A stretch of 64,000 nt of DNA from Microcella daejeonensis (GTDB taxonomy: Bacteria; Actinomycetota; Actinomycetes; Actinomycetales; Microbacteriaceae), in NCBI RefSeq assembly GCF_026625045.1, contig NZ_CP113089.1:1-64000 (forward strand). The letters run 5' to 3'. Both the position numbers and the translations under genes were made by a program. A model generated the notes under the pieces. The model worked only from the letters and a program-made list of their open reading frames with translations, was not told where the DNA came from and ran no database searches. Shown piece after piece: positions 1-64,000 of the stretch. Within the stretch, counting starts at the first letter, position 1. Every line of letters begins with the position of its first letter.

Positions 1-768
1 AGCGCCAGATCCCGCGTGCCCTGCCGCGCATCGTCGACGCTGCCCCGCGCCGCGCGCAGCTGCTCCAGCGCCGCCGAGGGGTCGCGCTCCATCAGCCGCT
101 CCGCGAGCTCCAGCTGCAGCGCGATCACCTGCAGGTGATGCCCCTGCAGGTCGTGCACGTCGGTCGCGACGCGCAACCTCTCCTGCGTGGCCGCCAGACG
201 CGCCTCGGAGAGCCTCGCGCGATCGAGGGTCACGAGCACATCCCACCACCACAGCGAGAGCACGGTCGCCGCCGGGATCACCACCGAGTACCCGATGAGC
301 AGCGTCGGCAGGCCCTCGAACCCGTTCTGCACGTCGAAGGCGAGGCGGGCATCCAGCGCGCTCACGCCCACCAGCAGCAGCGTCGCCGCCGCCGTCACCC
401 GCCACCGCACGCCCGGCGGCCAGGTGAGCAGCATCGCCGACTGCACGAGCGGCATGACCGCGATGAGCCAGAGGCCCGACAGTATGCCCGCCAGCACTCC
501 CACGGCGACCGCCACCAGAAGCGGCACGAGCCACCGCGCACGCCGCACGACACCGTGGTCGCTGCGGCGATCGCGGTAGTCGAGCAGCAGCACGAAGGTC
601 GACGCCCACCAGAGAAGACCGGCGATGAACACCGGCAGGTAGGTCGCCGCGCGGCAGGCCGAGGCCGACCATCGCCTCCAACCAGAGGGGCACCACCACG
701 CCCTCGATGAACAGGATGCCGGCGACGGTGTACCACCAGGTCGCCGTGATGCTGCGGGTGACGCTCAC
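1..768 (-). pseudogene. Sensor histidine kinase (DesK/NarX-like), frameshifted and truncated by the window edge
   Basis: Read leftward from GTG 768, the first frame gives a membrane helix (WWYTVAGILFIEGVVVPLW). Near 640-660 the coding signal jumps one frame and continues ATYLPVFIAGLLWW, followed by several membrane helices and the phosphoacceptor motif HDLQGHHLQ at about 125-160. That motif is the HisKA_3 histidine box of kinases that pair with NarL/LuxR-type regulators. The HATPase domain and the partner regulator lie beyond position 1. The single-base frame change in a GC-rich run could be a real inactivating mutation or a sequencing error. The family call is firm; the coding status is open. 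Confidence 0.75.
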
Positions 769-833
769 GGCCGTCGTCTCGCTGCTCGAACCGCCGGTCG
801 AGGGGCCCGTTCAGACGCGGATTGGCTGATCAC
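765..833 (-). CDS. Possible 22-codon leaderless leader peptide before the histidine kinase
   Basis: GTG 833 lies exactly 6 nt downstream of TAGGCT (840-845), the leaderless pattern seen elsewhere in the window. The frame runs 22 codons, and its TGA (765-767) overlaps the kinase GTG at 768 as GTGA, which would couple translation. Alternatively 833 is the original kinase start and a second indel lies between 768 and 833. The sequence alone does not separate these. Confidence 0.3.
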   Translation of the reverse strand: MISQSASERAPRPAVRAARRRP

Positions 834-839
834 GGCGCC

Positions 840-845
840 AGCCTA
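840..845 (-). promoter_or_regulatory. Probable -10 box of the histidine kinase operon (TAGGCT)
   Basis: TAGGCT on the minus strand fits the actinobacterial TANNNT -10 pattern. It sits 6 nt before GTG 833 and just downstream of a palindromic operator-like site. No clear -35 box is visible. Confidence 0.5.
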
Positions 846-850
846 GACGC

Positions 851-864
851 ATGACAAATGTCAC
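851..864. promoter_or_regulatory. Palindromic operator ATGACA-AA-TGTCAC
   Basis: A TGACA/TGTCA dyad separated by AA lies in the promoter region of the kinase operon. NarL/LuxR-type response regulators paired with DesK-like kinases commonly bind dyads of this kind in their own promoters. I infer an autoregulatory site; the regulator gene itself is outside the window. Confidence 0.45.
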
Positions 865-991
865 CCAGCGGGGGCGCGTAACGCCCGGAAAGCGGTGACG
901 GAGCGACACTTACCGCCCCTGTCGCCCGCCGATGAAATGGAGGCACGAACGAAGAACCGCCGGAACTCCGGCCGACGAAAAGGAGAGAACC

Positions 992-1561
992 ATGACCGCC
1001 TTCGACTTCTACCAGGACCTCATGGGTCAGGTGCCCGAGCTGGTGCAGCCCCTCGTCGTCGCCCTCGCCGGCGCCGTGCCCTTCATCGAAGGTGAGGGCG
1101 GCGCGACCATCGGAATCCTCGGCGGCATCAACCCCGTCGTGGCCGGCATCGCCGCCGCAGTCGGCAACTTCCTCGCCGTCGCCGTCATCGTGCTCCTCAC
1201 CTCCGGAGCCCGGCAGGCCGTCGTCACCCGCACCCGGGCGCGCGCCACGGCGACCGTCGGCGGGGGTTCGGGCGCCTCGCTGAACGAGTCGCAGGTCACG
1301 GACGGCACCGCGGTCTCGGCGAACGACGGCAGCGCGAAGGCCAAGCGCCGCGCCAAGTTCGAGCGGGCCTTCGAGCGCTACGGCGTTCCCGGGGTGAGCC
1401 TGCTCGGCCCGCTCCTGCTGCCCACCCACTTCACCGCGTCGCTGCTCACCGCCTCCGGCGTGCGCAAGAGCCTCGTGCTCGTGTGGCAGGCCGCCGCGAT
1501 CATCCTCTGGACGACCCTATTCACGGTGATCTCCACGGGTCTCGTCGGAGTGGTCGGCTGA
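992..1561 (+). CDS. Small multidrug-export family membrane protein (putative)
   Basis: 189 residues. ATG 992 follows a good ribosome binding site (AAGGAGAG at 980-987). The N-terminal half has a conserved-looking segment (AVPFIEGEGGATIGILGG) and a hydrophobic helix at about 40-70. A charged Ser/Gly/Ala-rich linker at about 75-125 is followed by FERYGVPGVSLLGPLLLP and two further helices. This arrangement resembles the small multi-drug export family (PF06695), whose substrates are not well established. It is transcribed divergently from the histidine kinase. The family call rests on motif memory; the membrane location is clear. Confidence 0.6.
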   Translation: MTAFDFYQDLMGQVPELVQPLVVALAGAVPFIEGEGGATIGILGGINPVVAGIAAAVGNFLAVAVIVLLTSGARQAVVTRTRARATATVGGGSGASLNESQVTDGTAVSANDGSAKAKRRAKFERAFERYGVPGVSLLGPLLLPTHFTASLLTASGVRKSLVLVWQAAAIILWTTLFTVISTGLVGVVG

Positions 1562-1597
1562 GCGAGATGACCGGGCGCGAGCCTGGATGCACGTGGC

Positions 1598-1633
1598 CTG
1601 GCCCCGCGGAGTCGAGAGACTTCACGGGGCCAG
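1598..1633 (+). terminator. Hairpin after the small exporter gene
   Basis: A 9-bp perfect stem (CTGGCCCCG at 1598-1606 with CGGGGCCAG at 1625-1633) encloses an 18-nt loop. It lies 37 nt after the stop codon. Only a short T-run follows, so termination is plausible but not proven. Confidence 0.45.
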
Positions 1634-2154
1634 AGTCGTTTCCGGCGCGAACGCCTCTACCAAGAGCTGTGCTGATCAGGATGCTGATGCCCGCGTCAGC
1701 GGGGTCGCCAGAGATGGCTGCACGACTCGGTCGGTGACTCGATCCATTGCCACGCGCCCGCTCACTCAAGCGTTGCGTTACTTACCAGGCATCAGGCATG
1801 CTGACGTCGTCGTAAGTCCCATCAGGGCATTCCACAGGGCCGGAGCTCTACAGCAGCTGGTTCAGATGTGGTCGGTTATCAAGCCGGAGCGCGTCGTTTC
1901 CTCTAACGAAGGGAGCGGCGATGCCCGCTTGCAGAAAAGTTCCGTACTCGACACCGGCCGCCGCACTCCGCGCTCTCCGGCGCATACGTCTCGCACGACC
2001 CGAGCGCGGGGAGATCGCCGTTCATCCCTGTCGCTCATGCCGGAGTTTTCATCTCACTTCCGAAGCCCGCTCGGCGCGCAACCGATGGACGACCTGACGC
2101 GCCAGTGACCGAATGTCTCCAAGAATGGCGACACGAACTTCGGCCGAGCCATAG
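1634..2154. other. Intergenic stretch without a recognisable gene
   Basis: The longest open frame here (from 1587 on the plus strand) has no family motif, no start signal and no codon-use signal that I trust. The composition is already less GC-rich than the left flank, so this is probably the left edge of the atypical block. I found no integrase remnant and no copy of the tRNA-Pro 3' end. Confidence 0.5.
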
Positions 2155-3567
2155 TCACGCGCTGTGGACAGACGCGGCCTGCACTAGCTCGCTTGCCTTG
2201 AACTCGGCAGCCTCGGGGTCGAGCACGTACTCGAGGATCTCGACCGACTCCTCCTTGAGAGCTTCGAGAACAGCCCCCGGGGTGACCTTGAAGTATTCGC
2301 GCCGGAGGTTGACCTTGTTGATCCGGTAGTCCGCGAATCGTCGATGAAGCATCGCCTCAATCCCGATCGCGTCGTCGGCGAAGAAGAGAGCATGAACGTC
2401 GAAACGGAATGGCACGGATGCATCTCCAAGTTCATTAACTCGGTCCATCGGCTCGAGCCGCCGTGTCATCCCGATCTTCACGACGTCGCCACCGAACGAT
2501 CCAACGTTCGAGATCACGTAGACGTATCCGGCGCGGATGTTGGCAGCACGGTAGTCAACGTCATCGATCGCCTTGTCAACGTCGAGCAGACGTTCGCGAA
2601 CGCGCTGAGCGCCGTCAAGGTCTCCCTTGGCCTCAAGAGCCGCGAGTGTCGACAGATAGTGCGCCTTCTCCTTCTCCAGCTTCTCCTTCTGCCGCTGCAG
2701 TTCCTGCTCTGCCTTCCGCTGCTCACGCAACTCCTCGCGGTGAGCACGATCCAGTTCCTTCTCACGTTGCAAGGCCTGTAGGTGCTGAGCCGCGAGGGCC
2801 AACTCCTTCATACGTAGCTGGTGAAAGTGAGGCGTGATCTTCAGATCGATCATCGTGCCCTGGCGCGCGATCTGATCGACGACCGTGTTGAGCCGCTTAG
2901 TCGCAGTCGCGAGATTCCCTGCCTTCACGGTCTTGACGCAGTTCTCTGCTTCAGCGTTGTAGGCGCGAAGTAAGAGGTTCGACATGTCAGCCACGAACTT
3001 CTTTCCCTTAGGTGCTGACCCATTGAAGGTGAAGGCACTCGTGGCTTGTGTCGCACGCTTTGACCTGACGATGTCCTTGATCTGCGAGCGAAGTGCCTCC
3101 AATTCAGCGCCGAGAAGCGTCGACGACTCTGCCGGGTGCTCATAGTCAAAGAGTCCGAACGATTGGAGCTCGACGATTGATCGCGAACTCAGAACGTCTT
3201 GCCTGATCGCGGCATGCTCCCGCTCCGCCTCTGCGATTTCTGCCTGCAACAGGTGCAGTCGATTCCTCGAATCAGAGACTTCCTTAGTGATCTTCTCCTT
3301 GAGCAGGTCTAGCTCTGCGATGTCAGCCAGACCGTGCGAGTCGATGAGCGCCTGAAGCCGATCATTCTCCGTCGCGTAAGCGATCGCCGCTTTCTTGCCC
3401 CCGAAGAAGGAGATCTTCGGCGAGCCTTTGGCTGCGGCAGGCGATTGCTGAGGCTCGGTGACGACCTGAGCCTGCTGGTCGGCGAAATGGAGCGTCCACT
3501 GTTGTCCGTCCCACCAGCGCATACGTCCCGAACCGTCGTCGTACCATCCTGCGGCTGCGTTAGACAT
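2155..3567 (-). CDS. DUF2510-DUF4041-T5orf172 (GIY-YIG-like) protein
   Basis: 470 residues from ATG 3567, which lies 6 nt after TACGCT (leaderless pattern). Residues 4-32 form a DUF2510 module (AGWYDDGSGRMRWWDGQQW), typical of actinobacteria. A coiled coil covers about 70-120. A DUF4041-like region follows at about 120-245 (SFGLFDYEHPAESS), then a long charged coiled coil at about 255-330. Residues 345-445 are a T5orf172/MUG113 domain of the GIY-YIG superfamily: YVYVISN, KIGMTRR, the glutamate in IEAMLHRRF, and RREYF. Related DUF4041 proteins are common in prophages and defence regions, and the biochemical role is unknown. Transcribed divergently from the mazG-like/DUF2075 pair, 91 bp away. 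Confidence 0.85.
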   Translation of the reverse strand: MSNAAAGWYDDGSGRMRWWDGQQWTLHFADQQAQVVTEPQQSPAAAKGSPKISFFGGKKAAIAYATENDRLQALIDSHGLADIAELDLLKEKITKEVSDSRNRLHLLQAEIAEAEREHAAIRQDVLSSRSIVELQSFGLFDYEHPAESSTLLGAELEALRSQIKDIVRSKRATQATSAFTFNGSAPKGKKFVADMSNLLLRAYNAEAENCVKTVKAGNLATATKRLNTVVDQIARQGTMIDLKITPHFHQLRMKELALAAQHLQALQREKELDRAHREELREQRKAEQELQRQKEKLEKEKAHYLSTLAALEAKGDLDGAQRVRERLLDVDKAIDDVDYRAANIRAGYVYVISNVGSFGGDVVKIGMTRRLEPMDRVNELGDASVPFRFDVHALFFADDAIGIEAMLHRRFADYRINKVNLRREYFKVTPGAVLEALKEESVEILEYVLDPEAAEFKASELVQAASVHSA

Positions 3568-3573
3568 GGTCGA

Positions 3574-3579
3574 AGCGTA
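3574..3579 (-). promoter_or_regulatory. -10 box (TACGCT) of the DUF4041 gene
   Basis: TACGCT on the minus strand lies 6 nt before ATG 3567. No Shine-Dalgarno sequence is present, which supports a leaderless mRNA starting at the ATG. Confidence 0.55.
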
Positions 3580-3645
3580 TTGACTTCTGAGAGGGGCTCG
3601 GAAGTCCCCCTCCGAGGCACAAGCCGTTCCGTTCTCTTCCACTAC

Positions 3646-3651
3646 TACTCT
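3646..3651 (+). promoter_or_regulatory. -10 box (TACTCT) of the mazG-like/DUF2075 operon
   Basis: TACTCT lies 7 nt before ATG 3659 with no Shine-Dalgarno sequence, again the leaderless geometry. It is back to back with the DUF4041 promoter, so the two units could share control. Confidence 0.55.
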
Positions 3652-3658
3652 CGGACTC

Positions 3659-3976
3659 ATGACCGATGAGGCCCGCGACGCCCTCCGGGCCTTCGTCGCC
3701 GAACGTGACTGGGACCAGTTCCACACTGCCGAGAACCTCGCCAAGAGCATCGTCATCGAGGCTGGCGAGTTACTCGAGGTCTTCCAGTGGAGCGGCGACG
3801 TCGACGACGCGAGAGTGCGGGAAGAACTCGCCGACGTGCTGACCTACTGCCTGCTGCTCGCCGACAAGATCGGCGCAGACCCCCAGGCGCTCATCCTCGA
3901 GAAGCTCGCCACGACGAGAACCAAGTACCCGGCCGACAAGGCCCGCGGGCGCAGCGACAAATATGACCGGCTTTGA
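3659..3976 (+). CDS. MazG-like nucleotide pyrophosphohydrolase
   Basis: 105 residues, the usual size of a single-domain MazG/RS21-C6-type enzyme, which hydrolyses nucleoside triphosphates to monophosphates and pyrophosphate. The metal-binding pattern is visible: an E-x2-E pair in IEAGELLEVFQW at about 32-43, and EELADVLTYCLLLADKIG at about 57-74 with its conserved E and D. The start is ATG 3659. Its 3' end overlaps the DUF2075 ATPase gene by 14 bp, so the two are co-transcribed and probably translationally coupled. In this context a role in phage defence or alarmone/nucleotide control is inferred, not shown. Confidence 0.85.
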   Translation: MTDEARDALRAFVAERDWDQFHTAENLAKSIVIEAGELLEVFQWSGDVDDARVREELADVLTYCLLLADKIGADPQALILEKLATTRTKYPADKARGRSDKYDRL

Positions 3977-5756
3977 GATTCAGCGGGTCCCGTTCGACAA
4001 GACGGCGGTTCGCAGTTGGACGAAGAGCGACCCGAGGCACCGGAGCTGGCCAGTCGTCTATTTGATCGACGCGGAAGCCCCGAAGAAGCCCTCCTCGGGA
4101 TTCAAGGACGTCTACGTCGGTGAGACGCTGAACGCCGGCGCGCGAGTGCTGCAACACCTCGACTCCCCCGGCAAACAGCATTTGACGCAGGTGCGGGTGG
4201 TGCTGGACGACACCTTCAACAAGTCCGTCTGCCTGGACCTCGAGTCTCACCTCATCCGTCTGCTCGCCGGTGACGGCACCTACCGGGTTCTCAACCGCAA
4301 TGAGGGCATCACGGACTCTGCCTACTACGACCGCGAGGTGTACCGCGAGTCGTTCCGCGAGGTCTTCGACACCCTGCGAGACGAGGGTGTCTTCACCAGA
4401 AGCGTTCCGGAGATCGAGAACAGCGACCTCTTCAAACTGTCGCCCTACAAGGCCCTGACGCAGGATCAGGCGATCGCGGTCGAGGACATCGTGGAGGGAC
4501 TGTTCGACGACCTCGCGAAGGGCGTCGGTGAGCTGCTCGTCGTGCAGGGCGAGCCGGGCACGGGAAAGACTGTGGTCGCCGTCTACCTGATGAAGCTGCT
4601 CGCCGATATCGCGGCATCGAAACCCGACGACGAACCGGATGCGGATTCCATTTTCGCCGACTTCTTCACGGACGATCATCGACGCGCACTGCAGGACTTC
4701 CGCGTGGGCCTGGTCGTCCCGCAGCAGTCGCTTCGGGAGAGCATCCGCCGCGTGTTCAAGCGCACGCCGGGCCTGCACCCATCGCAAGTGATGACGGCGT
4801 TCCAGGCGGGTGAGAGCGAGCAGCCGTGGGATCTGCTCATCGTCGACGAGGCTCACCGACTGAATCAGCGAGCCAACCAATCGTCGGGCGGCCAGAACAA
4901 GAAGTTCAAAGACATCACGACCACGCTCTTCGGCGCCGACGACATCACCAAGACGCAGCTCGACTGGATCCGCGCGCGTAGCCGCCACCAGATCCTCATG
5001 GTCGACCCTGAGCAGAGCGTTCGGCCGGCCGATCTGGCACCTGAGATGCTCCGCGAGCTGGTCAGCGCGGCGAAGGACGATCTCCGGCACTACCCGCTCG
5101 TCTCACAGATGCGCGTCCGCGCCGGCGAGGACTACATCGGCTGGATACGCAGCATCCTCCGTCCCGGTCCGCCCGACGTGGATGCTCCGCCGCCTGCACC
5201 TCGGACATTCCAGGACTACGACATGCAGTTCTTCGACGACATCGGCGAGATGCACGATGCGATTCGCGCTCGGGACGCGGAGCATGGCCTTGCTCGCCTC
5301 GTTGCCGGGTATGCCTGGCCGTGGGTGAGCAAGGGCTCGGCCGACGTGCATGACATCGAACTCGATGGCCGACTTCTCCGTTGGAACAGCACCGACACCG
5401 ATTGGATCGCATCGCCCGGTTCTCTGGAGGAAGTCGGTTCGATCCACACGGTCCAGGGATACGACCTGAATTACGCGGGCGTGGTGATCGGTCGAGACCT
5501 TGAGTGGGATCCCAAAGCAGATCGCCTGCTAGTGAATCGAAGGAACTACTTCGATAAAAAGGGCAAGGAGAACAACCCGACGCTCGGCCGCAAGTACAGC
5601 GATGAGGAACTGCTGCGCTACATCTGCAACGTCTACGCAGTCCTGCTGACACGAGGCATTCGCGGAACCTACGTCTACGTGTGCGATGAAGGCTTGCGCG
5701 AGCGACTTACGGGTCTCCTCCCGGGTAGCTCGGCTCAGGTCAGAGACGGCAACTAG
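3963..5756 (+). CDS. GIY-YIG nuclease fused to DUF2075 (Schlafen-type) ATPase/helicase
   Basis: 597 residues. The N-terminal domain (about 28-120) carries GIY-YIG features: VVYLI, YVGET, the arginine in GARVLQH, the glutamate in CLDLESHLI and the asparagine in VLNRNEG. The second part is a DUF2075 P-loop ATPase of the helicase/Schlafen class. It has Walker A GEPGTGKTVVA at about 197, Walker B LLIVDEAHRL at about 291, ILMVDPEQSVRP, an SQMR motif, the motif-V-like IHTVQGYDLNYAGVVIG at about 494, and YAVLLTRGIRGTYVYV near the C-terminus. All key residues look intact. It overlaps the MazG-like gene. The combination suggests an ATP-driven nucleic-acid-processing defence module; its target is unknown. 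Confidence 0.88.
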   Translation: MTGFEIQRVPFDKTAVRSWTKSDPRHRSWPVVYLIDAEAPKKPSSGFKDVYVGETLNAGARVLQHLDSPGKQHLTQVRVVLDDTFNKSVCLDLESHLIRLLAGDGTYRVLNRNEGITDSAYYDREVYRESFREVFDTLRDEGVFTRSVPEIENSDLFKLSPYKALTQDQAIAVEDIVEGLFDDLAKGVGELLVVQGEPGTGKTVVAVYLMKLLADIAASKPDDEPDADSIFADFFTDDHRRALQDFRVGLVVPQQSLRESIRRVFKRTPGLHPSQVMTAFQAGESEQPWDLLIVDEAHRLNQRANQSSGGQNKKFKDITTTLFGADDITKTQLDWIRARSRHQILMVDPEQSVRPADLAPEMLRELVSAAKDDLRHYPLVSQMRVRAGEDYIGWIRSILRPGPPDVDAPPPAPRTFQDYDMQFFDDIGEMHDAIRARDAEHGLARLVAGYAWPWVSKGSADVHDIELDGRLLRWNSTDTDWIASPGSLEEVGSIHTVQGYDLNYAGVVIGRDLEWDPKADRLLVNRRNYFDKKGKENNPTLGRKYSDEELLRYICNVYAVLLTRGIRGTYVYVCDEGLRERLTGLLPGSSAQVRDGN

Positions 5757-5763
5757 CCTGGAC

Positions 5764-5827
5764 CTGGTCCCCGGCTCACCCAGACGCGGCGCCGCCCCGC
5801 CCCGGGCCCCTTGCGGTGCATGGGTAG
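5764..5827. repeat. Left copy of an imperfect direct repeat flanking the 1257-residue gene
   Basis: A GC-rich stretch just after the DUF2075 stop codon matches 10148-10213 in the same orientation. Shared blocks are CTGGTCC/CTTGTCC, CCGGCTC, CCCAG and CCCCGGGCCCC, with a few small gaps. It lies outside genes. It may be a recombination scar or a duplicated island end. Confidence 0.5.
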
Positions 5828-5984
5828 CCTTGTCCGCCGGTACCAGGAGTCAGTCGATCGACCCGACTGGCCAGGGATGATTTTCTTCTCAACGTGATCT
5901 ACACATCAATTCTTGCAGTCGTTGTAGGGACACCGGTCACCTGACTGGACCACGTCGCTCCGACAATCCGCCACGCAATCATGT

Positions 5985-8900
5985 TCAGTCAGTTGCCTGA
6001 CCAACCAAGGCGAGGAACTGTGTTGCGGTAAACACCTCGTACGGCCGCGAGACCATATAACCCGCCGGCGTCAAGTGACGGGTTACAAATATTGAACGGA
6101 GAACGTGTCCGCCGCGATCCGGCGACGAAGTCACACCCAGTTTCTTCGCCAACTCTTCGATGTATGGCCTCACCTCTGACTCTTTGCGGGCAAGCTGAGT
6201 CGTGTAGCAAGGCTTGACTCGCCCTCTACTCTCCGAGTCCCGGTAAAAGGCTCGCAGCTGGCGCGCTGTCTCCGCAAAACCGTAGACCGCCGCGGGATCC
6301 TTTGCCTCGATCAGCCAGATGTTTGGATCTCCGTTGCGCCCACAAACGAGGTCGATCTCCGTAGTAATTTGCGGGACTCCAAGTCGCTCGTGGTCACCCG
6401 GCTTCACTCGCGCAATCGTGTTGAACCCGAGATCCTTGAGTTGCCGCTGAAGGGCGCGCTCAAATGCCAGATTCCTATGTTCGCGCCTCTCCGCCAGCGC
6501 TTTGGAAACCTGCTCCGGCACTTCCCCGGTCCACGGCAGAACGCCTTGTGTCAACTGGTTGTTGTAGACACTCAAGGTCGTCAAGAGATACTGCGGAGAA
6601 ATCAGGATTGTGCCGTCAGGAAAACGAATCAACGGTTTGACAAGTAGGCGATGCCTGCGGGTCCGTGTCTGCCAAGGCTCCCAGGGAGCGGAACGCAAGA
6701 TGTCCGGAGACACAACGAGCATTTGAAATGCGCTTTGAAGACGCAGTCGATGTCCTTCGTCGGGTTTACCAGCTGCGTCATAGACCCAACGCAGTGCCAC
6801 ATCCTGATTAGCAAACGCGATACTTTGGCCGTCTTCGAAGGACTCCCACTGGGCGAGAGCAATCAAAGTCAAAAAAACGTCGCGCGTCGCCGCTCCAAAG
6901 GACTCCAACATCGCTGGATCAACACCGTCCTCGATACCATCCGCGCTAGTCTCGGCATCATCGAACACGGGGCCGATTCGGATGCTCGCCGCCGCATCGT
7001 TGAGCGCTTCCCCTTCCAACAACCAAGAACCATCAGTCGTGCTCTCATCGTCTAGAAAGTTGAGCTCAAATGCTGAAGTGATTTCGATGGTGACCGGACT
7101 CACGCCGTGATGGAGGCGTTCGCTCAGTGTGGTCACGGTGCGGTACGCATCCGCAGCAGCCAATAGTGCGCTCCATCTTTGAGCGTTGGTAGGACGTTGT
7201 GTGTCAGTGGTGGCTTCCGACCTAAGTGCGGCCTCTACGATGATCTCGTTGCACTGGCGCAGCTGTAGCGATTCACCGGCAAGTTCGGTCATGCGCTCTA
7301 CGGGGTCCCAGTCCGTCGCGAGGTCGCGCGCAACTCGGGTCAAGTTGCCCTGTTCTTTTTGCAAGTGGTCGATCACTCGGTTTAGTTGCTCCATGCCTGT
7401 CGCCACCACCACCTGCGGGTCATGCAGCGCTATGCCGTCAACGAGTTCCTTCAGCGCGAGGGGCGCGAGATGGTCCTTGACGAGATTGTTTGCGTCGATG
7501 CCCCGATATCGGCCAGGTTCCACGCCGGATGCGTGCAGACGGCGTGCAAACGACGAAGTCGCCGCTGACTGGTCAGAGAGGTGCAGACGCCACGGACTTC
7601 GGAGATGATTCAATTTAGTTCGGGCAGCCTTCGTTTCGAGAATCAGAAACGGCCTACAATTCCGCCATTCGTTGCCAATCTGTACAGCAACTTCGGGAAG
7701 AACGCCACCGAACTGAAGAAGCTCTTCGAGCGCAGAGACGGTCAGTTCGTTCGCTGCGCGGGGGTTCCCGTCTGCGTCCTGCACGAATCTTTCTAGATCG
7801 AAAGTCCAGAGCGCTGAGCGCGCAACGCCGCTCGTTTGCATCAGAGCAGACGAAAACTGGACCACCCCATCAGGCTGCTCGACGTCTTCTTCAAATGCTC
7901 GGAGCCTAAGTTGATATCCGGGCACATCGAGGCTCCGATGAGCGCTTCTCCACGATTCACCAATTGCGTCAAAAGCAAAGATGAGTCCCCCGCAAACGTC
8001 GAACAGGAACCGATAATGCTGTGCTCTCGTCCAGTCAGGATCCGACCTGACTATTGCGATTGGAGGTGTTGTCAGAGCCAAGGACCAACCGACCCGATCG
8101 GGTGCATGATGGGTTCCACGCCGATGGTCGTACTCGCCTTCTGATGCGATAAAGGCCACCGAGGCAACTTTGGCTGAGGAGGCCTCGGCCATTTCTGCGT
8201 GCCGAAGCGCCGGCAAACCAACGCCGTGGAGGGCGATCTCCAGAGGCGATAGCTCCACTGCTCGATCCCACTCCGCGCCCCCTGCATGGGCCTCGAAATA
8301 CATGTGAGTAGGGCTTATGCCCCCTTTGAAGAATGTCTTCTCGTTCGCCCTCCAGGGCTCCCAATAGTTGATTGCCTCCCAGCCAAAGCTGGTTGGGAAT
8401 TCGGGCGAACTCAAATCGCGGGCGAATCGAAACAGGTCTTCGTCAGCTGTTGCCGTCTCGGCGATCCAGGTTAGGTCTTCCAATGCCAGAGTGGCTTGGC
8501 CAGGCATCTGGGGTGCCATCAAATGCGACGTGCCAGCGACGATCACAAGAGGAACGACAACCGCGTCGGGAAGCAATTTGACACTTCCGCCGCCAGCCAT
8601 CTGCGCCAAGACGGGCCCCTCGGACCAGTCATGATCGCGAACCCGCTCAGCCAGCGACACACACCCAATTGATCGGGGGCCACTCCGCGGCAGGTCCTCT
8701 GTGAATAGAATCGAAACCGCGATGAAGTTCGGCCCCTCACTCGGCACCAACCATTGGATCTCGCTTCCGGTAAGCGGAAGTATCTCGTCAGGCCTCTTGG
8801 GTGGCCCCTCTATGAGGGTGTTCGAAAACCGCCAGAGAGCCCGGCGAGTCGTTTCAATGCATGAGGCGCGGAGCGCCCGCCGCGAGTGGTTGTCGCGCTC

Positions 8901-9758
8901 CAGCCCAGTTACCAGTTCTGACACTGCATGAGCGAGAACCTCCGCAACGTACGTCGGCGGTAACCATCGATCGGATTGGTCCGCTCCCGGGACCCGGTAA
9001 CGAAGGGTTCGCCCAAAGGGACTAGTGCGGCTTTCGTGATTGTACGTCGCTGTGTCCGCGCGGGAGGTCATCCATTCGAGGGCAAGCAAGTCTGCTCGAT
9101 CGAGCTGGAGCGATTCGAGCGGATCGGTAGACACGAGCCGGCGTGCGGCATGAAGCTCGCCCGGTGGCAGATCGATGGGGTCGTCCAGGTTGATGCTTGG
9201 AGCAGGTTGCCAATGCGGAAGCAAGGTTTCGATGCAGTAGTCCACGTATCTCAGCAACACTCGGACCACATTGGCGATCCCAAACTTGTACCGCCGCACA
9301 AGTTGATCGTCCACCGCGGCGGCAAGTCGCAAAGCTCGAGACAAGTCAGCTATCGGTCTCTCAATCAAGCCCGGAACCATACGCAGCAACTCGTCGCCGA
9401 CTCGAACAGTCGCAAAATTAGTGGGGTCCGTCGGGATGTAGTCCTCATGCATCGGGCCGATGCCTTTGGATTCAGCTGCCTGGTCGACCAACTCTTGGAT
9501 GTCCGGGAGGGGCTCTTTGCTACCTATGATGGAAATCGAGCTAGCACGCAGACTTGCGGCCAGCGCCACGCCGATCGGTGTGGCGCGGTGACGCGCCGAT
9601 GGCGATGCGGCAGCCGCATACAACGTCGCCCACAGCGAGTCGTGGTCGAACCGGCCACAGACCCGCGCAAACTCGTCGACCTGAGACGCCCCATCATTTA
9701 CACGGACACGCTTCGGCTTTTTTGCCTTGACACGCCCCATGCCCACCCCCAGTGCCAC
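5985..9758 (-). CDS. Large protein of unknown family with a C-terminal PD-(D/E)XK nuclease motif
   Basis: 1257 residues from GTG 9758; TAGCTT lies 9 nt upstream. ATG 9740 gives 1251 residues and remains possible. The N-terminus is short and basic (KAKKPKRVRV). I recognise no domain in the first ~1080 residues, which are soluble-looking without membrane segments. The last ~170 residues carry a restriction-like core: a helix with glutamate (NLAFERALQRQLKDLGF), then EIDLVCG at about 1130 and WLIEAKD at about 1145. These fit the E...D...ExK metal site of PD-(D/E)XK nucleases. GC content is clearly lower than in the flanking chromosome. It stands alone, convergent to the DUF2075 operon and next to tRNA-Pro. 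A defence effector is inferred. Confidence 0.75.
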   Translation of the reverse strand: MALGVGMGRVKAKKPKRVRVNDGASQVDEFARVCGRFDHDSLWATLYAAAASPSARHRATPIGVALAASLRASSISIIGSKEPLPDIQELVDQAAESKGIGPMHEDYIPTDPTNFATVRVGDELLRMVPGLIERPIADLSRALRLAAAVDDQLVRRYKFGIANVVRVLLRYVDYCIETLLPHWQPAPSINLDDPIDLPPGELHAARRLVSTDPLESLQLDRADLLALEWMTSRADTATYNHESRTSPFGRTLRYRVPGADQSDRWLPPTYVAEVLAHAVSELVTGLERDNHSRRALRASCIETTRRALWRFSNTLIEGPPKRPDEILPLTGSEIQWLVPSEGPNFIAVSILFTEDLPRSGPRSIGCVSLAERVRDHDWSEGPVLAQMAGGGSVKLLPDAVVVPLVIVAGTSHLMAPQMPGQATLALEDLTWIAETATADEDLFRFARDLSSPEFPTSFGWEAINYWEPWRANEKTFFKGGISPTHMYFEAHAGGAEWDRAVELSPLEIALHGVGLPALRHAEMAEASSAKVASVAFIASEGEYDHRRGTHHAPDRVGWSLALTTPPIAIVRSDPDWTRAQHYRFLFDVCGGLIFAFDAIGESWRSAHRSLDVPGYQLRLRAFEEDVEQPDGVVQFSSALMQTSGVARSALWTFDLERFVQDADGNPRAANELTVSALEELLQFGGVLPEVAVQIGNEWRNCRPFLILETKAARTKLNHLRSPWRLHLSDQSAATSSFARRLHASGVEPGRYRGIDANNLVKDHLAPLALKELVDGIALHDPQVVVATGMEQLNRVIDHLQKEQGNLTRVARDLATDWDPVERMTELAGESLQLRQCNEIIVEAALRSEATTDTQRPTNAQRWSALLAAADAYRTVTTLSERLHHGVSPVTIEITSAFELNFLDDESTTDGSWLLEGEALNDAAASIRIGPVFDDAETSADGIEDGVDPAMLESFGAATRDVFLTLIALAQWESFEDGQSIAFANQDVALRWVYDAAGKPDEGHRLRLQSAFQMLVVSPDILRSAPWEPWQTRTRRHRLLVKPLIRFPDGTILISPQYLLTTLSVYNNQLTQGVLPWTGEVPEQVSKALAERREHRNLAFERALQRQLKDLGFNTIARVKPGDHERLGVPQITTEIDLVCGRNGDPNIWLIEAKDPAAVYGFAETARQLRAFYRDSESRGRVKPCYTTQLARKESEVRPYIEELAKKLGVTSSPDRGGHVLRSIFVTRHLTPAGYMVSRPYEVFTATQFLALVGQATD

Positions 9759-10249
9759 ATCAAATGCAAGCTATCAACATGCCTCAAACGCGCCGGAGCC
9801 CGACCGTGGACAAATGAGTAGGCAGTCACCGCTCGCCTACATCATCTCCGCTCAGCAGATGATGCTCGATCAACACGCCGCAGACTGACTCACGATCGGC
9901 GTGGCCAAGGGGAACACCACGAGCGCCCCCCTTACCCCAGGCAGGCGGTCGTCGGTGAGTTTGAAGTGCGCGACTTGTACCTCTGCACTCAGCGACGCTC
10001 ACGAGCTGGTCATCCCAATCTGCGCGCGGGGTGGTCAGACGCCGTCCAACGGACGGTCGTCGAGGGACTAATGAGCCATCAGCACGCTTGGCCCGCAATC
10101 TGTTGACTGATTGCGCTCCTCGCCGGCTGATGCCTGGCAGGTCGGGACTTGTCCCCACCGGCTCCCCCAGCCGCGGCTGCGCCGCGCCCCGGGCCCCTCG
10201 CGCGGCGTGGGCCCACCTGCTCGCAGGTGCAACCTTGATTAGCCCGAGC
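9759..10249. other. Intergenic stretch between the large nuclease-motif gene and tRNA-Pro
   Basis: No supported gene. The promoter side of the large gene lies here (TAGCTT at 9768-9773 on the minus strand). A small hairpin is formed by CATCATCT (9840-9847) and AGATGATG (9857-9864). The right copy of the flanking direct repeat is at 10148-10213. No integrase gene is present. Confidence 0.5.
10148..10213. repeat. Right copy of the imperfect direct repeat flanking the 1257-residue gene
   Basis: It matches 5764-5827 in the same orientation with scattered differences. It lies 37 bp from the tRNA-Pro terminator, so the segment between the copies (about 4.4 kb) holds exactly one gene. Confidence 0.5.
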
Positions 10250-10290
10250 ATGCGAAGAGGGGCCGTCCTTTGGACGGCCCCTCTTCGCAT
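10250..10290 (-). terminator. Strong hairpin terminator of tRNA-Pro
   Basis: A perfect 19-bp stem (10250-10268 with 10272-10290) closes a 3-nt loop, starting 4 nt past the tRNA 3' end on the minus strand. It is the strongest simple hairpin I noticed in the window. Confidence 0.85.
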
Positions 10291-10293
10291 CAG

Positions 10294-10367
<74 letters not shown>

Positions 10368-10393
10368 TGGCTCGGCCCCGGAGGGCCTCGGAC

Positions 10394-10399
10394 AGCTTA
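10394..10399 (-). promoter_or_regulatory. Possible -10 box (TAAGCT) for tRNA-Pro
   Basis: TAAGCT on the minus strand lies 26 nt upstream of the mature tRNA 5' end, a reasonable precursor leader. No convincing -35 box is visible. Confidence 0.4.
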
Positions 10400-10440
10400 G
10401 CGGGTTCGGGCGGGGTGGTGAGACGCGGGAGGATGGGGGC

Positions 10441-11094
10441 GTGCGCGTTTTGGTGAGCGGATTTGAAGCGTTCGGGGGTGCGGCGTCGAACCCTAGCGGC
10501 GACGTCGTGCGGCGACTGGCCCTGAGCGGGCATCCCGGGGTCCGACTGAGCACCGTGGTGCTGCCCGTCGCGTTCGCCGCGTCCGGCGGGCGACTGCGCG
10601 CGGCCGTCGACGAGTTCCGTCCTGACGTCGTCATCGCGCTGGGGTTGGCCGAGGGGCGCAGCGGCATCACGCCCGAGCGGGTGGCCATCAACCTCGACGA
10701 CGCGCGCATCCCGGATAACGACGGGGCGCAGCCCATCGATGAGCGCATCGAGCTTCACGGCCCAGACGGGCGGTTCACGGGGCTTCCGGTGAAAGCCATC
10801 GTGGATGCACTGCAGAAGGCCGATCTGCCCGCGAGCGTCTCGCTCAGCGCCGGCAGCTACGTGTGCAATCACGTCTTCTACGTGCTGCAGGCCCTCGCCG
10901 AGCAGTCGGAGCGGCAGGGGCGCCCCCTGCGATCCGGGTTCATCCACGTGCCCGCGAGCCCCGAGCTGGCGGCAGGGCACCCCGGCATGCCGAGCCTGAG
11001 CCTCGATGAGCTCGAGCGGGGCATCCGCATCGTCATCGACACCGTCGTCGCGACGCCGGTCGATGCGCGGCTGCCCGGCGGGGCCATCCACTGA
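10441..11094 (+). CDS. pcp: Pyroglutamyl-peptidase I
   Basis: 217 residues, the normal length for this cytosolic cysteine peptidase, which removes N-terminal pyroglutamate from peptides. The catalytic triad is recognisable: Glu79 in ITPERVAINLDDARI, Cys142 in YVCNHVFY and His169 in FIHVPASPE. The start is GTG 10441, preceded by a GGGAGG ribosome binding site. The stop codon overlaps the next gene (NUDIX) as TGATG, so the two form a small operon and may serve peptide and nucleotide housekeeping. Confidence 0.93.
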   Translation: MRVLVSGFEAFGGAASNPSGDVVRRLALSGHPGVRLSTVVLPVAFAASGGRLRAAVDEFRPDVVIALGLAEGRSGITPERVAINLDDARIPDNDGAQPIDERIELHGPDGRFTGLPVKAIVDALQKADLPASVSLSAGSYVCNHVFYVLQALAEQSERQGRPLRSGFIHVPASPELAAGHPGMPSLSLDELERGIRIVIDTVVATPVDARLPGGAIH

Positions 11095-11501
11095 TGGGCG
11101 ATTCGGGCGAGGTCATCCGCGTCTCGGCGGCGCTCATCGTCGACGAGGCGGGGCGGCTGCTCGTCGTGCGCAAGCGCGGCACGAGCGTGTTCATGCAGCC
11201 CGGCGGCAAGCCCGACGCGGGAGAGAACCCGGCGCAGACCCTTAGCCGCGAGCTCGCCGAAGAACTGGGCGCCAGCGTGCCGGTTGAGGCCCTCGAACCG
11301 CTCGGCAGCTTCACCGCGGCGGCCGCGAACGAGGCGGGGGCGACGGTCGTGGCCGAGGTGTTCCGGGCGCGGCTGACCGGGCCGATCGCCGCCGCGGCTG
11401 AGATCGCCGAGCTGCGCTGGGTGCACTCGAGCGAATTCCCGAGCCTCGCGCTCGCGCCGCTCATCACCGAGCACATGCTGCCCCTGCTGCCCTCCCCCTG
11501 A
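11094..11501 (+). CDS. NUDIX hydrolase
   Basis: 135 residues. The NUDIX box is complete: G-x5-E-x7-REL-x-EE-x-G at about 38-61 (starting GGKPDAGENP, ending RELAEELGA). The enzyme hydrolyses a nucleoside diphosphate linked to another moiety; the substrate cannot be told from sequence. ATG 11094 overlaps the pcp stop codon, so translation is coupled. Confidence 0.85.
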   Translation: MGDSGEVIRVSAALIVDEAGRLLVVRKRGTSVFMQPGGKPDAGENPAQTLSRELAEELGASVPVEALEPLGSFTAAAANEAGATVVAEVFRARLTGPIAAAAEIAELRWVHSSEFPSLALAPLITEHMLPLLPSP

Positions 11502-11565
11502 CAGCGGGCTGAATTCATCCGCGCGGCGGAGGCGTGAGCATCCCTCTACCCCGCATACTGGCGTC

Positions 11566-11781
11566 ATGAACAGGCGCAGCACCTACGTGGCACCGCACCC
11601 CGCGTGGCGATGGATGCTCGGCGCGGGCATCGCGCTCACCATCGTCTCCGCCGTCCTCGGCGGCACCCTCCTCGTCGTCGGTCCGTTCGTCGCCGGTGTC
11701 GCCCTTCTCGCCACCGCTCTCGCCCTCGTCATCGCCGGCGCCGTGCTCGTGCGCCGCCTGCGCGGTCCCGCCGCCGTCTGA
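11566..11781 (+). CDS. Small two-helix membrane protein, function unknown
   Basis: 71 residues: an N-terminal basic stretch, then two hydrophobic helices at about 16-38 and 41-62 and a short RRLRG tail. CATACT lies 6 nt before ATG 11566, close to the -10 pattern of leaderless genes. No family is recognised. Confidence 0.55.
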   Translation: MNRRSTYVAPHPAWRWMLGAGIALTIVSAVLGGTLLVVGPFVAGVALLATALALVIAGAVLVRRLRGPAAV

Positions 11782-11808
11782 CCCCTCGCCGCCGTCGGCG
11801 GTGAGGTC

Positions 11809-11814
11809 TAGCCT
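11809..11814 (+). promoter_or_regulatory. -10 box (TAGCCT) of the GNAT gene
   Basis: TAGCCT lies 6 nt before ATG 11821 with no Shine-Dalgarno sequence, which indicates a leaderless transcript. Confidence 0.55.
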
Positions 11815-11820
11815 CACCGC

Positions 11821-12408
11821 ATGACCGCAGCGGTGCAGATCACCCCGGCCGCGCACGTGCCGTGGAGCGCCGTCGAGCAGGTGCTCGGCTCCGTCGGCGA
11901 GTCCTCGCACTGCTGGTGCCGCTGGTGGCTCAGCACCAACGCCGAGTACAGCGCCCTCGACGATGCGGCCCGCCAGGCCGCTCTGCAGTCCGACCTGGTT
12001 CGGGATGCCCCGCGCGGCCTGCTCGCCACCGTCGACGGCTCCCCTGCCGCCTGGGTCGGCGCCGCACCGCGCCCCGACTACGCCCGCTTGCCCCGCACGA
12101 GAGTGCTCGCCCAGGCGCTCCCCGGCACCGACTGGGCCGATGACAGCATCTGGAGCGTCGTCTGCTTCACCGTGCTGCCCGCCCACCGCCGCACGGGGCT
12201 CGCGACGGCGCTGCTCGGCGCCGCCGTCGAGGCCGCCCGCACCGCCGGAGCCACCGCCGTCGAGGGCTACCCGGTCGACACCGCGGTCGGAGGGCGCCGC
12301 AGCCCCGGCGCCCTGAACACCGGCACCCTCGCGCTGTTCGAGCGGCACGGATTCACCGAGGTCGGCCGCGCCAAGGCCGACCGGCCGGTCGTGCGGCTGG
12401 TGCTCTGA
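11821..12408 (+). CDS. GNAT-family N-acetyltransferase
   Basis: 195 residues. The acetyl-CoA-binding motif A is visible as VVCFTVLPAHRRTGLATALL at about 118-137, followed by an Ala-rich helix and GYPVDT. The C-terminal LFERHGFTEVGR is typical of the GNAT fold. The N-terminal HCWCRWWL motif occurs in a GNAT subgroup of unknown substrate. Monocistronic by appearance. Confidence 0.85.
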   Translation: MTAAVQITPAAHVPWSAVEQVLGSVGESSHCWCRWWLSTNAEYSALDDAARQAALQSDLVRDAPRGLLATVDGSPAAWVGAAPRPDYARLPRTRVLAQALPGTDWADDSIWSVVCFTVLPAHRRTGLATALLGAAVEAARTAGATAVEGYPVDTAVGGRRSPGALNTGTLALFERHGFTEVGRAKADRPVVRLVL

Positions 12409-12478
12409 CCGCGACCCTCTCCACATCTCCGTCGCGCGACGGATGCGAGCGACCGTCATGGCGAGCAGACTGAATCTC

Positions 12479-12751
12479 ATGAGTGAGCAGAACCCGCCCT
12501 CGACGCCGGGCGAGACCGCCGAAGGCACGGGCGGCCAGGGGCAGATGCACCTCGCGCTCGGCATCGTGTTCATCACGCTGGGCGGCTCGTCCTTCTTGCT
12601 CTACGAGGGTTCGCTGCGATTCGTCGGGCTGCCGTTCCTCGTGATCGGCGTGGCCTACCTCGCGATGGCGGTGAATTCCGGGAAGGCGCCCGGCGGCGAC
12701 CACGCCACCGACTCGACACCGTCCCCACCGAGTGAAGGAGATCGACCTTGA
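12479..12751 (+). CDS. Small membrane protein, upstream member of a tandem pair
   Basis: 90 residues from ATG 12479. A polar N-terminus of about 24 residues is followed by two hydrophobic helices (HLALGIVFITLGGSSFLL and VGLPFLVIGVAYLAMAV) and a charged tail. It overlaps the next gene by TTGA. The two proteins share the layout L-x-x-G-x-x-F-x-x-x-G ... G-x-PF-x-V-x-G, so they look like tandem paralogues. Function unknown. Confidence 0.6.
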   Translation: MSEQNPPSTPGETAEGTGGQGQMHLALGIVFITLGGSSFLLYEGSLRFVGLPFLVIGVAYLAMAVNSGKAPGGDHATDSTPSPPSEGDRP

Positions 12752-13047
12752 CGGAGCCGCACCCTTCCGGCAGCGCCCGCTCCCCGCGCACGACGGCGGA
12801 GAAGGCGCGCCTCTACTCGCTGTGGATCGGCGTCGCGTTCCTGCTCGCCGGCGTCGCGCTCCCCTTCCTCACGGACAACGTCGCGACGGGCATCCCCTTC
12901 ATCGTGCTCGGGCTGGTGTTCGTCGGAGACACGCAGGGGCGCCTCCGCGGCCGGCAGAGACTCGCGTTCCGCGGAGGCGGCGATCAGTTCGACAGCACCG
13001 ACGGCGGCGGAGGCAGCACCGACGGCGGTGGCGGAGGCGGCAACTAG
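12748..13047 (+). CDS. Small membrane protein, downstream member of the tandem pair, Gly-rich tail
   Basis: 99 residues. TTG 12748 overlaps the previous stop codon and is preceded by GAAGGAG (12734-12740), which fixes this unusual start. Two helices (LWIGVAFLLAGVALPFL and GIPFIVLGLVFVG) mirror the upstream protein. The tail ends in a Gly/Ser/Asp-rich low-complexity stretch. It converges on the NUDIX gene, with a 4-bp 3' overlap. Confidence 0.6.
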   Translation: MTEPHPSGSARSPRTTAEKARLYSLWIGVAFLLAGVALPFLTDNVATGIPFIVLGLVFVGDTQGRLRGRQRLAFRGGGDQFDSTDGGGGSTDGGGGGGN

Positions 13048-13532
13048 AGCGCGGGCAGCCGCTCGCGCAGGCCCGGCCAGCTCGCGGCGAATCCGGGGTG
13101 CAGCGGCAGAGCATCCACCGCGTCGAGGGCGACCCAGCGCAGTTCGAGGCTCTCGAGATCGGCGACCACCGGGTCGAACAGCTCCTCGACCCGCACGACG
13201 ACCGTCGTGTACGACCAGAAGCCGAGGTCGACGACGCTCTCGAACAGTACGGTGACGGCCCCGGGCGGCACGCCGGCCTCCTCCTTCGACTCGCGCAGCG
13301 CCGCATCGGCCGCCGACTCGTCGAGCTTGCGCGCCCCGCCCGGAATGCCCCAGGTGCCGCCGTGGTGCGACCACTCGGCCCGGTGCTGCAGCAGGATCCC
13401 CGCGGTCGGGTGCCAGGCCAGCAGCCCGGCAGCACCGAAGCGGCCCCAGAAGCGCTGCCCGTCGGGCCCCTCGACCCACGCATCGCCCGGATCCCGCAGG
13501 TGCGGCGGCGGCAGGGGCGGCGGCTGGGTCAT
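13044..13532 (-). CDS. NUDIX hydrolase
   Basis: 162 residues from ATG 13532. The NUDIX box is GIPGGARKLDESAADAALRE followed by SKEEAG at about 67-92, with the canonical G-x5-E-x7-RE-x2-EE-x-G spacing. Substrate unknown. TACGCT lies 6 nt upstream of the ATG. The longer frame upstream (to 13562) has no start signal, so 13532 is preferred. Confidence 0.85.
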   Translation of the reverse strand: MTQPPPLPPPHLRDPGDAWVEGPDGQRFWGRFGAAGLLAWHPTAGILLQHRAEWSHHGGTWGIPGGARKLDESAADAALRESKEEAGVPPGAVTVLFESVVDLGFWSYTTVVVRVEELFDPVVADLESLELRWVALDAVDALPLHPGFAASWPGLRERLPAL

Positions 13533-13538
13533 GCAGGG

Positions 13539-13544
13539 AGCGTA
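13539..13544 (-). promoter_or_regulatory. -10 box (TACGCT) of the NUDIX gene
   Basis: It lies 6 nt before ATG 13532 and has the same hexamer and spacing as at 3574-3579. A leaderless transcript is inferred. Confidence 0.55.
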
Positions 13545-13627
13545 CGCGGCGCAGCCTGACAACCGGCGACGAGAGCGCGACCGCGCGTCACGGCGAGCGC
13601 GCAGGCCGGGCGCGCGACGATGAGGGC

Positions 13628-14452
13628 ATGACCGACGAGCGAGGGGATGCCGCTGCCGCGGCCGCGCGCCGACCCGAGCTCGACCGCACCGCCCCGCCGC
13701 TCCCCGGGCGCGCCGTCATCCGCCAGCGCTGGAGCGACTTCCTCTTCCTGCACTGGCGCGTGCCCGCCTCGGAGGTCGCCCCGATGCTCCCCGCCGGCAC
13801 CCGCCCCGACGTCTTCGACGGCAGCGCCTGGGTGGGGCTCATCCCCTTCGTGCTCAGCGACCACGCCTTCCTGCCGCTGCCGCCCGTGCCCGGCCTCGGC
13901 ACGTTCATCGAGATCAACGTGCGCACCTACTCCGTCGACGAGCAGGGCAACCACGGCGTCGTCTTCCGCTCGCTCGACGCCGAGCAGCTGCCCTCCGTGC
14001 TCGCCGCGCAGGCGCTCTTCGGGCTCCCCTACCGCTGGGCGCAGGCGGGCATGCGGCGCGACGCCGCGCGCGGGACCGTCGAGTACCGGGCCCGCCGGCG
14101 CTCCGGGCAGCACCCGCGCACGCGCATCCTCGCCCGCCCCGGCGCTACGCCCGTCGACACCGCGCTCAGCCGCTTCCTCACCGCGCGATGGGGCTTCCAC
14201 GAGCGGCACCTCGGCCGCACCATCCACGCCCGCAACACGCACGAGCCGTGGCCGCTGGTCGAGGCCGAGCTGCTCGCGCTCGACGATCAGCTGGTGGCGG
14301 CCGCCGGGTTCCCGGGTCTGGCCGCGCGGAAGCCCGACTCGGTGCTCGCGACCCCGCTCGGGCATCCCGGCCTCATCACCGAGTTCGCCGCCGCACGCAC
14401 CCTGCCTTCAGGCGATGCTCAGAGAGCACGGCGGGGTCGTCCCGTAGACTGA
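13628..14452 (+). CDS. DUF2071 (YqjF-like) family protein
   Basis: 274 residues. Family hallmarks are the N-terminal RQRWSDFLFLHWRVPASEVAPMLPAG, then WVGLIPFVLSDHAFLPLPPVPGLGTFIEINVRTY (given in parts: WVGLIPF and FIEINVRTY), and the central ALFGLPYRWA segment. DUF2071 proteins are related to acetoacetate decarboxylase-like folds; their reaction is not known. Its 3' end carries the TAGACT box for the following riboswitch-terC unit. Confidence 0.85.
   Translation: MTDERGDAAAAAARRPELDRTAPPLPGRAVIRQRWSDFLFLHWRVPASEVAPMLPAGTRPDVFDGSAWVGLIPFVLSDHAFLPLPPVPGLGTFIEINVRTYSVDEQGNHGVVFRSLDAEQLPSVLAAQALFGLPYRWAQAGMRRDAARGTVEYRARRRSGQHPRTRILARPGATPVDTALSRFLTARWGFHERHLGRTIHARNTHEPWPLVEAELLALDDQLVAAAGFPGLAARKPDSVLATPLGHPGLITEFAAARTLPSGDAQRARRGRPVD
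14445..14450 (+). promoter_or_regulatory. -10 box (TAGACT) for the riboswitch-TerC transcript
   Basis: TAGACT lies inside the last codons of the DUF2071 gene. It would place the start of transcription near 14457, right at the 5' edge of the riboswitch aptamer. Confidence 0.5.
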
Positions 14453-14457
14453 CAGCG

Positions 14458-14569
14458 TTCAAGGGGAGTACTCCACCCACGGACGGCTCGTCAATACGGA
14501 TGCACACGCGCGACGGAAGCGCGCATCTCGGGCCGCCGGTCCCGCTCGCGGGATGGAGAAGACCTTGGC
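14458..14569 (+). promoter_or_regulatory. yybP-ykoY (manganese) riboswitch
   Basis: The two conserved Mn2+-binding loops of the yybP-ykoY aptamer are present. AAGGGGAGTACT (14461-14472) is loop L1 and GGAGAAGACCTTGG (14555-14568) is loop L3. The expected internal GTCAATACG lies at 14490-14498. The Gly/Cys-rich arms between them can form the paired legs. It sits directly upstream of a TerC-family gene, the classic partner of this riboswitch. A weak stem (TTGGCG 14564-14569 with CGCCAA 14583-14588) next to the AAGGAG ribosome binding site could be the switching element. Confidence 0.85.
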
Positions 14570-14602
14570 GCAGATTCGTCTACGCCAAAAAGGAGCCCCG
14601 CT

Positions 14603-15622
14603 GTGAACGTCACGCCCACCGTCTGGTTGATCACGATCGCGATCACCATCGCGTTCTTCGTCTACGAATTCTTCGCGCACGTGCGCAAGCCGCACGAGCC
14701 CTCCATCGGCGAATCCGCCCGCTGGTCGGCCTTCTACATCGGACTGGCCCTGCTCTTCGGCGTCGGCCTCGGCATGGTCTCGGGCTGGACGTTCGGCGGC
14801 GAGTACTTCGCCGGCTACCTCACCGAGAAGGCGCTCTCGGTCGACAACCTGTTCGTCTTCCTGCTGGTGATGACCGCCTTCGCGGTGCCGAAGATCTACC
14901 AGCAGAAGGTGCTGATGATCGGCATCGTCATCGCGCTCATCATGCGCGGCGCGTTCATCGCCGTCGGCGCGGCCCTCATCTCGAACTTCTCGTGGGTCTT
15001 CTACATCTTCGGCGCGCTGCTGCTCGTGCTCGCCTACCGCCAGGCCTTCTCGCACGGCGACTCCGACGTCGCCAACGGCCGCTTCATGAAGCTCGTCCGC
15101 CGCGTGCTGCCCGTGCACAACGAGTACGTCGGCGACAAGCTCACCACCCGCATCGACGGCCGCCGCTACGTCACCCCGATGCTGCTCGTCATCGTCGCCA
15201 TCGGCTTCGTCGACCTGATCTTCGCCGTCGACTCCATCCCCGCGATCTACGGCCTGACCGAGGAGGCGTACATCGTCTTCGTCGCCAACGCCTTCGCGCT
15301 CATGGGTCTGCGCCAGCTGTACTTCCTCATCGGCGGGCTCCTCGAGCGCCTCGTCTACCTGACCCAGGGCCTCGCGGTCATCCTCGCCTTCATCGGCGTC
15401 AAGCTCGTGCTGCACGCCCTGCACGTCAACGAGCTGCCCTTCATCAACGGCGGCGAGCCGCTGCTCTGGGTGCCCGAGATCCCGACCTCGCTGTCGCTCG
15501 TCTTCATCGCGGCGACCATCACGGTCGCGACCATCGCGAGCCTGCTCAAGACCCGCGGAGACCGCGTGCGCGAGACCCCCGAGGTCAAGGAGGAGGTCAG
15601 CGAGGGCGTCGACCCCCGCTAG
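14603..15622 (+). CDS. TerC/Alx-family membrane protein, probable manganese exporter
   Basis: 339 residues with about eight to nine hydrophobic helices. The conserved acidic membrane motifs of TerC are intact: LSVDNLFVF at about 87-95 and FAVDSIPAIYG at about 206-216. The start is GTG 14603 with AAGGAG 10 nt upstream. Alx/TerC members export Mn2+ or handle metals during secretion; the preceding manganese riboswitch supports Mn2+ export in the plasma membrane. Tellurite resistance, the name's origin, is not implied. Confidence 0.92.
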   Translation: MNVTPTVWLITIAITIAFFVYEFFAHVRKPHEPSIGESARWSAFYIGLALLFGVGLGMVSGWTFGGEYFAGYLTEKALSVDNLFVFLLVMTAFAVPKIYQQKVLMIGIVIALIMRGAFIAVGAALISNFSWVFYIFGALLLVLAYRQAFSHGDSDVANGRFMKLVRRVLPVHNEYVGDKLTTRIDGRRYVTPMLLVIVAIGFVDLIFAVDSIPAIYGLTEEAYIVFVANAFALMGLRQLYFLIGGLLERLVYLTQGLAVILAFIGVKLVLHALHVNELPFINGGEPLLWVPEIPTSLSLVFIAATITVATIASLLKTRGDRVRETPEVKEEVSEGVDPR

Positions 15623-15945
15623 ACCCCTGCGCGGTTCGGGATGCCCGGCGCGAGTTCTGCGGAACTCGGGTCGGGCATCCCGTCGTTCTGCCGGTGACTC
15701 GGTGCGGGCAGGGTCGGCGGGTCGAGCGGCTGGGGTTGGCACGAATTCAGGCACGACTCGGCGCGCCGCCGACGGTCATGCGGCGACATGCCGGGTTAGA
15801 CGTCGAGATGCCTGAATTTGTGCCACGGGCCGAGCGGTCACGCGCGGCAGTGCGGCCGATGAGGTTCGGGATGCCCGGCGCGAGTCGAGCGCGGCGCGCG
15901 CCGGGCATCCCGCCGGTTCGCCTTCGGGGGCTCGCGCCGCGCACC
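15623..15945. other. Intergenic region with palindromic GGGATGCC-type sequences
   Basis: No gene. Two inverted pairs of GGGATGCCCG/CGGGCATCCC occur (about 15650-15682 and 15868-15912) and can fold into hairpins between the convergent terC and der genes, so they may act as terminators. The first pair encloses GAGTTCTGCGGAACTC, itself an inverted repeat. Confidence 0.5.
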
Positions 15946-16020
15946 GCGGCCCGGGACGGGCCTCGGCGAGGGGCGCGAGCGGAGGCCAGAAATGGCCTCC
16001 GCGGCAGCTAGCGCTGCCTC
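15946..16020 (-). repeat. Downstream copy of a tandem duplication of the der 3' end and its hairpin
   Basis: On the minus strand this 75-bp copy still contains the last codons of Der (REKRQR plus TAG). A 10-bp hairpin follows (15979-15988 with 15993-16002, loop TTTC on the minus strand). It matches 16032-16107. Confidence 0.75.
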
Positions 16021-16031
16021 TTTTCGCGCCG

Positions 16032-16107
16032 ACGGCCCGGGACGGGCCGTCGCGAGTCAGGGGCGAAGGCCAGAAATGGCCTTCGCCGGCAGCGCTAGCG
16101 CTGCCTC
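16032..16107 (-). repeat. Upstream copy of the tandem duplication, including the real der stop codon
   Basis: It contains the true der stop (16095-16097) inside the 18-bp perfect palindrome at 16088-16105. The hairpin is 16063-16072 with 16077-16086. Relative to the other copy, the stem differs by a paired A-T/G-C change, so base pairing is kept. It probably acts as the der operon terminator. Confidence 0.75.
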
Positions 16108-17663
16108 TTCTCCCTGACTCGCATGTTGACCTGGATGGGTGTTCCCTCGAAGCCGTAGATCTCGCGCAGGCGGCGCGTGATGAAGCGGCGGTACTGCGGG
16201 TCGAGGAAGCCCGTGGTGAAGAGCACGAAGGTCGGCGGGCGGGTCGAGGCCTGCGTCGCGAAGAGGATGCGCGGCTGCTTGCCGCCGCGAACCGGGTGAG
16301 GATGCTCCTGCGTGAGCTCGGCGACGAAGGCGTTGAGCTTGCCGGTCGGGATCCGGGTGTCCCACGACTCGAGCGCGACCTCGAGGGCCGGCACGAGCTT
16401 CTCCATGTGGCGGCCGGTGCGGGCCGAGATGTTGACACGGGGAGCCCAGGCGACGTGCGCCAGATCTTGCTCGATCTCGCGCTCCAGGTAGCGGCGGCGC
16501 TCGTCGTCGAGCAGGTCCCACTTGTTGAAGGCCAGCACGAGGGCGCGCCCCGACTCGAGCACCAGGTCGATGATGCGCACGTCCTGCTCGCTGATCGGCT
16601 GGGTCACGTCGATGAGCACGACGGCGACCTCGGCCTTCTCCAACGCGGCGGCCGTCCGCAGCGAGGCGTAGAAGTCGGCGCCCTGCGCCATGTGCACGCG
16701 GCGGCGGATTCCGGCCGTGTCGACGAAGCGCCAGATCTTGCCGGCGAGCTCGATCTGCTCATCGATGGGGTCGCGCGTGGTGCCGGCGAGCTCGTTGACG
16801 ACGGCGCGCTCCTCGCGGGCGGCCTTGTTGAGCAGGCTCGACTTGCCGACGTTGGGGCGGCCGATGAGGGCGACGCGGCGGGGCCCGCCGAACTCCTCCT
16901 TGGCGACGGTCGAGATCTCGGGCAGCACCTCGAGCACGTGGTCGAGCAGGTCGGCGACGCCGCGGCCGTGCACGGCCGAGGTCGGCCAGGGCTGGCCGAG
17001 GCCGAGGCCCCAGAGCGCGGCGGCCTCGGGCTCCTGGCGGGTGTCGTCGACCTTGTTGGCGACGAGGATGACGGGCTTCTTCGAGCGGCGCAGCATCTTG
17101 ACGACGAACTCGTCGGTGGCGGTCGCACCGGTGATGGCGTCGACGACGAAGAGCACGGCGTCGGCGAGCTCGACGGCGACCTCGGCCTGCTGGGCGACGG
17201 AGGCGTTGATGCCGAGCGCGTCGGGCTCCCAGCCGCCGGTGTCGACGAGGGTGAAGCGGCGTGTGTTCCACTCGGCCTTGTACGAGATGCGGTCGCGGGT
17301 CACGCCCGGCTTGTCCTCGACGACGGCCTCGCGGCGGCCGAGGATGCGGTTGACGAGCGCGCTCTTGCCGACGTTCGGCCGGCCCACGATGGCGAGCACG
17401 GGCAGGGCGGGCATCGTGATGATGCCGTCCTCGCCGAGCGAGGCGTGCTCGAGCAGGGTGAGGTCGTCCTCATCGAGCTCGTAGTCCTCGAGGCCGGCGC
17501 GCAGTGCCTCGCTGCGCAGCTCGGTGATGTCCTCGTCGAGCTCGGCGATGCGGTCGGCGACGGCCTGCGCCGCGCTCGCGTCGAGCACGGGGTAGTCGGC
17601 CTCGTCCGACGAAGAGCCGTCGGAGGGCGACGAGGCGGGGGTCGGGGTGGTGTCGGCGGTCAT
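16095..17663 (-). CDS. der: Ribosome assembly GTPase Der (EngA)
   Basis: 522 residues. An N-terminal extension of about 80 residues, common in actinobacteria, precedes two tandem GTPase domains. The first has G1 [12 protein letters not shown] at about 95 and G3 DTGG. The second has G1 [12 protein letters not shown] and G4 NKWD. A KH-like C-terminal domain follows. Der drives 50S subunit maturation. ATG 17663 has GGAGG upstream, which favours it over the longer frame. It is the last gene of the parA-to-der operon, 55 bp after cmk. Confidence 0.97.
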
Positions 17664-17718
17664 GGGATCCTCCCATTTCTCCTCGCCCACCGGCGAGGCG
17701 TGTTCCGCGCCCCCGTCC

Positions 17719-18387
17719 CTAGGCGGTCGGTGCGGCGCGCACGATCGTGATCAACGCCTCAACGGTCTGCTCGAAGTCGAGCTCCGTGGAATCGAGGGTC
17801 GTGACGCCCTCGGCGGCGTTCATGAAGTCGACCACGCGCATGTCCTGCGCGTCGCGCGAGGCCAGCTGCTGCGCTGTCGACTCGGTCGACTCGCTGCCTA
17901 GCTCGGCCGACCTTCTGCTCATCCTAGCCTCCGGAGACGCCGTCAGCAGCACCCGCACCGGCGCATCCGGCGCGACGACGGTCGTGATGTCGCGGCCCTC
18001 GACGATGACACCCGGCTTCGGATGCTCCGACACGAGCCGCCGGAACAGCGCCGTGAGCCCCGCCCGCACCTCCGGCACCCGGGCCACCTGGCTCACCACG
18101 GCGGTGACGCGCGGCTCGCGGATGTCGGCCGTGATCTCCTCGCCGCCGACGCGCACGAAGTAGCGGTCGGGCTCCATGCCGATGGCGTAGTCGAAGTCGT
18201 CGATGCGCGCGGCCACGGCAGCGGCATCCGCCGTATCGACGCCCTCATCGAGGCAGTGCCAGGCCAGCGCGCGGTAGGCGGCGCCGGTGTCGAGGTAGGC
18301 GAAGCCCAGTCGCCGGGCGGCCTCCTTGCTGACGCTCGACTTGCCGCTGCCGGCAGGGCCGTCGACGGCCACGATGATGTCGCTCAC
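17719..18387 (-). CDS. cmk: Cytidylate kinase
   Basis: 222 residues. The P-loop [12 protein letters not shown] is at about 10-21, followed by [10 protein letters not shown] and the [16 protein letters not shown] motif typical of bacterial CMP kinases. It phosphorylates CMP and dCMP with ATP. The start is GTG 18387 with TAGGAG just upstream. It lies between tyrA (33 bp gap) and der, and the cmk-der pair is conserved in bacteria. Confidence 0.97.
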
Positions 18388-18420
18388 AGTTCTCCTACTC
18401 GAATGGGGGGGTGGGGATGC

Positions 18421-19509
18421 TCAGCTCGCGCCGGCGATGCGCCAGCCGCGCTGCTCGAGCTGCGCGATCAGGCTCTGCTCCGCCTCGGGCAGCACCGACA
18501 CCTCGGCGAAGCCGATCGGAGCGCCCGGCGAGTGCTCGAGGCGCAGGTCCTCCATGTTGACGCCGAGCTCGCCGATCTCGGTGAGCAGCCGCGCGAGCTG
18601 GCCGGGGGTGTCGTCGATCATGACGACGATCTGGGCGTAGCGCCGGCTCGAGCCGTGCTTGCCGGGGATGCGCGCGACGCCCGCGTTGCCGGCCGAGAGC
18701 AGCTCGGCGGTCTGCCGCCGCGAGCCCGCCTGGTCGGGGTGCTCGAGCGCGTCGATGAGTCCGCTCAGGTCGTCGCGCAGCGCGCGCAGGATCTCGCCGA
18801 CCGGCCCCGCGTTCGCCTGCAGGATCTGCACCCACAGGTTCACATCGCTCGCGGCGATGCGCGTGACGTCGCGCAGGCCCTGCCCGGCGAGGCCGACCGC
18901 GCCGTCGCCCGCGCGCACGAGCCGCGCCGCCATGGCGCTCGCGACGAGCTGCGGCACGTGGCTGATCATCGCGACGCTGCGGTCGTGCTCGTCGACGCCC
19001 ATCTCGACGGGCACGGCGCCGACGTCGAGGATGAGGTCCTCGATCGCGGCCGCCCGGCCGTAGCTGATGCCGTCGTGGCCCGCCAGAACCCAGGGCCGCC
19101 CGACGAAGAGGTCGGCGCGGGCCGAGACGGGGCCGCCGCGCTCGCGGCCGGCCATCGGGTGCGTGCCGAGGTACCGCGAGACGTCGGCGCCGAGCGCGAT
19201 GAGCTCGCGCAGCGGCTGCGCCTTGACGCTCGCGACATCGGTGACGAGGGCCTCGGGATGCGCCTCGAGCTGCGCGGCGACGGTCACGGCGGTGACGTCG
19301 GGCGGCACGCAGACGACGACGAGCCCCGGCCGGTCATCCGGCGTCGCCGCCCGGCCCGCCCCGTAGTCGACGGCGAGCGCGACCGCGGTGGGCGAGACGT
19401 CGGCGAGCGTCACGTCGACGCCCTTCTCGCGCAGGGCGAGGGCGATGCTCGTACCGAGCAGTCCCGCGCCGACGATGTGCACGGCGTGCTGGAGGCGGCG
19501 GTCGGTCAT
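18421..19509 (-). CDS. tyrA: Prephenate dehydrogenase
   Basis: 362 residues. The N-terminal NAD(P)-binding Rossmann motif is VHIVGAGLLGTSIALAL (GxGxxG) at about 10-26. THPMAGRERGG contains the catalytic histidine region. The C-terminal ~75 residues look like an ACT-type regulatory domain (IVVMIDDTPGQLARLLTEIG). It makes 4-hydroxyphenylpyruvate for tyrosine synthesis, and the ACT domain suggests feedback by aromatic amino acids. ATG 19509 overlaps the rluB stop codon as ATGA. Confidence 0.93.
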   Translation of the reverse strand: MTDRRLQHAVHIVGAGLLGTSIALALREKGVDVTLADVSPTAVALAVDYGAGRAATPDDRPGLVVVCVPPDVTAVTVAAQLEAHPEALVTDVASVKAQPLRELIALGADVSRYLGTHPMAGRERGGPVSARADLFVGRPWVLAGHDGISYGRAAAIEDLILDVGAVPVEMGVDEHDRSVAMISHVPQLVASAMAARLVRAGDGAVGLAGQGLRDVTRIAASDVNLWVQILQANAGPVGEILRALRDDLSGLIDALEHPDQAGSRRQTAELLSAGNAGVARIPGKHGSSRRYAQIVVMIDDTPGQLARLLTEIGELGVNMEDLRLEHSPGAPIGFAEVSVLPEAEQSLIAQLEQRGWRIAGAS

Positions 19510-20390
19510 GCGTCGGCCCCGTCGGCGTCGGTCGGCTCGGCACCATCACCGGCGCCCTCGGCACGGGCATCCCGCCCGAGGGTCAGCAGTGCGCCGAGCT
19601 CGTCCTTCGTGAGCGGGCGGGTGCGGCCGATCGGCAGCGTGCCGAGGTGCAGGGGGCCGAACTGGCGGCGCACGAGCTCGATGACGGGGAACCCGACCTC
19701 GGCCATCATGCGGCGCACCACGCGGTTGCGGCCCGAGTGCAGGGTGAGCTCGACCATGCTGCGGCCCTTCGAGGGCTCGCCCAGCAGTCGTGCCTTGTCG
19801 GCGATCGCGACGCCGTCCTCCAGCTCGACGCCCTCGCGCAGTCGCCGCAGGGCCTGGCCGGTGACACCGCCCTTCACCGTGGCGATGTAGGTCTTCTCGA
19901 CGCCGAAGCGCGGGTGGGCGAGCACGTTGGCGAGCGCGCCGTCGTTGGTGAGCAGCAGCAGCCCGCTCGTGTCGGCGTCGAGACGGCCGACGTTGAACAG
20001 CCGGTCGTCGAAGCGGTCGGTGAACTGGCGCAGATCGGGGCGGCCGTTCTCGTCGCGCAGCGTGCTCACGACGCCGGTGGGCTTGTTGAGCATGACGTAG
20101 CGGCGGGTGCCGTCGAGCTGCACGGCGACCCCGTCGACGGCCAGCTCGTCGACGCTCGGCTCGATGCGCGCCCCGAGCTCGTCGACCACGACGCCGTTGA
20201 CCGTCACGCGGCCCTGCGCGATGAGCTGCTCGCTCACGCGGCGCGAGGCGACGCCGGCGGCGGCCATGACCTTCTGCAGGCGCTCGCTCGTGGCGCTGTC
20301 GCCGTCGCGCTGATTGCTCTCGACGGTGAGCTCGACGTCGGGCACGAGGCCCTTCGGCGCACGGTCGTCGTTCCTGCGGCTAGCGGACAT
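19506..20390 (-). CDS. rluB: Pseudouridine synthase, RluB/RsuA family
   Basis: 294 residues. An S4 domain (ERLQKVMAAAGVASRRVSEQ, about 32-51) is followed by a catalytic domain with the aspartate in GRLDADTSGLLLLTNDG at about 157-173. The GRNRVVRRMMAEVGFPV motif lies near the C-terminus. It isomerises a uridine in 23S rRNA (or 16S for RsuA-type members). It overlaps scpB by 11 bp and tyrA by 4 bp, the usual arrangement scpA-scpB-rluB. Confidence 0.93.
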   Translation of the reverse strand: MSASRRNDDRAPKGLVPDVELTVESNQRDGDSATSERLQKVMAAAGVASRRVSEQLIAQGRVTVNGVVVDELGARIEPSVDELAVDGVAVQLDGTRRYVMLNKPTGVVSTLRDENGRPDLRQFTDRFDDRLFNVGRLDADTSGLLLLTNDGALANVLAHPRFGVEKTYIATVKGGVTGQALRRLREGVELEDGVAIADKARLLGEPSKGRSMVELTLHSGRNRVVRRMMAEVGFPVIELVRRQFGPLHLGTLPIGRTRPLTKDELGALLTLGRDARAEGAGDGAEPTDADGADA

Positions 20391-21063
20391 CGTCGAACCC
20401 CTGGCTGCCGTCGTCGAGCAGCGGCGAGATCTTCGGCAGCTCGTCGAGGCTGTTGATGCCGAGCTGCGTCAGCAGCAGCTCGGTCGTGGCGTAGTGGATG
20501 GCACCGGTCTCGCTGTCGGTGAAGGCCTCGGTGATGAGCCCTCGGCCGAGCAGCGTGCGCACGACCGAGTCGACGTTGACGGCGCGGATGGAGGCGATCG
20601 CGCCGCGGCTGATCGGCTGCTTGTAGGCGATCACGGCGAGCGTCTCGAGCGCGGCCTGCGAGAGCTTCGCGGGGCTCTGCGTGTGCACGAAGTCGCGCAC
20701 GAGGTCGTCGAGCTCGGCGCGCACGTAGATGCGCCAGCCGCCGCCGACCTCGCGCAGCTCGAAGCCGCGGCGCGGGCCGCCGTTCTCGCCGTCGTAGTCG
20801 GCGACGAGGGCCGTGAGGGCCGCGCGCACCTCCGGCACGGGGCGGCCGAGCGCGCTCGCGAGCCCGACGAGGCTCTGCGGCTCGTCGACGACCATGAGCA
20901 CGGCCTCGAGGGCGCGGGCGACGTCGACGCCCTCCGGGATGCCCGGCCGGGGCTCGGCGTCGGCGTCGGGCCGTGCGGCGCTCACGTCGTCGGGCCGCGC
21001 GGCCGCGGCGCCGTCGGGCGCGGGCGCGGCATCCCGCTCGGGTGTCACGGTCTCACTGGCCAT
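20380..21063 (-). CDS. scpB: Segregation and condensation protein B
   Basis: 227 residues. An Ala/Asp/Pro-rich N-terminal tail of about 45 residues is followed by the two winged-helix domains of ScpB. Recognisable segments are LEAVLMVVDEP, ALETLAVIAYKQPISR and SVVRTLLGRGLI. It binds ScpA and Smc in the chromosome-condensing complex. It overlaps scpA by 11 bp. Confidence 0.95.
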   Translation of the reverse strand: MASETVTPERDAAPAPDGAAAARPDDVSAARPDADAEPRPGIPEGVDVARALEAVLMVVDEPQSLVGLASALGRPVPEVRAALTALVADYDGENGGPRRGFELREVGGGWRIYVRAELDDLVRDFVHTQSPAKLSQAALETLAVIAYKQPISRGAIASIRAVNVDSVVRTLLGRGLITEAFTDSETGAIHYATTELLLTQLGINSLDELPKISPLLDDGSQGFDDVR

Positions 21064-21907
21064 AGTCGGCTCCCAGGTTCACGAGGCTCTCGTCCGTCCA
21101 ATTCTCCGCCGTCCAGCGCACCGTGAGCTCCCCCAGAGGCTCGAGCTGCTCGAAGCCGACGGCGGCGTGCCGGTACAGCTCGAGCAGGGCGAGGAACCGC
21201 GCGACGACGACGCCCTTCTGCTCGGCGCCCGCGATGAGGGCGCGGAAGGTCACCGGCTCCCCCTGGCGCAGCAGGCTGACGACGTGCGCCGCCTGCTCGC
21301 GGATGGAGACGAGCGGGGCGTGCAGGTGGTCGAGACCCACGACGGGGATCTCGCGCGGCGTCATCGCGAGCAGGGCGAGAGCGGCGAAGTCGTCGAGGCT
21401 CGTCGTCCAGCGCAGCTCGGGAGTGCGTTCGCGGAACTTGTCCTCCAGGCGCACCGAGCGGGTGTGCCGGCGGGTCTCGGCGTCGATGCGGGAGGCGAAC
21501 CAGCCGCTCGCCTCCTTGAAGGCGCGGTACTGCAGCAGGCGGGCGAAGAGCAGGTCACGGGCCTCCAGCAGGGCCACGTCCTCCGCGTCGACGAGCTCGC
21601 CCTGCGGCAGCAGGCTGGCGATCTTCCAGTCCAGCAGCGTCACGGCGACGACGAGGAACTCGCTCGCCTGATCCAGCTCGTCGATCGCCGACCCGCCCTC
21701 GTGGTCGAGACCGCGCAGGTACGAGAGGAACTCGTCGGTGACGGCGCTCAGCGCGATCTCGGTGATGTCGAGCTCGCGCTTCGAGATGAGGCTCAGCAGC
21801 AGGTCGAAGGGGCCCTCGAACGAGCTCAGGCTGACGCGGAACCCCGGTGGGGCATCCGGTGCCGCCGCGTCGACGGGGAGGACCTCGGGCTCAGGCGACG
21901 GCGCCAC
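21053..21907 (-). CDS. scpA: Segregation and condensation protein A
   Basis: 284 residues. The kleisin N-terminal motif FEGPFDLLLSLISKRELDITEI is split here as FEGPFDLLLSLI and KRELDIT, at about 29-50. The DEFLSYL and EASEFLVVAVTLLDWK-like helices follow. It bridges the Smc heads together with ScpB. The start is GTG 21907, overlapping the parA 3' end by 17 bp, so translation is probably coupled. Confidence 0.95.
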   Translation of the reverse strand: MAPSPEPEVLPVDAAAPDAPPGFRVSLSSFEGPFDLLLSLISKRELDITEIALSAVTDEFLSYLRGLDHEGGSAIDELDQASEFLVVAVTLLDWKIASLLPQGELVDAEDVALLEARDLLFARLLQYRAFKEASGWFASRIDAETRRHTRSVRLEDKFRERTPELRWTTSLDDFAALALLAMTPREIPVVGLDHLHAPLVSIREQAAHVVSLLRQGEPVTFRALIAGAEQKGVVVARFLALLELYRHAAVGFEQLEPLGELTVRWTAENWTDESLVNLGADYGQ

Positions 21908-22778
21908 GCTCGATCAACTCTCGCGCGAGCTGCCGGTAGGCGCGGGCCGCGGGGTGCTCGGAGGCGTAGGAGGTGATCGGGGTGCCCGCGACGGAGGCGT
22001 CGGGGAACTTCACGGTGCGCCCGACGACCGTCTCGAGCACGCTGTCGCCGAAGGCCTCGACGACGCGCTCGAGCACCTCGCGCGAGTGCAGGGTGCGCGA
22101 GTCGTACATCGTCGCGAGGATGCCGTCGAGCTGGATGGCGGGGTTGAGGCGGTCCTTGACCTTCTCGATCGTCTCCACCAGCAGGGCGACGCCGCGCAGG
22201 GCGAAGTACTCGCACTCCAGCGGGATGAGCACGCCGTGCGCGGCCGTGAGGGCGTTGACGGTGAGCAGGCCGAGCGAGGGCTGGCAGTCGACGAGGATGA
22301 CGTCGTAGTCGTCGAGCACCGGGCGCAGCACGCGGGCGAGGATCTGCTCGCGCGCGACCTCGTTGACGAGGTGCACCTCGGCGGCGCTGAGGTCGATGTT
22401 CGCCGGGATGATGTCGAGCCCGGGCGTCGTGGTCTGCTGCACGGCGAGACGGGTGTCCTTCTCGCGGCCGAGCAGCAGGTCGTAGATGGTGAGGCCGTCG
22501 TGGCTGTTGACGCCGAGGCCGGCGGAGAGCGCGCCCTGCGGGTCGAAGTCGATGACGAGAACCTTGCGCCCGTACTCGGCGAGCGCCGCGCCCAGACTGA
22601 TCGTGGTGGTCGTCTTGCCGACGCCGCCCTTCTGGTTGCAGAGCGCGATGATGCGGGCCGGGCCGTGCTCGGTGAGTGCGGCGGGGACGGCGAACTCGCG
22701 CTTCGGCCGGCCGGTCGGGCCGGTCGCGATCGCATCCATCCCGGGGAGGGCCGTACCGCTCGTCTTCTCGCCGCTCAT
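21891..22778 (-). CDS. parA: ParA/Soj-family chromosome partitioning ATPase
   Basis: 295 residues from ATG 22778. The deviant Walker A motif is NQKGGVGKTTTTISLG at about 48-63 and Walker B is ILVDCQPS. This second ParA copy in the scpA-scpB context is conserved in actinobacteria, distinct from the origin-proximal parAB. TAGACT lies 8 nt before the ATG. The frame extends upstream to GTG 22808, but that start lacks a promoter or ribosome binding site. Confidence 0.93.
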   Translation of the reverse strand: MSGEKTSGTALPGMDAIATGPTGRPKREFAVPAALTEHGPARIIALCNQKGGVGKTTTTISLGAALAEYGRKVLVIDFDPQGALSAGLGVNSHDGLTIYDLLLGREKDTRLAVQQTTTPGLDIIPANIDLSAAEVHLVNEVAREQILARVLRPVLDDYDVILVDCQPSLGLLTVNALTAAHGVLIPLECEYFALRGVALLVETIEKVKDRLNPAIQLDGILATMYDSRTLHSREVLERVVEAFGDSVLETVVGRTVKFPDASVAGTPITSYASEHPAARAYRQLARELIERGAVA

Positions 22779-22786
22779 AGGCCCCG

Positions 22787-22792
22787 AGTCTA
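22787..22792 (-). promoter_or_regulatory. -10 box (TAGACT) of the parA-to-der operon
   Basis: TAGACT lies 8 nt before ATG 22778. It is the same hexamer as at 14445 and 58192, with no Shine-Dalgarno sequence. Confidence 0.5.
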
Positions 22793-22962
22793 CTGACCGC
22801 TCGGTCACGGGCCGGTGCGACGGGCCGGGCGGGCGCAGTGCCGCTCCGCGCTTCCTGCGAGGCCTCTCGGGGCCATCCGGAGTCTTTCGGGGCCCTCCGC
22901 GGCCTCACGTCCGTGCTCCGATGCGGGATGCCCGCCCATTGCTCGCGCGCAGGTGACGGGAG

Positions 22963-22968
22963 TTGACT
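22963..22968 (+). promoter_or_regulatory. TTGACT element before paralogue A
   Basis: TTGACT lies 7 nt before ATG 22976. The same element at the same distance precedes three of the other four paralogues. It occupies the place of a -10 box on a leaderless mRNA. Confidence 0.55.
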
Positions 22969-22975
22969 GGAGCCT

Positions 22976-23671
22976 ATGGACGACGCCGCCCGCCGCGCTC
23001 TCGAACGCACCGCGTTCGGGCCGACGCGCACGGACGAGGAGCGGCGCGCGGCCGAGGAGGCGGCGCTCGAGCTCGCCCGGCTCGACGCGGTGGAGCGCCG
23101 GGGGCATCCGGTGCGGCGCACGCGCGTCGGCGCCGGGGTCATGCATCCCGTCCCGCCGCGCCCGCCGCGCCCGCTGTGGCGCCACCCGGCCCTCATCACG
23201 GGGGTCGTCGTCGCCCTGCTCGGCGGGCTCACCGCGGGCGGCCTCGCGATCGCCTCCTCCGTGCTGCAGGGTCGCCCGAACATCTTCCTCGGCGCGCAGG
23301 GCTTCACCGCGCAGGAGGTGCGGGCCCTCGACATCCCGGCCTTCGACGTCTTCGATCGGCCTGCCACCGCGACCGAGCTGCAGTACCTGGAGGAGCTCGA
23401 GGTGGGTGGGCGCATCGTGCAGCTGGGGCCGCGCATCCTCGACGCCGATGACGACTGGGACTACGCCGCCGTCATCGTCCGCTCGCTCGTCACCACCATC
23501 GAGCCGCGCGCCTGCGTGTGGGCGCTCGGCGAGTCGGACGCCTCGCTCGCCTGCACCGACATCACCCGCTTCGCCGAGACCGGTGTCGAGGGCGAGGCGA
23601 GCTCCCGCGAGGGCACCGTCGCCTTCCGCTGGACGGCCGACGGCGACTTCGAGGCGGTCCGTGCGCGGTAG
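22976..23671 (+). CDS. Membrane-anchored Cys-pair protein, paralogue A of five
   Basis: 231 residues. A cytosolic N-terminus (LERTAFGP-TRTDEERRAAEEAALELARL) contains a short conserved helix-like motif also seen in paralogues C, D and E. One membrane helix spans about 73-97, and the rest is probably outside the membrane. The outer part contains TAQEVRALDIPAFDVFDRPA, which resembles TLDEVRALGIPAIEMLESLP in paralogue B, and the cysteine pair CVWALGESDASLAC. The C-terminus has the shared W-T-x-D-G segment. No known family is recognised. It is divergent from parA. Confidence 0.75.
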   Translation: MDDAARRALERTAFGPTRTDEERRAAEEAALELARLDAVERRGHPVRRTRVGAGVMHPVPPRPPRPLWRHPALITGVVVALLGGLTAGGLAIASSVLQGRPNIFLGAQGFTAQEVRALDIPAFDVFDRPATATELQYLEELEVGGRIVQLGPRILDADDDWDYAAVIVRSLVTTIEPRACVWALGESDASLACTDITRFAETGVEGEASSREGTVAFRWTADGDFEAVRAR

Positions 23672-23683
23672 GCCATCCCGTGA

Positions 23684-23689
23684 TTGACT
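23684..23689 (+). promoter_or_regulatory. TTGACT element before paralogue B
   Basis: TTGACT lies 7 nt before ATG 23697 and is preceded by TGA, giving a TGN-TTGACT extended form. Confidence 0.55.
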
Positions 23690-23696
23690 TCGCCTC

Positions 23697-24734
23697 ATGA
23701 CACCGGATGCCGCTGCCGGGGCCGCGCGCCCCCAGCGCCCTCTCGTGCTCGACGCCGACGGCGGCACGGCGCTCCCCCTCGACGCCGAGCCCCTCGGCGA
23801 GCGCCGCCCGCCCCGGATCCCGCTGCGCCTCCTCGTCGCCGCCCTCGTCGCGGTGCTCCTCCTCACCGGCTCGGCGTTCGGCACGCGCGCCGCCGCCGAC
23901 GTCGACCCCAGCGCCTTCGCGATCTTCGACGAGCCGGCGAGCGCCGACGACGAGCAGGCCATGGAGGACTTGGTCGGGATCGGGGCGCCGATGATCGGCG
24001 AGCCCCGGGTTCTGTCGAGCACCGGCAGCGTCACGGTGGTCGCCGTGCGAGCACCCGAGGGCACCGGGGCCCGCCTCGCCGCGAACGGCGGGTACCCGCC
24101 CTCGGGCGGACCGGTGATCCCCGATCCACTGCAGCGCGGCGACGACGTCACGGCGGGAGACGTGCCGGAGTCCGCCGAGGTCTGCCTGTGGGTGCTGAGC
24201 CTGCAGGCCGGGCCCAACGGTCGCTGCGCATCGGAGGAGGCCTTCGTCGAACGCGGCCTCGCCGTCTCGGCGATCACGGAGACGCTGGAGTCCATCGCCC
24301 TCTGGACTCCGCAGGGAGCGGCGGTCGTCGAGGCCCTGCCGCACGGCCCCATCACCCTCGACGAGGTGCGCGCTCTCGGCATTCCGGCGATCGAGATGCT
24401 GGAGTCCCTCCCTCCGGACGAGAGCGCCGTCATTACCCGGAGCAGCGAGGGCCGCGACTCGTTCGGGGAGCAGATCCTCGCCATGCGCGAGATCGAGAGG
24501 TCCGAGGGCTGGCGCATGTCGGCGGGCATCTTCCGCCCCGAACCCGAGGGCGGGCTCGCCGCATGCGTGCGGCTCGCGCCCGAGGAGCGCTACGGCGAGT
24601 ACGTATTCAGCTGCACGTCGATCGCGGAGTTCGTCGATCTCGGGGCCGGCGGAGGGATCGGGGTCTTCGGCGAGAACGTCACATGGATCTGGGCGCCCGA
24701 TGGCACGGCCTCGATCAGCCTGGACGGCTCGTGA
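23697..24734 (+). CDS. Membrane-anchored Cys-pair protein, paralogue B, with a duplicated outer domain
   Basis: 345 residues. One membrane helix at about 41-62 is followed by two copies of the outer domain. The first ends with CLWVLSLQAGPNGRCAS, FVERGL and WTPQG. The second begins TLDEVRALGIPAIEML and ends CVRLAPEERYGEYVFSC, F-V-D-L-G and WAPDG. It lacks the N-terminal helix motif of the other members. Its stop codon overlaps the GTG of paralogue C (GTGA), so B and C form an operon. Function unknown. Confidence 0.75.
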   Translation: MTPDAAAGAARPQRPLVLDADGGTALPLDAEPLGERRPPRIPLRLLVAALVAVLLLTGSAFGTRAAADVDPSAFAIFDEPASADDEQAMEDLVGIGAPMIGEPRVLSSTGSVTVVAVRAPEGTGARLAANGGYPPSGGPVIPDPLQRGDDVTAGDVPESAEVCLWVLSLQAGPNGRCASEEAFVERGLAVSAITETLESIALWTPQGAAVVEALPHGPITLDEVRALGIPAIEMLESLPPDESAVITRSSEGRDSFGEQILAMREIERSEGWRMSAGIFRPEPEGGLAACVRLAPEERYGEYVFSCTSIAEFVDLGAGGGIGVFGENVTWIWAPDGTASISLDGS

Positions 24735-25603
24735 CCTCGCAGCAGTCCGGCGGTGACGCGGGCGACGCGCGGGCTGCCCGCATCGCGGAGCTCGAGCGGC
24801 TGCTCTTCGGCCGCCCGGATTCGGGGACGACCCGTATCGACGGTTCCGTGGTCGATGCCGATCGGGCGTCCGCTCTGGACGAGCTCGAGCGTCTCCGCAG
24901 CTACCGTGCGGCACCCGCGGAGACGACGGTGCCCGACCACGACGACACCATCGTGCGTCCGGTGACTCCTGAATCGCCGAACGACCCCGGGCACGGCGCC
25001 GCCCTGAGCCGGTCGTCTCACGCTGCCGAGCCGTCGACGTCCGAGCACGCCCGGGGTGCGCTCCGACTGCTGGCCGCGATCGGCGCACTCGCGCTCCTCG
25101 CGGGCGCACTCATCGGCATCCTCACCGCGCCGCCGGCTCCCGCGGCGCTCGATTCCCTCCGCTCCCCCGCCACCCCGGTCGACCGCGTGCGCAGCGCGAT
25201 CCTGCGCGACGCCGGGCTCCCGCTCCTCGCCGACGGACGCATCATCGCCAGCACGAGCGGCGCCGCGTCCCTGCTCGTCTTCCGCGCGCCGCAGGGCACC
25301 GCAGAACTCCTCCGCGACGCCGACGCGAGCCTCGTCGGCAACGAGCTCTCCCCCTTCGGCGGCGCCCTCTACCTGCTCCCCGCCCCGACCGCGCTCGACC
25401 GAGCGGACACGCGCCGATCCGAGGTCTGCGCCTGGGTCGTCGAGCGCAGCTTCGCCATCGAAGGACGGTGCACGACCCTCGACGAGTTCGCGCAGGAGGG
25501 CCTCGACTTCGAGACCGAGCGCTTCGGCATCCGCTACGCCGTCGCATGGTCGCCCGCGGGCGAGGCCGAACTGCGCGCCCTGCCCGTCGAAGAGACACCC
25601 TGA
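24731..25603 (+). CDS. Membrane-anchored Cys-pair protein, paralogue C
   Basis: 290 residues. GTG 24731 overlaps the stop codon of B. The N-terminal motif RAARIAELERLLFGRPDSGT is shared with D and E. A long charged, probably disordered cytosolic stretch follows, with one membrane helix at about 110-133. The outer domain has LLVFRAPQGTAELL, the pair CAWVVERSFAIEGRC, FAQEGL and WSPAG. It has no TTGACT element of its own, consistent with transcription from B. Confidence 0.75.
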   Translation: MTSQQSGGDAGDARAARIAELERLLFGRPDSGTTRIDGSVVDADRASALDELERLRSYRAAPAETTVPDHDDTIVRPVTPESPNDPGHGAALSRSSHAAEPSTSEHARGALRLLAAIGALALLAGALIGILTAPPAPAALDSLRSPATPVDRVRSAILRDAGLPLLADGRIIASTSGAASLLVFRAPQGTAELLRDADASLVGNELSPFGGALYLLPAPTALDRADTRRSEVCAWVVERSFAIEGRCTTLDEFAQEGLDFETERFGIRYAVAWSPAGEAELRALPVEETP

Positions 25604-25621
25604 CCCCGCGTCACCCCGTGC

Positions 25622-25627
25622 TTGACT
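25622..25627 (+). promoter_or_regulatory. TTGACT element before paralogue D
   Basis: TTGACT lies 7 nt before ATG 25635, in the context CCGTGCTTGACT (extended TGC). Confidence 0.55.
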
Positions 25628-25634
25628 GGCCCCC

Positions 25635-26432
25635 ATGACCCGGGATGCCGCTGCCGAGTCCGCCCGCATCGCCGAGCTCCAGCGGCTCGCCTACGGCCGG
25701 GCCTCGACGCCCGCCGAGGCCGCGCGCGCCGAGGCCGCCGCGCTGGAGCTGCAGCAGCTGCTCGCCGCCCGCGCCGCGGCCGAGCATCCCACCCCCACCG
25801 ACGACCGCGCCGCGGCCCCGCCTGCCGACGCCCACCGGGCTGACGCGGCAGACGTGACGGACGTCACCGACGCGCCCGACGACGACGCCGGCCCGCGCCC
25901 CTGGTGGCAGCGGCTGCCCGCCCTCGTCGGGGCCCTCGCGGCCGCGATCGTCGGCGGCGGCGCCCTGCTCGGCGTGCTGACCCCCTCCGGCCCGCCGGCG
26001 GCGCTCGTCGTCTTCGACCGCGCTCCCGACGCGGCCGAGCTCGCGCTCACGGGTCGCTTCCAGCAGCTCGGGGCGCCCGTCGACGGGCTGCGAATCATCG
26101 GCGACGCCGGTGCCGCCGAGCTCGTCGCTTTCCGCGCCCCGACCGGAACGGCGCAGCAGCTCGCCGACGCCGCCGGAGCGGGCGAGCCCTCCCTGCCGCT
26201 CGTGGACGAGAGCCGCTTCGGGGAGAACGGCGAACCGGTGCGCGAGTCCGCCGAGCAGGACGTCTGCCTCATGGTCGTCGACCGCGGCCTGCCCTCGGGG
26301 ACGAGCTGCGCGTCCGTCGGCGACTTCGTCGAGCGCGGGCTCGAGGTCGAGGGCCGGGACGCCCTCTCGGGGGCCCCGTACCGCGGTTCCTGGCTGGCCG
26401 ACGGCTCCGTGACGTTCGAGCCGCTCCCCTGA
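25635..26432 (+). CDS. Membrane-anchored Cys-pair protein, paralogue D
   Basis: 265 residues. The N-terminal motif SARIAELQRLAYGRASTPAE is close to C (ARIAELERLLFGR) and E (TRLAYARPSTPDDE). One membrane helix lies at about 94-117. The outer domain has LVVFDRAPDAAE, LVAFRAPTGTAQQL, the pair CLMVVDRGLPSGTSC, FVERGLEV and WLADG. No family is recognised. Confidence 0.75.
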   Translation: MTRDAAAESARIAELQRLAYGRASTPAEAARAEAAALELQQLLAARAAAEHPTPTDDRAAAPPADAHRADAADVTDVTDAPDDDAGPRPWWQRLPALVGALAAAIVGGGALLGVLTPSGPPAALVVFDRAPDAAELALTGRFQQLGAPVDGLRIIGDAGAAELVAFRAPTGTAQQLADAAGAGEPSLPLVDESRFGENGEPVRESAEQDVCLMVVDRGLPSGTSCASVGDFVERGLEVEGRDALSGAPYRGSWLADGSVTFEPLP

Positions 26433-26459
26433 GCCCTCGCGGTTCACACCGCCGGGTGC

Positions 26460-26465
26460 TTGACT
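26460..26465 (+). promoter_or_regulatory. TTGACT element before paralogue E
   Basis: TTGACT lies 6 nt before ATG 26472, in the context GGGTGCTTGACT. Confidence 0.55.
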
Positions 26466-26471
26466 ACCGCC

Positions 26472-27386
26472 ATGGCGCAGCCGCCGGGCGACGAGGAGCC
26501 CGCCGAGCGCGCCCTCGAGCACGTGATCGCGCACCTCTTCGACAGCGAGCTGACGCGCTTGGCGTACGCCCGACCGAGCACGCCGGACGATGAGCGGCGC
26601 GCCGAGGCCGCCCTGCGGGAGCTCGCCCGACGCGCGGCCGCGGCACCCGCGCCCGATCCGGCGCCGGTGGTCGCCGAGCGGCCCGCCCCGGTGCGGTTCC
26701 GGCGGCTCCGGCGACTCGGGCGGCTCCGGCGACGCCCGCAGCCGACGCCGGGCATCCCGACCCGCCCCGCCGCCCCACCGGAGGCCCGTACCCGCCGCGA
26801 GGACGCGCGCCGCGACTCCCGCCGCAGAGCCCACCGTGACGCTCCCCGCAGAGCACGCCGCGACGCCCACCGCGACGCTCCCCGCCCCGGCCGGCGCCGC
26901 GCCGGCGCGCTCGCGGCCGTCGGCACCCTGCTACTGAGCACCGTCGCCGCCCTCAGCGCCGCCGCGACCCCCGCGCCCGAGGCGGCGCCGCCCTCGGCTC
27001 TGCAGCAGCTCTACCGCGAGGCGACCCCCGTCGAGCGCGAGCTGCGCGACCGCATGCTCGCCGCCGGCCTGCCCGTCACCATCGGCCCGCGCCACCTCGC
27101 CGAGCAGTCGGGCGGCGAGCGCCTGCTCGCCTACCGGTCGGTGCGCGCGGGCACCGCCGAGACCGCGCGCAACGACGTCTGCGTGCTGCTCGTCGACGCC
27201 GAGACCCTGCGCACGCCCGTCTGCATCACGCGGGAGGCGTTCCTCGACGAGGGTCTGCGCACGACGCTCGAGGGCTCGGAGGGGCGCTGGAGCGTGCGCT
27301 GGGGACCGACGGACGAGGCCGAGGTGCAGGTGCGGCGCTCGGGCTCGAGCGCGAGCATCCCGCCCTACGCCCCCGCGCTGCGCTGA
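26472..27386 (+). CDS. Membrane-anchored Cys-pair protein, paralogue E, Arg-rich cytosolic part
   Basis: 304 residues. The N-terminal motif LTRLAYARPSTPDDERRAEA is followed by a strongly arginine-rich region at about 70-140 that repeats R-R-D-A/S-x-R-D. One hydrophobic helix lies at about 145-165. The outer domain has LLAYRSVRAGTAETA, the pair CVLLVDAETLRTPVC, FLDEGL and WGPTD. It is the last gene of the array and converges on xerD. Function unknown; the Arg-rich part could bind acidic polymers. Confidence 0.72.
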   Translation: MAQPPGDEEPAERALEHVIAHLFDSELTRLAYARPSTPDDERRAEAALRELARRAAAAPAPDPAPVVAERPAPVRFRRLRRLGRLRRRPQPTPGIPTRPAAPPEARTRREDARRDSRRRAHRDAPRRARRDAHRDAPRPGRRRAGALAAVGTLLLSTVAALSAAATPAPEAAPPSALQQLYREATPVERELRDRMLAAGLPVTIGPRHLAEQSGGERLLAYRSVRAGTAETARNDVCVLLVDAETLRTPVCITREAFLDEGLRTTLEGSEGRWSVRWGPTDEAEVQVRRSGSSASIPPYAPALR

Positions 27387-27399
27387 GCCGCCCCGGCTC

Positions 27400-28371
27400 C
27401 TAGAGCGCGCGCGGATGCGCCGTCGCCCAGGCCTCGCGCATCGCGTCGGCGGTGACGAGCGTGTAGATCTGCGTGGTCGCGACGCTCGCGTGGCCGAGCA
27501 GCTCCTGGACGACGCGCACATCGGCCCCGCCCTCGAGCAGGTGGGTGGCGAAGCTGTGCCGCAGCGTGTGCGGCGAGAGCTCGACGTCGAGCTGCGCGCG
27601 CTCGGCCGCGGCGCGGATGACGAGCCACGCCGACTGCCGGCTGAGCCGGGCCCCCCGCGCTCCGAGGAACAGCGCCGGCGTCGAGGCGCCCCGCGGCGAG
27701 AGCAGCGGCCGCGCGCGCACGAGGTACGCCTCGAGCGCCTCGCGGGCGTAGCGGCCGATCGGCACGATGCGCTGCTTGCGTCCCTTGCCGAATAGGCGCA
27801 CGGCACCGCCGACCTGGTCGTCGCCGCCCATCACGTCGTCGACGTTGAGGTCGATCGCCTCACTCGCGCGGGCGCCCGTCGCGTAGAGCAGCTCGAGCAG
27901 GGCGCGATCGCGCAGCATCATCGGCTCGTCGCCCGTGCAGGCCTCGAGCAGGCGCTCGACCTGCGCGATGCTGATCGCCTTCGGCAGGCGCTTCGGCTGC
28001 GACGGCGGCTTCTGGTCGGCGGCGACGTCCTGCTGCAGGATGCCCTCCTCGAGCAGGAACCGGTGCCAGCCGCGCACGCTCGACAGCATCCGCGCGGTCG
28101 TCGCGGCCCCCACGGGCGCGGCCGCGGTCGACGAGCCGGATCCCGCCGGGTCGCGCAGCGCCTGCACGAACCCCGCGACGTCCGCCGCTTCGATCTGCGC
28201 GACCTCCTCGCGCCCGAGGTCGGTGAGGAATCCGGCGTAGCGGGCGAGATCGCGGCGGTAGGCCGCGACGGTGTGCGGGGAGCGCCCGCGCTCGAGAGCG
28301 ATGTGGCGCAGGTAGCGGTCGATGGCGCGGACGAGGGCGGGAGCGGGCTCCGGCTGCTCGACCGCCGGCAC
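27400..28371 (-). CDS. xerD: Tyrosine recombinase XerD
   Basis: 323 residues from GTG 28371, next to the NUDIX stop codon. The N-terminal core-binding SAM-like domain is [19 protein letters not shown]. The catalytic domain has R in [24 protein letters not shown] (HxxR), [11 protein letters not shown] and the tyrosine nucleophile in IYTLV. It resolves chromosome dimers at dif together with XerC. The frame runs further upstream but only antiparallels the NUDIX gene, so the longer version is rejected. Confidence 0.93.
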
Positions 28372-28373
28372 GG

Positions 28374-31622
<3,249 letters not shown>

Positions 31623-31677
31623 CGCGGCCGCTCGCTCGCCACGGGCGCTCGCGAGACGGTCGTCCAGCTCGAACGAG

Positions 31678-31745
31678 CGCGCTCGCTGGACAGTCGCGCT
31701 CGCTGGACAGTTGCGCTCGCTAGACCGTGGCGCTCGCCATGGCGA
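31678..31745. repeat. 17-bp tandem repeat running into the recN 3' end
   Basis: Units of 17 bp start at 31678, 31695, 31712 and 31729. The first two are identical (CGCGCTCGCTGGACAGT); the third and fourth diverge. The recN stop codon (31720-31722) lies in unit three and its last codons in unit four, so the array seems to have grown from the end of recN. Confidence 0.7.
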
Positions 31746-33414
31746 CGAGTTCGCGCGCGTGGGCGAGTCCGCTCTCACTGTCGGGAAGGCCGCTCAGCAG
31801 GCGCGCCATCTCGGCGATGCGCTCCTCCCCCTGCAGCTGCCGCACGCTCGAGGCGGTGACGGCGCCGTCGACGTCCTTGACGACGCTGAGGTGATTGGTG
31901 GCGAAGGCGGCGACCTGCGCGAGGTGCGTGACGACGATCACCTGCGCGCTCTCCGCCAGGCGGGCGAGCCGACGGCCGATCTCGATGGCGCTCGCCCCGC
32001 CGACGCCGGCATCCACCTCGTCGAAGATGAAGGTAGGCACGGGGTCACTGCCGGCGACGACGACCTCGAGCGCGAGCATCACGCGCGAGAGCTCTCCGCC
32101 CGAGGCGCCCTTGCCGAGCGCCCGCGGTTCGCTGCCGGGGTGCGGCTGCAGCAGCAGCGCCACCTGGTCGCGGCCGGTGGCGGTGAACTCGTCCCGCGTC
32201 TCGACCGCGACGCTGAGCCGCGCGGTCGGCATGGCGAGAGCGGCGAGCTCGGCCGTGACGGCGGTCGACAGCCGGTCGGCCGCCGCCTCGCGCAGGGCGG
32301 TGAGAGCGGATGCCCGACGATCGAGCTCGGCGAGGTCGGCGTCGACGCTCGCCCGCAGCTCGAGGATGCGGTCGCCGTCCTGATCGAGCTCGAGCAACCG
32401 GGTGGAGCCCTGCTCGAGGTGGTCGATGACGTCGTCGAGCGAGGGGCCGTACTTGCGCACGAGCGCGGCGAGCTCGGCGCGGCGCTCCTGCACCGTCTCG
32501 AGCTCGCGCCCGCCGTCGCTGTCGAGCGAGGCGAGGTAGCTCGAGAGCTGCATGGCGGCCTCGCCGAGCACGAAGCCGGCGTTGGCGAGCGCCTCGACCA
32601 CGGGGACGAGCTGGGCGTCGTGCCCGGCGACCCGGTCGACGGTGCGGCGCGCCGACTCGATGAGGCTCACGGCGTCGCGGCCCTCGTCGAGGCTCTCGGC
32701 CTGGATGAGCTCGTGCGCCTGGGCGGCGGCGAGCCGCAGGTCCTCGATGTTGGCGAGCCGGTCGGCCCGCTCGGCCAGCCGATCGTCCTCGCCGCGCTCG
32801 GGAGCGGCCTGCTCGATCTCCTCCATCGCGAGGCGCAGCTCCTCCGCCTCGCGGGCGCGGCGGTCGCGATCGGCCTCGAGGGTCTCGAGGTCGGCCTGCG
32901 ACTGCGCCCAGCGGGCGTGCACGGCCTGGTACTCGGTCAGCGCACGCGCGAGCTCGGGGCCGGCGAAGCGGTCGAGCGCCTCGCGCTGCGCCGTCGCCGA
33001 CTTCAGCCGCAGCTGGTCGCTCTGCCCGTGCACGACCACGAGCTGCTCGCCGAGCTCGGTGAGCACCGCGACCGGGGCGGAGCGCCCCCCGACGACGGCG
33101 CGGCTGCGGCCCTCGGTCGAGAGCGTCCGGGCGAGCAGCAGCTCGTCGCCGTCGAGGTCTCCCCCGGCGTCGCGCACGCGCTCGGCCACGGCGCCGTCGG
33201 CGGCGATGCGCCAGCGACCCTCCACGAGCGCCTGCTCGCTGCCCGAGCGGATCGCCCCCGAGTCGGCGCGGTCGCCGAGCAGCAGCCCGAGCGCGGTGAC
33301 GACCATGGTCTTGCCCGCACCCGTCTCACCCGTGAGCGCGGTGAAGCCGGGCCCGAGCGGCAGGCGCGCCTCGCCGATGACGCCGAGGTGGCGGATGCTG
33401 ATCTCCTCGATCAC
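31720..33414 (-). CDS. recN: DNA repair protein RecN
   Basis: 564 residues. The N-terminal ABC-type Walker A is LTGETGAGKTMVVTALGLLLG at about 28-48, of which GETGAGKT is the core. Long coiled coils occupy the middle. The C-terminal signature is GGELSRVMLALEVV with Walker B TFIFDEVDAGVGG. It is an SMC-like protein for double-strand break repair. GTG 33414 overlaps the nadK stop codon as GTGA. The tlyA-nadK-recN order is typical of Gram-positive bacteria. Confidence 0.96.
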   Translation of the reverse strand: MIEEISIRHLGVIGEARLPLGPGFTALTGETGAGKTMVVTALGLLLGDRADSGAIRSGSEQALVEGRWRIAADGAVAERVRDAGGDLDGDELLLARTLSTEGRSRAVVGGRSAPVAVLTELGEQLVVVHGQSDQLRLKSATAQREALDRFAGPELARALTEYQAVHARWAQSQADLETLEADRDRRAREAEELRLAMEEIEQAAPERGEDDRLAERADRLANIEDLRLAAAQAHELIQAESLDEGRDAVSLIESARRTVDRVAGHDAQLVPVVEALANAGFVLGEAAMQLSSYLASLDSDGGRELETVQERRAELAALVRKYGPSLDDVIDHLEQGSTRLLELDQDGDRILELRASVDADLAELDRRASALTALREAAADRLSTAVTAELAALAMPTARLSVAVETRDEFTATGRDQVALLLQPHPGSEPRALGKGASGGELSRVMLALEVVVAGSDPVPTFIFDEVDAGVGGASAIEIGRRLARLAESAQVIVVTHLAQVAAFATNHLSVVKDVDGAVTASSVRQLQGEERIAEMARLLSGLPDSESGLAHARELVAMASATV

Positions 33415-34388
33415 GCGGGCCGCCCCTCCTCCTCGCCGAGGCGCGGAAGCTCGATCGCTCCCGTCACCGGCTCGGTCGCCTCTCCCGGCTCGACCGGCCC
33501 GCGCCAGCCCGTCACCGAGAGCGCGAACTTCTTGACGAGACGGTCGGTGAACGGCGCCTGGTGCAGGCGCGCGAGGCGCACCGGGGTGCTGGATCGGCGG
33601 GCGACGACGCGCGCGCCCGGCGGCAGATCGAAGGCGCGACGACCGTCGCACCACAGAACGCCGAAGCCCTGCGAGCGCTCGAGCACCTCGACGGCCAGCG
33701 AGGAGTTCGGGCCGACGACGAGAGGGCGGGCGAAGAGGGCGTGAGCGCTGAGCGGAACCAGGAGCAGGGCATCCAGGCTCGGCCAGACGACGGGGCCGCC
33801 GGCGGAGAAGGCGTAGGCCGTCGAGCCCGTGGGGGTCGACATCACGACGCCGTCGCAGCCGAAGCTCGAGAGCGGGCGGCTGTCGACCTCGACCACGACG
33901 TCGAGCATGCGCTCGCGGCTGCCCTTCTCGACGGTGGCCTCGTTGAGCGCCCAGCTCTCGTAGATCACCTCGGTGCCGACCTTGACGCGCACCGACATCG
34001 TCATACGCTCCTCGACGAGGTAGTCGCGGCCGAGCGCCCGGGTGATCGCCTTGCCGAGGTCGTCCTTCTCGCTCTCGGCGAGGAAACCGACGTGACCGAG
34101 GTTGACGCCGAGCAGCGGCGCCGAGCCCCCGCGGGCCAGCTCGGCGGCGCGCAGGATGGTGCCGTCGCCCCCGAGCACGATCACGAGCTCGAGATCGCCG
34201 ACCTCGACGTCGTCGCCGAGCACGTGCAGGGCATCCGCCCCCCACGCCTCGCGGATGTCGTCGAGCGAGTCGGCGGCCACCACGGGCACCAGCCCGGCGG
34301 CGCGCAAGTGCTCGCAGACCGTCACGGCCGCGCCGAGCGACTCGGGCCGCCCGGTGTGGGCGACGACGAGGATGTGGCGATCGGTCAC
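33411..34388 (-). CDS. nadK: NAD kinase
   Basis: 325 residues from GTG 34388, which overlaps the tlyA stop codon as GTGA. The hallmark GGDGTILRAAE is at about 71-81 and NLGHVGFLAE follows. The conserved NE of ALNEATVEK and the glycine-rich TPTGSTAYAFSAGGPVV come later. It phosphorylates NAD to NADP. A C-terminal extension of about 30 residues is Pro/Glu-rich. Confidence 0.96.
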   Translation of the reverse strand: MTDRHILVVAHTGRPESLGAAVTVCEHLRAAGLVPVVAADSLDDIREAWGADALHVLGDDVEVGDLELVIVLGGDGTILRAAELARGGSAPLLGVNLGHVGFLAESEKDDLGKAITRALGRDYLVEERMTMSVRVKVGTEVIYESWALNEATVEKGSRERMLDVVVEVDSRPLSSFGCDGVVMSTPTGSTAYAFSAGGPVVWPSLDALLLVPLSAHALFARPLVVGPNSSLAVEVLERSQGFGVLWCDGRRAFDLPPGARVVARRSSTPVRLARLHQAPFTDRLVKKFALSVTGWRGPVEPGEATEPVTGAIELPRLGEEEGRPA

Positions 34389-35212
34389 GGGGTTGCCTCC
34401 TGGCGGGGTTCCGCTCGCGCGAGTGCGGCGACGCGGCCCCTCCATTGTGTCGGATGCTCTCCTGCACCCGGCCGGAAGACGGCCAGGTACTCGTGATTCC
34501 CGCTCGTCCCCAGCACGGGTGAGGAGTCGACGCGCTCGGCCAGCAGGCCCAGGTCGTACGCCGCCCAGAGCACGCCCATGATGGCGTCCTCGCGCAGGGT
34601 CGGATCGCGCACGACCCCCTCGCGCACGCCCGTGCGACCGACCTCGAACTGCGGCTTCACGAGCAGGATGATCGGCGCCTCCGGGGCGGCCGTCGCGACG
34701 ATCGCCGGCAGGATGAGCCGCAGGGGGATGAAGCTGAGATCGCCGACCACGAGCTGCGGCCGCTCGGTGATGCCGCTCACCGCGGCGAGGCGCTCGGCGG
34801 TCAGCGCGCGGGCGTTCTCACCCTCGACGTTCACCACGCGGGGGTCGAGCGCGATCGAGGGCGCGAGCTGTCCGTGCCCGACGTCGAGCGCCACGACGCG
34901 CGCGGCACCGCGCTCGAGCAGCACCTGGGTGAAGCCGCCGGTGCTCGCGCCGAGGTCGAGGCAGAGCATCCCGCTCGGATCGATGGCGGCCGCGTCGAGC
35001 GCGGCGATGAGCTTGTGCGCCGCGCGGCTGACGTAGTGGTCCTCGCCCTCGACGACGATGCGGGCGCCGTCGGCGACGGGATGCGCGGGCTTGACGATCG
35101 CGCGGCCGTCGACGCTCACGCGCCCCTGCTCGATCGCCGCACGGGCGAGGGCCCGCGAGCGGGCGAGCCCGAGCTGCACGAGCGCGGCGTCGAGCCGCAT
35201 CGCGTCGCTCAT
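34385..35212 (-). CDS. tlyA: TlyA-family rRNA 2'-O-methyltransferase
   Basis: 275 residues. An S4 RNA-binding domain at the N-terminus (RLDAALVQLGLARSRALARA, about 5-24) precedes a Rossmann methyltransferase fold with the SAM motif CLDLGASTGGFTQVLLE at about 85-101. In mycobacteria TlyA methylates C1409 of 16S and C1920 of 23S rRNA and is needed for capreomycin sensitivity. First of the tlyA-nadK-recN series; ATG 35212. Confidence 0.94.
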   Translation of the reverse strand: MSDAMRLDAALVQLGLARSRALARAAIEQGRVSVDGRAIVKPAHPVADGARIVVEGEDHYVSRAAHKLIAALDAAAIDPSGMLCLDLGASTGGFTQVLLERGAARVVALDVGHGQLAPSIALDPRVVNVEGENARALTAERLAAVSGITERPQLVVGDLSFIPLRLILPAIVATAAPEAPIILLVKPQFEVGRTGVREGVVRDPTLREDAIMGVLWAAYDLGLLAERVDSSPVLGTSGNHEYLAVFRPGAGEHPTQWRGRVAALARAEPRQEATP

Positions 35213-35231
35213 CGGGTCGAGCCCCGGTGGC

Positions 35232-35450
35232 TCACGCGCCGGAGCGGCGCGCCTCGCCGTCGGTGCCCTCCAGGTGCGCGCGCAGCTCGTCCACGAGCTG
35301 CGCGAACGCCGGAGCCCGATCGGCCAGCGGCTGATCCTCGACGAGCGAGATGCGCGAGACGATCGCCTCGTCGGCCTGCGTCTCGTGCACGACGGCGGGC
35401 TCCGTCACGGGCCCGTCCCCGGTGCCGCCGAACTCGCCGTCATCGACCAT
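35232..35450 (-). CDS. Small acidic protein, function unknown
   Basis: 72 residues from ATG 35450, with TAGAGT 7 nt upstream. The sequence is acidic and soluble (DDGEFGGTGDG at the N-terminus) with a helical second half (FAQLVDELRAHLEG). It lies between the HAD phosphatase and tlyA. No family is recognised; the promoter pattern and position support it as a real gene. Confidence 0.55.
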   Translation of the reverse strand: MVDDGEFGGTGDGPVTEPAVVHETQADEAIVSRISLVEDQPLADRAPAFAQLVDELRAHLEGTDGEARRSGA

Positions 35451-35457
35451 GGTCGTC

Positions 35458-35463
35458 ACTCTA
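35458..35463 (-). promoter_or_regulatory. -10 box (TAGAGT) of the small gene and the tlyA series
   Basis: TAGAGT on the minus strand lies 7 nt before ATG 35450 with no Shine-Dalgarno sequence. Confidence 0.5.
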
Positions 35464-35473
35464 GCCGCGCCGC

Positions 35474-36493
35474 TCAGAGCAGGGCGAGCAGCTCGGGGTC
35501 GACGTCGATGCCGTAGATCTGCAGGCCGCTGGCGTACACGGCGGTCGAGGCGGCGCGGATGAGGTCGAGCTGATCGTCGCCGGCGCGGGCGACGCGCAGC
35601 ACGTGGCCCTTCATGCGCACGACCGCCGCGCCGACCTCCACCGAGCGCACGCCCTCGGCATCCACCGATTCGCGGGTCTCGGGGTACGGCCGGAACAGCG
35701 CGCGCAGATCGTCGATGATGTACGTCGGCCGCATGTTGGGCGCGGCGGCGAGCACCTGCTTCGGCTGGTCGATGCCGGTGAGCACGAGCGCGGTGTCGAT
35801 CTCGGCGCGGTTGCCGCCGAGGATGTCGGTGTCGAGCCGGTCGCCGACGACGAGGGCGCGCTCCGCGCCGAAGCGCTCGCTCGCCACGTCGAAGATCGCC
35901 TTCTCGGGCTTGCCGGCGAAGACCGGCAGGCGGCCGACGGCGAGGTGCACCGCCGACACGAGGGTGCCGTTGCCGGGCGCGATGCCGCGCGCGACGGGGA
36001 TGGTCCAATCGGTGTTCGTCGCGACCCACGGGATGCCCGTGTGCAGCGCGAAGGACGCCTCGGCCAGGTGCACCCAGCCCACGTGCGGCGCGAAGCCCTG
36101 GATCACCGCGTCGGGCGCGTCCTCCGCCGACCGCGTGACGACGAAGCCGGCGTTCTCGACCTCGGAGACGAGGCCGTCGCCCCCGACGACGAGGATGCGC
36201 GCACCGGGCTCGACGAGCGTGGCGAGCACCCGCACCGCCGCCTGCGGGCTCGTCACGACATCCGCGGCGGTGACCCGCAGGCCGAGCGAGCTCAGGTGCT
36301 CGGCGACGGAGGCGTCCGTGCGCGAGGCGTTGTTCGTGATGTAGCCGACCCGCAGGGTCTCGCCCGCGCGGTTGATGCTCTCCACGGCGTGCGGAATGGC
36401 GTTCTCGCCCTTGTAGACGACGCCGTCGAGATCGAGCAGCAGAGCATCCCGCCCGGTGAGCGGGGTCGCTGCCGCGGCGCGCTTACCGAACAC
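35474..36493 (-). CDS. HAD-superfamily IIA phosphatase (NagD/PGP-like)
   Basis: 339 residues from GTG 36493, overlapping the upstream gene by 11 bp. The HAD motifs are complete: LLLDLDGVVYKGE (motif I), YITNNASRT (motif II), GKPEKAIFDVA (motif III lysine) and VVGDRLDTDILGG (motif IV). The long cap insertion and NTDWTIP mark subclass IIA, which includes phosphoglycolate and nucleotide phosphatases. The exact substrate is unknown. Confidence 0.9.
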   Translation of the reverse strand: MFGKRAAAATPLTGRDALLLDLDGVVYKGENAIPHAVESINRAGETLRVGYITNNASRTDASVAEHLSSLGLRVTAADVVTSPQAAVRVLATLVEPGARILVVGGDGLVSEVENAGFVVTRSAEDAPDAVIQGFAPHVGWVHLAEASFALHTGIPWVATNTDWTIPVARGIAPGNGTLVSAVHLAVGRLPVFAGKPEKAIFDVASERFGAERALVVGDRLDTDILGGNRAEIDTALVLTGIDQPKQVLAAAPNMRPTYIIDDLRALFRPYPETRESVDAEGVRSVEVGAAVVRMKGHVLRVARAGDDQLDLIRAASTAVYASGLQIYGIDVDPELLALL

Positions 36494-38336
36494 CCTCGCG
36501 CCCCTCCGCGTCCTCGCCGCCGTCGCGGTCGCGGTCGTCGTCGTTGTCCTCGTCGCCGTCGCGCTCGCCGACACCGACGTCGTCGCCGCTGCCGCCGACA
36601 TCGCTGACGTCGTCGCCGCTGTCATCGTCGTGACGGCCGTCGCCGTCGTCATCGGATGCGACGTCGGACCCGACGGTCCCGGCGACGTGGGCGTCGTGCT
36701 CCGCCGCAGCGGCATCCACGCGCTCGAGCACCGCATCCGCGTCGACCGCGTGCATCTCGTCGGCGGAGAGCTCCTCCTCCACGATCTCCACGATGTCGTC
36801 GAACTCGCCCTCGGCCCCGGCGATCACCTCGGCGGCCACGTCGGCACGGCGACCCCATTCGGCCGCCTCGTCGTCCCGCCCGAGCTCCGCGAGCACGACC
36901 GCGTAGGCGTCGAACAGCCCGGGGCTGTAGCGGTACGCCGTCGAGGCGTCGAGCTGCGGGATCTCCAGCTCGGCGAGAGCCTGCTCCGGCTGCCCGAGGT
37001 CGAGACGCGCGCCCGACATCGCGATCGCGAGCTCCACCCGCGTCGGCACGCTGAGCTCTGCGCGATCGACGGAGCGCCCCAGCTCGAGAGCCTTCTCCGG
37101 CCGCCCGAGGCCGCGCTCGCAGTCCACCATGAGCGGCAGCTGCTCGTTCGAGCCGCTGAGCCGGCGGTAGGTGCGCAGCTCTCGCAGCGCGAGCGTGTAG
37201 TCCTCGACAGCGTACGCCGTGATCGCGAGCGTCTCCCGCACGACCGAGACGCGACCCGCGCGCCGGCCGGCGGCCTGCGCGTGCCGGTGCGCGAGCGCGA
37301 CGTCGGAATCGATCAGCATGCTCGCCATCACGAGGTGCTGCGCGACGCGGTCGGCGTTCTCCTTACTGAGCGTCTTCAGCTCGAGCCGGGCGCTCTTGTC
37401 GAGCTCGCGACCGGTGATCTCCTCGGCGATCGGCGGGTCATCGTGCCGCGGCGCGCTCTCGGCGTCGGTGCGGCGAACGCGAATGCCCTCCTGCCGCGAA
37501 CCGGCGGGGCGGGATGCCCGCTCTCCGTCGCGACGAGGCCGCTCGCCGTCCCGGCGAGCACGGTCCCCGGCTCCTCCCGAGCTCCGCGGGCCGCCCGTGC
37601 GGTCACCATCGCGCGGCGCACGCCCACCAGCCGGAGCACCATCGCGCTTCCACGGCCGATCACCCTCGCGCGGCGCACGCCCACCAGCCGGAGCACCATC
37701 GCGCTTCCACGGCCGATCCCCACCCCGGTCATTGCGCGCGGCACCCGAGGCGGCAGCGCCGTCCTTCTTCCAGGGTCGGGTACCTTCACGCGTGCCCGCG
37801 GCGTCCCGCCGCGGCCGGTCGCCGGCCGGCGCCCCGTCGCGCTTCCCGGGCCGCGCAGCATCCCGGGCCGGGCGCGCTGCGGACGGCGCACCGTCCCTCT
37901 TCCACGGCCGGTCGCCATCGCGTCGCGACGGAGTCGCGCGGCCCGATCCTGCACGGCCTGCCCGCTCATCGCCTGCCGCACCGTCACGCTTCCACGGCCG
38001 GTCGCCGTCGCGCCTCGGCCGATCACCGAACGGCGCGCCACCACGCCGTGCGCCGTCAGCGGTCGGAGCGCCATCCCGACGCGGGCGCTCGCTGCCCGAG
38101 CCCCTGCGAGCCGCACGCCGGTCTCCGGATCCTGTACCGCGATCGGCACGATCGCCGCCGGAGGATGCGCGGGGCGCACGATCGTTGCCGTCGCCGGCAG
38201 CACGACGCGGACGATCGGAGGACGAGCCATCCCGTCGAGGACGCTCTCCGAAACTCCGACGGGCTCCGTCGCCGCCCTCGGACGGCGTTCGACGACCGTC
38301 GCGATCGTCGTCAGGTCGCTCAGGGCGCTCAGCCAT
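36483..38336 (-). CDS. TPR-like protein with Arg-rich repeat N-terminus and Asp-rich tail
   Basis: 617 residues from ATG 38336, with GAGGAG 7 nt upstream. Residues 1-300 are low complexity and very basic, built on the unit GDRPWKRDGAPAGGRAPR (19 residues with its last variable position); two units at 37621-37734 are nearly identical. The middle (about 315-520) is helical and TPR-like (RPEKALELGRSVDRAELS, QPEQALAELEIPQLD). The tail is a run of D/E/G. Tandem-repeat length may vary between strains. Microbacteriaceae carry similar proteins at this place; a nucleic-acid- or rRNA-binding role is only a guess. Confidence 0.8.
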   Translation of the reverse strand: MAERPERPDDDRDGRRTPSEGGDGARRSFGERPRRDGSSSDRPRRAAGDGNDRAPRASSGGDRADRGTGSGDRRAARRGSGSERPRRDGAPTADGARRGGAPFGDRPRRDGDRPWKRDGAAGDERAGRAGSGRATPSRRDGDRPWKRDGAPSAARPARDAARPGKRDGAPAGDRPRRDAAGTREGTRPWKKDGAAASGAARNDRGGDRPWKRDGAPAGGRAPREGDRPWKRDGAPAGGRAPRDGDRTGGPRSSGGAGDRARRDGERPRRDGERASRPAGSRQEGIRVRRTDAESAPRHDDPPIAEEITGRELDKSARLELKTLSKENADRVAQHLVMASMLIDSDVALAHRHAQAAGRRAGRVSVVRETLAITAYAVEDYTLALRELRTYRRLSGSNEQLPLMVDCERGLGRPEKALELGRSVDRAELSVPTRVELAIAMSGARLDLGQPEQALAELEIPQLDASTAYRYSPGLFDAYAVVLAELGRDDEAAEWGRRADVAAEVIAGAEGEFDDIVEIVEEELSADEMHAVDADAVLERVDAAAAEHDAHVAGTVGSDVASDDDGDGRHDDDSGDDVSDVGGSGDDVGVGERDGDEDNDDDRDRDGGEDAEGREGVR

Positions 38337-38412
38337 TCGGGGACTCCTCGTCAATCGGTGCTGCAGATGATTCTGTCGCGCCCTCGCCGAGCGAGCGGCG
38401 CGTTAACGCGAA

Positions 38413-38440
38413 ATGGCCACCCCTTCAACGGGGTGGCCAT
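38413..38440 (-). terminator. rRNA operon terminator
   Basis: An 11-bp perfect stem (38413-38423 with 38430-38440) with a 6-nt loop lies just after 5S on the minus strand and is followed by a TTTCG stretch. Confidence 0.8.
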
Positions 38441-38454
38441 CTCACAAAATAAGT

Positions 38455-38571
38455 CCGGCGGTGTCCTACTCTCCCACGAGGTCCCCCTCGCAGTACCATC
38501 GGCGCAGAAGGTCTTAGCTTCCGGGTTCGGAATGTGACCGGGCGTTTCCCCTTCGCTATGGCCGCCGAAAC
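38455..38571 (-). rRNA. rrf: 5S ribosomal RNA
   Basis: About 117 nt. The terminal stem is GTTTCGGCGGCC at the 5' end pairing with the 3' CACCGCCGGAC region. The internal CCGAACCCGGAAGCTAAG is characteristic of 5S. The exact ends are estimates. Confidence 0.95.
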
Positions 38572-38642
38572 ACTATTGATTTCCCAATCAAGAGCACAAC
38601 GACAACACACTGAAGTGTTGTGTGTGCGATTCCCGACCGTAA

Positions 38643-38672
38643 ATCGAGAACCACAAAGTGGACGCGAGCAGC
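38643..38672 (-). other. 23S processing stem, 3' arm
   Basis: This 30-nt stretch of the 23S-5S spacer is the reverse complement of 41951-41980 in the 16S-23S spacer (26 of 30 positions match, and two more allow G-U pairs). The two arms would pair in the transcript and loop out 23S for RNase III cleavage. A second small hairpin (ACAACAC/GTGTTGT) lies at about 38601-38625 in the same spacer. Confidence 0.75.
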
Positions 38673-38705
38673 AAACTCATTCCCACCCGAAGGTGGAGGT
38701 TGTTG

Positions 38706-41817
<3,112 letters not shown>

Positions 41818-41950
41818 ACATGAGTTTGAATCGATCGGCAGCATCCACGAACACCTTGCGGCATTGCGCGTCTGCTGCGACCAATGATCTATATCTCTTT
41901 CGAGATGTTTGATCTATAGATCCGAAGGTCTTGACGACCTTCAGTTCTAA

Positions 41951-41980
41951 GATGCTCGCGTCCACTGTGTAGTTCTCAAC
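41951..41980 (-). other. 23S processing stem, 5' arm (in the 16S-23S spacer)
   Basis: It pairs with 38643-38672 across 23S. It contains TTGAGAACT on the minus strand, also present in the 16S leader (44056-44064), a motif seen in many actinobacterial rRNA leaders. The spacer as a whole (41818-42331, about 514 bp) contains no tRNA gene. Confidence 0.75.
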
Positions 41981-42327
41981 ATACGGTCGGTACCGCCCCT
42001 GCCCGACGACGCATCCCCCTGTTACAGGAGCTGCGTGCTTTCTAGTCGGCCAGACCACGGTCCGAGGAATCGATACCCGCACCCCCTCCCTGTGGAGAGC
42101 TGTACGAGGCCCGGTCCCTCAGGACCCAACAGCGTGCACGTGCCGGCATCGATCCGGCGCCCGTTCCATTCCCCCTCAAGAGGAAGAAGTACTGGAGCAG
42201 CCGGCTCTACGCCGACACCCAAGTCAATGTTCCACCCATGAGCTACCAGCTGAGAACATGCGTCTCAGATCTGGCTTCTGACTCCACCCCCTGCACACCT
42301 GATGGCGGCACGAGGGGAGTAGATGCT

Positions 42328-43855
<1,528 letters not shown>

Positions 43856-44120
43856 ATGTTTGATAGCCAAACCACCCAAAGGCAGCCGGCACATCTAGTG
43901 CCCCACCAGACCCGAAGGACCAGCAGGACGAGTTTGTTCTGACTGAAGTTCGAATATCTACTGACATTCTTGTTTCAATCCAAAGGAATCTCTCCCGACC
44001 AGGCAAAAGCCCAGTCGACGAGGATAATTTGGCATTGACTTAGTGCACGCTGTTGAGTTCTCAAGGATCGGACGCACCTGACCCTCGACCTCTCGGTCTC
44101 GGCAACAGGGCAACTCCGCT

Positions 44121-44149
44121 AACTTACCCGACTCGGTGTCGCAATGCAA
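44121..44149 (-). promoter_or_regulatory. rRNA promoter, proximal (TTGCAT-17-TAAGTT)
   Basis: The -35 box TTGCAT (44144-44149) and -10 box TAAGTT (44121-44126) are separated by exactly 17 bp on the minus strand. The start site is predicted near 44114, about 260 nt upstream of 16S. Confidence 0.75.
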
Positions 44150-44320
44150 ACGGGCCGGCGCGGAGATCCGCAGCCGGCGAGCTCGACGAGCGAGTGCCGG
44201 GAAGGGCATCCTACGCTCGCGATCACGGCCCGGCAAGGGCTGGATCATGAGGAGGATTTCGTCCCACGTGAGGCCGGGAGGCTCTTCGGCTCTCCCGCAC
44301 CTTTGGGGTGACGAGGGGAT

Positions 44321-44350
44321 AACTTACGCAGGGTTCACGCAGGCGGGCAA
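44321..44350 (-). promoter_or_regulatory. rRNA promoter, distal (TTGCCC-18-TAAGTT)
   Basis: The -35 box TTGCCC (44345-44350) and -10 box TAAGTT (44321-44326) are 18 bp apart. The same -10 hexamer as the proximal promoter supports tandem rRNA promoters. It is located in the 54397-independent gap between tyrS and the rRNA genes, 46 bp beyond the tyrS stop codon at 44397. Confidence 0.65.
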
Positions 44351-44396
44351 ATCACCGTCGCCGCCCGGGCGTGTCGCCCGAGTCCGCCCCGCGGGA

Positions 44397-45701
44397 TCAG
44401 CGCAGACGCAGGCCAGCGAGGGTCTTCTTGCCTCGGCGGAGCACCGCGATGCCGCCCGCGAGGCCGCGCCCCTCGAGAGTCTCCGACTCCGACTCGACCT
44501 TGCGGTTGTTGAGGGCGACGCCGCCCTGACTGATCGCGCGACGGGCCTCGCTGACGCTGGCCGAGAGACCGGTGGCCACGAGCGCGGCCACCACCGTCTC
44601 CGACCCCGGGAGCTCGGCCTGCGGGAGCTCGTCGATCGCGGAGACCAGAGTCGCCTCGTCGAGCGCGTGCAGGTCGCCGCCGCCGAAGAGCGCGGCGGAG
44701 GCATCCATCACCGCCGCCACGGCATCGGCGCCGTGCACCAATCCGGTGACCTCGAGGGCGAGCCGGCGCTGGGCCTCCCGTCGGAACGGCTCATCGGCGA
44801 CCTTCTGCGCGAGCTCCTCGATCTCGGCACGGCCGAGGAAGGTGAAGATCTTGAGGCGCTCGACCACGTCGGCGTCGTCGGTGTTGAGCCAGAACTGGTA
44901 CATCGCGTAGGGCGAGCACATCGCGGGATCGAGCCAGATGGCGTTGCCCTCGCTCTTGCCGAACTTGGTGCCGTCGGAGTTGGTCACGAGCGGGGTGCCG
45001 ATCGCGTGCACGCTCGTGCCCTCCGCCTTGCGGATGAGCTCGGTGCCGCTCGTGAGGTTGCCCCACTGGTCGCTGCCGCCGGTCTGCAGCGTGCAGCCGT
45101 ACTGCCGATGCAGCTCGAGGAAGTCCATGCCCTGCAGCACCTGGTAGCTGAACTCGGTGTAGCTGATGCCCTCGTCGGAGTTCAGGCGAGCCGAGACGGC
45201 GTCCTTCTTGAGCATGGTGCCGACACGGAAGTGCTTGCCGACCTCGCGGAGGAAGTCGATGGCGCTCATCGGCGCCGTCCAGTCGAGGTTGTTGACGAGG
45301 GTCACCGGATTCTCGCCGTCGGCCGGCAGGAACCGGCTCACCTGCTGCTGGAGGTAGCCCACCCATTCCGCGACCGTGTCGGGGGTGTTGAGCGTGCGCT
45401 CGGCGGTCGGCTTCGGATCGCCGATCAGCCCGGTCGAGCCGCCCACGAGGGCGAGCGGTCGATGACCGGCGAGCTGCAGGCGCCGCATGAGCAGCAGCTG
45501 CACGAGGTTGCCGAGATGCAGACTCGGCGCGGTCGGGTCGAAGCCGCAGTAGTAGGTGACCCTCTCCCCCGAGAGCGCCTGCTTCAGCGCCGCGGCATCC
45601 GTCGAGACGTGCACGAGACCGCGCCAGACGATCTCGTCCCAGACGTCGTCGAAGGAGTCGTCGTTTCGCGGGAGGGTGAGGGAGATGGGAGCTTCGGCCA
45701 C
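44397..45701 (-). CDS. tyrS: Tyrosyl-tRNA synthetase
   Basis: 434 residues. The class I motifs are HLGNLVQLLLM (HIGH equivalent) at about 62-72 and KFGKSEGNA (KMSKS equivalent) at about 245. YCGFDPTAPSLH precedes the first. The C-terminal S4 domain binds tRNA. GTG 45701 lies 6 nt after TACCCT (leaderless). No T-box leader is seen, as expected with no 5' UTR. Confidence 0.97.
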   Translation of the reverse strand: MAEAPISLTLPRNDDSFDDVWDEIVWRGLVHVSTDAAALKQALSGERVTYYCGFDPTAPSLHLGNLVQLLLMRRLQLAGHRPLALVGGSTGLIGDPKPTAERTLNTPDTVAEWVGYLQQQVSRFLPADGENPVTLVNNLDWTAPMSAIDFLREVGKHFRVGTMLKKDAVSARLNSDEGISYTEFSYQVLQGMDFLELHRQYGCTLQTGGSDQWGNLTSGTELIRKAEGTSVHAIGTPLVTNSDGTKFGKSEGNAIWLDPAMCSPYAMYQFWLNTDDADVVERLKIFTFLGRAEIEELAQKVADEPFRREAQRRLALEVTGLVHGADAVAAVMDASAALFGGGDLHALDEATLVSAIDELPQAELPGSETVVAALVATGLSASVSEARRAISQGGVALNNRKVESESETLEGRGLAGGIAVLRRGKKTLAGLRLR

Positions 45702-45707
45702 GCGGTC

Positions 45708-45713
45708 AGGGTA
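45708..45713 (-). promoter_or_regulatory. -10 box (TACCCT) of tyrS
   Basis: TACCCT lies 6 nt before GTG 45701 and is preceded by TGA, giving an extended TGN form. Confidence 0.55.
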
Positions 45714-45757
45714 TCAGCGGGCCCGGTCCGTCACGATGCGAGGGCATCCCCCTGGGG

Positions 45758-45787
45758 TTGATATGCGAGACATCACCCCTCTATGGT
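45758..45787 (+). promoter_or_regulatory. Promoter of the SatD-like gene (TTGATA-18-TATGGT)
   Basis: TTGATA (45758-45763) and TATGGT (45782-45787) are 18 bp apart, followed by GGAGGAG and GTG 45815. ATGCGAGACAT between the boxes is a partial dyad and could bind a regulator such as SatD itself. Confidence 0.6.
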
Positions 45788-45814
45788 TGATCCATTCGTC
45801 GACGGAGGAGAGCC

Positions 45815-46525
45815 GTGTTCGTCATCATCGCCGACCAGGTGGACAGCCGCCACGACCGCGACCACGTCGATGAGGCGATCGGGATGCTCAGCGCGCGCTT
45901 CGGCGAGCACCTGGTGCTGCCGCCCGAGCGCACCGCCGGTGACGAGCTGCAGCTGCTCGTCGCGGACGGCGCCACGGCCCTCGCCGCGACGCTCGCCCTG
46001 CTGCGCGACGACCACTGGCGCGCCGGTCTCGGGCTCGGACCGGTCGCCCTCCCCCTGCCCGCCGGCGTGCGGGAGGCCTCCGGGCCCGCGTTCATCGCGG
46101 CGCGCGCCGCGATCGAGGCGGCCGAGCGTCGACCGCTGCGGTTCGCCGTGCGGGGTGCGCGCGGCGAGGGCGCCGCCGAGCGCGCGGGCGGCCCCGCCAC
46201 GATCGAGGACGGCGCTGCCGACATCGGCGCGATCATCGACCTGCTGCTCACCCAGCGCGCCCGATGGAGCGAGCAGGGCTGGCAGCTGCACGATCTGCTC
46301 GAGCGCGGCCTCACGCAGGGCGAGGCCGCCCTGGAGCTCGGCATCACCCCGCAGGCGGCGAGCAAGCGGGCGCGTGCCGCCGGACTGCGGGTCGACGCCG
46401 ATGCCCGGGCGTCCATCGGGCGGCTGCTCGACGCGGTGGGCCGCACGTCCGACGGCGAGGAGGGCGCGGCCGCCGGAGACACGGACCCCGGCAGGGCGGG
46501 TTCGGCGAGCGTCACCGGTCCCTGA
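45815..46525 (+). CDS. SatD-like protein with helix-turn-helix
   Basis: 236 residues. The N-terminus MFVIIADQVDSRHD matches the opening of SatD-family proteins (I-x-D-x-x-DSR). The C-terminal part has a helix-turn-helix-like GLTQGEAALELGITPQAASK at about 167-186. GTG 45815 has GGAGGAGA upstream. In streptococci satD belongs to an acid- and stress-responsive operon, and its biochemical role is unclear. It is followed by a split membrane protein gene, its usual kind of neighbour. Confidence 0.7.
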   Translation: MFVIIADQVDSRHDRDHVDEAIGMLSARFGEHLVLPPERTAGDELQLLVADGATALAATLALLRDDHWRAGLGLGPVALPLPAGVREASGPAFIAARAAIEAAERRPLRFAVRGARGEGAAERAGGPATIEDGAADIGAIIDLLLTQRARWSEQGWQLHDLLERGLTQGEAALELGITPQAASKRARAAGLRVDADARASIGRLLDAVGRTSDGEEGAAAGDTDPGRAGSASVTGP

Positions 46526-46578
46526 CAAGCTGGTCACCCGGCACGGTCGCCGGTCGGCGCAGCCGCCCGGGCTGTGCC

Positions 46579-46653
46579 GAGCCGCACCGTTCCGAGCCGC
46601 ACCGTTCCGAGCCCCACCGTTCCGAGCCCCACCGTTCCGAGCCCCACCGAGAG
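46579..46653. repeat. Five tandem 15-bp units between the SatD-like gene and the membrane gene
   Basis: The unit GAGCCSCACCGTTCC starts at 46579, 46594, 46609, 46624 and 46639; the last unit is diverged and merges into the ribosome binding site of the next gene. The repeat is noncoding and may change in copy number. Confidence 0.85.
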
Positions 46654-46664
46654 GAGCCGACCCC

Positions 46665-47003
46665 GTGCTGACCGCCCTCGCCCCGCTCATCGCGATCGCC
46701 GGGTCGAGCGCGATCGTCGCCCTCATCGGGCTCTGCGCGGTGCTCGCGCTGCTCGCCACGACGGAGGACCAGCCCCGGCTCGCGCTGCCCGGCGCCGTCG
46801 TGCTGCTCGTCGGGGTCGTGGCGGTCGCGGCCGACTACCCGCTCGTCATCCCCGAGCTGCAGTTCGGGGCCGGCCTCGCTCTCGCCGTCCTCGGCGTGCT
46901 CGGCGGCGGCCCGGCGGCCGCGCTCGTGCTGCGCGCCGCGACCCGGGAGGGCTCCCCCGGCAGCAACGGCGGCATCCTCGTGGGCGACGAGCCCGGCCGG
47001 TAG
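46665..47003 (+). CDS. Membrane protein, N-terminal part of a gene split by an in-frame TAG
   Basis: 112 residues from GTG 46665 (GAGGAG upstream). Three hydrophobic stretches lie at about 5-30, 40-58 and 66-90, ending GGILVGDEPGR before TAG (47001-47003). The next gene starts at the following codon in the same frame. I believe relatives next to satD-like genes are one continuous protein, so this is either a nonsense-split gene or two coupled subunits. Confidence 0.6.
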   Translation: MLTALAPLIAIAGSSAIVALIGLCAVLALLATTEDQPRLALPGAVVLLVGVVAVAADYPLVIPELQFGAGLALAVLGVLGGGPAAALVLRAATREGSPGSNGGILVGDEPGR

Positions 47004-47225
47004 GTGCTGCGCGGCGGTACCACCATCGGGTTCCTGGAGCGCGTCATCGTGGTCGCCGCCGTGCTCATCGGGCGTTGGGAGCTGCTCGCGGCCCTCATCG
47101 CCGTCAAGGGTCTCGGCCGGTTCCGCGATCTCGACGCGGGGGCGGCGACCGAGCGCTTCATCATCGGCACGCTCGTCAGCCTCATCTGGGCCGGGGCCGC
47201 CGGCGGGGTCATCGCGCTCGGCTGA
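47004..47225 (+). CDS. Membrane protein, C-terminal part of the TAG-split gene
   Basis: 73 residues if GTG 47004 is used, directly after the TAG. It contains GGTTIGFLERVIVVAAVLIG, the ALIAVKGLGRF segment and TERFIIGTLVSLIWAGAAGG, which resemble the C-terminal end of membrane proteins found beside SatD. Two hydrophobic helices. Re-initiation after TAG or readthrough would be needed for expression. It converges on the glycosylase gene with a 17-bp 3' overlap. Confidence 0.55.
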   Translation: MLRGGTTIGFLERVIVVAAVLIGRWELLAALIAVKGLGRFRDLDAGAATERFIIGTLVSLIWAGAAGGVIALG

Positions 47226-47898
47226 CCGCCGCTCGGTACGGCGAGACCGTCGGATCGTCCGCGATCCAGAAGCGCCAGGGGAACTCCGCTCCCCCGCCCC
47301 GACCGCTGACCCCGACGCGCGGGCCCTCGGCGATCGGCAGGGTCACGGCCCGGCCCGGCGGGGCGGGTTCGAGCACGAGAGGGCTGCGCGCAGCGAGCGG
47401 CTCGCCGTCGGCCCGGCGCCCCGGCACGCCGAGCACCGACCCCGAGTCGGCGGGCAGCACGCCGAGCGCTCGCGCGAGCCGGCCCGGACCGCGCGCGAGG
47501 TCGCGGTGCGGCAGCGACTGCGGCCCGCCCGCTCCGGCTCGGCGCTCGCGGGCGAGCGGCTCCCCCGCGACCACCTCGCCGGCGCGCAGCAGGATGGCCG
47601 CGGCCGCGCCCTCGACGCCGCAGACCAGGTTGACGCAGGTGTGCATGCCGTAGCTGACGTAGGCGTAGACGACGCCGGGGCCGCGGAACATCGGCGCGGT
47701 GCGCGGCGTCATGCCGCGGAACGCGTGCGAGCCGGGGTCGTCCGCGCCCCGGTACGCCTCGACCTCGGTGAGGCGGACGCTCACGCCCCGGCCGTGGATC
47801 ACCGCCCCGAGCAGTCGCGGGGCGACGAGCACGGGGTCGTCGGCGAGCAGAGCGGCCGCGATCGGGTCGGGCGCGGGGCGGGCATCCGGACCGGTCAT
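47209..47898 (-). CDS. DNA-3-methyladenine glycosylase (AAG/MPG family)
   Basis: 229 residues from ATG 47898. Family motifs are LTEVEAYRGADDPGSHAFRG at about 57-76, whose glutamate is the catalytic residue, then PMFRGPGVVYAYVSYGMH and NLVCGVEGAAAAILLRAGE. It removes alkylated purines from DNA. It is the last gene of the arg cluster transcript, 10 bp after argH, a linkage seen in other actinobacteria. Confidence 0.93.
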   Translation of the reverse strand: MTGPDARPAPDPIAAALLADDPVLVAPRLLGAVIHGRGVSVRLTEVEAYRGADDPGSHAFRGMTPRTAPMFRGPGVVYAYVSYGMHTCVNLVCGVEGAAAAILLRAGEVVAGEPLARERRAGAGGPQSLPHRDLARGPGRLARALGVLPADSGSVLGVPGRRADGEPLAARSPLVLEPAPPGRAVTLPIAEGPRVGVSGRGGGAEFPWRFWIADDPTVSPYRAAVSRAR

Positions 47899-47908
47899 GG
47901 GGCGCCGG

Positions 47909-51502
<3,594 letters not shown>

Positions 51503-51506
<4 letters not shown>

Positions 51507-52408
51507 GCGGGCACCACCTCCGTTCCGATGCCGTGCTCGGTGAAGATCTCGAGCAGCACCGAGTGCTGCTGACGGCCGTCGATGATGGCGGCGCGCGGCA
51601 CCCCGCCGTCGACCGCCTCGAGGCAGGCCGCCATCTTCGGGATCATGCCGGACTCGAGGCTCGGCAGCAGCGCGCGCAGCTCGTCGCTGTCGATCGAGGA
51701 GACGAGCGAGTCGCGGTTCGGCCAGTCGCTGTAGAGACCGGGCACGTCGGTCAGCACGACGAGCTTCTCGGCGCCGAGCGCGACGGCGAGAGCGGCGGCC
51801 GCGGCGTCGGCGTTGACGTTGAGGCTGTGGCCGGGGGCATCCATGTCGGGGGCGATGGAGGAGACGACGGGGATGCGCCCCGCCTGCACGTGCGCGAGGA
51901 CGATCGAGGGGTCGACGCCGATGATGTCGCCGACGTGGCCGAGGTCGTGCTCCTCGCCGTCGACGACGACGCCGCGACGGCGGCCGCGGAAGAGCCCCGC
52001 GTCCTCCCCCGAGACGGCGGCGGCGAGGGCCGGGTCGAGACGGTTGATGAGGCCGACGAGCTCGCGGCTGATCTGCCCGGCGAGCACCATGCGCACGACG
52101 TCGATCGCCTCGGTGCTCGTCACCCGGTAGCCGCCCTTGAACTCGCTCTCGATGCCGAAGCGGTCGAGCATGGCCGAGATCTGCGGGCCGCCGCCGTGCA
52201 CGACGACGGGCTTGAGGCCGACCGTCTGCAGGTACACCATGTCGTCGGCGAAGGCGCGCTGCAGCTCGGGGCTGACCATGGCGTTGCCGCCGAACTTCAC
52301 CACCACGATGCGGTCGCGGAACCGGCGCAGCCACGGCAGCGACTCGATCAGGGTGCGGGCCTTCTCGGTCGCCAGGGTGAAGTCGGAGGACTCGTGGAGG
52401 GTGCTCAT
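51503..52408 (-). CDS. argB: Acetylglutamate kinase
   Basis: 301 residues. VVKFGGNAM is at about 36-44 and [10 protein letters not shown] binds N-acetylglutamate. [21 protein letters not shown] and LTDVPGLY are kinase-family motifs. The N-terminal ~25-residue helix is typical of arginine-sensitive forms, so feedback inhibition by arginine is likely. Its ATG shares one base with the argJ TGA. Confidence 0.97.
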
Positions 52409-53559
52409 CAGGAGGAGTATGCGCTGTTCTCGTGGACGTAGTCGTGCGTGAGGTCGTTCGTGAGGATGGTGGCGGTGGCATCGCCGACCCGCAGGTCGAC
52501 GAGCAGGTGCACGGCACGGCCGCTCAGGTCGACCTCGTCGCGGGGGCGGTCGGGGCCGCCCGCAGTGCAGACGCGCACCCCGTTCATGCTGACGTCGACG
52601 TCGTACGGGTCGAACTCGGCGCTCGTCGTGCCGATCGCCGCGAGCACGCGGCCCCAGTTGGGGTCGTTGCCGAAGACCGCGGCCTTGAAGAGGTTGTTGC
52701 GCGCGATCGAGCGGCCGACCTCGACGGCGTCGTCCTCGCGCGCGGCGCCGACGACCTCGATGCGGATGTCGTGGCTCGCGCCCTCGGCGTCGGACTGCAG
52801 CTGCGCCGCGAGATCGAGGCAGAGCGCGGTGAGCTCCGCCTCGAAGGCCTCGGCGTCGGGGGCGATTCCGGATGCTCCGCTCGCCATGAGCGTCACCTGG
52901 TCGTTGGTCGACATGCACCCGTCGGAGTCGAGCCGATCGAAGCTGACGCGGGCCGCGCGGCGCAGCGCCGCATCGAGGGCCGGAGCCGGGAGGTCGGCGT
53001 CGGTCGTGATGACGACGAGCATGGTCGCGAGGCCCGGGGCGAGCATCCCTGCGCCCTTCGCGATGCCGCCGATCGCCCAGCCGTCACGGCGGCGCTCGGC
53101 GGTCTTCGGCACGCTGTCGGTCGTCATGATGGCGCGGGCGGCGTCCATACCGCTCTCAGCATCGAGCGAGCCCGACGCGGCGGCGACGCCGGCCAGCAGG
53201 CGCGCACGATCGAGCTGCTCGCCGATGAGCCCGGTCGAGCAGACGAGCACCTCGCCCGCGCCGACGGCGAGCGCCTCAGCGACGGCCTCGGCGGTGGCGT
53301 GCGTGGTCTGGAAGCCCTGCGCCCCGGTGAAGCAGTTGGCGCCGCCGGAGTTCAGCACGATCGCGGCGACCTCGCCGTCGGCGATGACCTGCTGCGACCA
53401 GATGATGGGGTTCGCCTTCGCGCGGTTGCTGGTGAAGACCGCGGCGGCCGCGCGGCGGGGCCCGCGGTTGACGATGAGGGCGAGATCGGCGGCACCGGAG
53501 CTCTTGAGTCCGCAGGCGACGCCCGCTGCCTCGAATCCGGCGGGGGCGGTCACGGTCAC
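52408..53559 (-). CDS. argJ: Bifunctional ornithine acetyltransferase / N-acetylglutamate synthase
   Basis: 383 residues from GTG 53559, which overlaps the argC stop codon (GTGA). The self-cleavage motif is [16 protein letters not shown] at about 171-186, whose threonine becomes the N-terminal nucleophile of the beta chain. [10 protein letters not shown] and [15 protein letters not shown] are also conserved. It recycles the acetyl group in arginine synthesis. Confidence 0.97.
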
Positions 53560-54602
53560 GGGGCGACTCCGTCGAGGGGAAGGCCGAGCGTCTCGGGGAG
53601 TCCGAGCGCGATGTTGAGCGACTGCACGGCGGCGCCGGCGGTGCCCTTCACGAGGTTGTCGAGGGCGACGACGATGACGACCCGGCCCGCGTCCTCGTCG
53701 ACGGCGAGGCCGATGAGGGCGGTGTTGGCGCCGAGCGCGGCCGCGGTGGTCGGGAACGCGCCCTCGGGCAGCACGTGCACGAAGGGCTCGTCGGCGTAGA
53801 GGGACTCCCACGCGGCGCGCACGGCGGCCGGATCGGTGCCCGGCACGAGGCGCGCGGTGACCGTCGCGAGGATGCCGCGGCTCATCGGCACGAGCACGGG
53901 CGTGAACGAGATGGTCGGGTCGACGCCGCCCGCGAGCCGCACGTTCTGCAGGATCTCGGGGATGTGCCGGTGCACGCCGCCGACGGCGTACGGCGCCGCC
54001 GAGCCGAGGATCTCGCTCGCGAGCAGATTCGTCTTCAGGGCCCGGCCGGCCCCGCTCGGTCCGACGGCCAGCGCGGCGGTGAGGTCGCGCGGCTCGATCA
54101 CCCCGGCGAGGATGCCCGGCACGAGCCCGAGCGAGACCGCGGTGACGTTGCAGCCGGGCACCGCGATGCGCCGCGCGCCGACGAGGGCCGCGCGCTGGCG
54201 CGTCGCGTCGGCGTGCGGGAGCTCCGGAAGGCCGTAGGCCCATGCGCCGTGATGCTCGCCGCCGTAGTAGCGCGCCCAGTCCGCCGCGCTCGTCAGTCGG
54301 TGATCGGCGCCGAGATCGAGCACGATCGTCTCGTCGGGCAGCTGCGCGGCGATCGCGCCGGAGGTGCCGTGGGGCAGCGCGAGCACGACGACGTCGTGCC
54401 CCGCGAGCTGCTCGGGACTGGTCTCGGTGAAGCGCAGATCGGCGAGCGAGCGCAGGTGCGGGTGCACGTCGATGACGCGCTCACCGGCGTTCGAGTGGGC
54501 GGTCGCCCGGCGCACCTCGAACTCGGGGTGGGCGGTCAGCATGCGCAGCGCCTCGCCCCCGGCGTAGCCGCTCGCGCCGGCCACCGCGACTGAATACGGC
54601 AT
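53556..54602 (-). CDS. argC: N-acetyl-gamma-glutamyl-phosphate reductase
   Basis: 348 residues. The Rossmann [14 protein letters not shown] motif is at about 9-22. The catalytic cysteine is in [16 protein letters not shown] at about 142-157. It reduces acetylglutamyl phosphate with NADPH. First gene of argCJBDFH. TAAGCT lies 6 nt before ATG 54602. Confidence 0.97.
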
Positions 54603-54608
54603 GCCTCT

Positions 54609-54614
54609 AGCTTA
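54609..54614 (-). promoter_or_regulatory. -10 box (TAAGCT) of the arg operon
   Basis: TAAGCT lies 6 nt before ATG 54602 with no Shine-Dalgarno sequence, which suggests a leaderless argC mRNA. The -35 zone overlaps the pheT hairpin and is not recognisable. Confidence 0.45.
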
Positions 54615-54615
54615 G

Positions 54616-54631
54616 GAGCCCCTCGGGGCTC
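54616..54631 (-). terminator. Short hairpin at the pheT stop codon
   Basis: GAGCCCC-TC-GGGGCTC overlaps the pheT stop codon and is directly upstream of the argC -10 box. It has no T-tract after it, so it may only weakly separate pheST from argC. Confidence 0.4.
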
Positions 54632-57142
54632 AGCCGCGCAGCACGGCGCCGAAGCGCTCGGCCGCGACGGAGAGGCCGGCGTTCTTGGCCTCCGTCGCCT
54701 CGGCCGCGGTGAGCGTGCGATCGGGAGCCCGGAACCGCAGCGCCAGCGTCAGCGACTTGGTGCCCGGCTCGAGACCCTCGCCGCGGTAGTCGTCGACGAG
54801 CACGGCCTGCTCGAGAAGCGCTCCCGCCCCCTCGACGACCGCGTCGCGCACGACGGCCGCGGGCACGTCCTCGGCGACGACGAGCGAGAGGTCCTGCGTC
54901 GCCGCCGGGTAGCCGACGATCGCCGAGGCCTGCACGATGCCGTTCCCGAGCGCCACGAGCCGGTCGAGGTCGAGCTCGACCACGCCGACGCGACGGGGCA
55001 GGTCGCGCTCCTCCGCGATCGCGGGCAGCAGCTCGCCGGCGATGCCGACGCGCTCCTCCCCCACGAGCAGCAGGGCCGTGCGGCCCGGGTGCAGGGCGGC
55101 GTGCGCACCCGCCTCGATGCGCAGGGTCACGCCCGCGACGGCCGCGATGGTGCGGGCGGCGTCGAGCGCGTCGGCGAGCCCGGCCGGCTCCGACTGCTGG
55201 CCGATGCCCCGGGTGCGTCGGTCGCCGACGAGGAGCGCGGCCACCGACCACGGCTGGTGCGGGATGCTCTGCTCGAGCTCGCGGAGGGCATCCTCATCGG
55301 GCCGCGCCGTGCCGAACGGCACGCTCGGCACGCCGTACTCGCGCCCCTCCTCGGGCAGGAACACCCGCCCGATCTCGAACAGCGCGAGATCGGTGAGGCC
55401 GCGCGCGAGGTTGCGGTGAGCGATCGCGGTGAGGCCGGGCAGGAGGCTGCGGCGCAGCATCGCGGTCTCGGCGTCGATGGCGTTGGCGAGGCGCATCTGC
55501 GCCACGCCCTCGCCGCTCATGAGCTCGTTGTCGGCCCGTGTCACGAAGGGGTAGGCGAGCACCTCGGTGTGCCCGGAGGCGGCGAGGGCTTGGCCGAGCG
55601 CCCGGCGCACGCGCTGCGATCGGGTGAGCCCCCGACCGGGCGGGGCGACCGGGAGCGCCGCGGGGATGCGGTCGTAGCCGACGATGCGGGCGATCTCCTC
55701 GACGAGCGAGGGCGCGTCGATCAGATCGGGGCGCCAGCTGGGCGGCTCCACGAGCCAGCCCTCGCCCTCCGGCTTGATGCGGCAGCCGACCGCGATGAGC
55801 GAGTCGGTGATCTCATCGAGGGAGTAGTCGACCCCGATGAGGCGATCGGCGAAGCCCTCGGGCAGCGCGATCGAGTCGGGGCGCTTCGCCTCGACCCAGG
55901 CCGAGCCGAGGTCGTCGACGGTGCCGCCGGCGAGCTCGACGAGCAGGTCGACGACGCGCTGCGCGGCGGGCTCGGCGACGAGCGGGTCCACCCCGCGGGC
56001 GAAGCGCTTCGAGGCCTCGCTCGGCAGCTTGTGGCGGCGCGAGCTGCGGGCGATCGACACGGGGTCGAAGTTCGCGGCCTCGATGAGCACGTCGCGCGTG
56101 GACGCATCGACCTCGGTGTGAGCCCCGCCCATGACCCCGGCGATGCCGATGGGCCCGGAGTCGTCGGTGATCAGCAGATCCTCGGCGTCGAGCGTGCGCG
56201 TCTGATCGTCGAGGGTGACGATGGTCTCGCCCGCGACGGCGCGGCGCACGACGATGCCGCCGCTGAGCTTGCCGAGGTCGTAGGCGTGCAGCGGCTGGCC
56301 GAGCTCGAGCATGACGTAGTTGGTGATGTCGACGGGCAGCGAGATCGACCGGATGCCGGCGAGCCCCAGCCGGCTCGACATCCAGGCGGGCGTCGGCCGC
56401 GTCGGGTCGATATCGCGCACGACCCGGGTGACGAAGACGTCGCAGCCGCGGCGCCCGCGCACGGGGGCGCGGTCGTCGACGACGACGGAGAAGCCTGTGC
56501 CCTCCCCGGGCTCGGAGCGCTTGGCCGGGTCGCGCAGGGCGACACCGGTCGAGTTCGCGTACTCGCGCGCGATGCCGCGCACCGAGAGCGCGTAGCCGCG
56601 GTCGGGCGTGACATTGACCTCGACGGCGATGTCGTCGAGCCCCAGCAGCGCGATCGCGTCGGTGCCCGGCTCGGCGTCCATGCCGAGGGTCTCGAGCCGC
56701 AGGATGCCGTCGTGCTCGTCGCCGAGCCCCAGCTCGCGGGCGCTCGCGATCATGCCGTCGGAGACGTGGCCGTACGTCGTGCGCGCCGAGATGGGGAACG
56801 GCCCGGGCAGCACCGCGCCGGGCAGGCTCACGACCACCTTGTCGCCGACCATGAAGTTGCGGGCGCCGCAGACGATGCCGCGCACCTCGGGCTCACCGTT
56901 CTCGTCCCGCACGCCCGTCGCCACCTGGCACCAGCGGATGGTCTTGCCATTCTTCTGCGGCTCCTCGACGAAGTCGAGCACCTCGCCGACGACGATCGGA
57001 CCGGTGAGGGCGCCGCCGTGCACGGCCTCCTCCTCGAGGCCGACCTTGACGAGGGCGGCGTGCAGGTGGTCGGCGTCATCGGCCGCCGAGCCCTGGGAGG
57101 GGACGTCGACGAACTCGCGGAGCCACGACAGGGGGATGCGCA

Positions 57143-57143
<1 letters not shown>
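54630..57143 (-). CDS. pheT: Phenylalanyl-tRNA synthetase beta subunit
   Basis: 837 residues. It opens MRIPLSWLREFVDVP. An EMAP/tRNA-binding domain (IVCGARNFMVGDKVVVSLPG) at about 88-107 is followed by the B3/B4 and B5 domains and the core, and a C-terminal ferredoxin-like anticodon-binding domain. ATG 57143 shares a base with the pheS TGA. Confidence 0.97.
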
Positions 57144-58252
<1,109 letters not shown>

Positions 58253-59173
58253 CTAGTCGACCGAGGCCTCGCCGGATCGGTCGCTCTTCGTGCGGTCACG
58301 CGAGCGCTGGCCCGCGTTCTGCACCCGGAGCACCGTCGTGTCGGCGTTCTCACCGATCGCCGTGCGAGCGGCTCGACGCGTCGCGCGGCCGCCCGGCGTG
58401 CGCGACGCGAGACGTCGGGCGATGTACGACAGCGTGAGGTTGACCACGAGGAAGGCGCCGAGCGTGATGACGAAGAAGGAGAAGCCGTACTGCGAGAAGC
58501 CGTAGAACTCGCCGAGGGTGCGCTGGCGCCGCACGAGCTCCGCGAGCCCGACGATGTAGCCGAGCGAGGAGTCCTTCAGCAGCACGACGAGCTGCGCGAC
58601 GATGATCGGCGTCATGGCGCGGAACGCCTGCGGGAACTCGATGAGCAGTCGCGCCTTCAGCGGCGTGAGCCCCAGGGCGAGCCCCGCCTCGCGCTGACCC
58701 CTGGGCAGGGCGACGATGCCCGAGCGCAGCGCCTCGCCGATGATCGCGCCGTTGTACAGACCGAGGCCGAGCACGACCGCCCAGTACGCGTCGACGGCGA
58801 ACAGGATGAAGATGAAGAACATCATCAGCAGGACGGGCATGCCGCGGAAGAACTCGAGCACGACGGTGGTCGGGATGCGGACGATCGCGAGCTTCGAGAG
58901 CCGGAGGACCGCGAAGACGCTGCCGAGCAGGATCGCGAGCACGCTCGCGATCGCGGCCACCTGGAGAGTGACGAGGAGCGCGCCGCCGAGCGCCGTCCAG
59001 ACCAGCGGGTCCTGGAAGATGTCCCAGCGGTCGTAGTCGAAGAGTCCCTCGCCGGCGAGGGTGACGAGCACCCAGGCGAGGCCGGCGGCGAGGACGAGGC
59101 CGGTGACGATCGAGGCGATGATCGAACGCCGACGGGCCTTCGGCCCGGGTACGTCGTAGAGGACGGAGGTCAT
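58253..59173 (-). CDS. gluD: Glutamate-type ABC transporter permease GluD
   Basis: 306 residues with about six membrane helices. The permease coupling loop EALRSGIVALPRGQREAGLALG is around 160-181 (core RGQREAGLALG). A polar C-terminal tail of about 45 residues is longer than usual. It overlaps gluC by 4 bp and is last in gluABCD. Confidence 0.9.
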   Translation of the reverse strand: MTSVLYDVPGPKARRRSIIASIVTGLVLAAGLAWVLVTLAGEGLFDYDRWDIFQDPLVWTALGGALLVTLQVAAIASVLAILLGSVFAVLRLSKLAIVRIPTTVVLEFFRGMPVLLMMFFIFILFAVDAYWAVVLGLGLYNGAIIGEALRSGIVALPRGQREAGLALGLTPLKARLLIEFPQAFRAMTPIIVAQLVVLLKDSSLGYIVGLAELVRRQRTLGEFYGFSQYGFSFFVITLGAFLVVNLTLSYIARRLASRTPGGRATRRAARTAIGENADTTVLRVQNAGQRSRDRTKSDRSGEASVD

Positions 59174-59817
59174 CGCAGCACCGCCACCTTCTTCTCGAGC
59201 CGGTCGGCGAACCGACCGAGCGGGATGGTGATGGCCAGGTAGCAGAGCGCGATCACGATGAAGATCGCGATCGTCTCGTTCGCGTAGGCGTTGGCGAGGC
59301 GACGGCTCGAGGCGAAGAGCTCGAAGACGAGGAATCCGCCCGCCACGGAGGTGTTCTTGGTGAGGGCGATCGTGACGTTGATGATCGGCGGGATGACCGA
59401 GCGCACCGCCTGCGGGAGGATCACGTGCTGCGCCGTCTGGCTGAACGTCAGGCCGATCGAGCGCGCCGCCTCGGCCTGGCCGACGGGGACCGAGTTCACG
59501 CCGGAGCGGATGGCCTCGGAGTAGAAGGGCGCCGTGTACAGGGTCAGCGCGATGATGGCGCTGATCTGGAAGTCGATGACCACGCCGAGCCGCGGCATGA
59601 CGAAGACGAGCAGGAAGAAGACGAGCGTGAGCGGGGTGTTCCGCAGCAGCTCGGTGAAGCCGGTCGCGACCCAGCGGAGGCTGGGGACGGGCGAGATGCG
59701 CATCGCGGCGAGCACGACGCCGAGGGGCAGCGCGAGGAGGAACGTCAGCGCGAGCATCCTCAGGGTGGCGAGGAAGCCCTCGAGCAGGACGTCGCCGCTC
59801 TCGATCAGGAATTGCAC
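59170..59817 (-). CDS. gluC: Glutamate-type ABC transporter permease GluC
   Basis: 215 residues with about five to six membrane helices. The HisMQ-type coupling loop is EAIRSGVNSVPVGQAEAARS at about 100-119. It forms the inner-membrane channel with GluD. It is separated from gluB by a strong hairpin. Confidence 0.9.
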   Translation of the reverse strand: MQFLIESGDVLLEGFLATLRMLALTFLLALPLGVVLAAMRISPVPSLRWVATGFTELLRNTPLTLVFFLLVFVMPRLGVVIDFQISAIIALTLYTAPFYSEAIRSGVNSVPVGQAEAARSIGLTFSQTAQHVILPQAVRSVIPPIINVTIALTKNTSVAGGFLVFELFASSRRLANAYANETIAIFIVIALCYLAITIPLGRFADRLEKKVAVLR

Positions 59818-59848
59818 GGTGCCTCGTCTCGTCGGGCCGGATCAGGAT

Positions 59849-59879
59849 GACGCGGGGCGGCCGATGGCCGCCCCGCGTC
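59849..59879 (-). terminator. Intercistronic hairpin between gluB and gluC
   Basis: A perfect 14-bp stem (59849-59862 with 59866-59879) with loop ATC on the minus strand lies between the binding-protein gene and the permeases. It has no strong T-tract. In ABC operons such hairpins keep binding-protein mRNA more abundant by partial termination or 3' protection; that role is inferred here. Confidence 0.7.
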
Positions 59880-59890
59880 GAGGGTTCTGC

Positions 59891-60817
59891 CTAGTAGCGG
59901 TCGACGGCCGGGGGCTCCGGCGTGTCGAGCACGACGCCCGCGGTCTCCTCGAACAGGCGCGCCCAGGTGCCGTCCTCGTAGGCCTCCTCGAGCACGTCGT
60001 TGATGAACGTGCGGAAGGCGTCGTCGCCGAGCGGCACGCCGATGCCGTAGGGCTCCTCCGTGAAGGTGTCGCCCACGAGCTCGAACTCGCCCGGGTTCTG
60101 GTCGACGAAGCCCGAGAGGATGACGTTGTCGGTGGTCACCGCGACGACCTGGCCGTTGCGCAGCGGGTCGAGGCAGTCGCTGTAGGCGCCGGCGGCGAGC
60201 AGCTCGGCGCCGTACTCCTCGGCGATGGTCGCGGCCGGGGTCGAGCCCTCGACCGAGCAGACCGGCAGGCCCTCGACGTCCTCAGGACCCTCGATGCCCT
60301 CGGGGTTGCCCGCGGCGACGAGGATCGACTGGCCGGCCTCGAAGTACGGCCCGGCGAAGTCGATGCGCTCCTTGCGGGCGTCGTTGATCGTGTAGGTCGC
60401 CACGACCATGTCGACCTGGTCGGTCTCGAGGAAGGACTCGCGCACGGCCGAGACGGCCTCGCTCCACTCGATGTTCTCGAACGGGATGCCCAGCTCGGCG
60501 GCGACGAGCGCCGCGATCGCGACGTCGAAGCCCACCGGGCTGCCGTCGGGGCCCTGCAGGCCGAAGAGCGGCTGGTCGAACTTGGTGCCGACGCGGATCT
60601 CGCCCGCCTCGGCGAGGGCGGCCATCGTGGTGCCCTCCTCGAACTCCGGGTTCTCGGCGATCTCGAGGTTGTAGGGGCCGTCGCCGGTCGCCTCGCCGGC
60701 GCCCTCGTCGACGCCGCCGGGGCCCGCGCTGCCGGCCGGCGCGCACGCGGTGAGGCCGAGGAGGAGGGCCGCTCCCGCGGCCGTCAGGAGAGTGGTCTTA
60801 TTACGTCGAATGCGCAT
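59891..60817 (-). CDS. gluB: Glutamate-type ABC transporter substrate-binding lipoprotein GluB
   Basis: 308 residues. The signal peptide ends in the lipobox LTAC at about residue 24. The mature protein has the family-3 solute-binding pattern: IRVGTKFDQPLFGLQGPDG, GFDVAIAALVAAELG and TYTINDARKERIDFAGPYF-like motifs. It delivers glutamate or a related amino acid to GluCD. ATG 60817. Confidence 0.92.
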   Translation of the reverse strand: MRIRRNKTTLLTAAGAALLLGLTACAPAGSAGPGGVDEGAGEATGDGPYNLEIAENPEFEEGTTMAALAEAGEIRVGTKFDQPLFGLQGPDGSPVGFDVAIAALVAAELGIPFENIEWSEAVSAVRESFLETDQVDMVVATYTINDARKERIDFAGPYFEAGQSILVAAGNPEGIEGPEDVEGLPVCSVEGSTPAATIAEEYGAELLAAGAYSDCLDPLRNGQVVAVTTDNVILSGFVDQNPGEFELVGDTFTEEPYGIGVPLGDDAFRTFINDVLEEAYEDGTWARLFEETAGVVLDTPEPPAVDRY

Positions 60818-60889
60818 GCGTACCCCTTGGTGTCGTATCGAATGTGATCGGTATGGAACGGTGCTGTGCCGGTGCGGCGGGAGGGAGGT

Positions 60890-61627
<738 letters not shown>

Positions 61628-61634
61628 GGGGACC

Positions 61635-61640
61635 ACTCAA
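61635..61640 (-). promoter_or_regulatory. -10-like element (TTGAGT) of gluABCD
   Basis: TTGAGT lies 7 nt before ATG 61627, preceded by TGC. It resembles the TTGACT elements before paralogues B, D and E. A short hairpin (ACCCCG/CGGGGT) lies just upstream. Confidence 0.4.
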
Positions 61641-61680
61641 GCACACCCCGAGAACGGGGTACAAAGCGAGCACCTTTTCG

Positions 61681-62499
61681 TTACACGCTCGAAACGCCGA
61701 CGCTGCGCTGCGCGAAGGCCGATTCGTAGAGGCAGACGGCGGCGGCCGTGGCGAGGTTGAGCGACTCCGCACGCCCGTAGATGGGCACGATGACGGCGGC
61801 GTCCGCGAGCGCGAGCTGCTCGGGCGTGAGCCCGCGGGCCTCGTTGCCGAAGAGCCAGGCGGTGGGGGCATCCAGCCCGCCCGCGGCGCGCTCGACGAGC
61901 AGATCGTGCCCGGAGATGTCGGCGGCGAGGATGCGCGCGCCCCCCGCCCGCAGACGGTCGAGCGTGGGTTGCAGCTCGACGCCGACGACGACGGGCACGT
62001 GGAAGAGCGAGCCGGTGGTCGCCCGCACCGCTTTGGGGTTGAAGGGGTCGACGCTCGTGCCTGTGAGGATGACGGCGTCGGCGCCCGCGGCATCGGCGAC
62101 GCGGATGATCGTTCCGGCGTTGCCCGGATCCCGCACCTCCTCCAGCACCGCGATGAGGCGCGGTCGCGCGGCGATGACCTCGTCGAGGCTCAAGGGGAAG
62201 GTGGCGCAGACCGCGACCATTCCCTGCGGGGTGACGGTGTCGGCGATCGCGTCGAGCACCGGACCGGTGACCTGCTCGATGCGGATGCCCGCCGCCCGGG
62301 CATCCCGGATGAGGGCGGACCCGCGCTCCTCGGCGGCGGGGGTGACGAAGATCTCGCGGATGAGCTCGGGGCGCCAGCGCACGGCCTCGTCGACCGCCTG
62401 CGGCCCTTCGACCAGGAACAGCCCCGTCTCGGCGCGCTGGGCGCGCTTGGAGAGCTTCGCGGCCGCGCGCACGCGGGGCGATCGGGGGTTGTCGATCAT
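61681..62499 (-). CDS. TrmH-family RNA 2'-O-methyltransferase
   Basis: 272 residues. The SPOUT-knot motifs are present: NAGTIIRVADAAGADAVIL (motif 1), LFGNEARGL (motif 2) and SLNLATAAAVCLYE (motif 3). An N-terminal substrate-binding domain covers about 1-95 (LFLVEGPQAVDEA). It methylates a ribose in rRNA or tRNA; the site is unknown. TACGAT lies 6 nt before ATG 62499. It follows rplT, as in many actinobacteria. Confidence 0.92.
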   Translation of the reverse strand: MIDNPRSPRVRAAAKLSKRAQRAETGLFLVEGPQAVDEAVRWRPELIREIFVTPAAEERGSALIRDARAAGIRIEQVTGPVLDAIADTVTPQGMVAVCATFPLSLDEVIAARPRLIAVLEEVRDPGNAGTIIRVADAAGADAVILTGTSVDPFNPKAVRATTGSLFHVPVVVGVELQPTLDRLRAGGARILAADISGHDLLVERAAGGLDAPTAWLFGNEARGLTPEQLALADAAVIVPIYGRAESLNLATAAAVCLYESAFAQRSVGVSSV

Positions 62500-62505
62500 G
62501 GCGCC

Positions 62506-62511
62506 ATCGTA
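62506..62511 (-). promoter_or_regulatory. -10 box (TACGAT) of the TrmH-family gene
   Basis: TACGAT lies 6 nt before ATG 62499. Together with the terminator just upstream, it separates this gene from the rplT operon. Confidence 0.5.
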
Positions 62512-62543
62512 TCGACGGCCGCATGAACGAGGGGTGACACGCG

Positions 62544-62584
62544 GACGGCGCGCTCCCCCGGGATTCCGGGGAGAGCGCGCCGTC
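62544..62584 (-). terminator. Terminator of the infC-rpmI-rplT operon
   Basis: A stem of 12 plus 4 bp with one bulged base (GACGGCGCGCTC-CCCC with GGGG-AGAGCGCGCCGTC) begins 22 nt after the rplT stop codon on the minus strand. Confidence 0.8.
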
Positions 62585-62606
62585 AGGAGTGCTGCGGTGC
62601 TGCGGA

Positions 62607-62993
62607 CTACGCGGCGGCCTTCGGCGCCGAGGTGTCGGCGGGGAGAGCGGCCTTCGCCACGGCGACGATCGCGCTGAACGCGGCGGCGTCGTTGACGGCG
62701 AGGTCGGCGAGCATGCGGCGGTCGACCTCGACGCCGGCCAGGGCGAGACCCTGGATGAGGCGGTTGTAGGTCAGGCCGTTCTGGCGCGACGCGGCGTTGA
62801 TGCGCTGGATCCAGAGGCGACGGAACTCGCCCTTCTTCGCGCGACGGTCGCGGTACGAGTAGACGAGGGAGTGGGTGACCTGCTCCTTGGCCTTGCGGTA
62901 CAGGCGCGACCGCTGACCGCGGTAGCCCTCTGCACGCTCGAGGATGACGCGACGCTTCTTGTGGGCGTTGACTGCCCGCTTGACTCTAGCCAT
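62607..62993 (-). CDS. rplT: Ribosomal protein L20
   Basis: 128 residues, basic. It opens [15 protein letters not shown] and contains the L20 signature [21 protein letters not shown] at about 52-72 (core [16 protein letters not shown]). It binds 23S rRNA early in 50S assembly. 32 bp after rpmI. Confidence 0.98.
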
Positions 62994-63025
62994 GTTCGGA
63001 TTCCTTCAGTTCTGGTGGCTCGGCG

Positions 63026-63223
63026 TTACTTCTTGCCGATGAGCTTCTTGATGACCTTGGCGTCGGCGGGGGCCAGCACGACCTCCTTGTTCAGACGACG
63101 AGTGAGCTCGCTCGACTTCTTCTCGAGGTTGTGGCGCATACCGGCGCCCTGCTTCATGACCTTGCCGGAGCCGGTCAGCTTGAAACGCTTCTTCGCACCG
63201 GAGTGGGTCTTCTGCTTGGGCAT
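63026..63223 (-). CDS. rpmI: Ribosomal protein L35
   Basis: 65 residues. The start [20 protein letters not shown] is the L35 signature. It lies between infC and rplT, the conserved operon order. Confidence 0.98.
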
Positions 63224-63250
63224 GGTGTTCCTCTTCCTTGTTCCAGGTAT

Positions 63251-64000
63251 CTACTCCGCCGTGGGGGCGGGGGTCTTCGGAGCCGCGGGCATGCGCGGCG
63301 TGGGGGCGTTCTTCGGAGTGGGCTTGAGCGGCGGCTTGCCGACGGCCGGCTTCGGCGTCGACTTGGCGGCGGGCTTGCTCGTCGCCGGCTTGCTCGCGGC
63401 GGGCTTGCTCGCCGCGGCCGGCTTCTCATCGGCCGTCGTCGGATCGGCCGCAGCCGCGTCGGACGCGGCCGGGGCGGTCTCGGCCGGTGCCTCGGCGGCG
63501 GGAGCCGCTGCCGGCGCCTTCCGCGCGGCGGCGGGAGCCTTCACGAACTCGGCGGGCAGCACCTCGGCCGGAGCCTCGGTCGCCGCGGTGCTCGCGGCAG
63601 CCTCCTCGGAGCGGTCGGCACCGGCGCTCGGGGCCGACTCGTCCGCCTTGCGGGCGGCCTTCGCCTGAGCGCGAGCGGCGTTCTGCTCGGCCTTCGCATC
63701 GGCCTTGTTCTTGTGGGGGCCGATGATCATGACCATGTTGCGACCGTCGATGGTCGGGGTCGACTCGACGGCCCCGAACTCGGAGACCTCCTCCGCGAAG
63801 CGCTGCAGCAGGCGGACGCCCATCTCGGGGCGCGACTGCTCGCGGCCGCGGAACAGGATCATGGCCTTGACCTTGTCGCCGGCCTGCAGGAAGCCCTCGG
63901 CGCGCTTGCGCTTGGTCTCGTAGTCGTGCTTGTCGATCTTCAGGCGGAAGCGCACCTCCTTGAGGATGGTGTTCGCCTGATTGCGTCGGGCCTCCTTGGC
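63251..64000 (-). CDS. infC: Translation initiation factor IF-3, N-terminus beyond the window, long Ala/Pro/Lys tail
   Basis: At least 250 residues; the frame runs off the right edge (it reads [20 protein letters not shown] at the edge). The C-terminal domain of IF-3 is clear: [34 protein letters not shown], then a [12 protein letters not shown] end. A tail of about 105 residues rich in A, P, K and E follows, with SKPA-type repeats; typical IF-3 stops near the K-rich end. IF-3 checks start codons on the 30S subunit. Confidence 0.95.

What the first reader, a model, noticed from the sequence alone, without database searches (positions are those of the whole stretch)
22976..27386. Array of five paralogous membrane-anchored proteins with a conserved cysteine pair
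All five have one membrane helix, an outer domain with C-x12-13-C (15 in one half of B), a following F-x-x-x-G-L and a C-terminal W-x-x-D/A-G segment. Four share a cytosolic N-terminal motif (RIAELxRLxYGR type), and B has two outer domains. They lie between parA and xerD and do not match any family I know. Expansion in place suggests selection, for example for surface sensing, adhesion or competition.
Basis: seen in the sequence. Interest (0 to 1): 0.75.

Follow-up and report, generated by a model that had tools for sequence, protein, structure and literature searches.

The report
Genus-specific array of membrane receptor-like proteins
An actinobacterium of the genus Microcella carries a row of five sister genes for unnamed proteins predicted to hold a cysteine-stapled domain outside the cell, kept at one chromosomal spot by most of its relatives in the genus but with changing copy number and fast-changing sequence, which looks like a surface recognition or protection set whose partner is still unknown.

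Summary
Confirmed and extended. The five genes (22976-27386) are real paralogs: a profile built without the window or its sister species finds all five (E 5e-27 to 1.4e-11; best of 10,000 shuffles 0.12). Each has one predicted membrane helix and one or two cysteine-pair outer domains; four have a cytosolic hairpin motif, B does not. The array lies between parA and xerD in 21 of 25 further Microcella genomes; one has an empty site, three are undetermined. None of 18 outgroup loci holds a member there. Two outer domains is the commoner state (48 of 72 genes) and probably ancestral in the genus. 119 of 120 domains hold exactly two cysteines. Distant relatives occur in 33 of 84 other sampled Microbacteriaceae genera. 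No Pfam, NCBIfam, PHROG or PADLOC family fits; the outer domain model is confident (pLDDT 91) but resembles no solved structure. TTGACT precedes the start by exactly 12-13 nt in 38 of 65 ORFs, an element shared genus-wide with an ABC ATPase and a DHA2 exporter. Omega is 0.40-0.62 against 0.06-0.29 for neighbours, never above 1. Best guess: surface receptors; main rival: surface protection.

The parts
22976..23671 (+). Gene A, 231 aa: hairpin (approx. 22976-23095), membrane helix (approx. 23195-23251, hydropathy), one outer domain 23312-23668 of the second type, cysteines 180 and 193
   Evidence: tree
23697..24734 (+). Gene B, 345 aa: no hairpin, membrane helix (approx. 23823-23879, hydropathy), two outer domains 23892-24356 and 24363-24734, cysteines 163/177 and 290/306
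24731..25603 (+). Gene C, 290 aa, GTG start overlapping the stop of B by 4 nt; divergent hairpin with an insertion, membrane helix (approx. 25067-25123, hydropathy), outer domain 25127-25591, cysteines 233/247
25635..26432 (+). Gene D, 265 aa: hairpin, linker, membrane helix (approx. 25923-25979, hydropathy), outer domain 25980-26432, cysteines 211/225
26472..27386 (+). Gene E, 304 aa: hairpin, long basic linker, membrane helix (approx. 26907-26963, hydropathy), outer domain 26979-27347, cysteines 237/251; outer domain modelled at pLDDT 91
22963..22968 (+). TTGACT, 13 nt before the ATG of A (here without the TGn seen before most others)
23684..23689 (+). TTGACT, 13 nt before the ATG of B
25622..25627 (+). 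TTGACT, 13 nt before the ATG of D
26460..26465 (+). TTGACT, 12 nt before the ATG of E
21891..22808 (-). parA, conserved flank (divergent from the array)
27400..28374 (-). xerD, conserved flank (convergent with the array)

Best explanation
A Microbacteriaceae family of bitopic (N-in, C-out) membrane proteins, amplified at one site in Microcella. Supported by computation: a cytosolic two-helix hairpin in most members, a linker, one membrane helix, one or two outer alpha/beta domains each with one cysteine pair. Inferred: the topology; that the cysteines form a disulfide outside the cell; that the divergent outer domains bind different outside ligands or partners; that the hairpin docks on one common cytosolic partner, so that the array works as a set of receptors or adaptors with different inputs and a shared output. 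Transcription probably starts at or next to the start codon (leaderless) from a TGnTTGACT element that in this genus also stands before an ABC ATPase and a DHA2 exporter, which would make the set part of an envelope-protection programme. The last step is the weakest.
For: Homology. 72 genes with 120 outer domains in this genome and 21 relatives; same build in distant family members. 119 of 120 domains have exactly two cysteines. Hairpin of D predicted at block pLDDT 86-98; outer domain of E at pLDDT 91.0, pTM 0.79. Over 9 ortholog pairs the hairpin is 78% identical (283/364), the outer part 69% (1209/1743), the linker 61% (241/398). 53 of 72 genes carry a hairpin at E up to 1e-3. In this genome the hairpin profile finds only family members below E 0.1. 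TTGACT exactly 12 or 13 nt before the start in 38 of 65 ORFs examined, 31 seen against 0.2 expected at candidate starts; TGnTTGACT-N6-7-RTG genus-wide 128 sites against 15 for the reversed pattern (summed by hand), recurring before one ABC ATPase in 21 and one DHA2 transporter in 17 of 26 genomes.
Against: No ligand, partner or phenotype is known. In 14 loci of distant members no neighbour is shared by more than 3, apart from ABC-transporter ORFs of different kinds in 5. 19 of 72 genes, B among them, have no detectable hairpin (some are cut by contig ends or frame breaks), so a shared output cannot hold for all. In orthologs of A and C the hairpin is less conserved than the outer part (31/41 against 113/139; 15/36 against 105/158). 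The model's membrane segment of D has low confidence (blocks 51-58). 9 further cysteines lie in the 60 residues before the first domain of 8 genes. One Microcella genome has no array. The sixth member in this genome and 27 of 65 ORFs lack TTGACT. The element also stands before genes without an obvious envelope role (DUF222, a trehalase-like enzyme) and is mildly enriched in 44 other genera (104 against 44, summed by hand), so it may be only a general promoter type.
Confidence: 0.4

Rival explanations
1. Surface protection: the outer domains are decoys or membrane-anchored immunity proteins that bind and neutralise extracellular toxins, bacteriocins or phage parts; variety among copies follows the variety of attackers.
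For: Divergent copies at one site with copy number from 0 to 5 (6 in G006, whose array is split over two contigs), fast sequence change, probable loss of single domains, promoter element shared with exporter-like genes: all fit an arms race.
Against: No PADLOC or PHROG match for the 5 window proteins; no fold match; a cytosolic hairpin is not needed for a decoy; omega stays below 1. No toxin gene was identified beside the array, but the other ORFs in the gap were not searched against families.
Confidence: 0.27
2. Envelope housekeeping: the outer domains bind cell-wall polymer or another envelope component, and the hairpins tether it to the cytoplasm or to the divisome; copies are partly redundant.
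For: Distant members in 33 of 84 other sampled Microbacteriaceae genera; the conserved positions look structural; VIT1, a PspC-domain kinase and transporters share the promoter element.
Against: Absent from the site in G001 and no match in 219 of 299 family genomes at this sensitivity, with at most 14 candidates scored per genome; evolves much faster than the genes beside it.
Confidence: 0.15
3. A functional partner of the neighbouring parA-scpA-scpB / xerD chromosome-segregation genes.
For: Fixed position between them in Microcella.
Against: 18 of 18 outgroup loci keep these flanks without a member; the 14 distant members whose surroundings I read are not at this site; this genome has a sixth member 1.5 Mb away.
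Confidence: 0.05
4. Largely dispensable, drifting family kept by duplication at a permissive intergenic site, without a specific role.
For: Empty site in G001, apparently broken copy in G015, hairpin and domains of the G004 copy in different frames, omega 0.40-0.62, other ORFs in the gap of G011 and G017.
Against: Orthologs kept across the genus, cysteine pair in 119 of 120 domains, omega below 1, promoter hexamer kept exactly in 38 ORFs.
Confidence: 0.08

Closest known systems
Unnamed Microbacteriaceae relatives outside the genus (loci L071-L095)
   Same: Same build: hairpin of AYGR type in many, one membrane helix, outer domain with the C...C, GL and W-x-x-D/x-G marks
   Different: One to four matches per genome; mostly scattered, though same-strand pairs within 2 kb occur in at least five genomes (G335, G323, G137, G340, G272; coordinates); not between parA and xerD where read; several with an additional N-terminal segment; no described function found
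Bitopic anti-sigma factors (recalled, e.g. RskA or RsgI type)
   Same: Short cytosolic helical part, membrane helix, outer domain
   Different: No Pfam match for 14 hairpins (only one hit at E 0.15, to an unrelated family); no sigma factor beside the Microcella array; sigma-like ORFs (by eye) lie 1.7 and 2.4 kb from the member in 2 of 14 distant loci
DUF1707 / SHOCT-type helical hairpins of actinobacterial membrane proteins (recalled)
   Same: Two short helices around a G-R turn, before a membrane helix
   Different: No Pfam match to either at E up to 1
Membrane-anchored immunity proteins with a disulfide-bonded outer alpha/beta domain, such as colicin M immunity protein (recalled)
   Same: Topology, size and one disulfide (as recalled)
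   Different: Not among the 50 listed fold matches or the sequence matches; no cognate toxin identified
Leaderless genes with a TANNNT element (PMC3160421, PMC3898074: search listing and start of abstract only)
   Same: Hexamer ends 6-7 nt before the start codon
   Different: Here the hexamer is TTGACT, mostly with TGn before it, not TANNNT

Membership tests
One protein family (the five and their Microcella relatives) | Outer domain detectable by a profile built from other species | tested here: met
   5 of 5, E 5e-27 to 1.4e-11, best of 10,000 shuffles 0.12
One protein family (the five and their Microcella relatives) | N-terminal cytosolic hairpin | tested here: inconclusive
   Independent profile: A, D, E yes; C no; B absent; 53 of 72 genes genus-wide
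One protein family (the five and their Microcella relatives) | Exactly one cysteine pair per outer domain | tested here: met
   119 of 120 domains; the exception is in G015
Any named family in Pfam / NCBIfam / PHROGs / PADLOC | Match above curated or significant score | tested here: not met
   5 proteins each; 94 domains, best E 0.045, 4 families with one member each; 94 domains, one member at E 0.0029
Anti-sigma factor | Anti-sigma domain by profile | tested here: not met
   14 hairpins, no such match
Anti-sigma factor | Partner sigma factor gene next to it | tested here: not met
   Microcella flanks are parA and xerD; in 14 distant loci none adjacent, sigma-like ORFs by eye at 1.7 and 2.4 kb in two
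DUF1707 / SHOCT hairpin | Pfam profile match | tested here: not met
   E up to 1
Anti-phage defence protein | PADLOC model match | tested here: not met
   0 of 5
Anti-phage defence protein | Protects cells from phage | not testable with these tools
   needs a bench test
Known fold | Significant Foldseek match to a solved structure | tested here: not met
   best E 0.054, TM 0.25 for the outer domain of E; best 0.09 for full-length D; viral models best 0.019; VIA-align and AlphaFold DB were not available
Leaderless gene | Core promoter hexamer 6-7 nt before the start codon | tested here: inconclusive
   a conserved hexamer stands there in 38 of 65 ORFs, but it is TTGACT, not TANNNT
Leaderless gene | Transcript begins at the start codon | not testable with these tools
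   needs 5'-end mapping

The most novel reading that the evidence does not exclude
A genus-wide, fast-evolving surface recognition set: disulfide-stapled outer modules of a fold with no solved counterpart found here, amplified and pruned domain by domain at one chromosomal site, coupled through a shared cytosolic hairpin to one partner and expressed from a start-codon-proximal promoter (TGnTTGACT) together with drug-type exporters, that is, a previously undescribed innate surface defence or allorecognition system of Microbacteriaceae.
Probability: 0.15. Interest if true: 0.8.

Novelty: new variant of a known kind. Interest (0 to 1): 0.5.

Why it matters
It defines an unnamed membrane protein family with a confidently predicted outer fold for which no solved relative was found, shows how a two-domain receptor-like protein was probably amplified and pruned at one site within a genus, and ties it to a conserved start-proximal promoter element shared with exporter genes. 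Each point gives a direct experiment in environmental bacteria: solve the fold, find the hairpin's partner, delete the array.

Tried and rejected
Single-protein scan of genome contigs with D: 195 pattern stretches, no relative; followed by a scan with ScpA, which brought named Microcella loci and outgroups. The first profile A1 hit, outside the genus, 0 of 11 same-family and 2 of 23 same-order genomes, at E 6.7e-4 and 2.7e-3; the domain profile A2 then found members in other genera of the family. A PDB sequence match (4p99, E 4.7e-4, antifreeze-protein repeats) covers 32 profile positions, no stretch passes alone, and is taken as chance. Reading TTGACT as a -35 box was rejected because a -10 would fall inside the gene. 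Reading it as a Shine-Dalgarno replacement was dropped because it does not match the 3' end of 16S RNA as recalled. Reading it as an ordinary member of the TANNNT class is not favoured: TGnTANNNT at the same place gives 19 matches against 13 for the control in this genome, TGnTTGACT 9 against 0; yet TA...T was also enriched at candidate starts in the loci at hand (15 against 1.1). A role tied to ParA was rejected (see rivals). Neighbour inference from 14 distant loci gave nothing useful. Literature: searches showed no description of the family or array in their listings (3, 0, 10 and 10 rows shown; one search had 186 papers); only listings and starts of abstracts were seen, no paper was opened.
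Full report
Observation. The window is bases 1-64000 of the single 2.72 Mb contig of its genome. Same-genus contigs have the lengths of named records, Microcella putealis CV2 (530249 bases, G014 and L100) and Yonghaparkia sp. Root332 (1015765 bases, G002 and L121), so the genus is taken as Microcella in the GTDB sense (inference). Pairwise similarity is near chance, but a profile of 82 domains without the window or its sister species finds all five far above 10,000 shuffles; the relatives behind that profile were first found with the window's own profile, so the test is not wholly independent.

Anatomy. AlphaFold2 on the outer domain of E with 31 aligned domains gives pLDDT 91.0 and pTM 0.79: two helices, three longer strands (the third with cysteine 72), a short strand with cysteine 86, a short helix and three more strands. 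The two cysteines lie on neighbouring strands in order, which fits a disulfide; distances were not available. Full-length D (16 aligned sequences, pLDDT 80.5) gives a hairpin (helices 2-20 and 26-50, blocks 86-98), a linker (blocks 67, 50, 44, 47), a membrane segment of low confidence (helix 95-107, blocks 51-58; hydropathy 2.27) and the outer domain. Foldseek finds no significant match in the PDB (best E 0.054; 0.09 for D) or among viral models (0.019).

Distribution. Profile A1 hit 23 of 60 genomes: the own genome, 20 of 25 same-genus genomes, 0 of 11 same-family and 2 of 23 same-order ones. With the domain profile, 21 of 25 same-genus genomes have members at the site. In 18 of the 21, parA and xerD are both on the fetched stretch; G006 is split over two contigs, G024 and G012 are on short contigs without the flanks. 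G001 has parA and xerD 47 bp apart and no member. G003 and G025 are cut at parA (G025 shows the promoter motif beyond it), and parA of G020 was not found. The own genome and the 21 hold 72 genes and 120 domains: 48 two-domain and 24 one-domain genes. At least three of the 24 are not whole genes: two G015 calls look like one broken two-domain gene and one in G006 lies at a contig end. The G004 copy has its hairpin and its domains in different frames. Of 18 outgroup loci with both flanks, none has a member; in 15 the gap between the aligned ends is 35-230 bp, in three it is 0.8, 5.1 and 5.7 kb of sequence that I did not examine. In G011 and G017 other ORFs share the gap, so the site accepts insertions. 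In the family at large, 80 of 299 genomes and 34 of 85 genera match at E up to 1e-3, Microcella included; without the six Microcella genomes of that sample it is 75 of 293 genomes and 33 of 84 genera. Twenty-odd of these distant proteins that I read have the same build; they are mostly scattered, but same-strand pairs within 2 kb occur in at least five genomes.

Evolution. In a tree of 120 domains (128 columns; 28 of 117 inner branches open) 46 of 48 first domains lie on one side and 48 of 48 second domains on the other. The dividing branch has support 81/84, so this is likely, not proven. It suggests that in this genus domain duplication came before most gene duplication and that single-domain genes lost one half. 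A groups with the second domain of B, E with first domains of an orthologous group; B's first domain, C and D fall on the second side with weak support. Omega (Nei-Gojobori type) between G000 and G010 is 0.40, 0.62, 0.55, 0.57, 0.52 for A-E and 0.11, 0.06, 0.29, 0.13, 0.12 for parA, scpA, scpB, xerD, pyrG; synonymous distance is raised too (0.31-0.72 against 0.13-0.21). Between G013 and G005 five members have 0.16-0.58, three flanks 0.03-0.19; between G009 and G007 one member has 0.09, two flanks 0.02-0.03. By region over nine ortholog pairs identity is hairpin 78%, membrane helix 71%, outer 69%, linker 61%, but in A and C the hairpin is less conserved than the outer part.

Promoter element. 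TTGACT stands exactly 12 or 13 nt before an in-frame start in 38 of 65 family ORFs (17 and 21 cases). The motif was noticed in these same loci, so this count is not a blind test. Of the 27 without it some are reading-frame artefacts or fragments and, by eye, many others begin at or inside the end of the preceding gene; but L044_34 (G014) has 72 bp of free space upstream and lacks it, and so does the parA-proximal gene of G018 (L042_28). The sixth member of this genome lacks it too. Among 570 candidate starts in 364 kb of genus loci, duplicates not removed, it is the most enriched hexamer (31 against 0.2). TGnTTGACT-N6-7-RTG occurs 128 times in 26 genus genomes against 15 for the reversed pattern (sums by hand); 33 are at the array. 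I read the 95 others: 82 start an ORF of 60 aa or more, 13 do not, and the 82 fall into orthologous genes: an ABC ATPase in 21 genomes, a DHA2 MFS transporter in 17, VIT1 in 8, a protein without Pfam match in 7, DUF222 in 7, a PspC-domain kinase in 4, a glutamate symporter, a PLDc_N protein and a GH15 enzyme in 3 each, and others in 1-2; one is an unlinked family member in G017. Names come from one representative each: the ABC ATPase is nearest drrA and the MFS nearest EmrB, both below the curated cut-offs. In 44 other genera the pattern gives 104 against 44. The position fits a -10 element of leaderless transcripts, with TGn as an extended -10; this is inference.

Mechanism. The most likely reading is a receptor or adaptor set with variable outside and a shared inside; the main rival is surface protection against toxins or phages. 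Conserved positions in the outer domain (two cysteines, one glycine, W-x-P-x-G, G-P-R) look structural, with no catalytic-looking pattern, which favours binding over an enzyme. Confidence in mechanism is low; confidence in family, architecture and location is high.

Comparison. No family in Pfam, NCBIfam, PHROGs or PADLOC fits. Anti-sigma, DUF1707/SHOCT and immunity-protein likenesses are recalled leads and failed the profile or fold tests available. The paper searches showed no description of the array in their listings, which is weak evidence since most subscription journals are missing.

Noticed in passing
L061-L065, L168-L197, L200-L263; window 22963, 23684, 25622, 26460: TGnTTGACT 6-7 nt before the start codon recurs before the same genes across Microcella: ABC ATPase in 21, DHA2 exporter in 17, VIT1 in 8 of 26 genomes. 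It may mark a small regulon or a distinct leaderless promoter class.
   Followed up: partly
G000 contig 1, 1524617-1525717 (-), locus L003; L220 (G017): A sixth, two-domain family member far from the array, without TTGACT; G017 also has an unlinked member, that one with the element.
   Followed up: partly
L047 5047-5950 (G015); L054 about 5460-6575 (G004): Members that appear split between reading frames; pseudogenes or assembly errors.
   Followed up: no
L142 5447-6220, L143 5277-6407, L146 5247-6317, L147 5839-6723: Several distant relatives carry an additional N-terminal segment with a DALWW-type motif, also unnamed.
   Followed up: no
L147 (G335) 5839-8906; also G323, G137, G340, G272 by coordinates: Small tandem pairs or triplets of distant family members outside Microcella, so amplification is not confined to the genus.
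   Followed up: no
L039 9561-10580 and L052 7021-8220: ORFs that read like a sugar-epimerase or SDR protein (by eye) sit in the same parA-xerD gap of G017 and G011, so the gap tolerates insertions.
   Followed up: no
L112, L120: Planctomonas and Microbacterium barkeri have 5-6 kb between xerD and parA, with no family hit; the content was not examined.
   Followed up: no
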